From a bacterium (GTDB taxonomy: Bacteria > UBA9089 > JASEIO01): a stretch of 49,460 nt of DNA. The DNA is taken from assembly GCA_030017475.1 (NCBI GenBank), contig JASEIO010000008.1, positions 1 through 49,460 on the forward strand, read 5' to 3'. Positions 1 to 49,460 of this stretch are shown one piece after another (the stretch's first letter is position 1; each line of letters starts with the position of its first letter). Made by a program: the position numbers and the translations under genes. A model generated the notes under the pieces. The model had not been told where the DNA came from. It saw only the letters and a program-made list of their open reading frames with translations, and did no database searches.

Positions 1-230
1 TTAAAATTATGAAATGTTATATCTAAATCTAACTTCTTACAGATTGTGTCAAAGAATTCCAAAGACGTAATTTTTCCTTCATTATATGAGTTTTCTAAAC
101 CTGAAGCAAATATAAAATCATAGACCTCATGCTCTTCATATTTAGAGATTTTAGACAATCTTCTACAGATAATATGATGGTCAAAGTTTAATATTACCCC
201 TCCAAGATCAAAGATTATCACTTCAATCAT
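1..230 (-). CDS. HAD superfamily hydrolase, partial (3' end beyond window)
   Basis: Reads from an ATG at 230 leftwards off the window edge; 76 codons are visible. The N-terminus MIEVIIFDLGGVI is the HAD motif I with the nucleophile Asp in the FDLGGV form common in YihX-like phosphatases. The following helical stretch fits the start of a cap domain. A GAGG ribosome site lies about 8 bases upstream of the ATG, which fixes the start. The substrate cannot be told, because motifs II to IV lie outside the window. It is divergent from the gene cluster at 453. Confidence 0.8.
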   Translation of the reverse strand, partial: MIEVIIFDLGGVILNFDHHIICRRLSKISKYEEHEVYDFIFASGLENSYNEGKITSLEFFDTICKKLDLDITFHNF

Positions 231-314
231 AATAAAACCTCAGAGACTTCTTCGTAATTAGGTTGTTAGGTTCAACGTTCATAGTTCAAGGTTTGTTGTT
301 CCGTCTAATAGCAA

Positions 315-343
315 TATATATTATATAATATATCATATGTCAA
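315..343 (-). promoter_or_regulatory. Putative sigma-70 promoter for the HAD gene
   Basis: On the reverse strand TTGACA (343-338), a 17-base spacer and TATATA (320-315). The -35 is perfect. The -10 lies in a very AT-rich palindrome, so its exact position is uncertain. Confidence 0.4.
316..333. repeat. 18-base perfect AT palindrome
   Basis: ATATATTATATAATATAT is identical to its own reverse complement. It lies in the divergent intergenic region and overlaps the -10 of the leftward promoter. It could be an operator, or chance in AT-rich DNA. Confidence 0.5.
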
Positions 344-385
344 TCAAAATTTACCTATCTTTGCCTGACTACATTGTAAAAAAGG

Positions 386-414
386 TTGACATATCTATAG
401 ATTTTGGCTACAAT
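386..414 (+). promoter_or_regulatory. Sigma-70 promoter for the 453-7679 cluster
   Basis: TTGACA at 386-391 and TACAAT at 409-414 with the optimal 17-base spacer. It ends 38 bases before the first start codon. No other convincing promoter is seen before the speD promoter at 7699, so the six following genes may be one transcript. Confidence 0.75.
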
Positions 415-452
415 AAATCTCACTGCTATCACAAAAAGAGGTGTGAATCCTT

Positions 453-1577
453 ATGGGATATGCCTATACCCCTGGTTTAAAAGTGGCTGAAAAGACAATA
501 GTTCAAAAGAAAAGGCTACTTCCTATTCCGGGTGAGGTTAAGGTAAAAAAAGGTGATACTGTTACCTCCTCAGAAGTTATAGCCAAAGCAGAATTGCCAG
601 GCAAGATCCATTCAATAAATGTTGTTAATATCCTTGGTATTTTGCCAGAAGAGATTCGACAATTCATGATAAAGAAAGAAGGTGATTTAATCAAAAGAGA
701 CGAAATAATTGCTGAATCGAGGTCTTTCATAAAATGGTTAAAGACCGTAGTTAAGTCTCCTGTAGATGGAACTGTGGAGAGCATTTCAGATGTCACTGGC
801 CAGGTCTTGTTAAGAGAACCTCCAAAAGGCTTAGAGTTACTTGCCTATATCGATGGTGAAATAATCGAGGTTATGGAAAGACAAGGAGCTATAATAGAAA
901 CTCTTGCCACATACATCCAGGGCATTTTTGGTATAGGAGGAGAGAAAACAGGGATTATAGAAATGGTGTCGGAAAGTCCAGAAGAGGTGTTAACTCCAGA
1001 AAAAATTTTAAGTGGGCATAAAGGGAAGATAATTGTTGGTGGTTCTTTGATTACAAGTGAAGCCCTAATGAGGGCTAAACAGGTTGGTGTAGAAGGAATT
1101 GTTGTTGGAGGAATTAATGATCTGGCGCTTTCGCATCTTTTGGGTTATGATTTAGGGGTGGCAATTACAGGAACGGAACAAGTTGGATTTACATTGATTT
1201 TAACTGAAGGATTTGGCAAGATTGATATGGCCAAAAAAACATTTGATCTTTTATCGTCAAAACAGGGGAAAAAGGCTTCAATAAGTGGTCAAACTCAAAT
1301 TCGAGCAGGGGTTGTAAGGCCAGAGATCATAATCTTTGATTCTCGGTTAGAATCTAAAGGTATTATTAAGGAAGATTTAGAAAGAGAAGGATTAAAAATT
1401 GGGGACCTTGTTAGAATAATCAGAGGGCCATATTTTGGTGTTATTGGCAAGATACGTTCATTACCTGTAGAATTACAAAGGATTGAAACAGAGACTATTA
1501 CTCGAGTATTAGAGGTAGAGTTTCAAGATGGCAATCTTGCTATTATCCCGAGGGCAAATGTAGAGATAATCCAATGA
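453..1577 (+). CDS. Unassigned cytosolic protein with N-terminal barrel-sandwich-like segment and C-terminal KOW domain
   Basis: 374 aa with no signal peptide or membrane segment. Residues about 20-140 alternate short beta strands and glycine turns with two KSPVDGTVE-like elements, as in lipoyl/biotinyl-type barrel-sandwich folds. The middle (about 185-290) is a glycine-rich alpha/beta region around GKIIVGGSLI and GVEGIVVGGI. The C-terminus (about 320-370) holds a KOW-type motif, GDLVRIIRGPYFGVIGKI, as in NusG and several ribosomal proteins. A GAGGTG ribosome site supports the start. The stop overlaps the start of the DUF6754-like gene by four bases, so they are probably translationally coupled. 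I do not recognise a characterised homologue. A soluble partner or adaptor of the membrane proteins that follow is an inference from position only. Confidence 0.8.
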   Translation: MGYAYTPGLKVAEKTIVQKKRLLPIPGEVKVKKGDTVTSSEVIAKAELPGKIHSINVVNILGILPEEIRQFMIKKEGDLIKRDEIIAESRSFIKWLKTVVKSPVDGTVESISDVTGQVLLREPPKGLELLAYIDGEIIEVMERQGAIIETLATYIQGIFGIGGEKTGIIEMVSESPEEVLTPEKILSGHKGKIIVGGSLITSEALMRAKQVGVEGIVVGGINDLALSHLLGYDLGVAITGTEQVGFTLILTEGFGKIDMAKKTFDLLSSKQGKKASISGQTQIRAGVVRPEIIIFDSRLESKGIIKEDLEREGLKIGDLVRIIRGPYFGVIGKIRSLPVELQRIETETITRVLEVEFQDGNLAIIPRANVEIIQ

Positions 1578-2803
1578 GATCGATATTCCATTTATTGATA
1601 TTCTTACTTATAGAAGGTCAAGCCTTTTCGCAGGAACTTACACCTCCGAAAGAACTAAAGGCCTTTGACGCTCCTTATGATTCAGGAAACGTTCTTTATC
1701 TAACCTGGAAGGGAATGCCTTATGACAGTGAAAAGGTAGATTACATAGTTTATATCTCTGAGAGTGAAGAAGGTCCCTTTTTTGAGATAGGTAGATTTAA
1801 ATCTAACACCCATTTTAAGGCAGATAAAAATTGGCCTGCTTGGGCGTGGAAGCGGACTACGGAATATCACTATTTTGAGATATCCTCTTTCATAAAAGAA
1901 GGTAAAGAAATACCTTTAGAGAATGGAAAAACCTATTTCCTGAAGCTTCTTGTGACAGATGGTATAAAGCAGGTTAAAAGCAATGTAGTTTCAGCCTTTC
2001 CCAAAGGTAATCTCTTTAACCTATTAAAATTAAATAATCTCATCTATATGATCATATTTTCAGTCATAATCTTATGGTTTATTGCTCGAGCAAAGAAAAG
2101 GGAATTGTTTTTACGAAAAATTCCAGCCCTTGAGGCAATAGAGGAGGCAATTGGGAGATCAACCGAGATGGGTAGACCAATCTATTTTCTTACAGGAAGA
2201 CTTGGGATGTCGAGTGTATCCACTATTGCATCGACAATCATCTTGGGGGAGGTAGCCAAAAAGGTAGCTACCTATGGTACTGAAATTAAGGTTCCTCATA
2301 CCGATCCAATTGTAATGAGTGTTTGTCAAGAGATTACTAAACAGGCTTATATCTCCGCGGGTCGTCCTGATGCCTATCGAGAAGATAGTAATTTCTTCAT
2401 CACCGAAGATCAATTTAGTTATACAGCGGCAGTTGATGGATTGATGGTTCGGGAGAAACCAGCAGCCTGTTTTTATATGGGCTATTATTATGCCGAGTCT
2501 CTTCTTTTGTCAGAAGTAGGAGCAAGTATTGGGGCTATTCAGATTGCAGGTACTGATGCAGAACACCAACTTCCTTTCTTTGTAACTACCTGTGATTATA
2601 CTTTGATTGGCGAAGAATTATACGCAGCAAGTGCTTATCTATCAAAAAACCCAGTACTTATGGGAACCTTACGAGGTCAAGATGTGGGTAAAGGGTTTCT
2701 AATGGGAGCGGTATTTATAGGTACGGGCTTAGCTACACTTGGTACAATTACTGGAGCAATGCAGATTGTATCATTCGTTCTTGATTGGTTTAAAGGGTTC
2801 TGA
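1574..2803 (+). CDS. DUF6754-like membrane protein with extracytoplasmic Fn3-like domain
   Basis: 409 aa. An N-terminal signal-like segment (1-20) is followed by a beta-rich domain at about 22-145 that reads like fibronectin type III (VDYIVYISESEEGPF). Next come a transmembrane helix (about 155-172) and a basic RAKKR stop-transfer. The C-terminal domain (about 180-370) has GRPIYFLTGRLG, STIASTIILGEVA and PVLMGTLRGQD and ends in a hydrophobic segment. This latter domain resembles the DUF6754 family as I remember it; its function is unknown. The basic residues after the helix place the DUF6754 part in the cytoplasm and the Fn3 part outside. It overlaps its neighbour upstream and sits 3 bases before the next gene. 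Confidence 0.75.
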   Translation: MRSIFHLLIFLLIEGQAFSQELTPPKELKAFDAPYDSGNVLYLTWKGMPYDSEKVDYIVYISESEEGPFFEIGRFKSNTHFKADKNWPAWAWKRTTEYHYFEISSFIKEGKEIPLENGKTYFLKLLVTDGIKQVKSNVVSAFPKGNLFNLLKLNNLIYMIIFSVIILWFIARAKKRELFLRKIPALEAIEEAIGRSTEMGRPIYFLTGRLGMSSVSTIASTIILGEVAKKVATYGTEIKVPHTDPIVMSVCQEITKQAYISAGRPDAYREDSNFFITEDQFSYTAAVDGLMVREKPAACFYMGYYYAESLLLSEVGASIGAIQIAGTDAEHQLPFFVTTCDYTLIGEELYAASAYLSKNPVLMGTLRGQDVGKGFLMGAVFIGTGLATLGTITGAMQIVSFVLDWFKGF

Positions 2804-2806
2804 CAT

Positions 2807-3481
2807 ATGCTATTCTTAAAGAGATATCTACCTTTAGTCATCTGCGGTTTTACTGGGGTAGTTTTTGGTATCCAATATTATGTTCCTCATAAAGCGAGTG
2901 AGGATTTACTTACCTTTATTAACGATTGGATGATAATCATCTTTGGCTTTTCGATGATTTTAGCCTTAGCCAGTCTTTTCCATGTTCATTATCAAAAAAT
3001 TAGAAGACGCCAGAGTGGGTGGGGATTCAGTCTAATTGTATTTATAGCAATCATCGTTACTGTAATTATCGGAATAATAAGTCAAGGAGAGACAGTAGAT
3101 GAAAAAGGGCTAACCAGCTTTGGATGGATATATACCAATATGTTGGTACCACTCTCTGGTACAATGTTCTCTATTTTAGCGTTTTTTATTGCCTCAGCTG
3201 CCTTTCGGGCATTCCGTGCAAGGACACTCGATGCATTCCTACTTCTTTTCGCAGCAATAATCATTATGTTTGGTCGGGTTCCCGCAGGAGAATATCTATG
3301 GTCAAAGATATGGGGAGCGGAATTTCCACTGCAAATGGGAGATATTACAGAATGGATTATGGGTGTGTTGAATATGGCTGCAAGACGTGGAATCCTTTTA
3401 GGAGTTGCCTTAGGAGCGATTGCCACTTCCCTTAAGATCATCTTTGGAATTGAAAGGGCCTATTTAGGTGAAAAGGAATGA
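2807..3481 (+). CDS. Polytopic membrane protein of the DUF6754-type cluster
   Basis: 224 aa with about six hydrophobic segments (roughly 9-24, 41-60, 75-92, 108-130, 143-160, 195-212). Arg-rich loops such as QKIRRRQ and FRAFRAR mark the cytoplasmic faces. No catalytic motif is visible and I do not recognise the family. The start lies 3 bases after the previous stop and the 3' end overlaps the next start by 4 bases, so it belongs to the same transcript. A structural membrane subunit of a complex encoded by this cluster is inferred from context. Confidence 0.75.
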   Translation: MLFLKRYLPLVICGFTGVVFGIQYYVPHKASEDLLTFINDWMIIIFGFSMILALASLFHVHYQKIRRRQSGWGFSLIVFIAIIVTVIIGIISQGETVDEKGLTSFGWIYTNMLVPLSGTMFSILAFFIASAAFRAFRARTLDAFLLLFAAIIIMFGRVPAGEYLWSKIWGAEFPLQMGDITEWIMGVLNMAARRGILLGVALGAIATSLKIIFGIERAYLGEKE

Positions 3482-4314
3482 GGAAGATAGCTAATATATT
3501 ACTGAATCTTGATAGAAGAATTATCTTTCTATTGATTGCCGCAGCGGTACTCGTTCCATTATTACGACCATTTAACTTGCCTGGAATCAGTATCAGTCAA
3601 CCAGTAAAAGGTGTTTATGACAAGATAGAATCTTTAGCTCCGGGTGATGTCCTTTTTATATCTATGGATTTTGATCCTACAGCCAAACCCGAATTGTATC
3701 CTATGGGGATCTCGATATTGAGGCACGCCTTTTCAAAAGACCTGCGTGTTATTTGTATGACCTTATGGGCACCTGGAGTTGGAATGGCTGAAGAGGTTAT
3801 GTCAAAGGTAGCCCGTGAATATCACAAGGAATATGGAAAAGATTATGCCTTTTTGGGTTGGATGCCTGGACAGCTTACAGTCATAATTGGGCTTGGTCAG
3901 GATTTAAAGAAAACCTTCCCCAAGGATTTCTATGGGAATAAGACAGATCGCTTACAGATATTTGAAAACATCAACTCATTAAGAGATATTGATTATATGG
4001 TTGACTTAGCAGCTGGAGATCCTGGTATAGAAACTTGGTATCTATACGGAAAGGAGAAATATGGTTTTGAGTTAGGTGGTGGTTGTACAGCAGTTATAGC
4101 TCCAGGATTATATCCATTCTTACAAACAGGTCAGATTAATGGTCTAATTGGTGGAATGAGAGGAGCAGCTGAATATGAGACATTGCTCAATCGGAAGGAC
4201 AAGGCCACTGTAGGAATGGATGTCTTATCAACTACCCATTTTTTGATAATTGGGTTGGTTATTCTAAGCAATATATTTTATCTCATTACTAGAAAAGGTA
4301 AGACTGTTCGGTAA
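3478..4314 (+). CDS. Unassigned protein anchored at both ends with periplasmic alpha/beta domain
   Basis: 278 aa. A hydrophobic segment at about 14-30 follows a basic N-terminus, and a second is at about 252-270 followed by the basic tail TRKGKTVR. The positive-inside rule places both ends in the cytoplasm and the roughly 220-residue middle outside. That middle looks like a Rossmann-type alpha/beta fold: GDVLFISMDFDPT, ICMTLWAPGVGM and TVIIGLGQD alternate strands with helices, and a GGGCTAVIAPGLYPFL segment follows. No nucleophile or metal motif stands out. Overlap with the preceding gene indicates coupling. Function unknown. Confidence 0.75.
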   Translation: MRKIANILLNLDRRIIFLLIAAAVLVPLLRPFNLPGISISQPVKGVYDKIESLAPGDVLFISMDFDPTAKPELYPMGISILRHAFSKDLRVICMTLWAPGVGMAEEVMSKVAREYHKEYGKDYAFLGWMPGQLTVIIGLGQDLKKTFPKDFYGNKTDRLQIFENINSLRDIDYMVDLAAGDPGIETWYLYGKEKYGFELGGGCTAVIAPGLYPFLQTGQINGLIGGMRGAAEYETLLNRKDKATVGMDVLSTTHFLIIGLVILSNIFYLITRKGKTVR

Positions 4315-4341
4315 TTCATGATAGGAAGAAAGGAGGTTTGG

Positions 4342-5064
4342 ATGGATCTATCTATCCTTTTAGGTGCCTGGGTAGCAGCAGGTCTTACTTTATTTATCTT
4401 TAGTTTTCTATATAAAGATAACTTCTTCTTTAAATTAGGAGAGCATTTATACATCGGGGTCTCTGTGGGATACAGTATCACGCTCCTTATCTTTAAATTC
4501 ATGCGTCCTAAGTGGTTTACGCCACTTTTTGGAGAACATCAATGGATATTACTAATCCCAACTTTACTTGGGATTCTTATCTTGACAAGATTTATTCCTC
4601 GCCTCTCTTGGCCCTCTCGTTTAACCTTTGCCTTTATTTTTGGATTCGGGGCAGGACTTACTATCCCGAGGTCGATCTCTGGGTATATACTTCAACAGAT
4701 CCAGGGAACAGTTATTCCAATGATAACAAAAGAAGGGACACAGATTAGTTATACCTTCCGTGATTTTTCTAATCTCTTAGTATTTATAGGTGTCCTGACT
4801 GTCCTTATCTACTTCTTCTTTTCCGTAGAGCATAAAGGAGCTATAAATATACTCTCGAGGATAGGGATACTGTTTCTTATGATTTCCTTTGGTGCCTCTT
4901 TTGGCTATACTGCTATGGCCAGGATGAGCCTTCTTTTTGGGAGGTGTTATGATCTAACCCTTTTTTCAAGCAAAAGGTATTATTATGCTACACCCATTCT
5001 ACTCTGTTTAATAATACTTTGTTTCCTCATCCACCATGTTCTGAGTAAGAAACACTCAGTTTAA
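4342..5064 (+). CDS. Polytopic membrane protein of the DUF6754-type cluster
   Basis: 240 aa from the ATG at 4342, preceded by a perfect AGGAGG at 4331-4336. An ATG at 4318 would lengthen the protein by eight residues but has no ribosome site. About seven hydrophobic segments run through the whole protein, with short loops such as KFMRPKWF and EHKGAINILSRIG. I do not recognise the family. It closes the run of four membrane proteins that starts at 1574 and lies 23 bases before the M16 peptidase gene, probably on the same mRNA. Confidence 0.75.
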   Translation: MDLSILLGAWVAAGLTLFIFSFLYKDNFFFKLGEHLYIGVSVGYSITLLIFKFMRPKWFTPLFGEHQWILLIPTLLGILILTRFIPRLSWPSRLTFAFIFGFGAGLTIPRSISGYILQQIQGTVIPMITKEGTQISYTFRDFSNLLVFIGVLTVLIYFFFSVEHKGAINILSRIGILFLMISFGASFGYTAMARMSLLFGRCYDLTLFSSKRYYYATPILLCLIILCFLIHHVLSKKHSV

Positions 5065-5087
5065 ACAGAGTTCTGAAAGAGGTTGAT

Positions 5088-7679
5088 ATGATGAAAAGGA
5101 TAACTTACCTATTTGTGACTATATTATTGATCACATCTATCTTCCAAATTGAAGCAAAAGAGGCTAAGAGGTATGTACTTCCAAATGGGATGGTAGTTAT
5201 ATTACGAGAGATTCATACTGCTCCAGTCGTAGCTTTACAAGTTTGGGTGAGGGCAGGTAGTGCAAGTGAAGGGGAGTATCTTGGGACAGGGATTTCTCAT
5301 TATGTAGAACATATGTTGTTTAAAGGAACCAGTAAGAGGGGAGTGGGGGAGATTGCGAAAGAGATAAGAGGTGCTGGAGGAGAATTGGATGGATATACAT
5401 CTTTCGACTATACTGTCTATTGGGTGACTTTAGGAAGTAGATATTTCGATTTAGGATTAGATGTATTAGCAGATGCAGTGATGCACCCTTCCTTTGATCC
5501 GGAAGAATTAGAAAAGGAACGAGAGGTCATTCTTAAAGAGATCAATATGCTTATAGATTCGCCTGAACACTATTTGAGCAATATATTTTGGCAAGAGGTA
5601 TTCCAAATACATCCATATAGACATCCAATAATTGGTTATCGAGATCTATTCAAAAAGATAACGAGAGAGGATATCCTAAGATATTATCACAGGATGTATA
5701 TCCCAAATAATATAATATTTGTTGCTACAGGAGACCTTGATGAAAATGAAGCTATAATTAAGATTAAAGAGGCGTTCTGCAATTTTAAGCGTAAGCCATC
5801 AACACCAGTTTATGTGCCGAAGGAACCAAGACAATTGGGTGAAAGGAGAAGAGAGGTAGAGAGAGAGGACATCAAGATTTCATATCTAATGCTCGGATTC
5901 CATATTCCATCCATTAGTTCTGAGGATCTCTATCCTTTAGATGTATTAGCTATAATCTTAGGGCAAGGTAAATCCTCGAGGTTATTTAAGGTTGTTAAGG
6001 AGGAGAAAAAATTAGTTCTTTCAATAGAAGCCTGGTCATATACTCCGAGGGATCCTGGGATTTTTGGGATTAAAGCAACATTAAAACCTGAAAACTTGCG
6101 TGAGGCAGAAAAGGCAATATTATGTGAAATAGAAAGGCTTAAATTTGGGTATGTAACTCAGAGTGAATTAGAAAAGGCAAGGCAGAAGGTAATAAGCGAT
6201 CATATATTTTCTCAAGAGACTATTGAAGGACAGGCACGCGACTTAGCTTTGAATGAGATAACAACTGGAAATATAAACTTTTCTGAAAACTACATTGAGA
6301 GGATAAAGAAGGTTACTCGGGAGGATATTAAACGAGTTGCAAATAGGTATCTTTATAGGGATAACTTAACTATAGCTACATTAGTACCTAAGATGGAAAG
6401 GATTAGGGAGACAATACCTAAAACTCCAGAATCCAGAATTCATAAACCAGAGATTACTAAGTTTATATTGGACAACGGAATGACTCTTCTTGTAAGAGAA
6501 AACCATACTACACCTTCTGTTGCAATAAATGCGGTTTTTAAAGGAGGTGTACTTTTTGAAAGGAAGGAGAATAATGGAATATGTAACTTTATGCAAAGGA
6601 TGTTATTGAAAGGTACAAAAAATAGATCCTGGGAGGAGATAGTAGATGAAGTAGAAAGAGTTGGTGGTAAAATTACGGGATATTGTGGAAATAATAGCTT
6701 TGGAATTTCCATCGATATATTAAAAGAAGATCTCCTGCTTGGACTTTCGGTATTGCAAGATGTTATAATGAATCCTGCCTTTCCTCCGGAAGAAATAGAA
6801 AAAGAAAGAGAGGTTATATTAGAGGAGATCAAGGCCCAAGAGGATGAGATCTTTCCGGCTACCTTAAAGCTATTTAAAGAGACTCTATGGAAAAGGCATC
6901 CTTATAGATTTCAGTCAATTGGAAATAAGGAGAGCATTGCTAAAATGGAAAGAAAGGCCCTTATTGATTTTCACCGAAGTTTTTGTATCCCTAACAATAT
7001 GGTATTAGCCATATTTGGAGATGTTGATACCCAAAAGGTAATACAGATAGTGAAACAGAAATTTAAGGATTTTAAAAGAGGGAACTTGCCTAAAATTACA
7101 GTGTCTGTTGAGCCTAAACAAAGGGAGAAAAGAGAGATTATGAAAAAGAGAAAGAAGGAACAGGCAGTAGCTTTATTAGGATTTAGAGGAACTACAGTTA
7201 AAGATCCAGATAGATACGTATTTGAAGTGATAACCTCTATTCTCTCTGGACAGAGTGGGAGACTTTTTCAGGAGATTAGAGATAGGTTGGGTTTAGTATA
7301 TTATGTGGGTACCTTCTCCATCTTGGGATTGCATCCAGGAGCTTATATCTTCTATGTAGGCACAACACCTGAGCATCTTGAAATAGTTAAGGCTCGGCTT
7401 TTAGAAGAAATAGAAAAACTGAAAAAAGAAGAAGTTGCCAAAGAAGAGCTTATCAGGGCAAAGCGTAATCTAATTGGGAAAAAGGAGATCGAACTACAGA
7501 CAAATGCCTCGTTTGCCTTTGAATGTGCATTAGATGAGTTATATGGATTGGGTTGCGATTGGGTTATGAAATATTCAGAACGGATAGATCGGGTTACAAA
7601 GGAGGACATAAAACGGGTAGCCAATAGATATTTCGATACCGATGCCTACACCTTAGCGATTGTAAAACCAAAAAAGTGA
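5088..7679 (+). CDS. Secreted double-domain M16 zinc peptidase, second half degenerate
   Basis: 863 aa with a signal peptide (about 1-23), so it is exported. Residues about 27-440 form one M16 unit with the inverted zinc motif HYVEH (His71, Glu74, His75) and the downstream Glu in EREVILKEI (about 144-151). Residues about 455-860 are a second unit of the same fold in which the motif position reads NFMQR (500-504), so it cannot bind zinc. This matches M16B peptidases, where an active and an inactive subunit pair up; here both are in one chain. AGAGGTTG precedes tandem ATGs at 5088 and 5091. It follows the membrane protein cluster closely. It could process or clear envelope peptides; the substrate is unknown. 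Confidence 0.9.
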   Translation: MMKRITYLFVTILLITSIFQIEAKEAKRYVLPNGMVVILREIHTAPVVALQVWVRAGSASEGEYLGTGISHYVEHMLFKGTSKRGVGEIAKEIRGAGGELDGYTSFDYTVYWVTLGSRYFDLGLDVLADAVMHPSFDPEELEKEREVILKEINMLIDSPEHYLSNIFWQEVFQIHPYRHPIIGYRDLFKKITREDILRYYHRMYIPNNIIFVATGDLDENEAIIKIKEAFCNFKRKPSTPVYVPKEPRQLGERRREVEREDIKISYLMLGFHIPSISSEDLYPLDVLAIILGQGKSSRLFKVVKEEKKLVLSIEAWSYTPRDPGIFGIKATLKPENLREAEKAILCEIERLKFGYVTQSELEKARQKVISDHIFSQETIEGQARDLALNEITTGNINFSENYIERIKKVTREDIKRVANRYLYRDNLTIATLVPKMERIRETIPKTPESRIHKPEITKFILDNGMTLLVRENHTTPSVAINAVFKGGVLFERKENNGICNFMQRMLLKGTKNRSWEEIVDEVERVGGKITGYCGNNSFGISIDILKEDLLLGLSVLQDVIMNPAFPPEEIEKEREVILEEIKAQEDEIFPATLKLFKETLWKRHPYRFQSIGNKESIAKMERKALIDFHRSFCIPNNMVLAIFGDVDTQKVIQIVKQKFKDFKRGNLPKITVSVEPKQREKREIMKKRKKEQAVALLGFRGTTVKDPDRYVFEVITSILSGQSGRLFQEIRDRLGLVYYVGTFSILGLHPGAYIFYVGTTPEHLEIVKARLLEEIEKLKKEEVAKEELIRAKRNLIGKKEIELQTNASFAFECALDELYGLGCDWVMKYSERIDRVTKEDIKRVANRYFDTDAYTLAIVKPKK

Positions 7680-7698
7680 TATTTTTCTCATTTTTTTG

Positions 7699-7726
7699 TT
7701 GACAAATAGAGAAGATTATATATAAT
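7699..7726 (+). promoter_or_regulatory. Sigma-70 promoter for speD
   Basis: TTGACA at 7699-7704, a 16-base spacer and TATAAT at 7721-7726. It lies about 100 bases upstream of the speD start, leaving a leader of about 90 bases. Confidence 0.75.
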
Positions 7727-7824
7727 TAGATATACTTAACTTATAATTTACTGACAAAGGGGTTGGGAAAATGGTTTAGTTAGACCCCAGGTAATTCTTG
7801 GGGTGAAAAGGACGGAGGCTGCAA
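7727..7824 (+). promoter_or_regulatory. Possible structured leader of speD
   Basis: The leader contains ACCCCA (7784-7789) facing TGGGGT (7799-7804), a 6-bp hairpin with a 9-base loop. A GGGG at 7759-7762 could pair with the same CCCC instead, so two mutually exclusive folds are possible. A two-codon open frame, ATG GTT TAG, lies at 7771-7779, 8 bases after that GGGG. The speD ribosome site GGAGG is at 7814-7818. Polyamine-responsive control is inference; I do not recognise a known riboswitch class. Confidence 0.35.
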
Positions 7825-8229
7825 TTGGATACCTTGGGGCATCATTTATTAGTAGAGTTATTCGAATGTAATAAGTCTACTTTAAATGATGTAGACAAAG
7901 TAAAAGAAATTCTTATAAAGGCAGCAGAGCGGTCTTCAGCTAATATATTGAAGACTGCCTTCCATAAGTTTAACCCCCATGGGGTATCTGGTGTTGTGGT
8001 TATAGCTGAGTCTCATTTGTCTATTCATACGTGGCCAGAACATGGCTATGCAGCAGCAGATATATTTACCTGTGGAAATACACTTAAACCCAACTTGGCA
8101 GTGGAATATATGATCTCCCACTTTGAGGCTAAATACCATAAAGTTGTAGAAGTGACAAGGGGAATATTGAATAAGTGTTGTAAATTGAAACATAAACAAG
8201 ATAATGGAACGCAGGTTGACGCTGATTAA
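7825..8229 (+). CDS. speD: S-adenosylmethionine decarboxylase proenzyme (class 1b)
   Basis: 134 aa. Makes decarboxylated SAM, the aminopropyl donor for polyamine synthesis. The proenzyme cleaves itself between Glu62 and Ser63 in VIAESHLSIHTWPE, turning Ser63 into the pyruvoyl group. His68 and Cys83 (FTCGN) are the processing and catalytic residues; Ser55 is also present. These numbers match the Thermotoga maritima enzyme. The start is a TTG at 7825 with GGAGG 6 bases upstream. The last residues (about DNGTQVDAD) are encoded by the left arm of an intergenic palindrome (8209-8261), so the natural C-terminus seems to have been replaced. speE follows. Confidence 0.93.
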   Translation: MDTLGHHLLVELFECNKSTLNDVDKVKEILIKAAERSSANILKTAFHKFNPHGVSGVVVIAESHLSIHTWPEHGYAAADIFTCGNTLKPNLAVEYMISHFEAKYHKVVEVTRGILNKCCKLKHKQDNGTQVDAD

Positions 8230-8261
8230 CAGGATATTTAAAATCATAAGAATCTGCGTCC
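8209..8261. repeat. Environmental-type palindromic repeat overlapping the speD 3' end
   Basis: ACGCAGGTT (8209-8217) faces AATCTGCGT (8251-8259), with flanking GGA and CC extending the stem across a one-base bulge. The form (ACGCAG, TGATTAACAGGAT, AAATCATAAGAATCTGCGT) resembles intergenic repeats I have seen in many environmental bacterial genomes. No second copy is in this window. The left arm encodes the end of SpeD including its stop. Confidence 0.6.
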
Positions 8262-8283
8262 TATTAATTTGTGAAAAATCTTG

Positions 8284-8320
8284 ATGAAATACCACCCAAT
8301 TTTACTGGGTGGTATTTCAT
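8284..8320. repeat. 15-bp perfect hairpin between speD and speE
   Basis: ATGAAATACCACCCA (8284-8298) is an exact inverted copy of TGGGTGGTATTTCAT (8306-8320) with a 7-base loop. No T-run follows on the forward strand, so it is not a standard terminator there. It could be an mRNA processing or stabilising structure between the two genes. Confidence 0.7.
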
Positions 8321-8347
8321 TATAAAGATCAGAAAGGTATTCCAAAG

Positions 8348-9262
8348 ATGTTAGAATTTCAAGGTGGAACTTGGTATATTGAGATGGTAAATCCTTATGA
8401 AGCCAATATATTTAGAATAAAGCGAATCTTAACCTCATTTCAAACAAGATATCAAAGGGGAGAGATAGTAGATACATTCAGTTATGGTAAATGTCTGGTT
8501 TTAGATGGCAGAGTCCAGTCAGCAGAATTGGATGAATTCATTTACCATGAAGCTTTAGTCCATCCTGCTATGGTTTCTCACGCTAATCCAAAGTCAATAC
8601 TTATTGTTGGTGGGGGAGAAGGAGCAACATTGCGGGAGATCTTGAAATATAATACTGTAGAAGAGGTAATTATGGTAGATATTGATGAAGAGTTAGTTGC
8701 AATTTGTAAAGAATATCTAACCTCCTGGCATAATGGAGCCTTCAGCGATCCTCGAGGAAAGGTTATCTATATGGATGCAAGACGTTACTTAGAGGAAACT
8801 CGCAAATGCTTTGATGTTATAATCATTGACATTACAGAACCCATAGAAGGGGGGACAGCCTGTCTTTTATTCACCAAGGAATTTTATGATATTGTTAAAG
8901 GGAGGCTTTCACATTTTGGTTATGTATCTCTTCAGGCAGGAACAGTGGATTATCATAATCTTTACCTACATACAAGCATCTACAAAACCTTAAAACAAAC
9001 ATTTCGGAGTATTACCTCATACCAAACTTATATGCCTTCATTCAATTGTTGCTGGGGATTCATTATGGCATCTAATTCAGACATAATAAAGATAAGTGAA
9101 TCTCAGATTGAAAAAAGATTAAAAGAAAGAGGGGTCACTTCATTAAGATTTTACGATTCAGAAACCCATAAAGGCCTTTTTTCTCTACCAAGAAACTTAA
9201 GGAATGCCTTATCAACCCAAGGAAGAATAATAACCGACAATCAACCTATATCCATTAATTAG
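8348..9262 (+). CDS. speE: Aminopropyltransferase, spermidine/thermospermine synthase family
   Basis: 304 aa from the ATG at 8348 (AAAGG 10 bases upstream). A GTG at 8309 would fall inside a 15-bp hairpin and lacks a ribosome site. The enzyme moves the aminopropyl group of decarboxylated SAM to a polyamine. The SAM-binding loop reads GGGEGATLREIL and the acidic catalytic stretch reads IIDITEPIEGG rather than the usual GGGDGG and DSTDP. Those variants resemble the thermospermine/ACL5 branch, so the product need not be spermidine. The gene follows speD, which supplies the donor. Confidence 0.88.
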   Translation: MLEFQGGTWYIEMVNPYEANIFRIKRILTSFQTRYQRGEIVDTFSYGKCLVLDGRVQSAELDEFIYHEALVHPAMVSHANPKSILIVGGGEGATLREILKYNTVEEVIMVDIDEELVAICKEYLTSWHNGAFSDPRGKVIYMDARRYLEETRKCFDVIIIDITEPIEGGTACLLFTKEFYDIVKGRLSHFGYVSLQAGTVDYHNLYLHTSIYKTLKQTFRSITSYQTYMPSFNCCWGFIMASNSDIIKISESQIEKRLKERGVTSLRFYDSETHKGLFSLPRNLRNALSTQGRIITDNQPISIN

Positions 9263-9267
9263 CCACC

Positions 9268-9296
9268 TTGACACATTTCTTAGGCTATGATAAGAT
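9268..9296 (+). promoter_or_regulatory. Sigma-70 promoter for the barrel protein and accA
   Basis: TTGACA at 9268-9273, a 17-base spacer and TAAGAT at 9291-9296. It starts 6 bases after the speE stop and lies 36 bases before the next start codon. Confidence 0.7.
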
Positions 9297-9332
9297 AGAA
9301 ATTGTGGAAATGGAAAGAGGAGGTGTTGCTGA

Positions 9333-10031
9333 TTGAAGAATGTATTTCTTTTAGGATTGGTTTTTGGGGTTTTATTTCCCGGTGTTTTGGAAGCAAAGGA
9401 TTCACAGGAATTAATTGATGTACCCACTGCTTATACATTGCAAAGGGGAAATTTTGCCTTGGATTTTAAGATGTATAAGGAAGGAGGTATCCTAACCAAG
9501 CTAAGTTTAGGATTCACAGATTATATAATGCTTGGGATACCTATTGATGTAAGGAAGGCTATAGGAGATGAAAAGGCTCAATGTGACTTTCCACTACTCG
9601 TTTGTGGAAAGATTAGACTAATCCCATCCCGTGGTGCTATTCCTAACATTACGGTAGGGTTTGATCCCTATGGATTTTCTCAATATGGAACAGAATGGGA
9701 TAAATTAAGATACCTATTGTACATCTCTTTCACCAAAAAAGCATCGTTTGTTGATTTTCCAATCGATTGGACTATTGGGGTAAACAATGATTTAAAAGAT
9801 TTTAAATCGGAAGATGCCTCTCTTTTTGGAGGAGCGGATATCTCTTTAACTCCAGAATTACAAATCTTAGCAGATATTTGTAATATTAAAGAGGGAGATA
9901 AGATTAAACTTAATGCAGGGATCCGTTATCTAATTCAACCGAAACTTGAGATAGAGGTCTCGTTTAAAGATTTATCAGTTGAAACTCCAGAAAGGGTAAT
10001 TAGAATTGGTTATGCCAATAGGTTCTTCTAG
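9333..10031 (+). CDS. Putative outer-membrane beta-barrel protein
   Basis: 232 aa. Signal peptide at about 1-22, ending GVLEA. The mature part opens with [20 protein letters not shown] and then runs through alternating amphipathic strands without long hydrophobic helices. The C-terminus is an aromatic strand ending in Phe (YANRFF), the usual BAM recognition signal. TTG start at 9333 with GGAGGT 8 bases upstream. No family name is certain; the opening recalls YjbH-like and other small barrel proteins. It ends 14 bases before the accA start chosen here, under the promoter at 9268. Confidence 0.7.
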
Positions 10032-10044
10032 AGGGGTGAGACTT

Positions 10045-11004
10045 TTGGATAACGACTATTTTGACTTTGAACAGCCGATTATAGAATTAGAAAAAAGGAT
10101 TGAAGAACTCTCTAAGTTCACATCAGGAAAAAAGATAGATATTCAAGAAGAGATTAAAAGATTAGAGACAAAAATAAAGAGGTTGAAAAAGGAGATATAT
10201 ACAAATCTTACTCCTTGGCAGAGGGTAAAGATTGCAAGACATCCAAAAAGACCGGGTATTATGGATTATATTTCGAGAATCTTTACTAATTTTATAGAAT
10301 TACATGGAGATCGTACATTTTCCGATGATAGGGCTATTGTTGCAGGGTTAGCAGAGTTTGATTCTAATTCGGTGGTTATCATTGGACACCAAAAAGGGAA
10401 AGACGCCAAAGAAAACATCGCCTGTAATTTTGGAATGCCTCATCCAGAAGGATACAGGAAGGCTTTAAGGGTTATGAATTTAGCAGAGAAATTTGGGAAA
10501 CCGATTTTAACATTTATTGATACTCCCGGAGCCTATCCTGGGATAGCTGCTGAGGAGAGAGGTCAGGGAGAAGCAATTGCCCGGAATCTATTACGGCTTT
10601 CAAGATTGAAGGTTCCAATTATTGCTATTCTTATTGGTGAAGGTGGATCAGGTGGAGCCTTAGCTATTGGAGTTGGGGATAAAATTATTATGCTTGAAAA
10701 CGCTATCTATTCCGTTATATCTCCAGAAGGATGTGCAGCCATTCTATGGAAATCGAATGAAAAAGTGGAGGAATCAGCAAATAATCTTTCTTTAACTGCA
10801 AAGGACTTACTTGAACTTGAGATAATTGATGATATTATTCCAGAGCCATTGGGTGGAGCCCATAGAGATTATGATGGGATGGCTCAAAGGTTAAAAAAAG
10901 GTATCCAAACACATTTAGAAGAAATAAGAAATGTCCCTATAGACGAACTCATATCCAATAGATATAAGAAGTATCGAAGGATGGGGAGATACATTGAGGA
11001 ATAA
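10045..11004 (+). CDS. accA: Acetyl-CoA carboxylase carboxyltransferase subunit alpha
   Basis: 319 aa, the usual AccA length, from a TTG at 10045 preceded by GAGGGGTG. A start at 10006 would overlap the upstream gene and has no ribosome site. With AccD it transfers the carboxyl group from biotin to acetyl-CoA, the first step of fatty acid synthesis. Diagnostic stretches are [34 protein letters not shown] with ERGQGEAIA, and [13 protein letters not shown] (oxyanion-hole glycines). accD, accB and accC are not in the window. A tiny palindrome (11001-11023) overlaps the stop codon. Confidence 0.96.
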
Positions 11005-11023
11005 TTTTGCTTCGCAAAATTAT
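11001..11023. repeat. Mini-palindrome with GCGAAGC core, copy 1
   Basis: ATAATTTTGC and GCAAAATTAT are perfect inverted 10-mers around a 3-base loop. On the reverse strand the core reads GCGAAGC. It overlaps the accA stop codon. Its reverse complement differs from copy 4 (18189-18211) at only two of 23 positions. Confidence 0.7.
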
Positions 11024-11068
11024 CTATATTATTTATAAATGGATAACATTTGGTAAAATCGATTAGGG

Positions 11069-11917
11069 ATGGGTGTAGAGGTATTGGCTCCAGCAAAGGT
11101 AAATCTTTTTTTAGAGGTTCTTTCAAAAAGAAAGAATGGATATCATGAAATAGAAACTATTATGCAGTCTATCAACCTCTATGATAGTATAATCTTAGAG
11201 GAGGAGGATAAGGGAATTAAGATAGATTGCAAAGTACAAGGTGTGCCCTCCGGGAAAAGGAATCTGGTCTATCACGCAGCTAATTTATTAAGTGATTTTT
11301 GTTCTATTGATAAAGGGGTTGTTATTAAGATTGAAAAAAAGATACCTGTTGCAGCAGGATTAGGTGGTGGTTCAAGTGATGCCGCTTCTGTCCTCATTGG
11401 TCTAAATAATCTATGGAAATTGAGATTGAGTAATGATACACTGATAGAACTTGGCACGCAATTAGGAGCAGACGTCCCATTCTTTATTAATAAAGGACTG
11501 ATTATGGCTTCAGGTATTGGTCAAGATCTTACCTCTCTACCTTCTCTTCCAAAGATATACTTTATTTTAATTACACCACACTTATCCATTTCTACAGGAT
11601 TTATCTATAGAAATCTTGAATTGGCAAAAAGACGGAGGGAGATTGAACCAATATTAGAAGCCATTTACGAAAAAGATTTAGAAAAGTTATGCCTTCACCT
11701 ATATAATGCCTTAGAAAAGGTAGTAATAAAATATTATCCTATTGTTAATTGGGTCAAAGATAATTTAAGGAAAGAAGGGGCAATGGGAGTTCTGATGTCG
11801 GGATCAGGCCCTACTGTTTTTGGCATAGCAAAAGATAAAGAACATGCTTATAGTATCTACAACAGATTAAAAGGTGGCGATTACTTTATTCAAGTAGTTG
11901 AATCAATCAATGGGTAG
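11069..11917 (+). CDS. ispE: 4-diphosphocytidyl-2-C-methyl-D-erythritol kinase
   Basis: 282 aa. Phosphorylates CDP-methylerythritol in the MEP pathway to isoprenoids. GHMP kinase features are visible: APAKVNLFLEV at the N-terminus with the catalytic Lys, the ATP loop PVAAGLGGGSSDAASVL at about 90-106, and MSGSGPTVFG near the C-terminus. Ribosome site is weak (TTAGGG), but the start matches family members. ispE upstream of glmU, prs, ctc and pth recalls the Bacillus order, here with a tRNA gene between ispE and glmU. Confidence 0.95.
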   Translation: MGVEVLAPAKVNLFLEVLSKRKNGYHEIETIMQSINLYDSIILEEEDKGIKIDCKVQGVPSGKRNLVYHAANLLSDFCSIDKGVVIKIEKKIPVAAGLGGGSSDAASVLIGLNNLWKLRLSNDTLIELGTQLGADVPFFINKGLIMASGIGQDLTSLPSLPKIYFILITPHLSISTGFIYRNLELAKRRREIEPILEAIYEKDLEKLCLHLYNALEKVVIKYYPIVNWVKDNLRKEGAMGVLMSGSGPTVFGIAKDKEHAYSIYNRLKGGDYFIQVVESING

Positions 11918-11944
11918 TAAGCTATAAGTCGTAAGGATTTATTT

Positions 11945-12015
11945 TGGGGTGTCGCCAAGTGGTAAGGCACGGGACTTTGGATCCTGTATCGGAGGTTCGA
12001 ATCCTCCCACCCCAA
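11945..12015 (+). tRNA. tRNA-Gln (anticodon TTG)
   Basis: Full cloverleaf: acceptor TGGGGTG with CACCCCA (7 bp), D arm GCC/GGC, anticodon stem CGGGA/TCCTG with loop CTTTGGA (anticodon TTG), a 4-base variable loop, T arm GGAGG/CCTCC with loop TTCGAAT, discriminator A. The 3' CCA is not encoded, so a CCA-adding enzyme is needed. It sits between ispE and glmU on the same strand and is probably cut from a shared transcript. GatCAB at 19462-24746 could amidate Glu mischarged onto this tRNA. Confidence 0.95.
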
Positions 12016-12065
12016 CTCTCCTTCCTAAGTTGGGTAATGCAGGTCGTAAAAAATTGGGTTTTAAG

Positions 12066-12842
12066 ATGGATGATTTAGTGTGTGTTATCTTAGCGGCTGG
12101 TCTTGGAAAAAGGATGAAATCGAAATTGGCTAAGGTATTGCATAAATTATGTGGTAAGGAAATGATAAGATATGTGGTAGAGACTATATCTTCGCTTAAT
12201 GTTGATAGGAAGATCGTAGTGGTTGGCTATCAGGGAGAAAAGGTGGCAAAGATCTTAGAAGGAAAGGCTGAAATAGTTTTTCAGCATGAGCAATTAGGTA
12301 CTGGTCATGCAGTCAAACAGGTAGAGCCTATACTATCAGGATTTACAGGAGATATATTAGTGGTCTCTGGAGATACGCCCCTTTTAACCAAAGAGACATT
12401 AAATAGAATGATTGATGTCCATAGAATGAAAAAGGCAGCAGTTACTATTTTGACTGCTGTACTCGCTGACCCAACAGGATATGGAAGAATAATTAGAAGA
12501 AAGGATGGGACTATTTCGAAAATTGTGGAAGAGGCAGATGCTACCCCTTTTGAAAAATCTCTTTTAGAAGTAAATACAGGGACATACTGTTTTAGATCAG
12601 ATCTTTTATTTTGGGCATTAGATAAGATTACGTGCCAAAATAGACAAGGAGAATATTATTTAACAGATGTGGTAGAAATATTAAGAAAGGGAAATAGAAT
12701 AGAAGCAGTTAGATCAGATTCTTCTGTAGAGGTTATGGGTATAAATAACAGGAGCCAGTTGCAACAGGCAGAAGAGATATTAAGGAAAAGGAGGAAAATG
12801 GATGAACAATCCACTAAAACTACTTTCTGGAAATGCCAATAA
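12066..12842 (+). CDS. glmU: GlmU-type uridylyltransferase domain without the acetyltransferase half
   Basis: 258 aa from the ATG at 12066; the frame runs upstream into the tRNA gene, which must be excluded. It matches the N-terminal pyrophosphorylase half of GlmU, which makes UDP-GlcNAc from GlcNAc-1-P and UTP: VILAAGLGKRMKSKLAKVLHKL (nucleotide loop and Lys), FQHEQLGTGHAV, VVSGDTPLL (metal Asp), LEVNTGTYCF and GINNRSQL. Full-length GlmU has about 450 residues with a C-terminal left-handed helix acetyltransferase. Here the frame ends just after the linker helix and overlaps prs by 41 bases. The acetylation step must be done by another protein. The position before prs-ctc-pth supports orthology with Bacillus gcaD. 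Confidence 0.88.
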   Translation: MDDLVCVILAAGLGKRMKSKLAKVLHKLCGKEMIRYVVETISSLNVDRKIVVVGYQGEKVAKILEGKAEIVFQHEQLGTGHAVKQVEPILSGFTGDILVVSGDTPLLTKETLNRMIDVHRMKKAAVTILTAVLADPTGYGRIIRRKDGTISKIVEEADATPFEKSLLEVNTGTYCFRSDLLFWALDKITCQNRQGEYYLTDVVEILRKGNRIEAVRSDSSVEVMGINNRSQLQQAEEILRKRRKMDEQSTKTTFWKCQ

Positions 12843-13743
12843 GCGTTTGGCAGAAGAGATAAGTAAATATTTAGGTGTCCCATTATGCGATGCTGAGATA
12901 TCCACCTTTTCAGATGGAGAAACCTTAGTTCAGATTAATGAAAATATGAGAGGGGCAGATGTCTTTGTTATCCAACCGACCTGTCCACCAGTGAATCAAA
13001 ATTTAATGGAACTCCTAATCATAATTGATGCCTTGATAAGAGCTTCAGCTAAAAGGATCACTGCGGTTATTCCTTATTATGGCTATGCCAGACAGGATAG
13101 AAAGGTACAGCCAAGGGTTCCAATCACTGCTAAATTAGTGGCCAATTTAATTACTGCTTCGGGAGCAGATAGAGTTTTGACTATGGATTTGCATGCTGGT
13201 CAAATTCAAGGCTTTTTTGACATCCCTGTAGATCATCTGTTTGCTGCTCCAGTAATAATTGACTATTTTAAGAAAAAAGGGCTGTATGGTTTAGTATTGG
13301 TTTCACCTGATGCTGGCGGGGTTGAAAGAGCAAGGGCTGTAGCCAAGAGGTTAGATGCCGGGATAGCTATCATTGATAAAAGAAGGGAGGTATACGAAAC
13401 AAACATCTCTCGAGTAATGAACGTTATAGGTGAAGTAAAAGGTCGGGATTTGATCATTTTTGATGATATAATTGACACCGGTGGAACAATTGTCCAGGCA
13501 GCAGAGGTTTTAAAGGCAAAGGGGGCAAGGGAGATATATGCATGTTGTATACATCCTGTTTTATCAAGTAATGCCATACAGAGAATTGAAAAATCAGTAC
13601 TTTCGCAACTGGTAGTTACAGATACAATCCCTATAACTAAGGAGATAGGAAATAAAATTAGTATTTTGTCTGTAGCCCCTCTTTTAGGGGAAGCAATAAA
13701 AAGGATTCATCAAGAGACATCTGTTAGTTCATTGTTTGTATAG
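12802..13743 (+). CDS. prs: Ribose-phosphate pyrophosphokinase
   Basis: 313 aa. Makes PRPP from ribose-5-phosphate and ATP for nucleotide, His and Trp synthesis. N-terminus KLLSGNANKRLAEEI; the flexible catalytic loop region ITAVIPYYGYARQDRK; LTMDLHAGQIQGFF; and the PRPP-binding signature DLIIFDDIIDTGGTI are all intact. AAGGAGG lies 7 bases before the ATG at 12802, which fixes the start inside the 3' end of glmU. rplY follows after 9 bases. Confidence 0.97.
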   Translation: MNNPLKLLSGNANKRLAEEISKYLGVPLCDAEISTFSDGETLVQINENMRGADVFVIQPTCPPVNQNLMELLIIIDALIRASAKRITAVIPYYGYARQDRKVQPRVPITAKLVANLITASGADRVLTMDLHAGQIQGFFDIPVDHLFAAPVIIDYFKKKGLYGLVLVSPDAGGVERARAVAKRLDAGIAIIDKRREVYETNISRVMNVIGEVKGRDLIIFDDIIDTGGTIVQAAEVLKAKGAREIYACCIHPVLSSNAIQRIEKSVLSQLVVTDTIPITKEIGNKISILSVAPLLGEAIKRIHQETSVSSLFV

Positions 13744-13752
13744 GAGGATATT

Positions 13753-14388
13753 ATGAAACAGGTTGAATTAGAGGTGTCTCGTAGGGAAAATGTTGGCAAA
13801 GGATATGCCAGAAGGCTTAGGGATAAGGGTTTTATTCCTGGAGTTTTATATGGTGGAGGTACAAACATCTTGCTGCAATTGAATGCCAAAGACTTGAGGA
13901 ATGCCTTATCTACAGATGCTGGGAAGAATGTAATTATCAATTTGCGCTTTATGGATAAAGATGATACCAAGACAGTCATCTTAAAAGAAGAGCAGATTCA
14001 TCCTTTGCATAGAAACATTTTACATGTTGATTTTTATGAGATTTCCCTAAAAGAGAAGATTACTACAAAAGTTCCTATTGTTCTTGTAGGGAAATCTATA
14101 GGTGTAAAAGAAGGGGGAATTTTAGAACAGATGACTTGGGAAGTTGACTTGCGGTGTTTACCAACTAAGATTCCAGAGCATATTGAGGTAGATATCTCTC
14201 CACTTAATATAAATGAGGCGATCTTCATAAAAGATTTGAAAATGGAGGAGGAAATAGAGATATTAAATGACCCTGAACAAACAGTAGTTACAATAACTCC
14301 ACCTGTTGTGAAGGAGGAAGAGGAGATAAAAGAGGTGGTTGAACCAGAGGTAATTAGAAAAAAGAAAGAGGAAGAAACAAAGGAGTGA
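13753..14388 (+). CDS. rplY: 50S ribosomal protein L25/general stress protein Ctc
   Basis: 211 aa, the long Ctc form: an N-terminal L25 5S rRNA-binding domain (EVSRRENVGKGYARRLRDKGFIPGVLYGG, about 1-90), then the C-terminal Ctc beta domain to about 185, and an acidic-basic tail rich in Glu and Lys. GGAGG precedes the start. The place between prs and pth is the conserved Firmicutes order. The tail is low complexity and probably disordered. Confidence 0.95.
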   Translation: MKQVELEVSRRENVGKGYARRLRDKGFIPGVLYGGGTNILLQLNAKDLRNALSTDAGKNVIINLRFMDKDDTKTVILKEEQIHPLHRNILHVDFYEISLKEKITTKVPIVLVGKSIGVKEGGILEQMTWEVDLRCLPTKIPEHIEVDISPLNINEAIFIKDLKMEEEIEILNDPEQTVVTITPPVVKEEEEIKEVVEPEVIRKKKEEETKE

Positions 14389-14411
14389 AGGTATACAGTT
14401 CCAAAAATAAT

Positions 14412-14981
14412 ATGTTTATAGTGGTAGGCTTAGGGAATCCAGGACATGAGTATACTTACACTCGACACAATATTGGATTTAGAGTGGTCAACAGGTTAGC
14501 TAAATCAATAAAGATTGAACGTATATATAGCAAGTATCAATCAACGATAAAAGAAGGACTATTAAATGGAAAAAACCTGATCTTAGCCAAGCCAAAAACC
14601 TATATGAATTTATCAGGTAGAGCAGTTTCTGCCTTAGTTAACGGGTACAAGATTCCACTCTCTCGCCTTTTAATCATCTACGATGATGTGGATTTAGAAT
14701 TAGGGCGTATTCGGATAAAAAAACAGGGAGGTGCAGGAGGACATAAAGGAGTTAGTTCTGTAATATCCTATCTGCAAAGTAATGTCTTTCCGAGATTAAA
14801 AATAGGAATTGGGCATCCTCTCGAAGAAATGGATATAAAGGATTATGTATTGTCAAGATTTACCCCAAGTGAAAAAGAGGTGATTAAGGAATCAATAAAG
14901 ACGGCATCAGAGGCTGTTATATCAATAATTGTGGAAGGAATTGATAAGGCAATGAGTAAATATAACCAAAGAAAGGGATGA
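14412..14981 (+). CDS. pth: Peptidyl-tRNA hydrolase
   Basis: 189 aa from the ATG at 14412. Releases peptides from drop-off peptidyl-tRNA. Key elements are VVGLGNPGHEYTYTRHNIGF with the catalytic His, the Asn in KPKTYMNLSG, IIYDDVDLELGRIRIKKQGGAGGHKGV and FPRLKIGIGHP. A GTG at 14385 would add nine residues, but the AAAGGAG there overlaps it with no spacing; homologous Pth proteins begin directly before the GLGNPG strand, so the ATG is preferred. It overlaps none of its neighbours; lptE starts 6 bases later. Confidence 0.93.
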   Translation: MFIVVGLGNPGHEYTYTRHNIGFRVVNRLAKSIKIERIYSKYQSTIKEGLLNGKNLILAKPKTYMNLSGRAVSALVNGYKIPLSRLLIIYDDVDLELGRIRIKKQGGAGGHKGVSSVISYLQSNVFPRLKIGIGHPLEEMDIKDYVLSRFTPSEKEVIKESIKTASEAVISIIVEGIDKAMSKYNQRKG

Positions 14982-14987
14982 TGAATC

Positions 14988-15476
14988 TTGAATAGATTCC
15001 TTTTACTACTCACTACTTACTGCTTACTATTTATTATCCTTGGTTGTACCTATACTCCTCGACTTATTCTCCCAACCCATATTAAAAAGTTAACTATACC
15101 TATTTTCGCCAACAAAACTATTCGATATGGTTTGGAAGAGAAACTGACCAATGCGGTCATTGACGAATTTATATCAGATGGGAAATTTGATGTAGTCCCA
15201 AAAAATAAGGCAGATGCAAAATTGATTGGAGAAATTATAGGCTTTAGTGAAGATCCTATATCATACAATGAACAAGGGGAGATTATTGAATATGAGATTT
15301 GGATATCCATAAATCTCTCTTTTTATGATATAGGTACAGAAAAGGTCCTTTGGGAGGACAAAATAAATAGGGTGACTACTTATAATCCTATTGATACATC
15401 TTTTGAAGAGGCAGTTACGTCACTCCTTGAAACTTTGGCGAAGGATGTGGTTTCAAGAACTATTAAAGGATGGTGA
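14988..15476 (+). CDS. lptE: LptE-like LPS-assembly lipoprotein
   Basis: 162 aa. Signal peptide ending in the lipobox ILGC, with Cys20 the lipidated residue. The mature part (RLILPTHIKKLTIPIFANKT, LTNAVIDEFISDGKFDVV, ADAKLIGEI and later strands) fits the LptE fold, the partner that plugs the LptD barrel in the outer membrane. TTG start at 14988 with AAAGGG about 10 bases upstream. An lptE next to holA is common in diderm genomes and supports both calls. lptD is not in the window. It shows that this cell makes an LPS-type outer leaflet. Confidence 0.8.
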   Translation: MNRFLLLLTTYCLLFIILGCTYTPRLILPTHIKKLTIPIFANKTIRYGLEEKLTNAVIDEFISDGKFDVVPKNKADAKLIGEIIGFSEDPISYNEQGEIIEYEIWISINLSFYDIGTEKVLWEDKINRVTTYNPIDTSFEEAVTSLLETLAKDVVSRTIKGW

Positions 15477-16515
15477 AATAAATGGGATAATAACTTACCA
15501 GCATATTTTATCGGAAATTAATAGAGGGGAAATAAAACCCCTTTATCTTTTCTTAGGTGAAGAGGATTATGAAAAGAAAGAGACAATTGAAAGGTTAAAA
15601 GACGTACTTTTTCAAAAGAGAGAATTAATGGAATTAAATTTCATTACCCTTTATGGAGATACTACAGATGTTAGAACAATTATTAATACTTGCGAAACTT
15701 TACCCATTCTGGTTAAAAAAAGATTAGTAGTCATAAATCGTGCGGATCTTCTCTCTAAGGAAGATAGGGATAAATTAGGTATGTATGTAAAGAACACCTC
15801 TCCTACTACATGTTTAGTTATTCAAGCAAAATCCTGGGATGCTTCACACAATCTTTTTCTTAATATCCTTAAAAGAGGAAGAGTTGTGAGGTTCTTTTTG
15901 CCTTTTGAGAGAGAAGTTTCTTCATTTATAGTAAGATACCTTAAAAGATTTGGTAAGGGGATAACTTCGGATGCAATCAATTTACTTATAGAAAATGTAG
16001 GCAGGGATAAGGCCAATTTAACAAAAGAGATGGAGAAATTACTCCTTTATAGAAGGGAAAAATCTGTCTTTGAAAAGGAGGATATAACTGACCTGGTTTC
16101 AAAGGTACGTTTAGTAAGTATCTTTGATCTAATTGATTTAATTGGCGAGGGGAAAATCCATAATGCATTAATAATCCTTAACCAACTTTTGGCGAAAGAG
16201 GAACATCCATTGAAGATTTTAGCCACTTTGACGTCACATTTAAGACTCATTTTTGAAACCTGTATCCTTCTTAATGATAAAAAATCATCAACCCAAATGG
16301 AAGATTACTTAAGGCTAAGATCAAAAAAAAGGTTGAATCTGCTTATTAAACAGGCACGGCTTTTCTCCAAAAAAAACCTTATCAAGATATGGAAGAGATT
16401 ATTAGAGACAGACTTAGCTATTAAATCTAAAGATAAAAAGCTACATCCATTGATTATGGAGTTACTCATTATTGATCTATGTAAAAAAGATTATTTATCT
16501 TGTCTTGAGGCATAG
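15445..16515 (+). CDS. holA: DNA polymerase III delta subunit; start codon uncertain
   Basis: About 356 aa if the ATG at 15445 is used; the frame stays open further upstream inside lptE. HolA-type signals: YQHILSEINRGEIKPLYLFLGEEDY at the N-terminus of the ATPase-like domain, LVVINRADLL, and the KVRLVSIFDLIDLIGEG stretch that starts the helical lid and collar. Delta opens the sliding clamp within the clamp loader. The homologous part begins at about 15487. An ATG at 15482 stands exactly where a start is expected but is one base out of frame (ATGGGATAATAAC). Either translation starts inside lptE or one G has been lost from the GGG run. Confidence 0.88.
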   Translation: MWFQELLKDGEINGIITYQHILSEINRGEIKPLYLFLGEEDYEKKETIERLKDVLFQKRELMELNFITLYGDTTDVRTIINTCETLPILVKKRLVVINRADLLSKEDRDKLGMYVKNTSPTTCLVIQAKSWDASHNLFLNILKRGRVVRFFLPFEREVSSFIVRYLKRFGKGITSDAINLLIENVGRDKANLTKEMEKLLLYRREKSVFEKEDITDLVSKVRLVSIFDLIDLIGEGKIHNALIILNQLLAKEEHPLKILATLTSHLRLIFETCILLNDKKSSTQMEDYLRLRSKKRLNLLIKQARLFSKKNLIKIWKRLLETDLAIKSKDKKLHPLIMELLIIDLCKKDYLSCLEA

Positions 16516-16533
16516 GAAGGCTTATTTACAAGT

Positions 16534-16554
16534 AATCTTGGCGAAGCCAAGATT
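16534..16554. repeat. Mini-palindrome with GCGAAGC core, copy 2
   Basis: AATCTTGGC and GCCAAGATT are perfect inverted 9-mers around GAA; core GCGAAGC at 16541-16547. It lies just after holA and is followed by a short T-rich run, so it might also act as a weak terminator. Confidence 0.65.
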
Positions 16555-16556
16555 TT

Positions 16557-16575
16557 ATTCTTGCGAAGCAGGAAT
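16557..16575. repeat. Mini-palindrome with GCGAAGC core, copy 3
   Basis: ATTCTTGC and GCAGGAAT pair with one G-T wobble around GAA; core GCGAAGC at 16563-16569. It is in tandem with copy 2, just before the porin promoter. Confidence 0.6.
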
Positions 16576-16579
16576 TATC

Positions 16580-16606
16580 TTGACATTAAAAATAATATGC
16601 TATAAT
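16580..16606 (+). promoter_or_regulatory. Sigma-70 promoter for the porin-like gene
   Basis: TTGACA at 16580-16585 and TATAAT at 16601-16606, both perfect, with a short 15-base spacer. It leaves a leader of about 120 bases. The leader contains scattered SD-like AGGAG strings and ends in AAAGGAGGTGA just before the ATG at 16735. A long leader is common for abundant outer-membrane protein mRNAs. Confidence 0.65.
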
Positions 16607-16734
16607 TTAAGGAGTTACTTTATATAATCTATCCTTAGGCCTTAAAATTGGGTAAGAAAGGAGTGAGTACATTTTCTTAAAAAGGGTGTTAAGAGGCTGA
16701 AGATAGTTTTCTATATATTTAAAGGAGGTGAAAG

Positions 16735-18096
16735 ATGAGAAGATCTATTTTATCCCTAATATTAGGTGTAATTTTAGTTTTGGTAATGCCAGCCTTTGCA
16801 TTTGATCCGCTAAAGGATATAAAGGTAGGTGGAGAATTCAGGGTAAGAGGGTTATCTACAAATAACCTTACGGATTGGAAGGATACAAAAGATATTGCGG
16901 CTCAAGATGATCTTGATGATCATGTAGTGACAAGAACAAGGGTTTCTCTTTCGGCAAATATTGTAGAAGATGTTGAGGGTTCGGTTTTAATTGAACACAA
17001 TCCTGATGAAATGGCTGAGAAGTGGGCTACTAATGGGATACATAGTGTAAATGATGTTGAAGGCAAGGTTTATGTAAGAAGGGCATGTCTTAAGGTAAAA
17101 AATATAGCAGAATTGGTTGATTTAACCGTTGGAAAGCAGGAATATGGGAAACAATATCAAGAATGGATAATTTATGTCGATAAGCTTGATGCAGCAAAGA
17201 TAGAGGCAAGTTTAGGGCCAGTAGATATAACTGCTCTTGGAGCAAAGATGGAAGAGTCTGAGGACATCAAAGACCCCGCTGATATAGATAAGGATGGTAA
17301 TATAGATGAGGCAGATGGAATTCCAGATTATTTGCAAGGCTTTGGGAGAAACAGAGATACAGACCTATATGGCTTGAGTATTATGACATCAACACCTCTT
17401 CCAAATAGTAAGATATGTGGATATTTTTATAATAGTATAGAAAATCGCTCTATTAAAGATAACATAGGAAACAATACAATCTTAGGTGTAAAATTGGAAG
17501 GGGAGATTCCAATGGCTTCGAAGATCAACTATTTGGCTGAGGTTGCTATGCAAACTGGCGATGAACCAGGGGTTGCCGGACGAGATCTTCAAGGAATGGG
17601 TTTTAGGATTTCAGGTGGATATGAAACAAGTATGGCTGATATTGGAGATATTGGCTTATCCCTTGTATACATCTATGGCTCTGGTGACAACGCTGGAACT
17701 ACAGATAAAAATGAGGCATTTACAGGAATTTCACCTGTATTCAGTGTGATTCCAATTGATAGAGTTGAGTATACAACCGTGCTTTATGATTATGACAGGA
17801 TGAATGATTTAAATAATATCAGTAATCGAGGTATTGTTGCAGTCAATGCCAATTTTACTCCAGCATTCTTTAACAAATTGAATACAGGATTGACCTGGGC
17901 TAACTACACAAAGAATGAGGTTGCTGCTGGAGCCAAGGATGATATAGGATCGGAAATAGACCTAACAGCTACTTACATCCATTCAGACAAGGTTAGTTTA
18001 GGGTTAATGTATGGCATATTCAACCCAGGAGATGCTACAGTGGTTGATGGCGATCCTGCATCAAAGTTTATGACTGAAGTAAAAATCGCTTTCTAA
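16735..18096 (+). CDS. Porin-like outer-membrane beta-barrel protein with a calcium-type loop
   Basis: 453 aa. Signal peptide about 1-22 (VMPAFAF). The mature part opens DPLKDIKVGGEFRVRG and continues as amphipathic strands with acidic turns; it ends in an aromatic strand with terminal Phe (KIAF), the outer-membrane insertion signal. Residues 183-194, DIDKDGNIDEAD, match the EF-hand/dockerin-type calcium loop DxDxDGxxDxxD, probably in a surface or periplasmic loop. The overall pattern recalls alginate-export and Omp-type porins, but the family is not certain. It has its own promoter, an almost perfect ribosome site and a strong terminator, so it is likely an abundant single-gene transcript. 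Confidence 0.8.
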   Translation: MRRSILSLILGVILVLVMPAFAFDPLKDIKVGGEFRVRGLSTNNLTDWKDTKDIAAQDDLDDHVVTRTRVSLSANIVEDVEGSVLIEHNPDEMAEKWATNGIHSVNDVEGKVYVRRACLKVKNIAELVDLTVGKQEYGKQYQEWIIYVDKLDAAKIEASLGPVDITALGAKMEESEDIKDPADIDKDGNIDEADGIPDYLQGFGRNRDTDLYGLSIMTSTPLPNSKICGYFYNSIENRSIKDNIGNNTILGVKLEGEIPMASKINYLAEVAMQTGDEPGVAGRDLQGMGFRISGGYETSMADIGDIGLSLVYIYGSGDNAGTTDKNEAFTGISPVFSVIPIDRVEYTTVLYDYDRMNDLNNISNRGIVAVNANFTPAFFNKLNTGLTWANYTKNEVAAGAKDDIGSEIDLTATYIHSDKVSLGLMYGIFNPGDATVVDGDPASKFMTEVKIAF

Positions 18097-18118
18097 GGTA
18101 GAGATTCCTGGTTAGTTG

Positions 18119-18160
18119 ACCCTCAAAGAGAGTAGATTTATCTCTCTTTGAGGGTTTTTA
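18119..18160 (+). terminator. Rho-independent terminator of the porin-like gene
   Basis: CCCTCAAAGAGA pairs with TCTCTTTGAGGG (12 bp) around a short AT-rich loop, followed directly by TTTTTATTT. It begins about 20 bases after the stop codon. One of the two clear terminators in the window. Confidence 0.92.
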
Positions 18161-18161
18161 T

Positions 18162-18190
18162 TTGACTTTTTTTAAAAAATATTATATCAT
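18162..18190 (+). promoter_or_regulatory. Putative sigma-70 promoter for the DUF1015 gene and gatC
   Basis: TTGACT (18162-18167), a 17-base spacer and TATCAT (18185-18190), directly after the terminator. The transcript would begin inside the mini-palindrome at 18189-18211, giving a 5' hairpin. Confidence 0.55.
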
Positions 18191-18211
18191 AATTTCGCGA
18201 GGCAAAATTAT
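18189..18211. repeat. Mini-palindrome with GCGAGGC core, copy 4
   Basis: ATAATTTCGC and GCAAAATTAT pair with one mismatch around GAG. It is 21/23 identical to the reverse complement of copy 1 at 11001-11023, so these two share ancestry beyond the palindrome itself. Confidence 0.65.
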
Positions 18212-18220
18212 GAGGTTGTT

Positions 18221-19450
18221 ATGGTTGAAGTTCTTCCATTTCGAGGAATTCTGTACAATCAAGAGAAAATTTCTGATTTACGGAAGGTAGTTACACCTCC
18301 CTATGATGTTATCTCCAAAGAGGAACAAGAGATGTATCTTAAAAGATCGGAATATAATATCATCCGAATTATCTTGAGTAAGGATAATGGCGATAGGTAC
18401 AAAAGGGCAGCCACGGTTTTCCATGATTGGTTGAAGAAGGAGGTGTTGATAGAGGACAACCAGGAAGCCATATATGTCTATGAGCAGGAGTATTTTTACA
18501 AACATAAAAGGAAAAGAAGGGGATTTATTGCCAAGGTAAAATTAGAAGATTATGAATCTCGGAAGATAATCCCTCATGAAAAGACTCTATCTAAGCCAAA
18601 AGAGGATAGATTAAATCTGCTACGAGAAACCAGGGCAAATCTTTCTCCCATATTCTCTTTATATGAGGATAAGGATAATAGGATAGGTAAGATATTAGAG
18701 TCAGAAGAGGAACCTATAATAGATATTAAGACATGGGATGGAATAATTCAAAGACTTTACGCAATAAAGGATATGAGCAAGATAAACGATATCAGGCATG
18801 AGATGTTAGATAAGCCTATTTTTATTGCTGATGGTCATCATAGGTATGAGGTAAGTTTAAATTTTAGAAACGAAATGAAAGGAACTTCTGATTTCCGGGA
18901 TTCATATAACTATGTAATGATGTATTTAACCCCTATGGATCAAGAGTCCCTTACCATTTTACCAGCTCATAGACTTATCAAGAATATAGTAGATGTTGAC
19001 ATGGAAAGGATTGCATATCTCTTTGAAATCGAAGAATCCGATAAAGAAAAGATGTTTAAAGAAATGATAGAAAGGGGGAAACTTCATCATGTATTTGGAA
19101 TGTATACTAAGGGTAGATGTTATTTGCTCACTTTAAGAAGTGAAGGATTGCTTGATAAGATTATAGAGAATAAACCAAAGGAATGGAAAAGTTTAGATGT
19201 AGTGATATTACATAGTATCTTAATAAATCATATATATGGGGTAAGGTCAGAAGATGATATAAAATATGTCATTTCGGAGGAAAAAACCATAGAATTGGTG
19301 GATAGAGGGGAATATCAGGTTGCCTTTTTTGTTAACCCTACAAAGATAGAACAGATTAAAGAAGTTACATCACTGGGTTTAACGATGCCAGGAAAGGCAA
19401 CCTATTTTTATCCAAAGCTTTTAACAGGACTGGTCCTCCGCAAGCTATAA
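18221..19450 (+). CDS. DUF1015 family protein
   Basis: 409 aa. Opening VLPFRGILYNQEKISDLRKV with TPPYDVIS, then IPHEKTLSKPKEDRLNLL and the central FIADGHHRYEVSLNFR are the hallmark stretches of the DUF1015 family, which is widespread and has no firmly established biochemical role. The conserved His pair in GHHRYE suggests a catalytic or metal site. No membrane segment. GAGGTTG precedes the ATG. It runs into gatC after 11 bases and so is probably co-transcribed with it. Confidence 0.88.
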   Translation: MVEVLPFRGILYNQEKISDLRKVVTPPYDVISKEEQEMYLKRSEYNIIRIILSKDNGDRYKRAATVFHDWLKKEVLIEDNQEAIYVYEQEYFYKHKRKRRGFIAKVKLEDYESRKIIPHEKTLSKPKEDRLNLLRETRANLSPIFSLYEDKDNRIGKILESEEEPIIDIKTWDGIIQRLYAIKDMSKINDIRHEMLDKPIFIADGHHRYEVSLNFRNEMKGTSDFRDSYNYVMMYLTPMDQESLTILPAHRLIKNIVDVDMERIAYLFEIEESDKEKMFKEMIERGKLHHVFGMYTKGRCYLLTLRSEGLLDKIIENKPKEWKSLDVVILHSILINHIYGVRSEDDIKYVISEEKTIELVDRGEYQVAFFVNPTKIEQIKEVTSLGLTMPGKATYFYPKLLTGLVLRKL

Positions 19451-19461
19451 AGGTGTGATAA

Positions 19462-19749
19462 ATGGGGATTACGAAAGAAGAGGTTGAATATATTGCTCGT
19501 CTTGCGAGATTGGAGTTTGATGAAACAGAAAAGGAGGCATTTACCCATCAATTAGATAAAATCTTGGAATATGTAGATAAGATAAATGAATTGGATACAT
19601 CTCATGTCCAGCCATCATCACATGTCATTCCCTTAGAAAATGTTCTAAGGGAAGATAATGTAAAGGAATCATTGCCTCGTGATTTGGTATTAGCTAACGC
19701 CCCTAAAAAAGAAAGGGGCTATTTCAAGGTACCGAAGGTAATAGAATAA
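19462..19749 (+). CDS. gatC: Glutamyl-tRNA(Gln)/aspartyl-tRNA(Asn) amidotransferase subunit C
   Basis: 95 aa, normal GatC length. VEYIARLARLEFDETEKEAFTHQLDKILEYVDKINELDT is the conserved helical half, and VLREDNVKESLPRDLVLANAP is the tail that wraps GatA and GatB. GatC holds the amidotransferase together; the complex turns Glu-tRNA(Gln) into Gln-tRNA(Gln). gatA and gatB are not adjacent: a GGDEF gene (19827-21818) separates them. A 23-base repeat starts one base after the stop codon. Confidence 0.95.
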   Translation: MGITKEEVEYIARLARLEFDETEKEAFTHQLDKILEYVDKINELDTSHVQPSSHVIPLENVLREDNVKESLPRDLVLANAPKKERGYFKVPKVIE

Positions 19750-19750
19750 C

Positions 19751-19773
19751 AGAGGACAGAAGACAGATCATAG
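19751..19773 (+). repeat. 23-base dispersed repeat, copy A
   Basis: Begins AGAGGACAGAAGACAGATC directly after the gatC stop. It matches the reverse-strand copy at 36704-36726, at the 3' end of phoH, at 20 of 23 positions. Sequences of this purine-rich style are familiar in intergenic DNA of environmental bacteria. Confidence 0.6.
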
Positions 19774-19826
19774 ATAAAATCCTAAACAAACATCCATGTG
19801 GTATCTAAAATAAATAGGGGAAGGAA

Positions 19827-21818
19827 ATGGACATATTACAAATCCACAGGCTTTTTGAACTAAGTAAAGAATTGATCTTAACCTTTGAAGAGAAAGAGCT
19901 TTACCCATTAATAGTAGATATTACTGCAAAAATCTTTGAGGCAGAGATTTGTTCCTTAATGTTAATAGAAGAGGGGGTAATAAAGATTAAGGCAGCTGTT
20001 GGGTTGCCTGAAAGGGTTATAAAGAAAACCTGCCTAAGGCCAGGGGAAGGGATAGTTGGACATGTAGTGAAATATGGAAAACCGATCTTTGTAAAGGATA
20101 TAGCTAAAAATCAAAGATTCAAAAGGATATTTAGATCAAATAGATATTATAATGGATCACTTATCATCTCACCAATAATACTTAAGGATAAGGTCATTGG
20201 GACTGTCAATGTTACTAACAAAACCTCAAGAGATCCTTTTACGGAAGATGATTTACACCTCCTTAATATATTCTCAGGTCATGTAGCCTTTGCCTTAGAG
20301 AATGCAAGACTTCATAAATTAGAAAAAGAGGAGGTCCGAGCATTAAAAACAGAAAGACTAAGAATCAAAGAAAGAGAGATACAGACTCATACTCAAAGGG
20401 TAGAAACCTTAAGGATGGAGGCCCAAAGGTTAAAAGAGCATACTAAGAGATTGATAGCCGATACTGAAAAGGAAGAGACAAAACCAGAAAAGGTAAAGGA
20501 TATAAAGATTAGGGTTGAAGAATTGACCCATTATGAAAAGGAATTAGAAGAAAGGGCATACAAATTGCGAGAGGAGGCAGAAGAATTAGAAAGAAAGGCA
20601 AGAGAGTTAGAACGAAGGATCCAACAAATGGAAAGAGATTCAGAAGAGGCAAGGGAATTGGAACTCCGGATAAATGCCTTACGGACTCAAGAGGAAGAGG
20701 CAAGGCAGAAAGCAGAGGAGGCTGAACGTCAGGCAGCTGAGTTGAGAGAAAGGGTAGAAGAGGCAGAGATTATAATAGCTAAGGCAGAAGAGATAAATGG
20801 ATTGATTTCTCAGGCAAAGGAATTACAGATCTTATATGGAATCTCATCGAGGATTACTCCATTAAATGAACCAAGAGAGATCCTTAGATGCAGCTTAGAG
20901 AGATTACTTCCCCATTTTAGATATCATATTGGTTTATACTTGGTTGATGAGGAGGAAGAATTAATAGGGGAAATAGTTCATAGACATGATTGTCCAATAT
21001 CTACTGAATCGATTGAAGAGGCCAAAAAAGGCATAATCGATTCCTGGAAGATGTTAAAAAAGGTGAAAGATGTAAAGGTCTCATTTCTATCAGGAGATGA
21101 AGAACTTGTTTCTCCTACAGGGAAAGGTTTTGAAAAAATCAAATCCTTTTTCACCACCCCATTGACAGATAATAAAGGTGAAATTACCGCCTTAATATCG
21201 ATCAATTCATTTGACAAGAAGGCATTCTCAGAATCAGATAAAAGACTATTATCTCTGGTATGTAGTCATGTCTCAATAGCTATTACAAAGGCACGGCTTT
21301 TCAAAAGAACTAAAGAATTGGCAGAAAAGGATGAACTAACCGGGGTTTATAATTATAGATATTTTGATCGCACCTTTCAAGAGGTGTTTAAAAAGGCAAC
21401 GGATGAAAAGCTGCCTTTGTCACTTATAATGCTTGACTTTGATTATCTGAAGAAATTTAATGATAAGTACGGCCATGAAGAGGGAAATAGGCTTATCAGG
21501 ACTATAGCCGATTTAATAAAGAAATCAGTGAGAGAGGAAGATCTTGTTGCTCGGTTCGGTGGAGATGAGTTTGGGATTATCTTAAAGAATACAGAACGAG
21601 CTACAGCCATCAATATGGCTGAAGAGATAAGAAACAATATATGGAGATATAGGTATGAAATTGAAGGAAAGGTACATAAATTATCCGCAAGTTTAGGGAT
21701 AGCAAGTCTTCCAGAGGTTAAGGTAGAGGACGTAAAAAGATTCTTCTCCCGCGCTGATGAGGCATTGTATCAAGCTAAAAAAAGGGGTAGAAATCAGGTC
21801 TATGTTTATGGAACTTAG
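19827..21818 (+). CDS. GAF-coiled coil-GAF-GGDEF diguanylate cyclase
   Basis: 663 aa, soluble. GAF domain 1 at about 8-155; a long Glu/Arg-rich coiled coil at about 160-325; GAF domain 2 at about 335-490; GGDEF domain at about 500-660. The active site is GGDEF itself (578-582), with the metal Asp in [14 protein letters not shown], so cyclase activity is expected. The inhibitory site REED (569-572) lies five residues before GGDEF, so c-di-GMP should feed back. The coiled coil between sensor domains probably passes signals within a dimer. It sits between gatC and gatA, 8 bases before gatA. The window also holds flagellar genes and an HD-GYP-like protein. Confidence 0.92.
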
Positions 21819-21826
21819 GAAAAGAG

Positions 21827-23284
21827 ATGGAACTTTGTGAATATACCTGTTGGCAATTACATGATATGCTTAAAAGGAAAGAGGTCTCATCTCGGGAGAT
21901 TACTGAATCAGTGATTAAGCGGATAGAGGAGGTGGATGAGAGGACAAATTGTTATATAACAAAGACCTTTGATGTAGCCTTACAAAAGTCACACCAAGTG
22001 GACGATAAAATAAGACGAGGAGAAGAGATTCACCCTTTATCTGGAATCCCAATAGCCATAAAAGATAATATATGTACAGAGGGAGTAAGGACAACCTGTG
22101 GATCCCGAATACTTTTGAATTTTATACCTCCATACGATGCTACAGTTGTTAAAAGGCTTAAGGAAAAGGGGGCAGTATTTATAGGAAAGACCAATATGGA
22201 TGAATTTGCCATGGGTTCATCCACTGAAACCTCTTATTTTGGAATAACTCGAAACCCTTGGAATTTAGAGACTGTTCCTGGAGGTTCAAGTGGCGGTTCA
22301 GCGGCTGCTGTAGCAGCAGACCAGACTATTTTGGCCTTAGGTTCAGATACTGGTGGTTCGATTCGACAGCCTGCTTCTATGTGTGGGGTAATAGGGTTGA
22401 AACCAACCTATGGAAGAATCTCTCGTTTTGGCTTAATTGCTTATGCATCATCTTTAGATCAGATTGGACCAATTACAAAGGATGTAAGAGATTGTACCCT
22501 ACTCTTGAATGCCATTTCAGGTTACGATGAACAAGATTCAACCTCTGTTAACAGAGAAGTGCCAGATTATACAAAGTCATTGGTAGAGGATTTGAAAGGG
22601 ATAAAGATTGGTATTCCGACAGAATATTTTGGAAAAGGTTTAGACAAAGAGGTAGAAGAAGGCGTATTAGATGGAGTGAAGTTACTTTGTAGTTTGGGTG
22701 CCGAGGCCGAAGAGACACATCTACCTCATACGGACTATGCTATAGCCTCCTATTACTTGATTGCCACATCCGAAGCATCATCAAATTTAGCCAGATACGA
22801 TGGAGTAGGGTATGGATATAGAGGGGCGGAAGAAGATCTAATTGATATGTATAAGCACACCCGCTCCTCAGGATTTGGTGCGGAGGTAAAAAGAAGGATT
22901 ATGCTTGGCACCTATTCTCTGTCCTCTGGATATTATGATGCATATTATTTAAAGGCATTAAAGGTTAGAACCTTGATAAAGCAGGATTTTGAAGAGGCAT
23001 TTAAAAAATTTGATTGTTTAATCACCCCTACCTCTCCCACACCTGCTTTCTATATAGGGGAAAAGATAGATGATCCTTTAACTATGTATTTACAAGATAT
23101 ATATACAATCTCTACAAATTTAGCAGGTATCCCAGGTATATCAATCCCTTGTGGATTTTCTCATGACGGCCTGCCTATTGGCTTACAGATTTTAGGACCT
23201 ATATTTGGAGAGGAAAAATTATTACAAATAGCTTATACCTTTGAACAGAATACAGATTATCATCAACAAAAACCAAAGATCTAA
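21827..23284 (+). CDS. gatA: Glutamyl-tRNA(Gln) amidotransferase subunit A
   Basis: 485 aa. Amidase-signature enzyme that frees ammonia from glutamine for GatB. The catalytic Lys lies in [13 protein letters not shown], and the Ser-cisSer-Lys signature continues in [49 protein letters not shown] and the C-terminal [14 protein letters not shown] are also typical. It follows the GGDEF gene by 8 bases and is followed by gatB, giving the order gatC-GGDEF-gatA-gatB. Confidence 0.97.
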
Positions 23285-23327
23285 TTAAGATGAACGTTGA
23301 TTGACAAGATATTTACTGGTGTTAATT

Positions 23328-24746
23328 ATGGATTATGAACCAGTTATTGGTTTGGAGGTACATGTCCAATTAGCTACAAAGACAAAATTATTTTGTGGTT
23401 GCCGGACTACATTTGGTGCTCCCCCAAACTCTCAAACCTGTCCTGTTTGCTTAGGATTTCCGGGTGTTCTTCCTGTACTAAACAAAGAGGTTGTGGAACT
23501 TGCAATCCTTTCTGCAATTGCCTTAAATTGTACTATAAATCCATACAGTAGGTTTTCTCGCAAAAACTATTTTTATCCTGATTTGCCAAAGGCTTATCAA
23601 ATCTCTCAATATGATTTACCATTAGCCAAAGATGGATGGGTAGAGATTTCATCCGGTGGTAAGATTCGTAAGATTGGTATAATTAGGGTGCATTTAGAAG
23701 AGGATGCCGGGAAGCTAATCCACGAAGATAGTGGTAGTTTGGTTGATTATAATCGATGTGGAATACCATTGATTGAGATTGTTTCAAGCCCTATGTTACG
23801 CAGCTCTCAAGAGGCATATGAATATCTAAATGCACTAAAAGATATCCTTCGATATCTAAGGGTTTCAGATTGCAATATGGAAGAAGGCTCTCTTCGGTGC
23901 GATGCCAATGTCTCTGTAAGGGAAAAGGATGCTGAAGGATTTGGGACAAAGACAGAGGTTAAAAATATGAATTCCTTTAAGGCAGTAAAACAGGCCTTAG
24001 ATTATGAAATTTCAAGACAGATTGATCTATTGGAAAAAGGGAGGCGTGTTCTCCAAGAGACCAGACTTTGGGATGAGCGTGAATCGAGGACCCATGGAAT
24101 GCGAACAAAGGAAGAGGCACATGATTATCGTTATTTTCCAGAACCAGATTTAGTTCCATTATCGATTAATCCAGAATGGGTAAATAAGATATCGAAAAGA
24201 TTACCAGAATTACCAAAAGATAGGATGAATCGGTTTCTTAAGGAATATGGATTACCCGAATATGATGCATTGGTCTTAACCTCTTCCCGTGATTTAGCTG
24301 ACTATTATGAGGAATGTGTAAGATTATACAATCAACCAAAGGTAATCAGTAATTGGATAATGACAGAATTATTAGCTTTATTAAAAGAAGATGGGATCGA
24401 GATAACCCAGGTAAAGATAAAACCCGAGCATTTGATTTCAATGTTAGGTCTGATTGATAAAGGGGTAATCTCAGGTAAGATTGCAAAGGATATAATTGTT
24501 CATATGTTCCGCACAGGAAAAGACCCTTCCTTGATTGTTGAAGAAAAGGGATTGGTTCAAATAACGGATGAGGATGAGGTTAGTAAGGTCATAGATGAGG
24601 TTATCCTTGAAAATAAAAAGGCAGTCTTAGAATATAAATCAGGAAAGACAAAGGTAATGGGCTTTTTAGTTGGGCAGGTGATGAAAAAAACAGAGGGAAA
24701 GGCAAACCCACAAATAGTTAATAAATTACTACGGGAGAAGATATAA
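23328..24746 (+). CDS. gatB: Aspartyl/glutamyl-tRNA amidotransferase subunit B
   Basis: 472 aa from the ATG at 23328; a TTG at 23301 would add nine non-conserved residues, and the family normally begins right before [13 protein letters not shown]. GatB activates Glu on the tRNA by phosphorylation and amidates it. Visible hallmarks: [10 protein letters not shown] and [15 protein letters not shown] (zinc-type Cys pairs), [29 protein letters not shown] and [10 protein letters not shown]. The C-terminal YqeY-like tRNA-binding tail (about 320-470) is complete. The ribosome site is weak. Confidence 0.96.
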
Positions 24747-24779
24747 AGAAGGTAGCTAAGATGTTACTTGAGGTTAATA

Positions 24780-27700
24780 ATGCAGCATACGGATTTTGTC
24801 CATCTACATGTTCATACTGAGTACTCATTACTTGATGGTGGGATAAAGTTACATGATCTTATTGAGAAGGCTGTTATGTATAAAATGCCTGCCTTGGCTA
24901 TAACGGATCATGGAAATATGTTTGGGGTAATTGAGTTCTATAAGGGGTGCGTAAAGAAAGGGATCAAACCAATCATTGGTTGCGAAGTCTATGTAGCACC
25001 TACTTCTCGATTTGAAAAGAAAACCCATGGAATTCAAGATGCATCCTTCCATTTAATCCTTTTGGTCAAAGATAAAACCGGATATAGGAATTTGATGAAA
25101 TTGGTATCTATTGGTAATATAGAAGGCTTTTATTATAAACCCAGGATAGATAAAGAGATCTTGTCAACCTACAGCAGTGGTTTGATTGCCTTATCTTCGT
25201 GTTTAAAAGGGGAAATACCCCATCTTATCTTAAAAGGAGAGCTTGAGCAAGCGAAGAATGTGGCTTTAGAATATAGAGATATGTTTGGGGAGGGTTGTTT
25301 TTATTTAGAACTTCACAACCATGGATTAGATGATCAAATGGTTGTAAATCAGGAGCTAATTAAGATGTCAAAGGATCTTTCCATTCCTTTAGTTGCTACA
25401 AATGACGTCCATTACATAAATAAGGATGATGCCCAATCTCATGATGTCTTACTATGTATCCAAACCGGAAAAACATTAGAGGATAAAGAAAGGATAAGGT
25501 TTTCAACAGATGAATTCTATTTTAAAACCCCAAATGAGATGAAGGAGCTGTTTGAATCGGATGAGGCCATCTCAAATACAGTAGAGATAGCCAAACACTG
25601 CAATCTAGAATTGGATGTAGGTAAAGTCTTCCTTCCTCATTATGAACCACCCAAGGGATATACCTTAGATAGTTACCTAAGGGAACTTTGCTACTGTGGG
25701 TTAAAAGAAAGGTTTGAAGATATACGGGACGAGATAAAGGAAAGGGTAGAGAAAGAGTTGCATATTATATCTTCGATGGGATATTCAGGATATTTCCTAA
25801 TCATCTGGGATTTAATAAATTACGCCAAATCACGGGGCATTTCAGTTGGTCCTGGACGCGGTTCTGCGGCCGGATCCTTGGTCTCTTATGCCTTAGGTAT
25901 TACAGATATCGATCCTATAAAGTACAATCTGTTTTTTGAACGCTTTCTCAATCCAGAAAGGGTATCAATGCCCGATATTGATATTGACTTTTCTGATGAT
26001 AGAAGGGATGAGGTTATTGACTATGTCATTCAAAAATATGGGAAAGATAGAGTAGCACGTCTTATCACCTTTGGAAGTATGATGGCAAAAGGGGTTATAA
26101 GAGATGTTGGAAGGGTTATAGGACTGAGCTATTCGGAAGTAGATCAGATTGCTAAGCTCATACCAAATGAATCAAATATTAGCTTAAGAGAGGCTATATC
26201 CCGTGTTTCGGAATTAAAGAGTTTAATGGAAGACAAAAAGGTAAAGTTCTTAATGGAGATTTCCCTTCGATTAGAGGGCTTAATTAGACATGCCTCTACC
26301 CATGCTGCAGGTATAGTCATCTCTAAGGATGAACTAACCAATTTTACCCCTTTATACAAGGATCAGAAACAAGGAACTATATCTACTCAATATGCCATGG
26401 ATTCCATTGCAGATATTGGTTTATTAAAAATGGATCTCTTGGGATTAAAGACCTTAACTGTAATTGAAGATACAATAGAGATGATCCAAAGAACCCATAA
26501 AATAAAGATTGATATAAGTAACATCCCTTTAAATGATAAAAAGACCTTTAACATGCTATCAAATGGAGAGGCAATTGGCTTATTCCAATTAGAATCGAGT
26601 GGGATGAGGGATCTATTGAGAAAATTAAAACCAAGGGAATTCTCCGATCTTATTGCCCTTCTTGCCCTGCATAGACCTGGTCCATTAAATTCTGGAATGG
26701 TTGATGAGTTTATTAGAGGTAAGTTGAAAAGGGGTGATATAAAATATCCCCATCCTGCGTTAGAAGATATATTAAAAGAGACCTATGGAGTTATTGTCTA
26801 TCAGGAACAGGTTATGCAAATCGCACGGGACCTAGCTGGATTTACATTAGGCCAGGCTGATGAACTCAGGCGTGCTATGTCAAAGAAGATTCCAGAGAAA
26901 ATGGAGCGGATGCGGGAGGAATTTATTAAAGGTGCGATAGCAAAGGGGGTAAAAGAGAAGGTTTCGGATAGCATCTATGAATTAATGGCCAAATTTGCTG
27001 AATATGGTTTTAATAAAGCCCATTCCACCTGTTATGCCTTAATCTCTTATAGGACTGCCTATTTAAAGGCACACTATCCCACCTGCTTTATGGCTGCATT
27101 ACTAACTTCAGGGATAAATGATATAGACAAAATAAGGCTCTATGTCCAGGAATGTAAAAGAATGGGTATACAGGTTTTACCACCAGACATAAATGAATCA
27201 GAGGCAGATTTTATAGTAACCGGAGCGAATACTATACGTTTTGGATTAGCTGCGGTAAAGAATGTAGGATTGCAAGCTATTAACTCTATAGTTACGGCCA
27301 GAAAAAGGTTAGGAAGATTTTCGTCTCTTTATGAATTCTGTGAATGGGTAGATCTACGGTTGGTAAATAAAAGGGTAATTGAAAGTCTAATCAAATGTGG
27401 TGCCTTTGATTCGACCTCGAAGAAGAGATCTTGTCTCATGGAGAGTGTAGACCATGCACTGGATGTTGCTCAAACAGTTCAAAGAGATAGAGTTAGAGGT
27501 CAGACTTCATTCTTTGATGTCTTTGAAAAGGATAAGGGGTTTAGGTCGGTCTATGAAAAGGAGATTGATATCCCTGAATGGGAGGAGTTTAAATTGTTAT
27601 CATTTGAAAAAGAGATGCTTGGATTATATATAACTGATCATCCCTTAGCTAAATATGAGCATAAACTTAAAGGCTATATTACTCATACTACCAGGCAATT

Positions 27701-28217
27701 AAAAGAATTAAAGGATGGTGAACATGTAGTTGTTGGAGGAATCATCAATTCGATTAAAAGGATAACTACAAGATCTGAAAAAAGGATGGCTTTTATAAAC
27801 CTAGAAGATTTAGATGGAACCATAGAGGTAGTTGTATTTCCTGGGGTATTTGAAAAGATAGGAGATATACTCCTTCTTGATAAAATGGTAATAATAAAGG
27901 GATGGGTAAATTTAGAAGAGGATATAGCCAAACTAAATGCCGAAGATGTGATTCCATTATCCCAGGCTAAAAAGATATTAGGAAATATAGGTCATATAAG
28001 ACTTAACACAGTTGGTTTACAAGAAAATACATTGATTAGATTGCATGATGTGCTAACCAAATATGTAGGCCGATCAACCATTTATTTACACGTTCCTTCA
28101 TCTAAGTATGGAGAAGTTACCATTGTCCCTGATCTAAATGTTTCGCTCTCTCAAAGATTGATAAATGAAGTTGAAGAGGTTATTGGCAAAGATTCGATTT
28201 GGTTTGACACTACCTAA
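24780..28217 (+). CDS. dnaE: DNA polymerase III alpha subunit
   Basis: 1145 aa from the ATG at 24780, with GAGGT 5 bases upstream; a TTG at 24768 is less likely. Replicative polymerase of the DnaE1 type. The PHP domain opens with FVHLHVHTEYSLLDG; the palm carries GPGRGSAAGSLVSYALG and the catalytic Asp pair in PDIDIDF (about 398-404); RHASTHAAGIVIS and ALHRPGPL follow; a helix-hairpin-helix region leads to an OB fold (VVVGGIINSIKRI, about 980-1060) and a C-terminal tail. Full length, no break. Its stop overlaps the convergent HD-GYP gene by 8 bases. Confidence 0.97.
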   Translation: MQHTDFVHLHVHTEYSLLDGGIKLHDLIEKAVMYKMPALAITDHGNMFGVIEFYKGCVKKGIKPIIGCEVYVAPTSRFEKKTHGIQDASFHLILLVKDKTGYRNLMKLVSIGNIEGFYYKPRIDKEILSTYSSGLIALSSCLKGEIPHLILKGELEQAKNVALEYRDMFGEGCFYLELHNHGLDDQMVVNQELIKMSKDLSIPLVATNDVHYINKDDAQSHDVLLCIQTGKTLEDKERIRFSTDEFYFKTPNEMKELFESDEAISNTVEIAKHCNLELDVGKVFLPHYEPPKGYTLDSYLRELCYCGLKERFEDIRDEIKERVEKELHIISSMGYSGYFLIIWDLINYAKSRGISVGPGRGSAAGSLVSYALGITDIDPIKYNLFFERFLNPERVSMPDIDIDFSDDRRDEVIDYVIQKYGKDRVARLITFGSMMAKGVIRDVGRVIGLSYSEVDQIAKLIPNESNISLREAISRVSELKSLMEDKKVKFLMEISLRLEGLIRHASTHAAGIVISKDELTNFTPLYKDQKQGTISTQYAMDSIADIGLLKMDLLGLKTLTVIEDTIEMIQRTHKIKIDISNIPLNDKKTFNMLSNGEAIGLFQLESSGMRDLLRKLKPREFSDLIALLALHRPGPLNSGMVDEFIRGKLKRGDIKYPHPALEDILKETYGVIVYQEQVMQIARDLAGFTLGQADELRRAMSKKIPEKMERMREEFIKGAIAKGVKEKVSDSIYELMAKFAEYGFNKAHSTCYALISYRTAYLKAHYPTCFMAALLTSGINDIDKIRLYVQECKRMGIQVLPPDINESEADFIVTGANTIRFGLAAVKNVGLQAINSIVTARKRLGRFSSLYEFCEWVDLRLVNKRVIESLIKCGAFDSTSKKRSCLMESVDHALDVAQTVQRDRVRGQTSFFDVFEKDKGFRSVYEKEIDIPEWEEFKLLSFEKEMLGLYITDHPLAKYEHKLKGYITHTTRQLKELKDGEHVVVGGIINSIKRITTRSEKRMAFINLEDLDGTIEVVVFPGVFEKIGDILLLDKMVIIKGWVNLEEDIAKLNAEDVIPLSQAKKILGNIGHIRLNTVGLQENTLIRLHDVLTKYVGRSTIYLHVPSSKYGEVTIVPDLNVSLSQRLINEVEEVIGKDSIWFDTT

Positions 28218-29355
28218 GGTTTAAGGGATAGAGTTCACGTATCATTTGGGAGAAAAGTCGAACAAGACGGGGTTCAAAAAGTGTTCCTCCTTGTTTGACC
28301 ATTAAACTCAAAACCTCTTCTATATTTTCTGCACCTCTATATGATCTCTTACTGGTCAACGCATCATATGTATCTGATATTTGAACCATAAGGGCTGCTA
28401 AATTTAATTTTCTTCTCCTTACCTTGGGATATCCAGAAAGATCATACCCGATGTGATGTTCAAATGCAACAATACGGCAAAGTTCAGGAACTCCATGGGT
28501 TCTAAAAAGTAGCCTTGCCCCATCTATTGGATGACGTTCTACCACCTCTCTTTCCTCCTTTGTCAAATCCTCCTTCTTTTTGATGATCTCCTTCGGTATC
28601 AAAATCCTTCCTAAGTCATGGAATAAGGCTGAAATCCCAAGGTCATTCAATTCATCCTCTGAAAGCCCAAGGCGTTCTCCTTGTGCAATCGTTAGAATTG
28701 AAACATTTACTGAGTGTACAAAGGAATATACATCATGCATCCTTAGGTGGATCAATTTCATTAAAGAGGATCTAACCCACATCATCGACTCAATGATCTG
28801 TTCTACTATCTCTTTTGCCTCATGAGTTTCTATTTCCTCCTCTCCTTTTTCTATATCTTTTCCAACCCTTTTCATTAAATCAAGGGCAAAACGGTAGACC
28901 TGTTTTGGTGTTATCTTCTTTTTAGTCAAGGGAGCAGAGGATGTATCAATCTTACCTACAACTACATGTGTTACCGAAGTTTTAGCTAACTCTTTCGAAA
29001 TCCCACCCTTTTCTTTGAGTGTATGTTCATCCTGAGATATAACCTTTATAAAGTCTTTTAATTCCCTTCTATCTATCCCTTTAATAAATGTTATTCGCTC
29101 CACTTTTCTTTTTTCAAGAAAGAATATGAAGGAATAAAAGAAGGATGAGAGGTCATGGAATGGCATATCTTCAAACACCAATTCATCCTCTATAATAGCG
29201 AATGATAATTCGTTACGTTCTTTCAGTAGATCCTGCAAATGTTCATCTAATTTATCTATTGAGTCTTCAAATATTGGATGATTTTCTGGATAAAGGGAAA
29301 GGGCTTTTATGCTTGAGGAGAGATATTTGACCAAATCACGAAGTCTTTCCTTCAA
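28210..29355 (-). CDS. HD-GYP-like protein with an unknown N-terminal domain
   Basis: 381 aa. Residues about 1-135 form a domain with no name I recognise, shared with the HEAT-repeat protein directly upstream (SLYPENHPIFEDSIDKL, LVFEDMPF, VERITFIKGIDRRELKDFIKVI). From about 190 an HD domain follows: LRMHDVYSFVHSVNV, His246-Asp247 in ALFHDLGRI, RHPIDGARLLF and EHHIGYDLSGYP. HD-GYP c-di-GMP phosphodiesterases normally read HHExxDGxGYP; here the Glu is Ile and the DG pair is altered, so binding or catalysis may be changed. It overlaps the HEAT gene by 20 bases, so the pair is co-translated. Confidence 0.85.
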   Translation of the reverse strand: MKERLRDLVKYLSSSIKALSLYPENHPIFEDSIDKLDEHLQDLLKERNELSFAIIEDELVFEDMPFHDLSSFFYSFIFFLEKRKVERITFIKGIDRRELKDFIKVISQDEHTLKEKGGISKELAKTSVTHVVVGKIDTSSAPLTKKKITPKQVYRFALDLMKRVGKDIEKGEEEIETHEAKEIVEQIIESMMWVRSSLMKLIHLRMHDVYSFVHSVNVSILTIAQGERLGLSEDELNDLGISALFHDLGRILIPKEIIKKKEDLTKEEREVVERHPIDGARLLFRTHGVPELCRIVAFEHHIGYDLSGYPKVRRRKLNLAALMVQISDTYDALTSKRSYRGAENIEEVLSLMVKQGGTLFEPRLVRLFSQMIRELYPLNLR

Positions 29356-31237
29356 TTTCTACCTCCAGATCCCTCAAGGCAACCTTTGCGCATTCCTTTA
29401 TTTCCTCTTTAATCCATCTTTTCTTCAATAATCTCTTAAGAAATGGAACTGCCCGCTCTACTTTAAGTCTACCCAATGCCTTTATTGCCTCTTTTATCTC
29501 TTCTGTATTTCTTCCAAATATATCCCTTTTTCTTGCAATCCGCAAAAGATGCGGAATGCCTTCTTCTCCTCTTTGGGAAAGTGCTATAATACTACTTTGT
29601 CTAACCTCTATATCTTTATCTTTAAGGAGCTTTAAAAGTAACTGGAATGAATCTTTGTCCTTTAACCTACCAAGGACTCGAGCCAATTCTCTTCTCACTC
29701 TAAAATCTTCATGATGGAGAAGTGGTGGTAAATCCGGCATGATGCTTTCGTCTCCAACACTTGCGAGAATTGTTAACATGTTTCTCGTAACATACCAAGG
29801 TGAATCCTTAAGCCTCTCTCTTAGTTTAGGAATCGTAGATTCTCCAATTTGAGCTAAGGTATTAATAAGAAATCTCCTAACTTCTCTTTCTCTTTCTTCA
29901 GCTAATAGATCTATTAAAGTAGAAACCCCGTCTTCTCCTAAAAGAGAAAGAATCTTCCCTACCTTTTCCCTTTTTTCTTTGTCTGAGATCTTAAACTGTA
30001 GGATTAGAGATCGAAATAGGTCCTTTTCCCTTTCCTTTGTTAAATACTCCGTAGCTCTAAATATTTCAAGCGCTTTAATTACTAAATCAAATTCCGATGA
30101 GGTCACAAAATCCTTTAAAACCTCAGCTATCTCTTTTCCAACCTTTACATCTTTTGTGAAGGAGAATAAATCAAGTAAAACCCAAATATAATCATACTGT
30201 AGATCTTTCCCTTTTAAATCTTCCGAAACCTCCTTTTTTAATTCCCTTTCTTCAACCTCAGATACCCCTTCTGCGAGAAGGCCTAATTCCTTCTCCCTTT
30301 CCTTAGATAAGACCTCAACATCTTCTCTTTCAGTAAGACGTTTCTTAATCTCTTTCCAACGAATGACAGAAGAGGATGAATATGCCTTGGTTATCCTTTC
30401 ATGAAGAAGCGAAATGATACGCCTCCTTCTTTTTTCATCTGGAAGAAGAACCCGGAATACCTCCTCTATCCCTTCCTCTTCAAAGGAAGAGATTAGGATG
30501 GATGTTATCTCCTCATCTGAAAACCTCTGTAAGATCTCCTTTACCTTACCTCCCTTTTCCGCTACCTCTTTCATCAATCTAAATCTTTTTCCCGAAGGTA
30601 AGTGGTATATAAAGGAGGAGAGCTTCTCATGAGGAACGAAATTCTCTATTCTTTCAAGAAAGGTGAGACACGAGGGAACATCTATCCTACCTATAACCTC
30701 CCCTGCCTTTTTCGGGTTATTAAAAAGCTCTCTTAATACCTCAAACTCGTCTATGGAGAGTATATCCTTTTCCCCTGTAATGAAAGCCATTATCTCGATC
30801 AGTGCATCTGGTACAACTGGTAATTCAAAGATCTTTGCATAGTCTATTTTAAGAACCTTTATTTTAGAAATCCCTTCTTCATCCAAGACCTTATCTATTC
30901 CCTTTTTTCTTAACTCATGGGGTTGCAGAATGATTATTTTTAGAAACCTTTTTATATCCTCCTCCTTTACTCCACGCTCGAAGGTAATAGCTTGAACTCC
31001 CCTTTTTCTTAACCTTTCAGCAAATTCCCTTGCTCCACCCTCCTGAAATTTTTTATCTTTAAACGTAAGCGTATTCCTTGAAATCTTTAGATTTAAATCC
31101 TCTTCTAACTTCATAAAATCTTTCATTAATCTATTTATAGAGTTTGTCACTATTGGATGAAAATCCGGATACATCTCAATTGCCCCTATCGAAAGATTTA
31201 AGCCATTGATTATTTTTATAATGTAAGAACTCTCCAT
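29336..31237 (-). CDS. HEAT-repeat protein with an unknown N-terminal domain
   Basis: 633 aa, soluble, rich in Lys and Glu. Residues about 1-140 match the N-terminal domain of the downstream HD-GYP protein (EMYPDFHPIVTNSINRL, LTFKDKKF, VQAITFERGVKEEDIKRFLKII). The middle (about 150-350) is helical. From about 400 to 620 there are HEAT/PBS-type helical repeats: VSTLIDLLAEER, LPPLLHHEDFRVRRELARVLG, LLKLLKDKDIEVRQSSIIALSQRG, AVPFLKRLL. Such arrays are protein-binding scaffolds. The ATG at 31237 has no ribosome site and lies at most 13 bases after a perfect -10. Function unknown; a signalling scaffold for the HD-GYP partner is inference. Confidence 0.82.
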   Translation of the reverse strand: MESSYIIKIINGLNLSIGAIEMYPDFHPIVTNSINRLMKDFMKLEEDLNLKISRNTLTFKDKKFQEGGAREFAERLRKRGVQAITFERGVKEEDIKRFLKIIILQPHELRKKGIDKVLDEEGISKIKVLKIDYAKIFELPVVPDALIEIMAFITGEKDILSIDEFEVLRELFNNPKKAGEVIGRIDVPSCLTFLERIENFVPHEKLSSFIYHLPSGKRFRLMKEVAEKGGKVKEILQRFSDEEITSILISSFEEEGIEEVFRVLLPDEKRRRRIISLLHERITKAYSSSSVIRWKEIKKRLTEREDVEVLSKEREKELGLLAEGVSEVEERELKKEVSEDLKGKDLQYDYIWVLLDLFSFTKDVKVGKEIAEVLKDFVTSSEFDLVIKALEIFRATEYLTKEREKDLFRSLILQFKISDKEKREKVGKILSLLGEDGVSTLIDLLAEEREREVRRFLINTLAQIGESTIPKLRERLKDSPWYVTRNMLTILASVGDESIMPDLPPLLHHEDFRVRRELARVLGRLKDKDSFQLLLKLLKDKDIEVRQSSIIALSQRGEEGIPHLLRIARKRDIFGRNTEEIKEAIKALGRLKVERAVPFLKRLLKKRWIKEEIKECAKVALRDLEVEIEGKTS

Positions 31238-31250
31238 ACTTATACTTATA

Positions 31251-31279
31251 ATTATACTTGGAATCTATAGAAATAACAA
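31251..31279 (-). promoter_or_regulatory. Sigma-70 promoter for the HEAT/HD-GYP pair
   Basis: On the reverse strand TTGTTA (31279-31274), a 17-base spacer and TATAAT (31256-31251). The ATG at 31237 is only 13 bases further, so the mRNA would be leaderless or nearly so. Confidence 0.6.
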
Positions 31280-31291
31280 GAAAAAAATTTC

Positions 31292-31320
31292 TTGCATAAT
31301 CTTTAATTTTAACTTATAAT
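31292..31320 (+). promoter_or_regulatory. Sigma-70 promoter for serS
   Basis: TTGCAT (31292-31297), a 17-base spacer and TATAAT (31315-31320). It is divergent from and next to the HEAT gene promoter. The leader of about 65 bases before serS contains a short CACAAG/CTTGTG hairpin but no T-box consensus. Confidence 0.65.
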
Positions 31321-31348
31321 AGAAACACAAGATGGACACCGCTTGTGA

Positions 31349-32674
<1,326 letters not shown>

Positions 32675-32777
32675 AGTAGTTAAGATGAATCGAAGGGTTT
32701 TGGTTATAGGTCTCCTGAAGAGATAGTTTTTGAAAGACAGGATGATTGCCAAATCTTAGGGAATTTATTAAAAGTAT

Positions 32778-32805
32778 TAAAGTATTTCCCTCTTTTTGCC
32801 GATAA
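32778..32805 (+). promoter_or_regulatory. Sigma-28 (FliA/SigD) type promoter for fliS
   Basis: TAAAGTAT (32778-32785), a 12-base spacer and GCCGATAA (32798-32805). The -10 equals the E. coli FliA consensus exactly and the -35 differs at one base (TAAAGTTT). TAAA-N16-GCCGATAA also fits the SigD spacing. It lies 25 bases before fliS. A class-3 flagellar promoter in front of a flagellin chaperone gene is what known hierarchies predict. Confidence 0.8.
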
Positions 32806-32830
32806 AGATAATAGCAAGGAGACATGATTA

Positions 32831-33220
32831 ATGGTAATAAGTCCATATGATAAGTATAAGAAGGCAAAGATTGAAACAGCCTCGCAAGGTAAACTTATTT
32901 TAATGTTATATGATGGAGCAATAAGATTTTTAAACCACGCTAAAGTTAGTTTAGAAGATAAAAGATATGATGTGGTTAATAATAATCTAATCAAAGCTCA
33001 GGAGATTTTGACTGAGCTTATGTTATCTTTAAACATGAGTGTGGGGGATATAGCTAAAAATCTATATAGTCTTTATGATTTTATGTATAGAAAGCTTATT
33101 GAAGCAAATGTCAAAAAGGATTCAGGGCTTATTACAGAGATTCGAGATATGCTACAGGAATTAAAAGGGGCCTGGGAAGAGGGGATAAAAAAGTTGGGGG
33201 AAAAGGTATTAAAGACTTAG
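32831..33220 (+). CDS. fliS: Flagellin export chaperone FliS
   Basis: 129 aa, all helical, typical FliS size. YDKYKKAKIETASQGKLILMLYDGAIRFLNHA is the family signature, followed by helices containing LIKAQEILTELMLSLNM and the NLYSLYDFMYRKLIEAN segment. It binds the C-terminus of flagellin in the cytoplasm and stops early polymerisation. AAGGAG lies 9 bases before the ATG at 32831. Flagellin and fliD are not in this window. The flgN-like gene begins 3 bases after its stop. Confidence 0.95.
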   Translation: MVISPYDKYKKAKIETASQGKLILMLYDGAIRFLNHAKVSLEDKRYDVVNNNLIKAQEILTELMLSLNMSVGDIAKNLYSLYDFMYRKLIEANVKKDSGLITEIRDMLQELKGAWEEGIKKLGEKVLKT

Positions 33221-33223
33221 GGA

Positions 33224-33715
33224 ATGGGAAATAGGGTAAATGATCTTGTTTTTAAACTTATTGGTTCTATTAAAAGACAAAGAGGAGTGCTTTCTGAAAT
33301 TCTGGATATAGTAAAAGAGGAAAATGAGGCAATCATAAATTCTGATTTAGAAAGATTGAATAGCTCTATTGAAAGACAAGAGGATAAAAAGGATGAGCTG
33401 AAGGCTCTTGTAGATGAAATCCTTCCCGTAGAAAAAGAATTGGCTAAATATTTCAAATTAGAAACCTTTTCTCCTGAAAAGATAGTTAACCTGATAGACG
33501 CACCTTTAAAAGATGATTTAAGTGCGCAACTTGATAAATTAAATCAAATTCTTTCGCATGTAATGAGATTAGAAGAGGAAAATGAGCAAATGTTAGAAGA
33601 GAAGATGGTAAAGGTTAAAGAGGAATTAATTTCTATTAAAAAAGAAAGGATGTTGAGAAATACATATTCAAAAAAGGTGGGAAAGTCAGCTATATATATA
33701 GATAAAAATCTATAA
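33224..33715 (+). CDS. FlgN-like flagellar chaperone
   Basis: 163 aa, almost wholly helical with long heptad stretches. The pattern LIKRQRGVLSEILDIVKEENEAIINSDLERLNSSIERQEDKKDELKALVDEI (read from about residue 14) is that of the FlgN family, which guards hook-associated proteins FlgK and FlgL before export. The place directly after fliS under the sigma-28 promoter supports the call. Sequence similarity in this family is weak, so the fold and context carry most of the weight. Confidence 0.75.
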   Translation: MGNRVNDLVFKLIGSIKRQRGVLSEILDIVKEENEAIINSDLERLNSSIERQEDKKDELKALVDEILPVEKELAKYFKLETFSPEKIVNLIDAPLKDDLSAQLDKLNQILSHVMRLEEENEQMLEEKMVKVKEELISIKKERMLRNTYSKKVGKSAIYIDKNL

Positions 33716-33742
33716 AACAGCTTAAATAGTTGAGGCTGTTTT
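33714..33742 (+). terminator. Weak hairpin after the flgN-like gene
   Basis: AAAACAGC (33714-33721) pairs with GCTGTTTT (33735-33742), an 8-bp stem whose right arm ends in four T. No further T-run follows. It may attenuate transcription into the small gene at 33782. Confidence 0.3.
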
Positions 33743-33781
33743 AACACATCTAAAGATTTTAGAAAGGAGTGGTAAACGGAC

Positions 33782-34078
33782 ATGGAGATTGGAACTGATT
33801 ATAATTTCAACAATTTAAGGAATCAGAACTTAGAAAAGGATAAAAGAACTTATAAGGCAAACTCAGACAATCCTAAAAAGGATTCATCAATTGAAGGAAA
33901 AGATGCTGTTTCAATTGCCGAAGAAACCATTAAAGCAATGAATGTAAAGATAGAAGATGTAGGGGAGGCTGTAAATTTAATAAAACAGGTTCAAGGAGAA
34001 CTCTTAAAACAACCAGGTGTAGGAATACTTGCTCACCAAAATTTAGCCTCTGAAAGAGTTATGAAGTTAATAGGATAA
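33782..34078 (+). CDS. Small protein of the flagellar operon, function unknown
   Basis: 98 aa. The first 40 residues are polar and Asn/Lys rich, probably disordered; residues about 43-98 are helical (AVSIAEETIKAMN, AVNLIKQVQGEL) and end in LAHQNLASERVMKLIG. A closing pattern of the type A-x-x-N-x-x-x-x-x-V-x-x-L is one I associate with small proteins in flagellar loci, but I cannot name the family. AGAAAGGAG stands upstream of the ATG. It follows the flgN-like gene after 66 bases that include an AAAACAGC/GCTGTTTT hairpin, and it converges on mgtE. Confidence 0.65.
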   Translation: MEIGTDYNFNNLRNQNLEKDKRTYKANSDNPKKDSSIEGKDAVSIAEETIKAMNVKIEDVGEAVNLIKQVQGELLKQPGVGILAHQNLASERVMKLIG

Positions 34079-34108
34079 TCATAAGTCGAGATGTAATGAA
34101 GAATGAGA

Positions 34109-35473
34109 TTATAAATACTTTATCAATATAGTAGCTAATACAAAATAGATAAGGAGTCCAGTAATATCTGTAGTAGCAGTGACAAGTGGTCCAGATGCTG
34201 CAGCAGGATCAATATGTAGCTTTTTAAAGAGAATTGGAGAGATGGTACCCACAAAGGCAGCTGCGGTTAAGGCCAAAAATATAGACAACCCTACTATTAT
34301 TCCTAATAGATGAGTTTCTACTACACAGGTTTCGGTTCGTAAAAATGGGGTTATTAAACCAATCCCCACTCCACATATCCCTCCCATAATCAATCCTATA
34401 CCTATCTCTTTAAACAATATCCCTTTAATCCTATCTATATCTATATGGCCTATGGCTATTCCACGAACTATTATGGTAGATGATTGAATGCCTACATTTC
34501 CTGCCATTCCCATAATTAAAGGTATGAAGAAGGTTAGGGTAATTATCTCGGATAAGGTAACATTAAATAATCTAATTACAAAACCAGCAATTATCCCTCC
34601 AATAAGAAAGGTAAATAACCACGGTAGTCTGATAAAGGCTACCTTAAATACTGGTGCCTTGAGGAGCTCTTCTTCAGGGGAAGTACCAGTCATTTTGTAG
34701 ATATCTTCTGTAGCCTCCTTTTCAATAACATCTATTATATCATCAACTGTAACTATCCCTACTAACCTATTATCATCTTCTACTACTGGGATAGCTAAAA
34801 GATTATATTTTGCTACTATAGCCGCTACCTCCTCTTGATCTGTATCCACCGAAACCTTAACTACATCCCGAGTCATTATTTGAGAAATGGGGATGTTTGG
34901 ACGAGCCATAATAAAGGTTCTGATAGAAACTACTCCGGTTAAACGATCTTCTTTATCTACCACATAGATATAAGAAATCGTCTCTGCCTCTACTGCCTCT
35001 CTTAGATAAGTTGTCGTTTCTTCTACAGTGGTCTCTTCACGTAATGCCACATAATCTGTGGTCATTATCCCACCAGCTGTATCTTCTTTATACTTCAGTA
35101 GTTTCTTAACATCAGCTACCTCCTCTTTCTTCATTAACCGAAAAAGTCTATCTATCGTTTTTGGTTCCAATTCAGAGAATAGATCTGCCCTTTCATCTGA
35201 AGCCATTTCATCCAATACCTCTACTGTCTTTTTCTTGCTTAAAACCTCTAATAATTCCTGTTGTAAAGATGTATCCAATTGTTCAAACACTGAAATCGCT
35301 TTTTCATCCTGAAGAGCTCGAAAAACAGCTACCTTTTCATCAAGTTTCAGCTCCTCAAAAATTTCGGCAATATCTGCAGGATGAAATTCTTGTAAGAGGC
35401 GTTGTAATCTATCTTCTGCACCAATTTCTAAGAATTCTCTAATCTCAGGAATGAACAAGGCCAAATTCTTCAC
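34109..35473 (-). CDS. mgtE: Magnesium transporter MgtE
   Basis: 454 aa, normal length. N-terminal superhelical domain (about 1-130; LLQEFHPADIAEIFEELKLDEK, LFSELEPKTIDRLFRLM), two CBS domains (about 135-255; IMTTDYVALREETTVEE, IMTRDVVKVSVDTDQEE), then a five-helix membrane domain (about 280-454) with GMAGNVGIQSSTIIVRGIA and AASGPLVTATTDITGL. The cytosolic part senses Mg2+ and gates the pore. The start is a GTG at 35473 with GGAGG 7 bases upstream. No M-box riboswitch is visible in the 22 bases before it. It follows the PAP2 fragment in the same direction. Confidence 0.95.
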   Translation of the reverse strand: MKNLALFIPEIREFLEIGAEDRLQRLLQEFHPADIAEIFEELKLDEKVAVFRALQDEKAISVFEQLDTSLQQELLEVLSKKKTVEVLDEMASDERADLFSELEPKTIDRLFRLMKKEEVADVKKLLKYKEDTAGGIMTTDYVALREETTVEETTTYLREAVEAETISYIYVVDKEDRLTGVVSIRTFIMARPNIPISQIMTRDVVKVSVDTDQEEVAAIVAKYNLLAIPVVEDDNRLVGIVTVDDIIDVIEKEATEDIYKMTGTSPEEELLKAPVFKVAFIRLPWLFTFLIGGIIAGFVIRLFNVTLSEIITLTFFIPLIMGMAGNVGIQSSTIIVRGIAIGHIDIDRIKGILFKEIGIGLIMGGICGVGIGLITPFLRTETCVVETHLLGIIVGLSIFLALTAAAFVGTISPILFKKLHIDPAAASGPLVTATTDITGLLIYFVLATILIKYL

Positions 35474-35495
35474 CTCTTCTCCTCCCGCACCTTGT

Positions 35496-35708
35496 CTAAG
35501 TATAGATTTGAAAAACTAAGATAGTAATTAGCATACCGAGAAGGGACCCATTTGTGATCTCCCATATTGTGTGAATTCCCATCCTTATTCTACTTTCACT
35601 TACCATAATTGCCATAATAAACACTAAAATAGTTATTAAAAGATGTTCGGTCACAAATGCCACGGAAGTGAAGATTGAAAAAGAAATAGCCGCATGTGCC
35701 GATGGCAT
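35496..35708 (-). pseudogene. PAP2-type phosphatase C-terminal part, out of frame with dgkA
   Basis: About 70 codons encoding the C-terminal half of a PAP2 phosphatase: PSAHAAISFS corresponds to the PSGH motif and SRIRMGIHTIWEI to the SRxxxxxHxxxD motif (the final Asp is Glu here). Three hydrophobic segments. It reads in a different frame from the dgkA gene upstream. Restoring one G in the G run at 35715-35709 joins the two into MRGGMPSAHAAISF, the expected sequence of a DgkA-PAP2 fusion. So this is the detached tail of that fusion, caused by a real frameshift, slippage at the G run, or an assembly error. It is not likely to start by itself. Confidence 0.75.
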
Positions 35709-36196
35709 CCCCCCCTCATAAATGTCCCTTTTTTAGAAAAGGCTTTACAGATTATAACACATACTATAACCAAAATAAGGGAAATGAATGTGAGATGAGT
35801 GGGGGTTTCCTTAATTTTAGTAATTACTGGAGTTATGGAACGCTCGGCTAAACGAGGGTATAAGGTTAAATAGCCTACTATAATCGCATTGAAAGAGGCA
35901 ACTAAAACTGCTCCAGCAGATATATCCTTTGCCATTCTTGCTAAATGATTATATGTAGAAGAGATAATATTTAAACCTGTTTCAATGGCGGTATTAACCA
36001 TTTCACATATTAAGACCAAGCTTATGGCAAATGATATAGCTATCAATTCTACCTTAGTTAGATCTAAGAATAGACTCAATAGAAAAACTATGGCGCCAGC
36101 AATAAAATGTATTTGCATATTTCTTTGGGTTTTTAAAACATAGATAACTCCTTGAATAGCATAATTGAAACTTCTTATTAAGCTAAACCTTTTCAT
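35651..36196 (-). CDS. dgkA: DgkA-type lipid kinase, N-terminal part of a frameshifted DgkA-PAP2 fusion
   Basis: The DgkA domain is complete at about residues 1-115: SFNYAIQGVIYVLKTQRNMQIHFIAG, then the catalytic/metal stretch ISLVLICEMVNTAIETGLNII and MAKDISAGAVLVASFNAIIVGY. In Gram-positive relatives it phosphorylates undecaprenol, recycling the lipid carrier; in others diacylglycerol. Two more hydrophobic segments follow as in DgkA-PAP2 fusions, and then at KKGTFMRGG the frame slips at a run of seven G and ends in 12 unrelated residues. ybeY overlaps its start by four bases. The kinase itself should still be functional. Confidence 0.85.
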   Translation of the reverse strand: MKRFSLIRSFNYAIQGVIYVLKTQRNMQIHFIAGAIVFLLSLFLDLTKVELIAISFAISLVLICEMVNTAIETGLNIISSTYNHLARMAKDISAGAVLVASFNAIIVGYLTLYPRLAERSITPVITKIKETPTHLTFISLILVIVCVIICKAFSKKGTFMRGGCHRHMRLFLFQSSLPWHL

Positions 36197-36645
36197 CCCA
36201 GCCTTTTAAAAGAACATTTAGCAAGTAGTTCCTTCTCTCTTTTCCGCATTTTACGAGCACCTTCATCTTCTTCTTTGTGGTCATAACCTAAGAGATGTAA
36301 CACCCCATGTATAAGCAATAAACTCAATTCCTCTCGGAAACTATGTTTATATTCCCTTGCTTGTTTAGCACAAGTCTCTGTGGAAACAATTATCTCTCCT
36401 AATAAAGGATGCGGAGTACAGACTGATAGGACTTGCGAACTATAATCAAAAGCCAACACATCTGTTTCCTCATTTACCCCACGAAACTTGCGGTTTAGGT
36501 CTTTGATAAATTTGTCATCTGATAAAACAACACTCACTTCTCCATCATCCACACCTTCTTCTCTCAATACTTCACTTACTACAAACCTTACATCACGTAA
36601 CCTAACCCTTTTTTTCTGATAATTAGCAATTAAAACCTCAGCCAC
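36193..36645 (-). CDS. ybeY: Endoribonuclease YbeY
   Basis: 150 aa. Zinc-dependent RNase for 16S rRNA 3' maturation and ribosome quality control. The signature HGVLHLLGYDH (about 115-125) carries the three zinc His, and FRGVNEETDVLAFDY is the other conserved block. GTG start at 36645 with AGAGG six bases upstream. The order phoH-ybeY-dgkA is widely conserved and supports the neighbouring calls. Overlaps dgkA by 4 bases. Confidence 0.95.
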   Translation of the reverse strand: MAEVLIANYQKKRVRLRDVRFVVSEVLREEGVDDGEVSVVLSDDKFIKDLNRKFRGVNEETDVLAFDYSSQVLSVCTPHPLLGEIIVSTETCAKQAREYKHSFREELSLLLIHGVLHLLGYDHKEEDEGARKMRKREKELLAKCSFKRLG

Positions 36646-36696
36646 CTTTTTCCTCTCGTGGATGTAAACCCAATGGTAAATGGTAAACCCTGTATC

Positions 36697-37671
36697 CTAT
36701 ACCCTATCTTCTGCCTTCTGTCCTCTGGCTTCAAACTCTTCATATGCCTTAACAATATGTTGAACAAGTGAATGCCTTACCACATCCGTTTGCTCGAAGT
36801 ATATAAATGAAATCCTTGGAATATTTCCCAAGATATGTTGAATCTGAATCAATCCCGAAGTAGTTCCTTCTTTTAGATCTATTTGGGTTATATCTCCGGT
36901 AATTACAGTTTTGGAATCAAATCCAAGACGTGTTAAAAACATCTTCATTTGCTCAGGGGTAGTATTTTGTGCTTCATCTAAGATTATAAATGAATCATTT
37001 AGTGTTCTTCCCCTCATAAAGGCTAAAGGAGCAATTTCTATAATATTGTCCGCAATTAAACGCTGAAACTTTTCTACTCCAATCATATCATAAAGGACAT
37101 CATATAAAGGGAGGAGGTAAGGGTAAACCTTTTCTGTTATTCCCCCTGGTAAAAATCCCAACCTTTCTCCTGCTTCTACTGCTGGCCTGGTTAAAATGAT
37201 CCTGGCGGTTTCCCCCTTATTTAAAGCAGAGATTGCGCAAGCCATAGCTAAATATGTCTTTCCTGTTCCTGCAGGACCAATCCCTATCACAATATCTGAT
37301 TCTTTTATTGCCTGAACATATCTCCTTTGACCAGAAGTTTTTGGTCTAATTAACCTTCCACGTTCAGATACACAAATTGAGGTAGAAAAGGTTTCAACTA
37401 AATTTAGCGCCTTCTTCTGCTTAATTAATCTTAGTCCATACTTTACTTCAGAGGTGGAGATGTTATATCCATCTCTTAAAATAGTTAGTAATTCAGTAAA
37501 TAATTTGTGGATTGATTTGACCGTTTCTTCATCTCCTATAATCAATATTTCGTTTCCTCGAACAATTATTTTTGCAGCAAATTCCTTTCTAATCAATCTT
37601 AAATGTTCATCATTTTCCCCTAACAGGTTGATTATTTCATGTGAATCTTCTAAAACGATCTTCTGTTCCAT
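36697..37671 (-). CDS. phoH: PhoH-family ATPase (YbeZ)
   Basis: 324 aa. An N-terminal KH-like region (about 1-100; VRGNEILIIGDEETV) leads to the PhoH ATPase with Walker A GPAGTGKTYLA (about 131-141), LTRPAVEAGERLGFLPG, the Walker B-like FIILDEAQNTTPEQMKMFLTR and the sensor GDITQIDL. YbeZ partners YbeY in rRNA processing, in line with the next gene. The last ten residues, ARGQKAEDRV, come from a dispersed repeat (36704-36726) and not from family sequence. Confidence 0.95.
   Translation of the reverse strand: MEQKIVLEDSHEIINLLGENDEHLRLIRKEFAAKIIVRGNEILIIGDEETVKSIHKLFTELLTILRDGYNISTSEVKYGLRLIKQKKALNLVETFSTSICVSERGRLIRPKTSGQRRYVQAIKESDIVIGIGPAGTGKTYLAMACAISALNKGETARIILTRPAVEAGERLGFLPGGITEKVYPYLLPLYDVLYDMIGVEKFQRLIADNIIEIAPLAFMRGRTLNDSFIILDEAQNTTPEQMKMFLTRLGFDSKTVITGDITQIDLKEGTTSGLIQIQHILGNIPRISFIYFEQTDVVRHSLVQHIVKAYEEFEARGQKAEDRV
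36704..36726 (-). repeat. 23-base dispersed repeat, copy B, at the phoH 3' end
   Basis: On the reverse strand it starts AGAGGACAGAAGGCAGAAG and is 20/23 identical to copy A at 19751-19773. It lies inside the phoH frame and encodes most of the last residues of PhoH. Low-complexity TTTACCATTTACCATT-type sequence follows it before ybeY. Confidence 0.6.
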
Positions 37672-37688
37672 AGTCTACTGAATGAAAA

Positions 37689-37731
37689 ACCACGGAGAGC
37701 ACAGAAAAAGACATTCCATGTATTCCGTGGT
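37689..37731. repeat. Palindromic repeat between clpC and phoH
   Basis: ACCACGGA (37689-37696) is inverted at TCCGTGGT (37724-37731); the interior (GAGAGCACAGAAAAAG) is of the CACGGAGAGCACAGA style that I know as a widespread intergenic repeat of environmental bacteria. Single copy in this window. Confidence 0.55.
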
Positions 37732-37767
37732 AAGATTTAAGGAAAAAGTATCTCCTTTTTGGCAAAC

Positions 37768-40215
37768 TTAATCTCTAACCTCTTCCTTTTTCCTTTCCCC
37801 TTTCTTTTCAAAGGTTAACTTCTCATCTTTAACATTAACCAAGATTGTCCCTTTTTTAAATCTTCCTTGTAACATCTCCTCTGACAAAGGGTCCTCAATA
37901 TAATTCTGAATAGCTCGCTTTAAGGGACGGGCCCCATATGAGGGATCGAATCCTTTTTCGATTAAGAACCTTTTAGCTCCATCTTCTAGTTCTATCTTGA
38001 TATTTTGATCCGCTAATCTCTCATTTAATCTTTTTATCATCAATTCAACAATATGCAGCATATCTTCTTCAGATAAGGAATGGAACACAATCACTTCATC
38101 AATCCTATTTAGAAATTCTGGGGTAAATACCTTTTTTGTCTCTGCTAATACCTTTTCTTTCATCTTTTCATATGAATGTTTGGCATCCTGAGTTCTAAAT
38201 CCTAAACTTGTTCCTTGAAATATCTCCCTTGCCCCAATATTTGAAGTCATAATTACAACTGAATTCCTAAAATTTACTGTATGCCCTAAATTATCCGTCA
38301 GTCTTCCATCGTCGAATACCTGTAGAAGAATATTAAAAACATCCGGATGAGCCTTTTCAATCTCATCCAGCAAAATCACTGAGTATGGTTTTCTCCTTAC
38401 CTTTTCAGTTAACTCACCCCCCTCTTCATAACCAACATACCCAGGTGGAGCACCAATTAAACGGGATACAGCAAACTTTTCCATAAATTCTGACATATCA
38501 AATCTTATCAACGCATCTTCGTCATCGAACAAAAATTCAGCTAAGGCACGAGCAAGTTCTGTTTTTCCTACCCCTGTTGGACCCAGAAATATAAAGGAAC
38601 CAGTAGGTCTATTTGGATCCTTCAATCCAGTCCTTGAACGTCTGAGAGCTCGAGATACAGCCGAGATTGCCTCATCCTGGCTAACTATCCTTTTGTGTAA
38701 TTCCTCTTCCATTCGGAGTAACTTCGTGGTTTCTTTTTCTACCAATTTAAATACTGGAACTCCAGTCCATTTTGAAAGTACAACAGCGATATCTTCTTCA
38801 TCCACGATTGCTTCCCCTTTTGCCTGTTTCTCTTCCCATTCCTTTTTTATACCTTCCAATTTTTCCTTTAGCCTTCTTCCTTCGTCCCTTAATCTTGCTG
38901 CCTTCTCAAAATCCTGTGAGTTTACAGCAGCCTCCTTCTCTTTGTTAAGCTCTTCCGCTCTTTTCTCTAATTCCTTTAAATCAGGTGGTAATGTAGTCTT
39001 TTGCAGCCTTGTTCGTGAGCCTGCTTCATCAATCAGATCCACTGCCTTATCTGGAAGGAATCTATCTTGGATGTATCTATGTGAGAGTTTTGCTGCCATT
39101 TCCAATGCCTTATCCGTAAATTTTATCCTATGATGGGCTTCATACCGATCTCGTAATGCCTTCAGAATTTCAATGGTTTCCTTAACTGTTGGTTCCGAAA
39201 CCATGACTGATTGAAATCTTCGTTCTAAGGCGGCATCCCGCTCTACATATTTTCTATATTCATCCAGGGTGGTTGCCCCAATACACTGCAATTCTCCTCT
39301 GGATAAAGCAGGCTTTAATATTGAAGCTGCATCAATTGCCCCTTCTGCTGCTCCTGCCCCAACTAAGGTATGCATCTCATCGATAAATAGGATTACATCT
39401 GATGATTGTCTTACCTCATTGATTATCTTTTTCAATCTCTCTTCAAATTCACCCCTGAATTTTGTCCCGGCCACAATGGAAGCTAAATCTAAAGATAGCA
39501 CCCGTTTATTACTTAATACCTCTGGAACCTTTGCATCAGCAATCTTTTGGGCTAACCCTTCTACTATTGCAGTCTTTCCAACCCCGGGGTCACCGATTAA
39601 AACAGGGTTATTTTTTGTCCTTCTGGCTAAGATCTGTATTACCCTTTCAATCTCATCCTGTCTTCCTACCACTGGATCTAACTTTCCCTCTCTAGCCAAA
39701 TCAGTTAAATCCCGGGAAAATGCATCTAATACAGGAGTAGTAGTTTTCTTCTTCTCTGAACGCATAGTTTGAGGGATAACTCCACCGAGCAATTTAATGA
39801 TTTCATCTCGAACTACATCCAACTTTGCCCCGAGACTTACTAAAACTCTTGCTGCAATTGACTCTCCTTCTCTGATTAAGCCTAAAAGTAGATGCTCTGT
39901 ACCTACATAATTATGATTTAATCTTCTTGCCTCTTCAACAGATAATTCTAATACCTTTTTTGCATGGGGGGTAAAAGGTACCCGCCCTAAAGTGAGCATG
40001 GCTGATCCTTTCGGAACCAATTTTTCCACTTCTGTTTTTATGCTGTTCAGATTTATTCCTAATATGTTTAAGACTTCTACTGCTATCCCTTCCCCTTCTT
40101 TAACCAAACCCAATAATATATGTTCGGTCCCTAAGTAATCATGAGATAATCTCTTTGCCTCTTCCTGGGCTAATTGTAAGATACGCTGTGCCCGTTCTGT
40201 AAATCGCTCAAACAT
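37768..40215 (-). CDS. clpC: ATP-dependent Clp protease ATP-binding subunit ClpC
   Basis: 815 aa. Hsp100 unfoldase that feeds substrates to ClpP. Two ClpN repeats (about 1-145; [18 protein letters not shown] and [18 protein letters not shown]), first AAA+ domain with [13 protein letters not shown] (about 200), a middle helical insert with a UVR motif ([19 protein letters not shown], about 425) that marks ClpC rather than ClpB, second AAA+ domain with [11 protein letters not shown] (about 540) and the C-terminal ClpB-D2-small domain ([10 protein letters not shown]). It lies downstream of mcsA and mcsB, which encode its adaptor and the arginine kinase that tags substrates. Ends in a Lys/Glu-rich tail. 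Confidence 0.97.
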
Positions 40216-40290
40216 AATTAAACACCCCCAAAATCAAGAAGATTTTTTACTTTACTATACATTGAGAGATCGAAACCTTATCTCCATAGT

Positions 40291-41334
40291 TTATTGACTT
40301 AACCTTTGGCGGATTATCTCTGCCCTTTTTTCGTCTCGTGCCTTGGGACCTAAAATCCTTCCAGCAATTTTTTGTACATGGGCTGGTTGAATAATAATCA
40401 ATAGTTCATTCAGAGTGGATAGGGGTATCATTAAATATCCCATATTAACCCCTAATCTAACTTGAGAAAGTAGATTCAATGTCTCTTTTGAAGAGATAAG
40501 CCTTGAATACTTTAAGATCCCGTATGCCCTGAAGATTCTATCTTCTATAGATTTACTTGCTTTCTCAAGCAGGTTCTTCTGAGCGGTCTGTTCATGTGAA
40601 ATAATTTGTCTTGTTACTCGCTCAATGTTATCCGCAATCTCGTCTTCAGTTTGCCCTAAAGTGATTTGATTTGAGATCTGAAAAAGATTTCCAAGTGATT
40701 CAGTACCCTCTCCATGTATTCCCCTAATAGCTAACCCAAGTTGTGATACAGCCTTTAAAACTTTATTAATCTGATTAGTTATGGTTAAAGCAGGTAGGTG
40801 GATATAAACACTTGCTCGCATTCCTGTTCCCACGTTTGTTGGACAGGCAGTCAAATATCCCCAGTTTAAGGAGGTAGCATAATCCAAATTACGGGATAAC
40901 GTATCATCTATTTGTGAAATCACCCTCCAAAGGGATAAGAGCCCGAGACCTGAACCCATAATTTGAAGCCTCAGGTGGTCTTCTTCATTAACCATAACTG
41001 ATATCATCTCTTTATCTCCAATAGCTACCAATCCGTTCTGCCCTTTAGCTGCCTCAATTGAGATCAAGTGTCTCTCCATCAAAAATTGCCTTCCTAAATC
41101 ATTAATATCCCTCAGGTCAATTATATCTGCATTTGCTAAATAGGAACTTTTACTGAAGGCAAAACATGCCATTTTAGCTACCTCATTACAATCCCTTTCA
41201 CTGGCAAATATAGAAAATGGTATTCCTTTGATATTCCTGGCTAATCTAATTCGAGAGGAGATAACAATACCTGCATTCTCCCCAGATCCATTAAGCCACT
41301 CCCCAATTCTGTTGATATACCTATCTATACCCAT
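40291..41334 (-). CDS. mcsB: Protein-arginine kinase McsB
   Basis: 347 aa. ATP:guanido phosphotransferase fold; phosphorylates arginine in proteins, a degradation tag read by ClpC. IVISSRIRLARNIKGIPF opens the catalytic domain; MGSGLGLLSLWRVISQID, NWGYLTACPTNVGTGMRAS (with the conserved Cys) and GIHGEGTE follow. The C-terminal RDEKRA is the RDxxRA motif involved in phospho-arginine sensing in Bacillus-type McsB. The start abuts the mcsA stop (TAA then ATG), so translation is coupled. Confidence 0.95.
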   Translation of the reverse strand: MGIDRYINRIGEWLNGSGENAGIVISSRIRLARNIKGIPFSIFASERDCNEVAKMACFAFSKSSYLANADIIDLRDINDLGRQFLMERHLISIEAAKGQNGLVAIGDKEMISVMVNEEDHLRLQIMGSGLGLLSLWRVISQIDDTLSRNLDYATSLNWGYLTACPTNVGTGMRASVYIHLPALTITNQINKVLKAVSQLGLAIRGIHGEGTESLGNLFQISNQITLGQTEDEIADNIERVTRQIISHEQTAQKNLLEKASKSIEDRIFRAYGILKYSRLISSKETLNLLSQVRLGVNMGYLMIPLSTLNELLIIIQPAHVQKIAGRILGPKARDEKRAEIIRQRLSQ

Positions 41335-41841
41335 TTATTCCCCTTCAGCCTTTTCTAACTCCCTAATCTTATCCCGTAACTTTGCTGCCTTTTCAAACTC
41401 CTCCAGTTTCACAGCTTGTTCTAACTGCATCCTCAAATCTTGAATCTTTTTTTTTCTTTTAACCCCTGAAGGAATCTCCTCTGGTGTTTTTCCTACATGT
41501 TGAATATGCCCATGGATTTTACGTAAGATCTGAGATAACTGACGAGAGAAAACCTGATAGCATTCTGAACAACCTAATCTTCCTCTCTTTTTAAACTCAC
41601 TCCAGGTTATACCACAAGTTTTACATTTCTGTAAGGTTTCTTCTTGAAAGGGTATTCCCTCAACTACCTCAGCTAATCCTGCTAAAAGATTTATAAGGGA
41701 GAGGGGTGATTCCAATCCATAAAGAGTGAGACCTTTTTTTTCTGCACATGTCTCACATAGATGTAATTCTGTCAACTCTCCATTAACAATCTCTTTAAAA
41801 TGAATGGATGCCTCTTTCCTTTTACAATCTTCACAAAGCAT
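41335..41841 (-). CDS. mcsA: McsA, zinc-binding activator of McsB
   Basis: 168 aa. Four CxxC pairs (LCEDCKRKE, LCETCAEKKG, CKTCGITW, CSECYQVF) form the zinc sites, and a C-terminal UVR motif (KLEEFEKAAKLRDKIRELE) mirrors the one in ClpC. McsA activates the McsB kinase. In Bacillus the operon starts with ctsR; here no ctsR precedes mcsA, and the gene is first behind a strong promoter. GAGGGG lies upstream of the ATG. Confidence 0.95.
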   Translation of the reverse strand: MLCEDCKRKEASIHFKEIVNGELTELHLCETCAEKKGLTLYGLESPLSLINLLAGLAEVVEGIPFQEETLQKCKTCGITWSEFKKRGRLGCSECYQVFSRQLSQILRKIHGHIQHVGKTPEEIPSGVKRKKKIQDLRMQLEQAVKLEEFEKAAKLRDKIRELEKAEGE

Positions 41842-41865
41842 TCTATAACCCCTCTTTCATGAGAA

Positions 41866-41894
41866 ATTTTATCAGAAAATTTTAAGATTGTCAA
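41866..41894 (-). promoter_or_regulatory. Sigma-70 promoter of the mcsA-mcsB-clpC operon
   Basis: On the reverse strand TTGACA (41894-41889), a 17-base spacer and TAAAAT (41871-41866). Its -35 forms one arm of the inverted repeat TGTCAAA-N8-TTTGACA (41889-41910); the other arm is the -35 of the divergent promoter. Confidence 0.75.
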
Positions 41895-41910
41895 ATAAAA
41901 ATTTTTGACA
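41889..41910. promoter_or_regulatory. Inverted repeat spanning both divergent -35 boxes, possible operator
   Basis: TGTCAAA (41889-41895) and TTTGACA (41904-41910) are perfect inverted heptamers with 8 AT-rich bases between them. A dimeric regulator bound here would cover both -35 boxes. It is not a CtsR direct heptad repeat and not a CIRCE element. The symmetry may simply follow from two face-to-face TTGACA boxes. Confidence 0.4.
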
Positions 41911-41934
41911 AATGCTATTTTTCTATGATAGTAT
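41905..41934 (+). promoter_or_regulatory. Promoter of the 41942 nucleotidyltransferase gene, leaderless
   Basis: TTGACA (41905-41910), an 18-base spacer and TAGTAT (41929-41934). The ATG at 41942 comes 7 bases after the -10, where transcription should begin, and there is no ribosome site. Confidence 0.55.
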
Positions 41935-41941
41935 TTTTCTC

Positions 41942-42754
41942 ATGCAGGCGATTATCTTGGCCGGAGGAAGAGGAGAAAGGATGGGGGAAATAACCAAGGT
42001 TATACCAAAGTCCCTTCTTCCCTTACCAGGTGGAAGTATCTTAGAATATCAACTTCATCTATTACAGAAACTACCAATTAGTTCTATATATGTTGTTACA
42101 AGACACTTAAGCGAAGAGATAAAAAAGGGTTTTAAGAATTATGAGATCGGATTTATTCATCAAGAAAAGCCTTTAACCGTCCTTTCAGCCATCTTATCCA
42201 GCCAAAGATATGTAAAAGAGAGATTCCTTGTCTTGCACGGAGACAATTACATATCACATGATATTAGTTACCTTACAAAATCGGATGAAGATAATGTCCT
42301 TCTCGGGAATGGATTAGACACCGGGTGTTACATCTTAGATCCTAAGATATTTCACTTAATAAAAGGGATAATTTATAAAAATCAGGAGGCAGGATTACAA
42401 GATCTATTCAAAATAATATTTAAAAAGATAAGGTTTGTGGAGATTAAAGGTTGGAGGAAAAATATAAATACACCACAGGATCTATTGGATGTAAATTTTG
42501 AAATCTTAAGAGATTGGAGCGGAAACTTCCACCTAAACTCAGAAAGTGGTTATTACTCAAAATCTTGCCTTTCTTGGCGACACAAAAATTCAAAGATAAT
42601 AGATTCAAACATAGGTCCATTTGTTACTATCTCGGAAAATGTACAAATAATCTCTTCTCGGGTCTCTTATTCGGTTATCCTTCCAAACTCAAGGATCATA
42701 GAAAAGGAGGTGGAGAATTCCATAGTTATAGGAGATAACCTATTTCAGGTTTAG
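41942..42754 (+). CDS. Sugar-phosphate nucleotidyltransferase with short beta-helix tail
   Basis: 270 aa from the ATG at 41942; an upstream ATG at 41912 lies within the promoter spacer. The N-terminus MQAIILAGGRGERMG with KVIPKSLLPLPG is the nucleotidyltransferase signature of the RmlA/GlmU/GalU group, and VLHGDNYI holds the metal-binding Asp. The C-terminal 60 residues (SKIIDSNIGPFVTISENVQI, SYSVILPNSRIIE) look like a few left-handed beta-helix coils. The sugar cannot be told. Given the shortened GlmU in the same window a cell-wall sugar role is possible, but this is only inference. Confidence 0.8.
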   Translation: MQAIILAGGRGERMGEITKVIPKSLLPLPGGSILEYQLHLLQKLPISSIYVVTRHLSEEIKKGFKNYEIGFIHQEKPLTVLSAILSSQRYVKERFLVLHGDNYISHDISYLTKSDEDNVLLGNGLDTGCYILDPKIFHLIKGIIYKNQEAGLQDLFKIIFKKIRFVEIKGWRKNINTPQDLLDVNFEILRDWSGNFHLNSESGYYSKSCLSWRHKNSKIIDSNIGPFVTISENVQIISSRVSYSVILPNSRIIEKEVENSIVIGDNLFQV

Positions 42755-42761
42755 CCACAAG

Positions 42762-44114
42762 ATGAAGGATTTATTATTTTCCTGGGTTGAGAGAAATAGA
42801 GATTGGACACTTAACGTATTAGAAGAGTACTTGAAGATTCCGAGTGTTTCTGCAACGGGAGAGGGTATTAAAGAGGCGCAGGGGTTTTTACTTAATCTGT
42901 TAAATGGATTGGGGTTCAAAACCCGCTTAATTGAAACTAAAGGTAATTCTCTTGTGTATGCTGAGTTTATTGTAGACGAAACATTCAAAACAATCCTCTT
43001 TTACAACCACTATGATGTCCAACCTGCTGAACCGTTAGATGAATGGATCTCTCCTCCATTTTCTCTTACTGAAAGAGATGGAAAACTTTTTGCTCGGGGG
43101 GCTTCAGATAATAAAGGAAGCCTAATGGCAAGGATTGCTGCTATAAAGGCATTCATTGATGAAAAAGTGCAACCTCCAGTGAATGTAAAGTTTATAATTG
43201 ATGGAGAAGAGGAGATTGGATCACCAAATCTTTCCGAAGCAGTGGAAAACTCCAAGGACCTATTAAAGGCCGATCTATGCATTTGGGAAAATGGATCAAA
43301 GGATGAGGAAGGGAGACCAGAAATGATTTTAGGCTGCAAAGGGATTGTTCATGCAGAACTTAAGGCCGAAGGTGGGAGACAGGATATTCATTCATCGCTT
43401 GGTACTATGATTCCCAATCCTTCGTGGAGACTTGTTTGGGCATTAGCCTCTTTAAAAGATAAGGATGAAAAGATATTGATTGATGGATTTTATGATGAAG
43501 TAATTCCACTGGGAGATGAAGAAAAGGAATATATAAGGCATATTCCATTTGATGCGGAGGAGAAACTCAAATTATATGGCTTGAAGGAATTTATACTTGG
43601 ATTGGCTGATAAAAGGCTTCTATTACATCATCTTTCTTCCCCAGGTTTAAACATCTGTGGATTATCGAGTGGGTATGAAGGACCGGGACATAAGTCGATT
43701 ATTCCAAAGGAGGCCTGGGTAAAGCTCGATTTCAGATTAGTCCCTGATCAGAAACCAGAGGATATACTCCGAAGGCTTAGGGCACATCTTGACAAACACG
43801 GTTTCCATGATATTAAAATAGAGAATGCTGGTGGATATCCACCTGCAAGAACGGATGTCAATCATCTATTTGTACGCCTTGTAGCTGAAGCTACAAAGGA
43901 GGTATATGGAAAAGACCCTATAATCTATCCCTGGATGGCTGCCTCAGGTCCAATGTACCTATTCACTCAGCGTATGCCTTGTGTTTCTGCGGGAGTTGGC
44001 AATCCGGAATCAAACATCCACTCTCCAAATGAATCCATCTACATAGAGGATCTGTTTCAAGGGGTAAGACATATTATACAGATCATGATAAGATTAAGGA
44101 CTACTACGGATTAA
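42762..44114 (+). CDS. M20 family metallopeptidase (dipeptidase-like)
   Basis: 450 aa. ILFYNHYDVQPAEPLDEW holds the first zinc His, LFARGASDNKGSLMARIAA the bridging Asp, and FIIDGEEEIGSPN the catalytic Glu pair; WMAASGPMYLF and ESNIHSPNE complete the M20 pattern, with a dimerisation domain in the middle (about 200-310). The NHYDVQP and RGASDNKG forms match the cytosolic dipeptidase (CNDP-like) subgroup. It begins 7 bases after the nucleotidyltransferase gene and has only a weak ribosome site. Cytoplasmic, no signal peptide. Confidence 0.92.
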   Translation: MKDLLFSWVERNRDWTLNVLEEYLKIPSVSATGEGIKEAQGFLLNLLNGLGFKTRLIETKGNSLVYAEFIVDETFKTILFYNHYDVQPAEPLDEWISPPFSLTERDGKLFARGASDNKGSLMARIAAIKAFIDEKVQPPVNVKFIIDGEEEIGSPNLSEAVENSKDLLKADLCIWENGSKDEEGRPEMILGCKGIVHAELKAEGGRQDIHSSLGTMIPNPSWRLVWALASLKDKDEKILIDGFYDEVIPLGDEEKEYIRHIPFDAEEKLKLYGLKEFILGLADKRLLLHHLSSPGLNICGLSSGYEGPGHKSIIPKEAWVKLDFRLVPDQKPEDILRRLRAHLDKHGFHDIKIENAGGYPPARTDVNHLFVRLVAEATKEVYGKDPIIYPWMAASGPMYLFTQRMPCVSAGVGNPESNIHSPNESIYIEDLFQGVRHIIQIMIRLRTTTD

Positions 44115-44139
44115 TGTTCAAGAGTGAAGAGAGGGTGAT

Positions 44140-45135
44140 ATGCAATATGATGTCTTTGGGATAGGAAATGCCTTAATGGATATATTGATTAAAGTAAATG
44201 ATCAAGAATTGAGGGATTTGGATATAAAAAAGGGGAGGGTGCAGTTAGTTAATGAAGAGGAGGCAAAAGAGATTCAGGGAAAGATAAAGGGTAAAGAGAT
44301 ACAGATGGCACCAGGTGGCTCGTCTGCAAATACCGTTTCTGGAGTTGTTAATCTTGGCGGAAAAGCCGCCTTTTGCGGTAAAGTGGGTATGGATGAATAT
44401 GGGATTGTTTATGAACAGAAAATGGTTAAGGATGGCGTTTCATCCAAGATTGTTAGGGGAGAAGGTATGACTGGAAAGGCATTTACGTTTATAACACCTG
44501 ATTCTGAAAGAACATTTGCTACCTATTTAGGTGCTTCTAAGTATTTAATGAAAGAGGATATATCAGAAAAAGACATTATCCAAAGTAGATTCTTACATCT
44601 AACTGGTTATGTGTTAGAGAATGGATTGCAAGATGTTTCATTACATGCCATGGAGATTGCCAAAAAGAATGGGGTGAAGATCTCATTAGATTTAGCCGAT
44701 ATTTCATTGATTGAGGGAAACTTAGCATTTTTTAAAGAGATCGTTAAGGAATATGCAAATATTGTATTTGTAAATGAACAGGAGGCAGAGGCATTTACTA
44801 AAAAGAAGGCTATAAAGGCACTGGATGAAATCGCTAACATAGTAGATATAGCTGTAGTTAAACTTGGGAAGAAAGGATCATTGATAAAACAAGATGCGAA
44901 GGTTTATGAAATCCCACCAGTTAAAACAAATCCTGTTGATACAACTGGCGCAGGAGATATGTACAATGCAGGCATTTTGTATGGTTTGAGTCAAGGGAAA
45001 GATTTATGTACGAGTGGTAGAATCGGTTCATTCGTAGCTTCAAAGATAGTAGAACAGCTTGGTGCTCGACTGGATTACTCCTTGAAAGATGAAGTCTCTG
45101 AGATAATGAAAAAAGACCTTGGGTATTTCAGTTGA
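44140..45135 (+). CDS. PfkB-family sugar/nucleoside kinase (adenosine kinase-like)
   Basis: 331 aa. Opening YDVFGIGNALMDILIKV, the GGSSANTVSGVVNLGGKAAFCGKVGMDEYG block (PfkB signature 1) and NPVDTTGAGDMYNAGILYGL with the catalytic Asp (signature 2) are intact. VRGEGMTGKAFTFITPDSERTFATYLGAS is the pattern seen in the adenosine kinase/YdjH-type branch. The true substrate is uncertain (adenosine or another nucleoside or sugar). GAGGGTGAT precedes the ATG. It lies in a run with the M20 and MBL genes. Confidence 0.9.
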   Translation: MQYDVFGIGNALMDILIKVNDQELRDLDIKKGRVQLVNEEEAKEIQGKIKGKEIQMAPGGSSANTVSGVVNLGGKAAFCGKVGMDEYGIVYEQKMVKDGVSSKIVRGEGMTGKAFTFITPDSERTFATYLGASKYLMKEDISEKDIIQSRFLHLTGYVLENGLQDVSLHAMEIAKKNGVKISLDLADISLIEGNLAFFKEIVKEYANIVFVNEQEAEAFTKKKAIKALDEIANIVDIAVVKLGKKGSLIKQDAKVYEIPPVKTNPVDTTGAGDMYNAGILYGLSQGKDLCTSGRIGSFVASKIVEQLGARLDYSLKDEVSEIMKKDLGYFS

Positions 45136-45147
45136 AATAGGGTGAAG

Positions 45148-45900
45148 ATGGAGGTAGTTTTTATTGGTACAGGGGTAGGTCTTCCTTCTAAGAAGAGGGG
45201 CACTCCAGGACTTTTAGTGAAGATTGGGGATGAGCATCTATTATTTGATTTAGGACCTGGAATAGTCAGAAAGATACTGGAGGAGGGATTTGACTATAAC
45301 GAGATTGATTATATATTCTATACCCATCTCCATGTAGATCATGTAAATGATTTACCAGCCTTACTCTTTGCGGCTAAGAGTCCGTTGGCTTTAAGAAAAA
45401 AGGATTTACATTTAGTTGGACCAAAAGGGCTTAAGGACTTTTATACCAAACTCTTGCATCTTTATGGAGAGCAGTTAATATCCAGTGCATACAACGTCTT
45501 TTTAAGGGAGATGGAGGATGATGTGATTGAAAAAGGAGATTGGAAGATAACTACTCGCTCGGCTCTTCACACGGAACATAGTATTGGATATAGGATAGAG
45601 GATAAGGAGGGTAAGGTAGTAGTGTATTCTGGAGATACAGATTATACTGTAGACATAGTCAAATTGGCAAAAAATGCCCATCTTCTCATTTTGGAATGCT
45701 CATTTCCAAATGATATAAAAGTAGAAGGACATCTTACACCAAACCTTGCAGGACAGATTGCTAAAGAGTCAAAGTGCGAAAGATTGATTCTTACTCATCT
45801 CTATCCTGTATGTGATCAACATAATATCTTAGAAGACGTAAGAAAGGTATTCAGAGGGCAGATTACTGTAGCCTATGATGGGCTAAGGATAACAATATGA
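45148..45900 (+). CDS. MBL-fold metal-dependent hydrolase (RNase Z-like)
   Basis: 250 aa from the ATG at 45148 (AGGG five bases upstream); a GTG at 45142 would add two residues. FIGTGVGLPSKKRGTPGLLV, FDLGPGIVRKI, then the metal motif THLHVDHVND (HxHxDH), HTEHSIGYRIED, VVYSGDTDYT and LTHLYP are in the RNase Z/arylsulfatase-like order. RNase Z itself usually has THLHGDH, so an unspecific MBL hydrolase is the safer name. It starts 12 bases after the kinase gene and converges on murJ. Confidence 0.9.
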   Translation: MEVVFIGTGVGLPSKKRGTPGLLVKIGDEHLLFDLGPGIVRKILEEGFDYNEIDYIFYTHLHVDHVNDLPALLFAAKSPLALRKKDLHLVGPKGLKDFYTKLLHLYGEQLISSAYNVFLREMEDDVIEKGDWKITTRSALHTEHSIGYRIEDKEGKVVVYSGDTDYTVDIVKLAKNAHLLILECSFPNDIKVEGHLTPNLAGQIAKESKCERLILTHLYPVCDQHNILEDVRKVFRGQITVAYDGLRITI

Positions 45901-45921
45901 ATCTTCTGAACCAAGAGGAGT

Positions 45922-47457
45922 CTACTTATAGCCTGGTTTAAGTACCTTCAAGATTAGATTGGCCTCTTCAATATGCAAGAATCTACTTATAAAAAATAGG
46001 GATATAATTCCTGCTATTATAGTTATTGAAACCCGAAGGATGAGTGTTATCTGTAATTTAGTAATGAGAAAAAGGCAAATAAGGCCCATAATACCTGCCG
46101 CAAATAAAACACGGAGGAAAAATATAAGCATTTCTTTACTAACCATATGACCAATCCTTTTCTCTAATATAATTAATAGAATCGAAACATTTAATAGGCT
46201 CGAGATAGAGGTAGCTAAGGCCAATCCACTGGCCTCTAAGGGTCTCATAAGTATCAGGCTTAAGATGACATTAACCAAGATGATTAAAAGACCTACCTTA
46301 AGTGGAGTAATTGCATCCTTCAAGGCATAAAAGGTGCGGATAATGACCTTCAAACTGGAATAGCCTATCAAACCAAAGGAGTAATAAAAAAGACAACTGT
46401 AAGTATCTTGAACACTCGCTTCAGAAAATTCTCCCCTTTGAAAAAGAACCTGAATTATTGGTTTGCCTAAGATTATCAATCCAATAGTTACGGGGATGGT
46501 GGTAAATATTACCATTTTTAGACTATATAGAAATGTATCCTTCACTTTATGGGGTTGATTGATGGCGGCATATTCTGATATACTGGGAAAGGATACTGTG
46601 GCAATAGCCACCCCAAATAGGGATGTGGGAAGTTGAATCAATCTATTGGCAAAATATAGAAAGGATACAGAACCAACTACTAAATATGAGGCAAGTATCC
46701 TTCCTATAAATATCAATATCATCTGAGAAGCGGCTAATCCTAAGATAGCAGGGATAAAAAGGTGGGAAATTTCTCGTAGACCAGGATGCGATAAATCGAA
46801 TGTTAGCTGGTATCTCATTTTGTGTTTTATCAACCCAGGAATCTGAATTATTAGATATCCAAACCCACCAATCAACACCCCAATAGCTAAGCCTATAATA
46901 GGTTGCGTGAAAGCTGGACATAAAAGGTAGATGGATGCAATCATACCAAGATTTAACAAAATTGGGGCTATTGCAGGGAGAAAGAAATGCCTGCAAGAAT
47001 TTAAGATGCCCATAATCAATGCAGATAGAGAGATCAATATAACAAAAGGAAACATGATGCGAGTGAGTTTAACTGCCAGTGGATAAGCCTCTTCTCCCTT
47101 AAATCCAGGAGCAATTATCTTAATTATAATTGGAGAGAAGATAATCCCAAGTATAGCTATGAGAGATGATATAACAAATAGCAGATTGACTACAATACTT
47201 CCTAATCTCCAAGCCTCTTTCTTATCCTTTCCAAAATACCTTGTGAATATAGGAATAAATGCTACAGATAAAGCCCCTTCACCTAAAAGTTGACGTAGCA
47301 TATTGGGAATAGTGAAGGCCACAAAAAAGGCATCGGTTATAAAGTTTGCACCAAAGCTTGAGGCAATGGACATATCTCTTATATAACCAGATATCCTCGA
47401 TCCTGTTATACCAATATTTACAATACCTATTGACTTCACTGCCTTTTCTTTATGCAT
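45922..47457 (-). CDS. murJ: Lipid II flippase MurJ
   Basis: 511 aa with about 14 hydrophobic segments, the MOP-superfamily flippase that moves lipid II to the periplasm. ITGSRISGYIRDMSIASSFGANFITDAFFVAFTIPNMLRQLLGEGALSVAFIPIF is the diagnostic opening, with the essential Arg in SRISGYIRD; GVAIATVSFPSISEYA and RTFYALKDAITPLKVG lie later. The ATG at 47457 has no ribosome site and follows a -10-like TACCTT by 7 bases. Ends 22 bases from the convergent MBL gene. Confidence 0.95.
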   Translation of the reverse strand: MHKEKAVKSIGIVNIGITGSRISGYIRDMSIASSFGANFITDAFFVAFTIPNMLRQLLGEGALSVAFIPIFTRYFGKDKKEAWRLGSIVVNLLFVISSLIAILGIIFSPIIIKIIAPGFKGEEAYPLAVKLTRIMFPFVILISLSALIMGILNSCRHFFLPAIAPILLNLGMIASIYLLCPAFTQPIIGLAIGVLIGGFGYLIIQIPGLIKHKMRYQLTFDLSHPGLREISHLFIPAILGLAASQMILIFIGRILASYLVVGSVSFLYFANRLIQLPTSLFGVAIATVSFPSISEYAAINQPHKVKDTFLYSLKMVIFTTIPVTIGLIILGKPIIQVLFQRGEFSEASVQDTYSCLFYYSFGLIGYSSLKVIIRTFYALKDAITPLKVGLLIILVNVILSLILMRPLEASGLALATSISSLLNVSILLIILEKRIGHMVSKEMLIFFLRVLFAAGIMGLICLFLITKLQITLILRVSITIIAGIISLFFISRFLHIEEANLILKVLKPGYK

Positions 47458-47464
47458 GTCTAAT

Positions 47465-47493
47465 AAGGTAACATAAACCTACTAAAAAAGCAA
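47465..47493 (-). promoter_or_regulatory. Putative promoter of murJ, leaderless
   Basis: On the reverse strand TTGCTT (47493-47488), a 17-base spacer and TACCTT (47470-47465); the murJ ATG follows after 7 bases. The -10 is a weak match. Confidence 0.4.
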
Positions 47494-47510
47494 GTTGAAA
47501 AATAATTTGT

Positions 47511-47539
47511 TTGACAATAGTTTATCAATCTGATATATT
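47511..47539 (+). promoter_or_regulatory. Sigma-70 promoter of yjbQ
   Basis: TTGACA (47511-47516), a 17-base spacer and TATATT (47534-47539). A TTG in this -35 could be mistaken for a start codon of the gene, but translation begins at 47565. Confidence 0.7.
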
Positions 47540-47564
47540 TAGACATCGGAAAATGGAGGTAAAG

Positions 47565-47984
47565 ATGAAGTCACTTACTGAATATCTCACTTTTCATACA
47601 AAGACTCGCCGTGCCTTTATAAATATCACCCAACAGGTTGAAGGGCTTGTGAGGAAAAGTGGGGTTAAGGAAGGGATATGTTTAGTGAATGCAATGCATA
47701 TCACAGCAAGTGTCTACATAAACGATAATGAACAAGGGCTCATTCAGGATTATGAGGAATGGCTTGAGGAACTTGCACCCCATCATCCTACAGATCGTTA
47801 TAGACACAACCTTACGGGTGAGGATAACGGTGATGCCCATCTTAAGCGCCAGATAATGGGTCGTGAGGTTATAGTTGCAATAACAGATGGAAGACTTGAC
47901 TTTGGTCCTTGGGAGCAGATATTTTACGGAGAGTTTGATGGAGGGCGTCCAAAGAGGGTCCTTGTAAAGATTATAGGAAAATAA
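47565..47984 (+). CDS. yjbQ: YjbQ/UPF0047 family protein
   Basis: 139 aa from the ATG at 47565, with GGAGGT just upstream. The typical start [44 protein letters not shown] and [35 protein letters not shown] mark the UPF0047 family. Members have been linked to a thiamine phosphate synthase side activity; the physiological role is not settled. Conserved His residues ([17 protein letters not shown]) probably bind metal. Single gene with its own promoter; its stop codon touches the terminator of the reverse-strand hook gene. Confidence 0.92.
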
Positions 47985-48024
47985 AAAGGTCTCAAGCTAC
48001 CCTTTGGAAAGATAGCCCGAGACC
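47983..48024 (-). terminator. Rho-independent terminator of the flagellar hook gene
   Basis: On the reverse strand GGTCTCGGGCTATC pairs with GGTAGCTTGAGACC (14 bp with three G-U pairs) around a 9-base loop, followed by TTTTTATTTT. It lies about 65 bases after the hook gene stop and ends in the last bases of yjbQ. On the forward strand there is no T-run after the stem, so termination there is less likely. Confidence 0.85.
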
Positions 48025-48087
48025 CAGGGGGTGAGAAAGACACTCCATTGTCAAGTTATAAGGTTCTATTCTTAACTTATCAACCTA

Positions 48088-49460
48088 CTATGGCCTAAGT
48101 CTCATTAGATCCAGCAGTAATCTATCGGCTGTGGTTATTGTTCGAGAGTTTGCCATGAATGCACGTTCTGCAATAATCATATCAATGAACTCTTGGGTTA
48201 GATCAACATTTGACATCTCAAGATTACCTGGTCTAATAATTCCCCGCTTCTCTGTATCTGGTATTCCAATATCTGGTTCTCCTGAATTGCTCGATTCCAA
48301 GAAGTAGGTATCACCTTTCTTTTCTAATCCCGAAGGATTTACAAATGTAGCCACTGCTATTTGAGCCAAATCCAGATCCTTATTATTGTCGTATTTACCA
48401 ATTATTACCCCTTGTTCATTGATCTTTACCTCTTTCAGATTTCCCATCCCATATCCATTTTGATAATATACATCTGCATTTGATACATGCTGTGAGAATT
48501 GGGTTATCCCTGATTTGTTAAAATAGACATCGATCTTTGTTACCTCTGCACCTTCCTCAGGTGGTGGTGCACCATGGGTTGTAGATGGATTCTCTGGTGG
48601 ATTGAAATATATCCCCTTGAATCTTGATCCAGCACCTGCCGGATCAGAAGGTGATTCAAAGACCTGTGAGTTGTCTGCATCGTACTGCCCTTCACCTTTA
48701 AACAAGATTAAACCATAACCAGCAATCTTATCGGTTTCAACTGGATTGGTTGTAAACCAGATCCATTTATTCTCCTCAATCCGCTCACAGATAAATCGTA
48801 ACATCCAGTCCGATCCTAAGGAATCAAATACCGATTCCCCAAACTGATATTGATAGACAGATGGATCCTTAACCATAGCAGTGACAGGTGCACCAGAATC
48901 CGCCAAATTCGGTGTTTCTCCTGATTCGTAGCTCGTAACATTTATATTTGGGGTAAATGTTAGTGTCTCTGGACCTTCATTTCCATTTGGAATGAATACA
49001 TCTACTGTACGGGCAGTTGTCCTACGATAATCAGCAGTTAACTCCTGGCCACTCGTTGGATTCGATTCTAAGGTATAATTTGCAAAGATCTCAGCGCAGG
49101 CGGTATTTCCATCATAATAGGTTATGTCGATGTTATCCCCCGCAGTAGGGGCAGTACTAAAGTAGATTTGATCCACACCACCTGGTCCACCATTATCGAC
49201 AAATATAAACTCACCTGTTCCAAGATCCGCTCCTACCCTTGTATATTGAGTTACTCCAACAAGGACCCTTAAGGTATCAGGATCAACATTACCACTTGGT
49301 AGGTTAATTCGGTTTGCAAGCACACCCATTGTCCCATCAGCGACTATTCTTATGCCCCTATTCTTAATATTTTTGATACAGACCTGATCAAGTCCACCAA
49401 CCCCTGTATTATTAGAGAATGTATAATCAGTTGGGGATTGGACATCTCCATTTACCAATA
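48088..49460 (-). CDS. Flagellar hook protein FlgE-like, C-terminal part (5' end beyond window)
   Basis: At least 456 codons; the N-terminus is outside the window. The C-terminal 45 residues, GNLEMSNVDLTQEF, MIIAERAFMANSRTITTADRLLLDLM, are the rod/hook (FlgE/FlgG class) terminal helix. Before it, TKIDVYFNKSGITQFSQ and KEVNEQGVIIGKYDNN-like segments match the hook core (FlgE D1/D2; KEVKI-NEQGVIIG). The upstream 250 residues are Thr/Asn/Gly-rich beta structure with an internal repeat (FSNNTGVGGLDQV and FVDNGGPGGVDQI about 71 residues apart), probably the variable surface domain. A strong terminator follows. Confidence 0.85.
   Translation of the reverse strand, partial: LVNGDVQSPTDYTFSNNTGVGGLDQVCIKNIKNRGIRIVADGTMGVLANRINLPSGNVDPDTLRVLVGVTQYTRVGADLGTGEFIFVDNGGPGGVDQIYFSTAPTAGDNIDITYYDGNTACAEIFANYTLESNPTSGQELTADYRRTTARTVDVFIPNGNEGPETLTFTPNINVTSYESGETPNLADSGAPVTAMVKDPSVYQYQFGESVFDSLGSDWMLRFICERIEENKWIWFTTNPVETDKIAGYGLILFKGEGQYDADNSQVFESPSDPAGAGSRFKGIYFNPPENPSTTHGAPPPEEGAEVTKIDVYFNKSGITQFSQHVSNADVYYQNGYGMGNLKEVKINEQGVIIGKYDNNKDLDLAQIAVATFVNPSGLEKKGDTYFLESSNSGEPDIGIPDTEKRGIIRPGNLEMSNVDLTQEFIDMIIAERAFMANSRTITTADRLLLDLMRLRP

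Follow-up and report, generated by a model that had tools for sequence, protein, structure and literature searches.

A conserved envelope module of P1 and DUF6754-block proteins and its MutL-family ATPase partner

Near the start of the window (the whole stretch of 49,460 nucleotides that was analysed), five genes with no assigned function follow one another so closely that they raise two questions: do their products, here called P1 to P5, belong to a single system, and what might that system do? The preliminary description presented positions 453-5064 as a tightly packed five-gene set, and all five reading frames are found there (Table 1). P1 and P2 overlap by four bases, as do P3 and P4, and gaps of three bases separate P2 from P3 and P4 from P5. 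The set was also said to have one clean promoter. A sigma-70-like sequence does precede P1, and a promoter at this position for a P1-P5 operon is plausible, but such sites occur in the region at chance level, with 33 found and 29.8 expected from shuffles.

Table 1. Positions of the five genes, the neighbouring peptidase gene and the promoter-like match in the window.
Feature	Position	Strand	Description	Basis
P1	453..1577	+	374 aa, soluble	ORF call and relatives in other phyla
P2	1574..2803	+	Fn3-like/TM/DUF6754/TM protein	PF20539, AlphaFold, topology
P3	2807..3481	+	224 aa membrane protein	Position between P2 and P4 in 280/291
P4	3478..4314	+	TM-anchored periplasmic alpha/beta protein	AlphaFold, positive-inside topology
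P5	4318..5064	+	248 aa membrane protein	Position behind P4 in 280/291
M16 peptidase, secreted, double-domain	5088..7679	+	PF00675/PF05193	Neighbour, judged outside module
Sigma-70-like match TTGACA-17-TACAAT	386..414	+		Consensus scan, 11/12 positions

Gene order across phyla

A tblastn search of 84,980 GTDB species yielded 80 loci, mostly from Nitrospira with others from Planctomycetota, Brocadiia and Elusimicrobia, and loci from further genomes were added to these; genes in the G+C-rich loci were called by codon-usage scoring. The order P1-P2-P3-P4-P5 is kept in nearly all loci. Across all of them, the DUF6754 gene P2 is followed by P3, P4 and P5 in 280 of 291 testable cases, a degree of conservation far above chance, and the carriers of this order include Nitrospirota, Planctomycetota, Elusimicrobia and further phyla. 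The genes are neighbours in other genomes, as the preliminary description had anticipated, and the five proteins were not found to have separate, unrelated functions already known. Likewise upheld is its account of the genes as a conserved envelope module, not described before, that has parts in the cytosol, the membrane and the periplasm and in which P1 is the soluble partner of the membrane proteins. As a set of five, the module is conserved but incomplete: a MutL-family ATPase and a small protein that belong with it are encoded on another contig of the same genome.

The secreted M16 peptidase, whose gene starts at 5088 or 5091, had been suggested as a possible further member. It has no homologue but itself among the 3,176 open reading frames of 259 loci and is judged not to be a component. 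Just 3′ of this gene, at window positions 7699-7726, there is a perfect 12/12 sigma-70 consensus (TTGACA-16-TATAAT), followed by reading frames that by eye appear to encode a SpeD-like protein (7825-8229) and then a spermidine synthase-like protein. In many Nitrospira loci, and not elsewhere, a Memo-family gene (PF01875) resides directly behind P5 (L056:13653-14897 and others).

In the phylum of genome G027, the P2-P5 block often occurs in tandem, in two or three copies. In 36 of 36 comparisons among 12 triple arrays, the nearest relative of each of the four proteins occupies the same array position in another genome, from which it follows that the blocks are old and specialised and move as units. 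Tree distances among the block proteins agree pairwise, with mirrortree r values of 0.72-0.88. Inter-protein covariation (Neff about 180) lies above a full shuffle in every pair, a result that phylogeny alone can give, and some of the top pairs between proteins are topologically impossible; contacts between the proteins did not emerge from it.

Domains of the soluble and membrane proteins

P1, which is 38-58% identical to its relatives in other phyla and has no transmembrane segment predicted by topology analysis, consists of an N-terminal barrel-sandwich part (biotinyl/lipoyl-like and RnfC_N-like), a middle domain of unassigned type and a C-terminal SH3/KOW-like part. Its own matches to RnfC_N, Biotin_lipoyl and KOW in Pfam/NCBIfam are all sub-threshold. 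Among its 21 relatives, RnfC_N is matched in six and Biotin_lipoyl in five (best E about 1e-6), which backs the barrel-sandwich-like part of the preliminary description. The KOW part is weaker, being seen in one of the 21 members, scoring 20.0 bits in P1 against a Pfam cut-off of 22.3, and matching the KOW of SPT5 by PDB sequence profile with an E value of 2e-3. NusG and L24 models reach P1 at E 0.02-0.06, far under the cut-off, and the protein does not combine an above-cut-off KOW with a second domain of the NusG, SPT5 or L24 families. The idea that KOW marks contact with RNA, ribosome or polymerase is not supported, given the weakness of the match and its presence in a single relative.

The barrel sandwich of P1 is also its point of likeness to RnfC and NqrA. 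The P1-P5 set differs from those systems in that no Pfam/NCBIfam match to an Fe-S or flavin domain, to RnfA/B/D/E/G or to Nqr subunits is found in it.

P2 can be assigned to DUF6754 with certainty by its match to PF20539 (E 6e-114, 379.9 bits against a cut-off of 27), a firmer identification than the earlier "DUF6754-like". The match spans residues 144-392 and nearly the full model (positions 2-251 of 257), and it recurs in 30 of 30 P2 relatives. The Pfam label carries no function, however, and it leaves out the Fn3 arm, P1, P3-P5 and the ATPase. P2 begins with a signal or transmembrane segment (residues 4-22), continues with a periplasmic Fn3-like sandwich (~23-150) and a transmembrane segment (153-171), and ends with the cytosolic alpha/beta DUF6754 domain (~176-358) and a long transmembrane helix (360-393). 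An AlphaFold model (pLDDT 89) contains the sandwich, the two helices and the alpha/beta domain, and together with Foldseek it backs the outer domain as an Fn3/Ig-like fold. Alignment of P2 relatives indicates that the cytosolic parts are far better conserved than the Fn3 part. Some P2 homologues exceed 900 aa (L100:9404-12235, L107:9627-12434), and thus the portion preceding DUF6754 is highly variable in length.

P4 has a transmembrane segment (~13-34), a Rossmann-like alpha/beta domain (~41-236) and a long transmembrane helix (242-275). The placement of its domain outside the cytoplasm, proposed earlier, agrees with both the AlphaFold model (pLDDT 93, pTM 0.88) and hydropathy; positive-inside counts likewise predict that DUF6754 faces the cytosol and the P4 domain the periplasm. 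Between these proteins is P3, with about six predicted transmembrane segments and both ends inside, and behind them is P5, with six or seven. No Pfam/NCBIfam family matches P3 or P4, and P5 has a sub-threshold match to DUF5373. PDB sequence profiles gave nothing beyond weak KOW- and Fn3-type matches for any of the five, and Foldseek searches with P4 and P2 returned generic Rossmann or Ig/Fn3 structures with TM scores below about 0.6 and no specific PDB relative.

The two alpha/beta domains resemble each other in their predicted architecture. Helices and strands follow the same order in the AlphaFold models, and the helices are of nearly equal length (20/20, 17/17, 15/10, 12/12, 10/9, 11/11). 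About 230 residues of predicted secondary structure can be aligned with a single larger insertion of ~23 residues, and of 61 shifts of the profiles the in-register one scores best (z 3.2). Because shifting the profiles also disrupts the helix/strand match, this register test backs a shared fold and is not proof of common descent. No sequence homology between the two is detected by hhalign, with either 27-30 or 95-127 sequences, and none is detected between P3 and P5. On this basis, we read the DUF6754 and P4 domains as a single fold present on both faces of the membrane; their common descent is likely, although not proven.

A MutL-family ATPase as partner

MutL proteins of family PF13941 are accessory proteins of B12-dependent mutases, distinct from the MutL of mismatch repair, and are ASKHA ATPases, which have the actin/Hsp70 fold. 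Judged by sequence and gene neighbourhood, an ATPase of this family is the most conserved partner of the module. The gene directly upstream of P1 encodes a MutL-family protein of ~600 aa in 71 of the 72 first P1 loci with room for it, and in a larger set, 101 of 106 loci have such a gene no more than two genes upstream of P1. A protein of ~110-140 aa precedes the MutL-like gene in 55 of 71 loci of one set. In two phyla (L305, L280), everything is joined in one contiguous operon, in the order small membrane protein-s120-MutL-P1-P2-P3-P4-P5. In the phylum of G027, a protein of ~250 aa often occurs between the ATPase and P1 (L208, L210, L218, L221, L222, L223); it matches no Pfam family and by eye has a signal segment and a C-terminal transmembrane segment.

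The copy from Nitrospira moscoviensis matches PF13941 over its full length (E 1.5e-128, 429.8 bits against a cut-off of 27). In the genome of the window (1.64 Mb, 98.5% complete), the counterpart is found on contig C27, where s107 (3626-3949) and the MutL-like gene (G000:C27:3951-5747) stand between secG (PF03840, E 3e-21) and glyS. This protein is 61% identical to the copy at L107 and contains the ASKHA motifs DCGSTTTK, DIGGATTD and GSGG; both phosphate motifs are intact in 110 of 113 MutL-like proteins. The partner ATPase shares with the B12-mutase MutL a full-length match to the model and the ASKHA phosphate motifs, but its link is with a membrane complex and not with an aminomutase, and it has about 110 extra C-terminal residues. 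In the inspected loci, whose neighbours are partly annotated, no aminomutase gene was seen next to the module. The small membrane protein, mp, was not found in the genome of the window by a search of ungauged sensitivity.

Two further observations concern the surroundings of the ATPase gene. The run secG, s107, MutL-like is consecutive (L116:3246-5747, G000:C27), and adjacency to secG was not noticed at other loci. The MutL-like gene is followed, after about 3 kb (L116:8790-12077), by apparent subunits of a 2-hydroxyacyl-CoA dehydratase type and another ASKHA activator (BcrAD/BadF-like), both recognised by eye.

The partnership also holds where the genes are apart. In a sample of 61 genomes from 50 families, DUF6754 is present in 12, and P1 in 11 of those 12 and in none of the 49 others; ten genomes, all among the 11 with P1, give a strong MutL-like match (hypergeometric 3e-11 and 1e-10). 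The lack of linkage between the ATPase gene and the membrane-protein genes in several genomes, that of the window among them, counts against a joint complex, as do genomes G048 and G025. Genome G048 (L105) carries P2-P5 without P1, together with distant MutL homologues only, and its set is possibly a natural minimal or decaying version. G025 gave no MutL-like match, and G049, which has neither DUF6754 nor P1, has only distant MutL homologues. One genome without DUF6754 has a MutL hit of distant similarity (33% identity, E 2e-29). Omp85 occurs in every DUF6754 genome of this sample but in 57 of the 61 overall, and is uninformative as a distinguishing trait.

DUF6754 is found in 133 of 133 genomes (85 genera) in the phylum of G027, mostly in four to six copies, in 7 of 7 in that of G053, in 12 of 40 in that of G030, and in none of 14 well-known control genomes. 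Only one of 19 genomes in the phylum of the window has it, and since the other 18 are without the system, it is not required for diderm life generally. The same gene order across phyla, together with the 133 of 133 genomes with mostly four to six copies of the core, makes a basic envelope function likely, one that is missing from model organisms.

Proposed working and alternatives

That a conserved system exists is virtually certain. The opposite view, that these are mere neighbours forming no single system, could point to the MutL-like and P1 genes sitting apart from P2-P5, but it is scarcely credible, being already contradicted by the near-perfect co-occurrence of unlinked genes (hypergeometric 3e-11) and by the conserved order across phyla. 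A physical complex, the direction of its coupling and its job at the envelope are what we infer beyond this. Our leading reading, to which we give a little less than even confidence, is that P1 and one P2-P5 block form part of an inner-membrane complex that spans the envelope, with the MutL-family ATPase as its energy or switch unit. In this proposal, P1 is an adaptor that links the ATPase to the membrane block: the ATPase, with the ~110-140 aa protein assisting, would bind P1, and P1 would dock onto P2 at its cytosolic DUF6754 domain. Shape changes that depend on ATP might then be relayed by the long transmembrane helices of P2 and P4, together with the polytopic P3 and P5, as far as the P4 domain in the periplasm and the Fn3 arm of P2. 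Conceivably, these two act on an envelope component, in its assembly, its transport, or the tethering of the inner membrane to the wall or outer membrane.

Actin-fold proteins at other inner-membrane complexes include FtsA and GspL. The precedent is PilM, likewise of the actin fold, which serves the PilN/PilO inner-membrane complex (PMC5285504). The likeness to PilM-PilN-PilO-PilP, the alignment complex of type IV pili with a cytosolic actin-fold protein at an envelope-spanning inner-membrane complex, would be an analogy of working: nothing in that complex corresponds to the alpha/beta domains or to the polytopic P3 and P5, and no Pfam match to PilN, PilO or PilP homologues is found in P1-P5 or their relatives. 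In the phylum of G027, tolQ lies within two genes after P1 in 17 of 41 contexts, accompanied by tolR, a TolA-like gene and tolB. This adjacency to Tol-Pal (TolQRAB) genes, confined to one phylum, points to envelope organisation there but may be incidental; P1-P5 include no Tol proteins and have no homology to them.

Other workings are conceivable for the same parts. MutL, the diol dehydratase reactivase and the activators of hydroxyacyl-CoA dehydratases are all ASKHA ATPases that reactivate enzymes, and P1 with the MutL-like protein could similarly reactivate an enzyme, as in B12 or radical-enzyme systems, with the block being that enzyme or a transporter in a metabolic or redox membrane complex. 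The strength of the PF13941 membership (E 1.5e-128) and the RnfC_N and Biotin_lipoyl matches among P1 relatives speak for such a role, yet it seems unlikely, given that the module proteins contain no Fe-S, flavin or cobalamin-binding family, that inspection of the loci revealed no aminomutase gene alongside the module, and that neither the periplasmic Fn3 arm nor the adjacency to Tol genes hints at metabolism. It is also improbable that the module is an envelope sensor, in which a ligand bound by P4 and the Fn3 part, or strain sensed by them, would be signalled inward via DUF6754 to P1 and the ATPase. Alpha/beta domains on both membrane faces would suit such a device, as would the far stronger conservation of the cytosolic parts compared with the Fn3 part; no output domain (kinase, cyclase or regulator) is linked to the module, however, and the constant order of the three specialised blocks fits a structural assembly better. 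An accessory role in export or insertion, with the ATPase-P1 pair working with SecYEG or the ribosome, draws on the position of secG immediately ahead of the genes for the small protein and the MutL-like protein in the genome of the window and on the weak KOW match of P1. It is very doubtful, as the secG adjacency was noticed in that genome only and KOW in one of 21 P1 relatives.

The envelope-spanning complex with a MutL-family ATPase can be extended, more tentatively, into a possible phylum-core envelope machine with no described counterpart, in which the ATPase drives the P2-P5 assembly via the adaptor, the DUF6754 domain of P2 and the domain of P4 are related and place the same fold on opposite membrane faces, and the assembly evolved from one-block repeats, as in the genome of the window, to three specialised blocks. 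Within the open-access literature searched, there was no description of DUF6754 or of such a gene set, and nothing on MutL in such a context. The parts touch the ASKHA, Fn3 and barrel sandwich superfamilies, but no known system in that literature has this composition. MutL-family ATPases, known as accessories of mutases, thereby gain a quite different context. Nitrospira moscoviensis, a cultured organism, carries the system (L056), and the question is thus approachable in culture.
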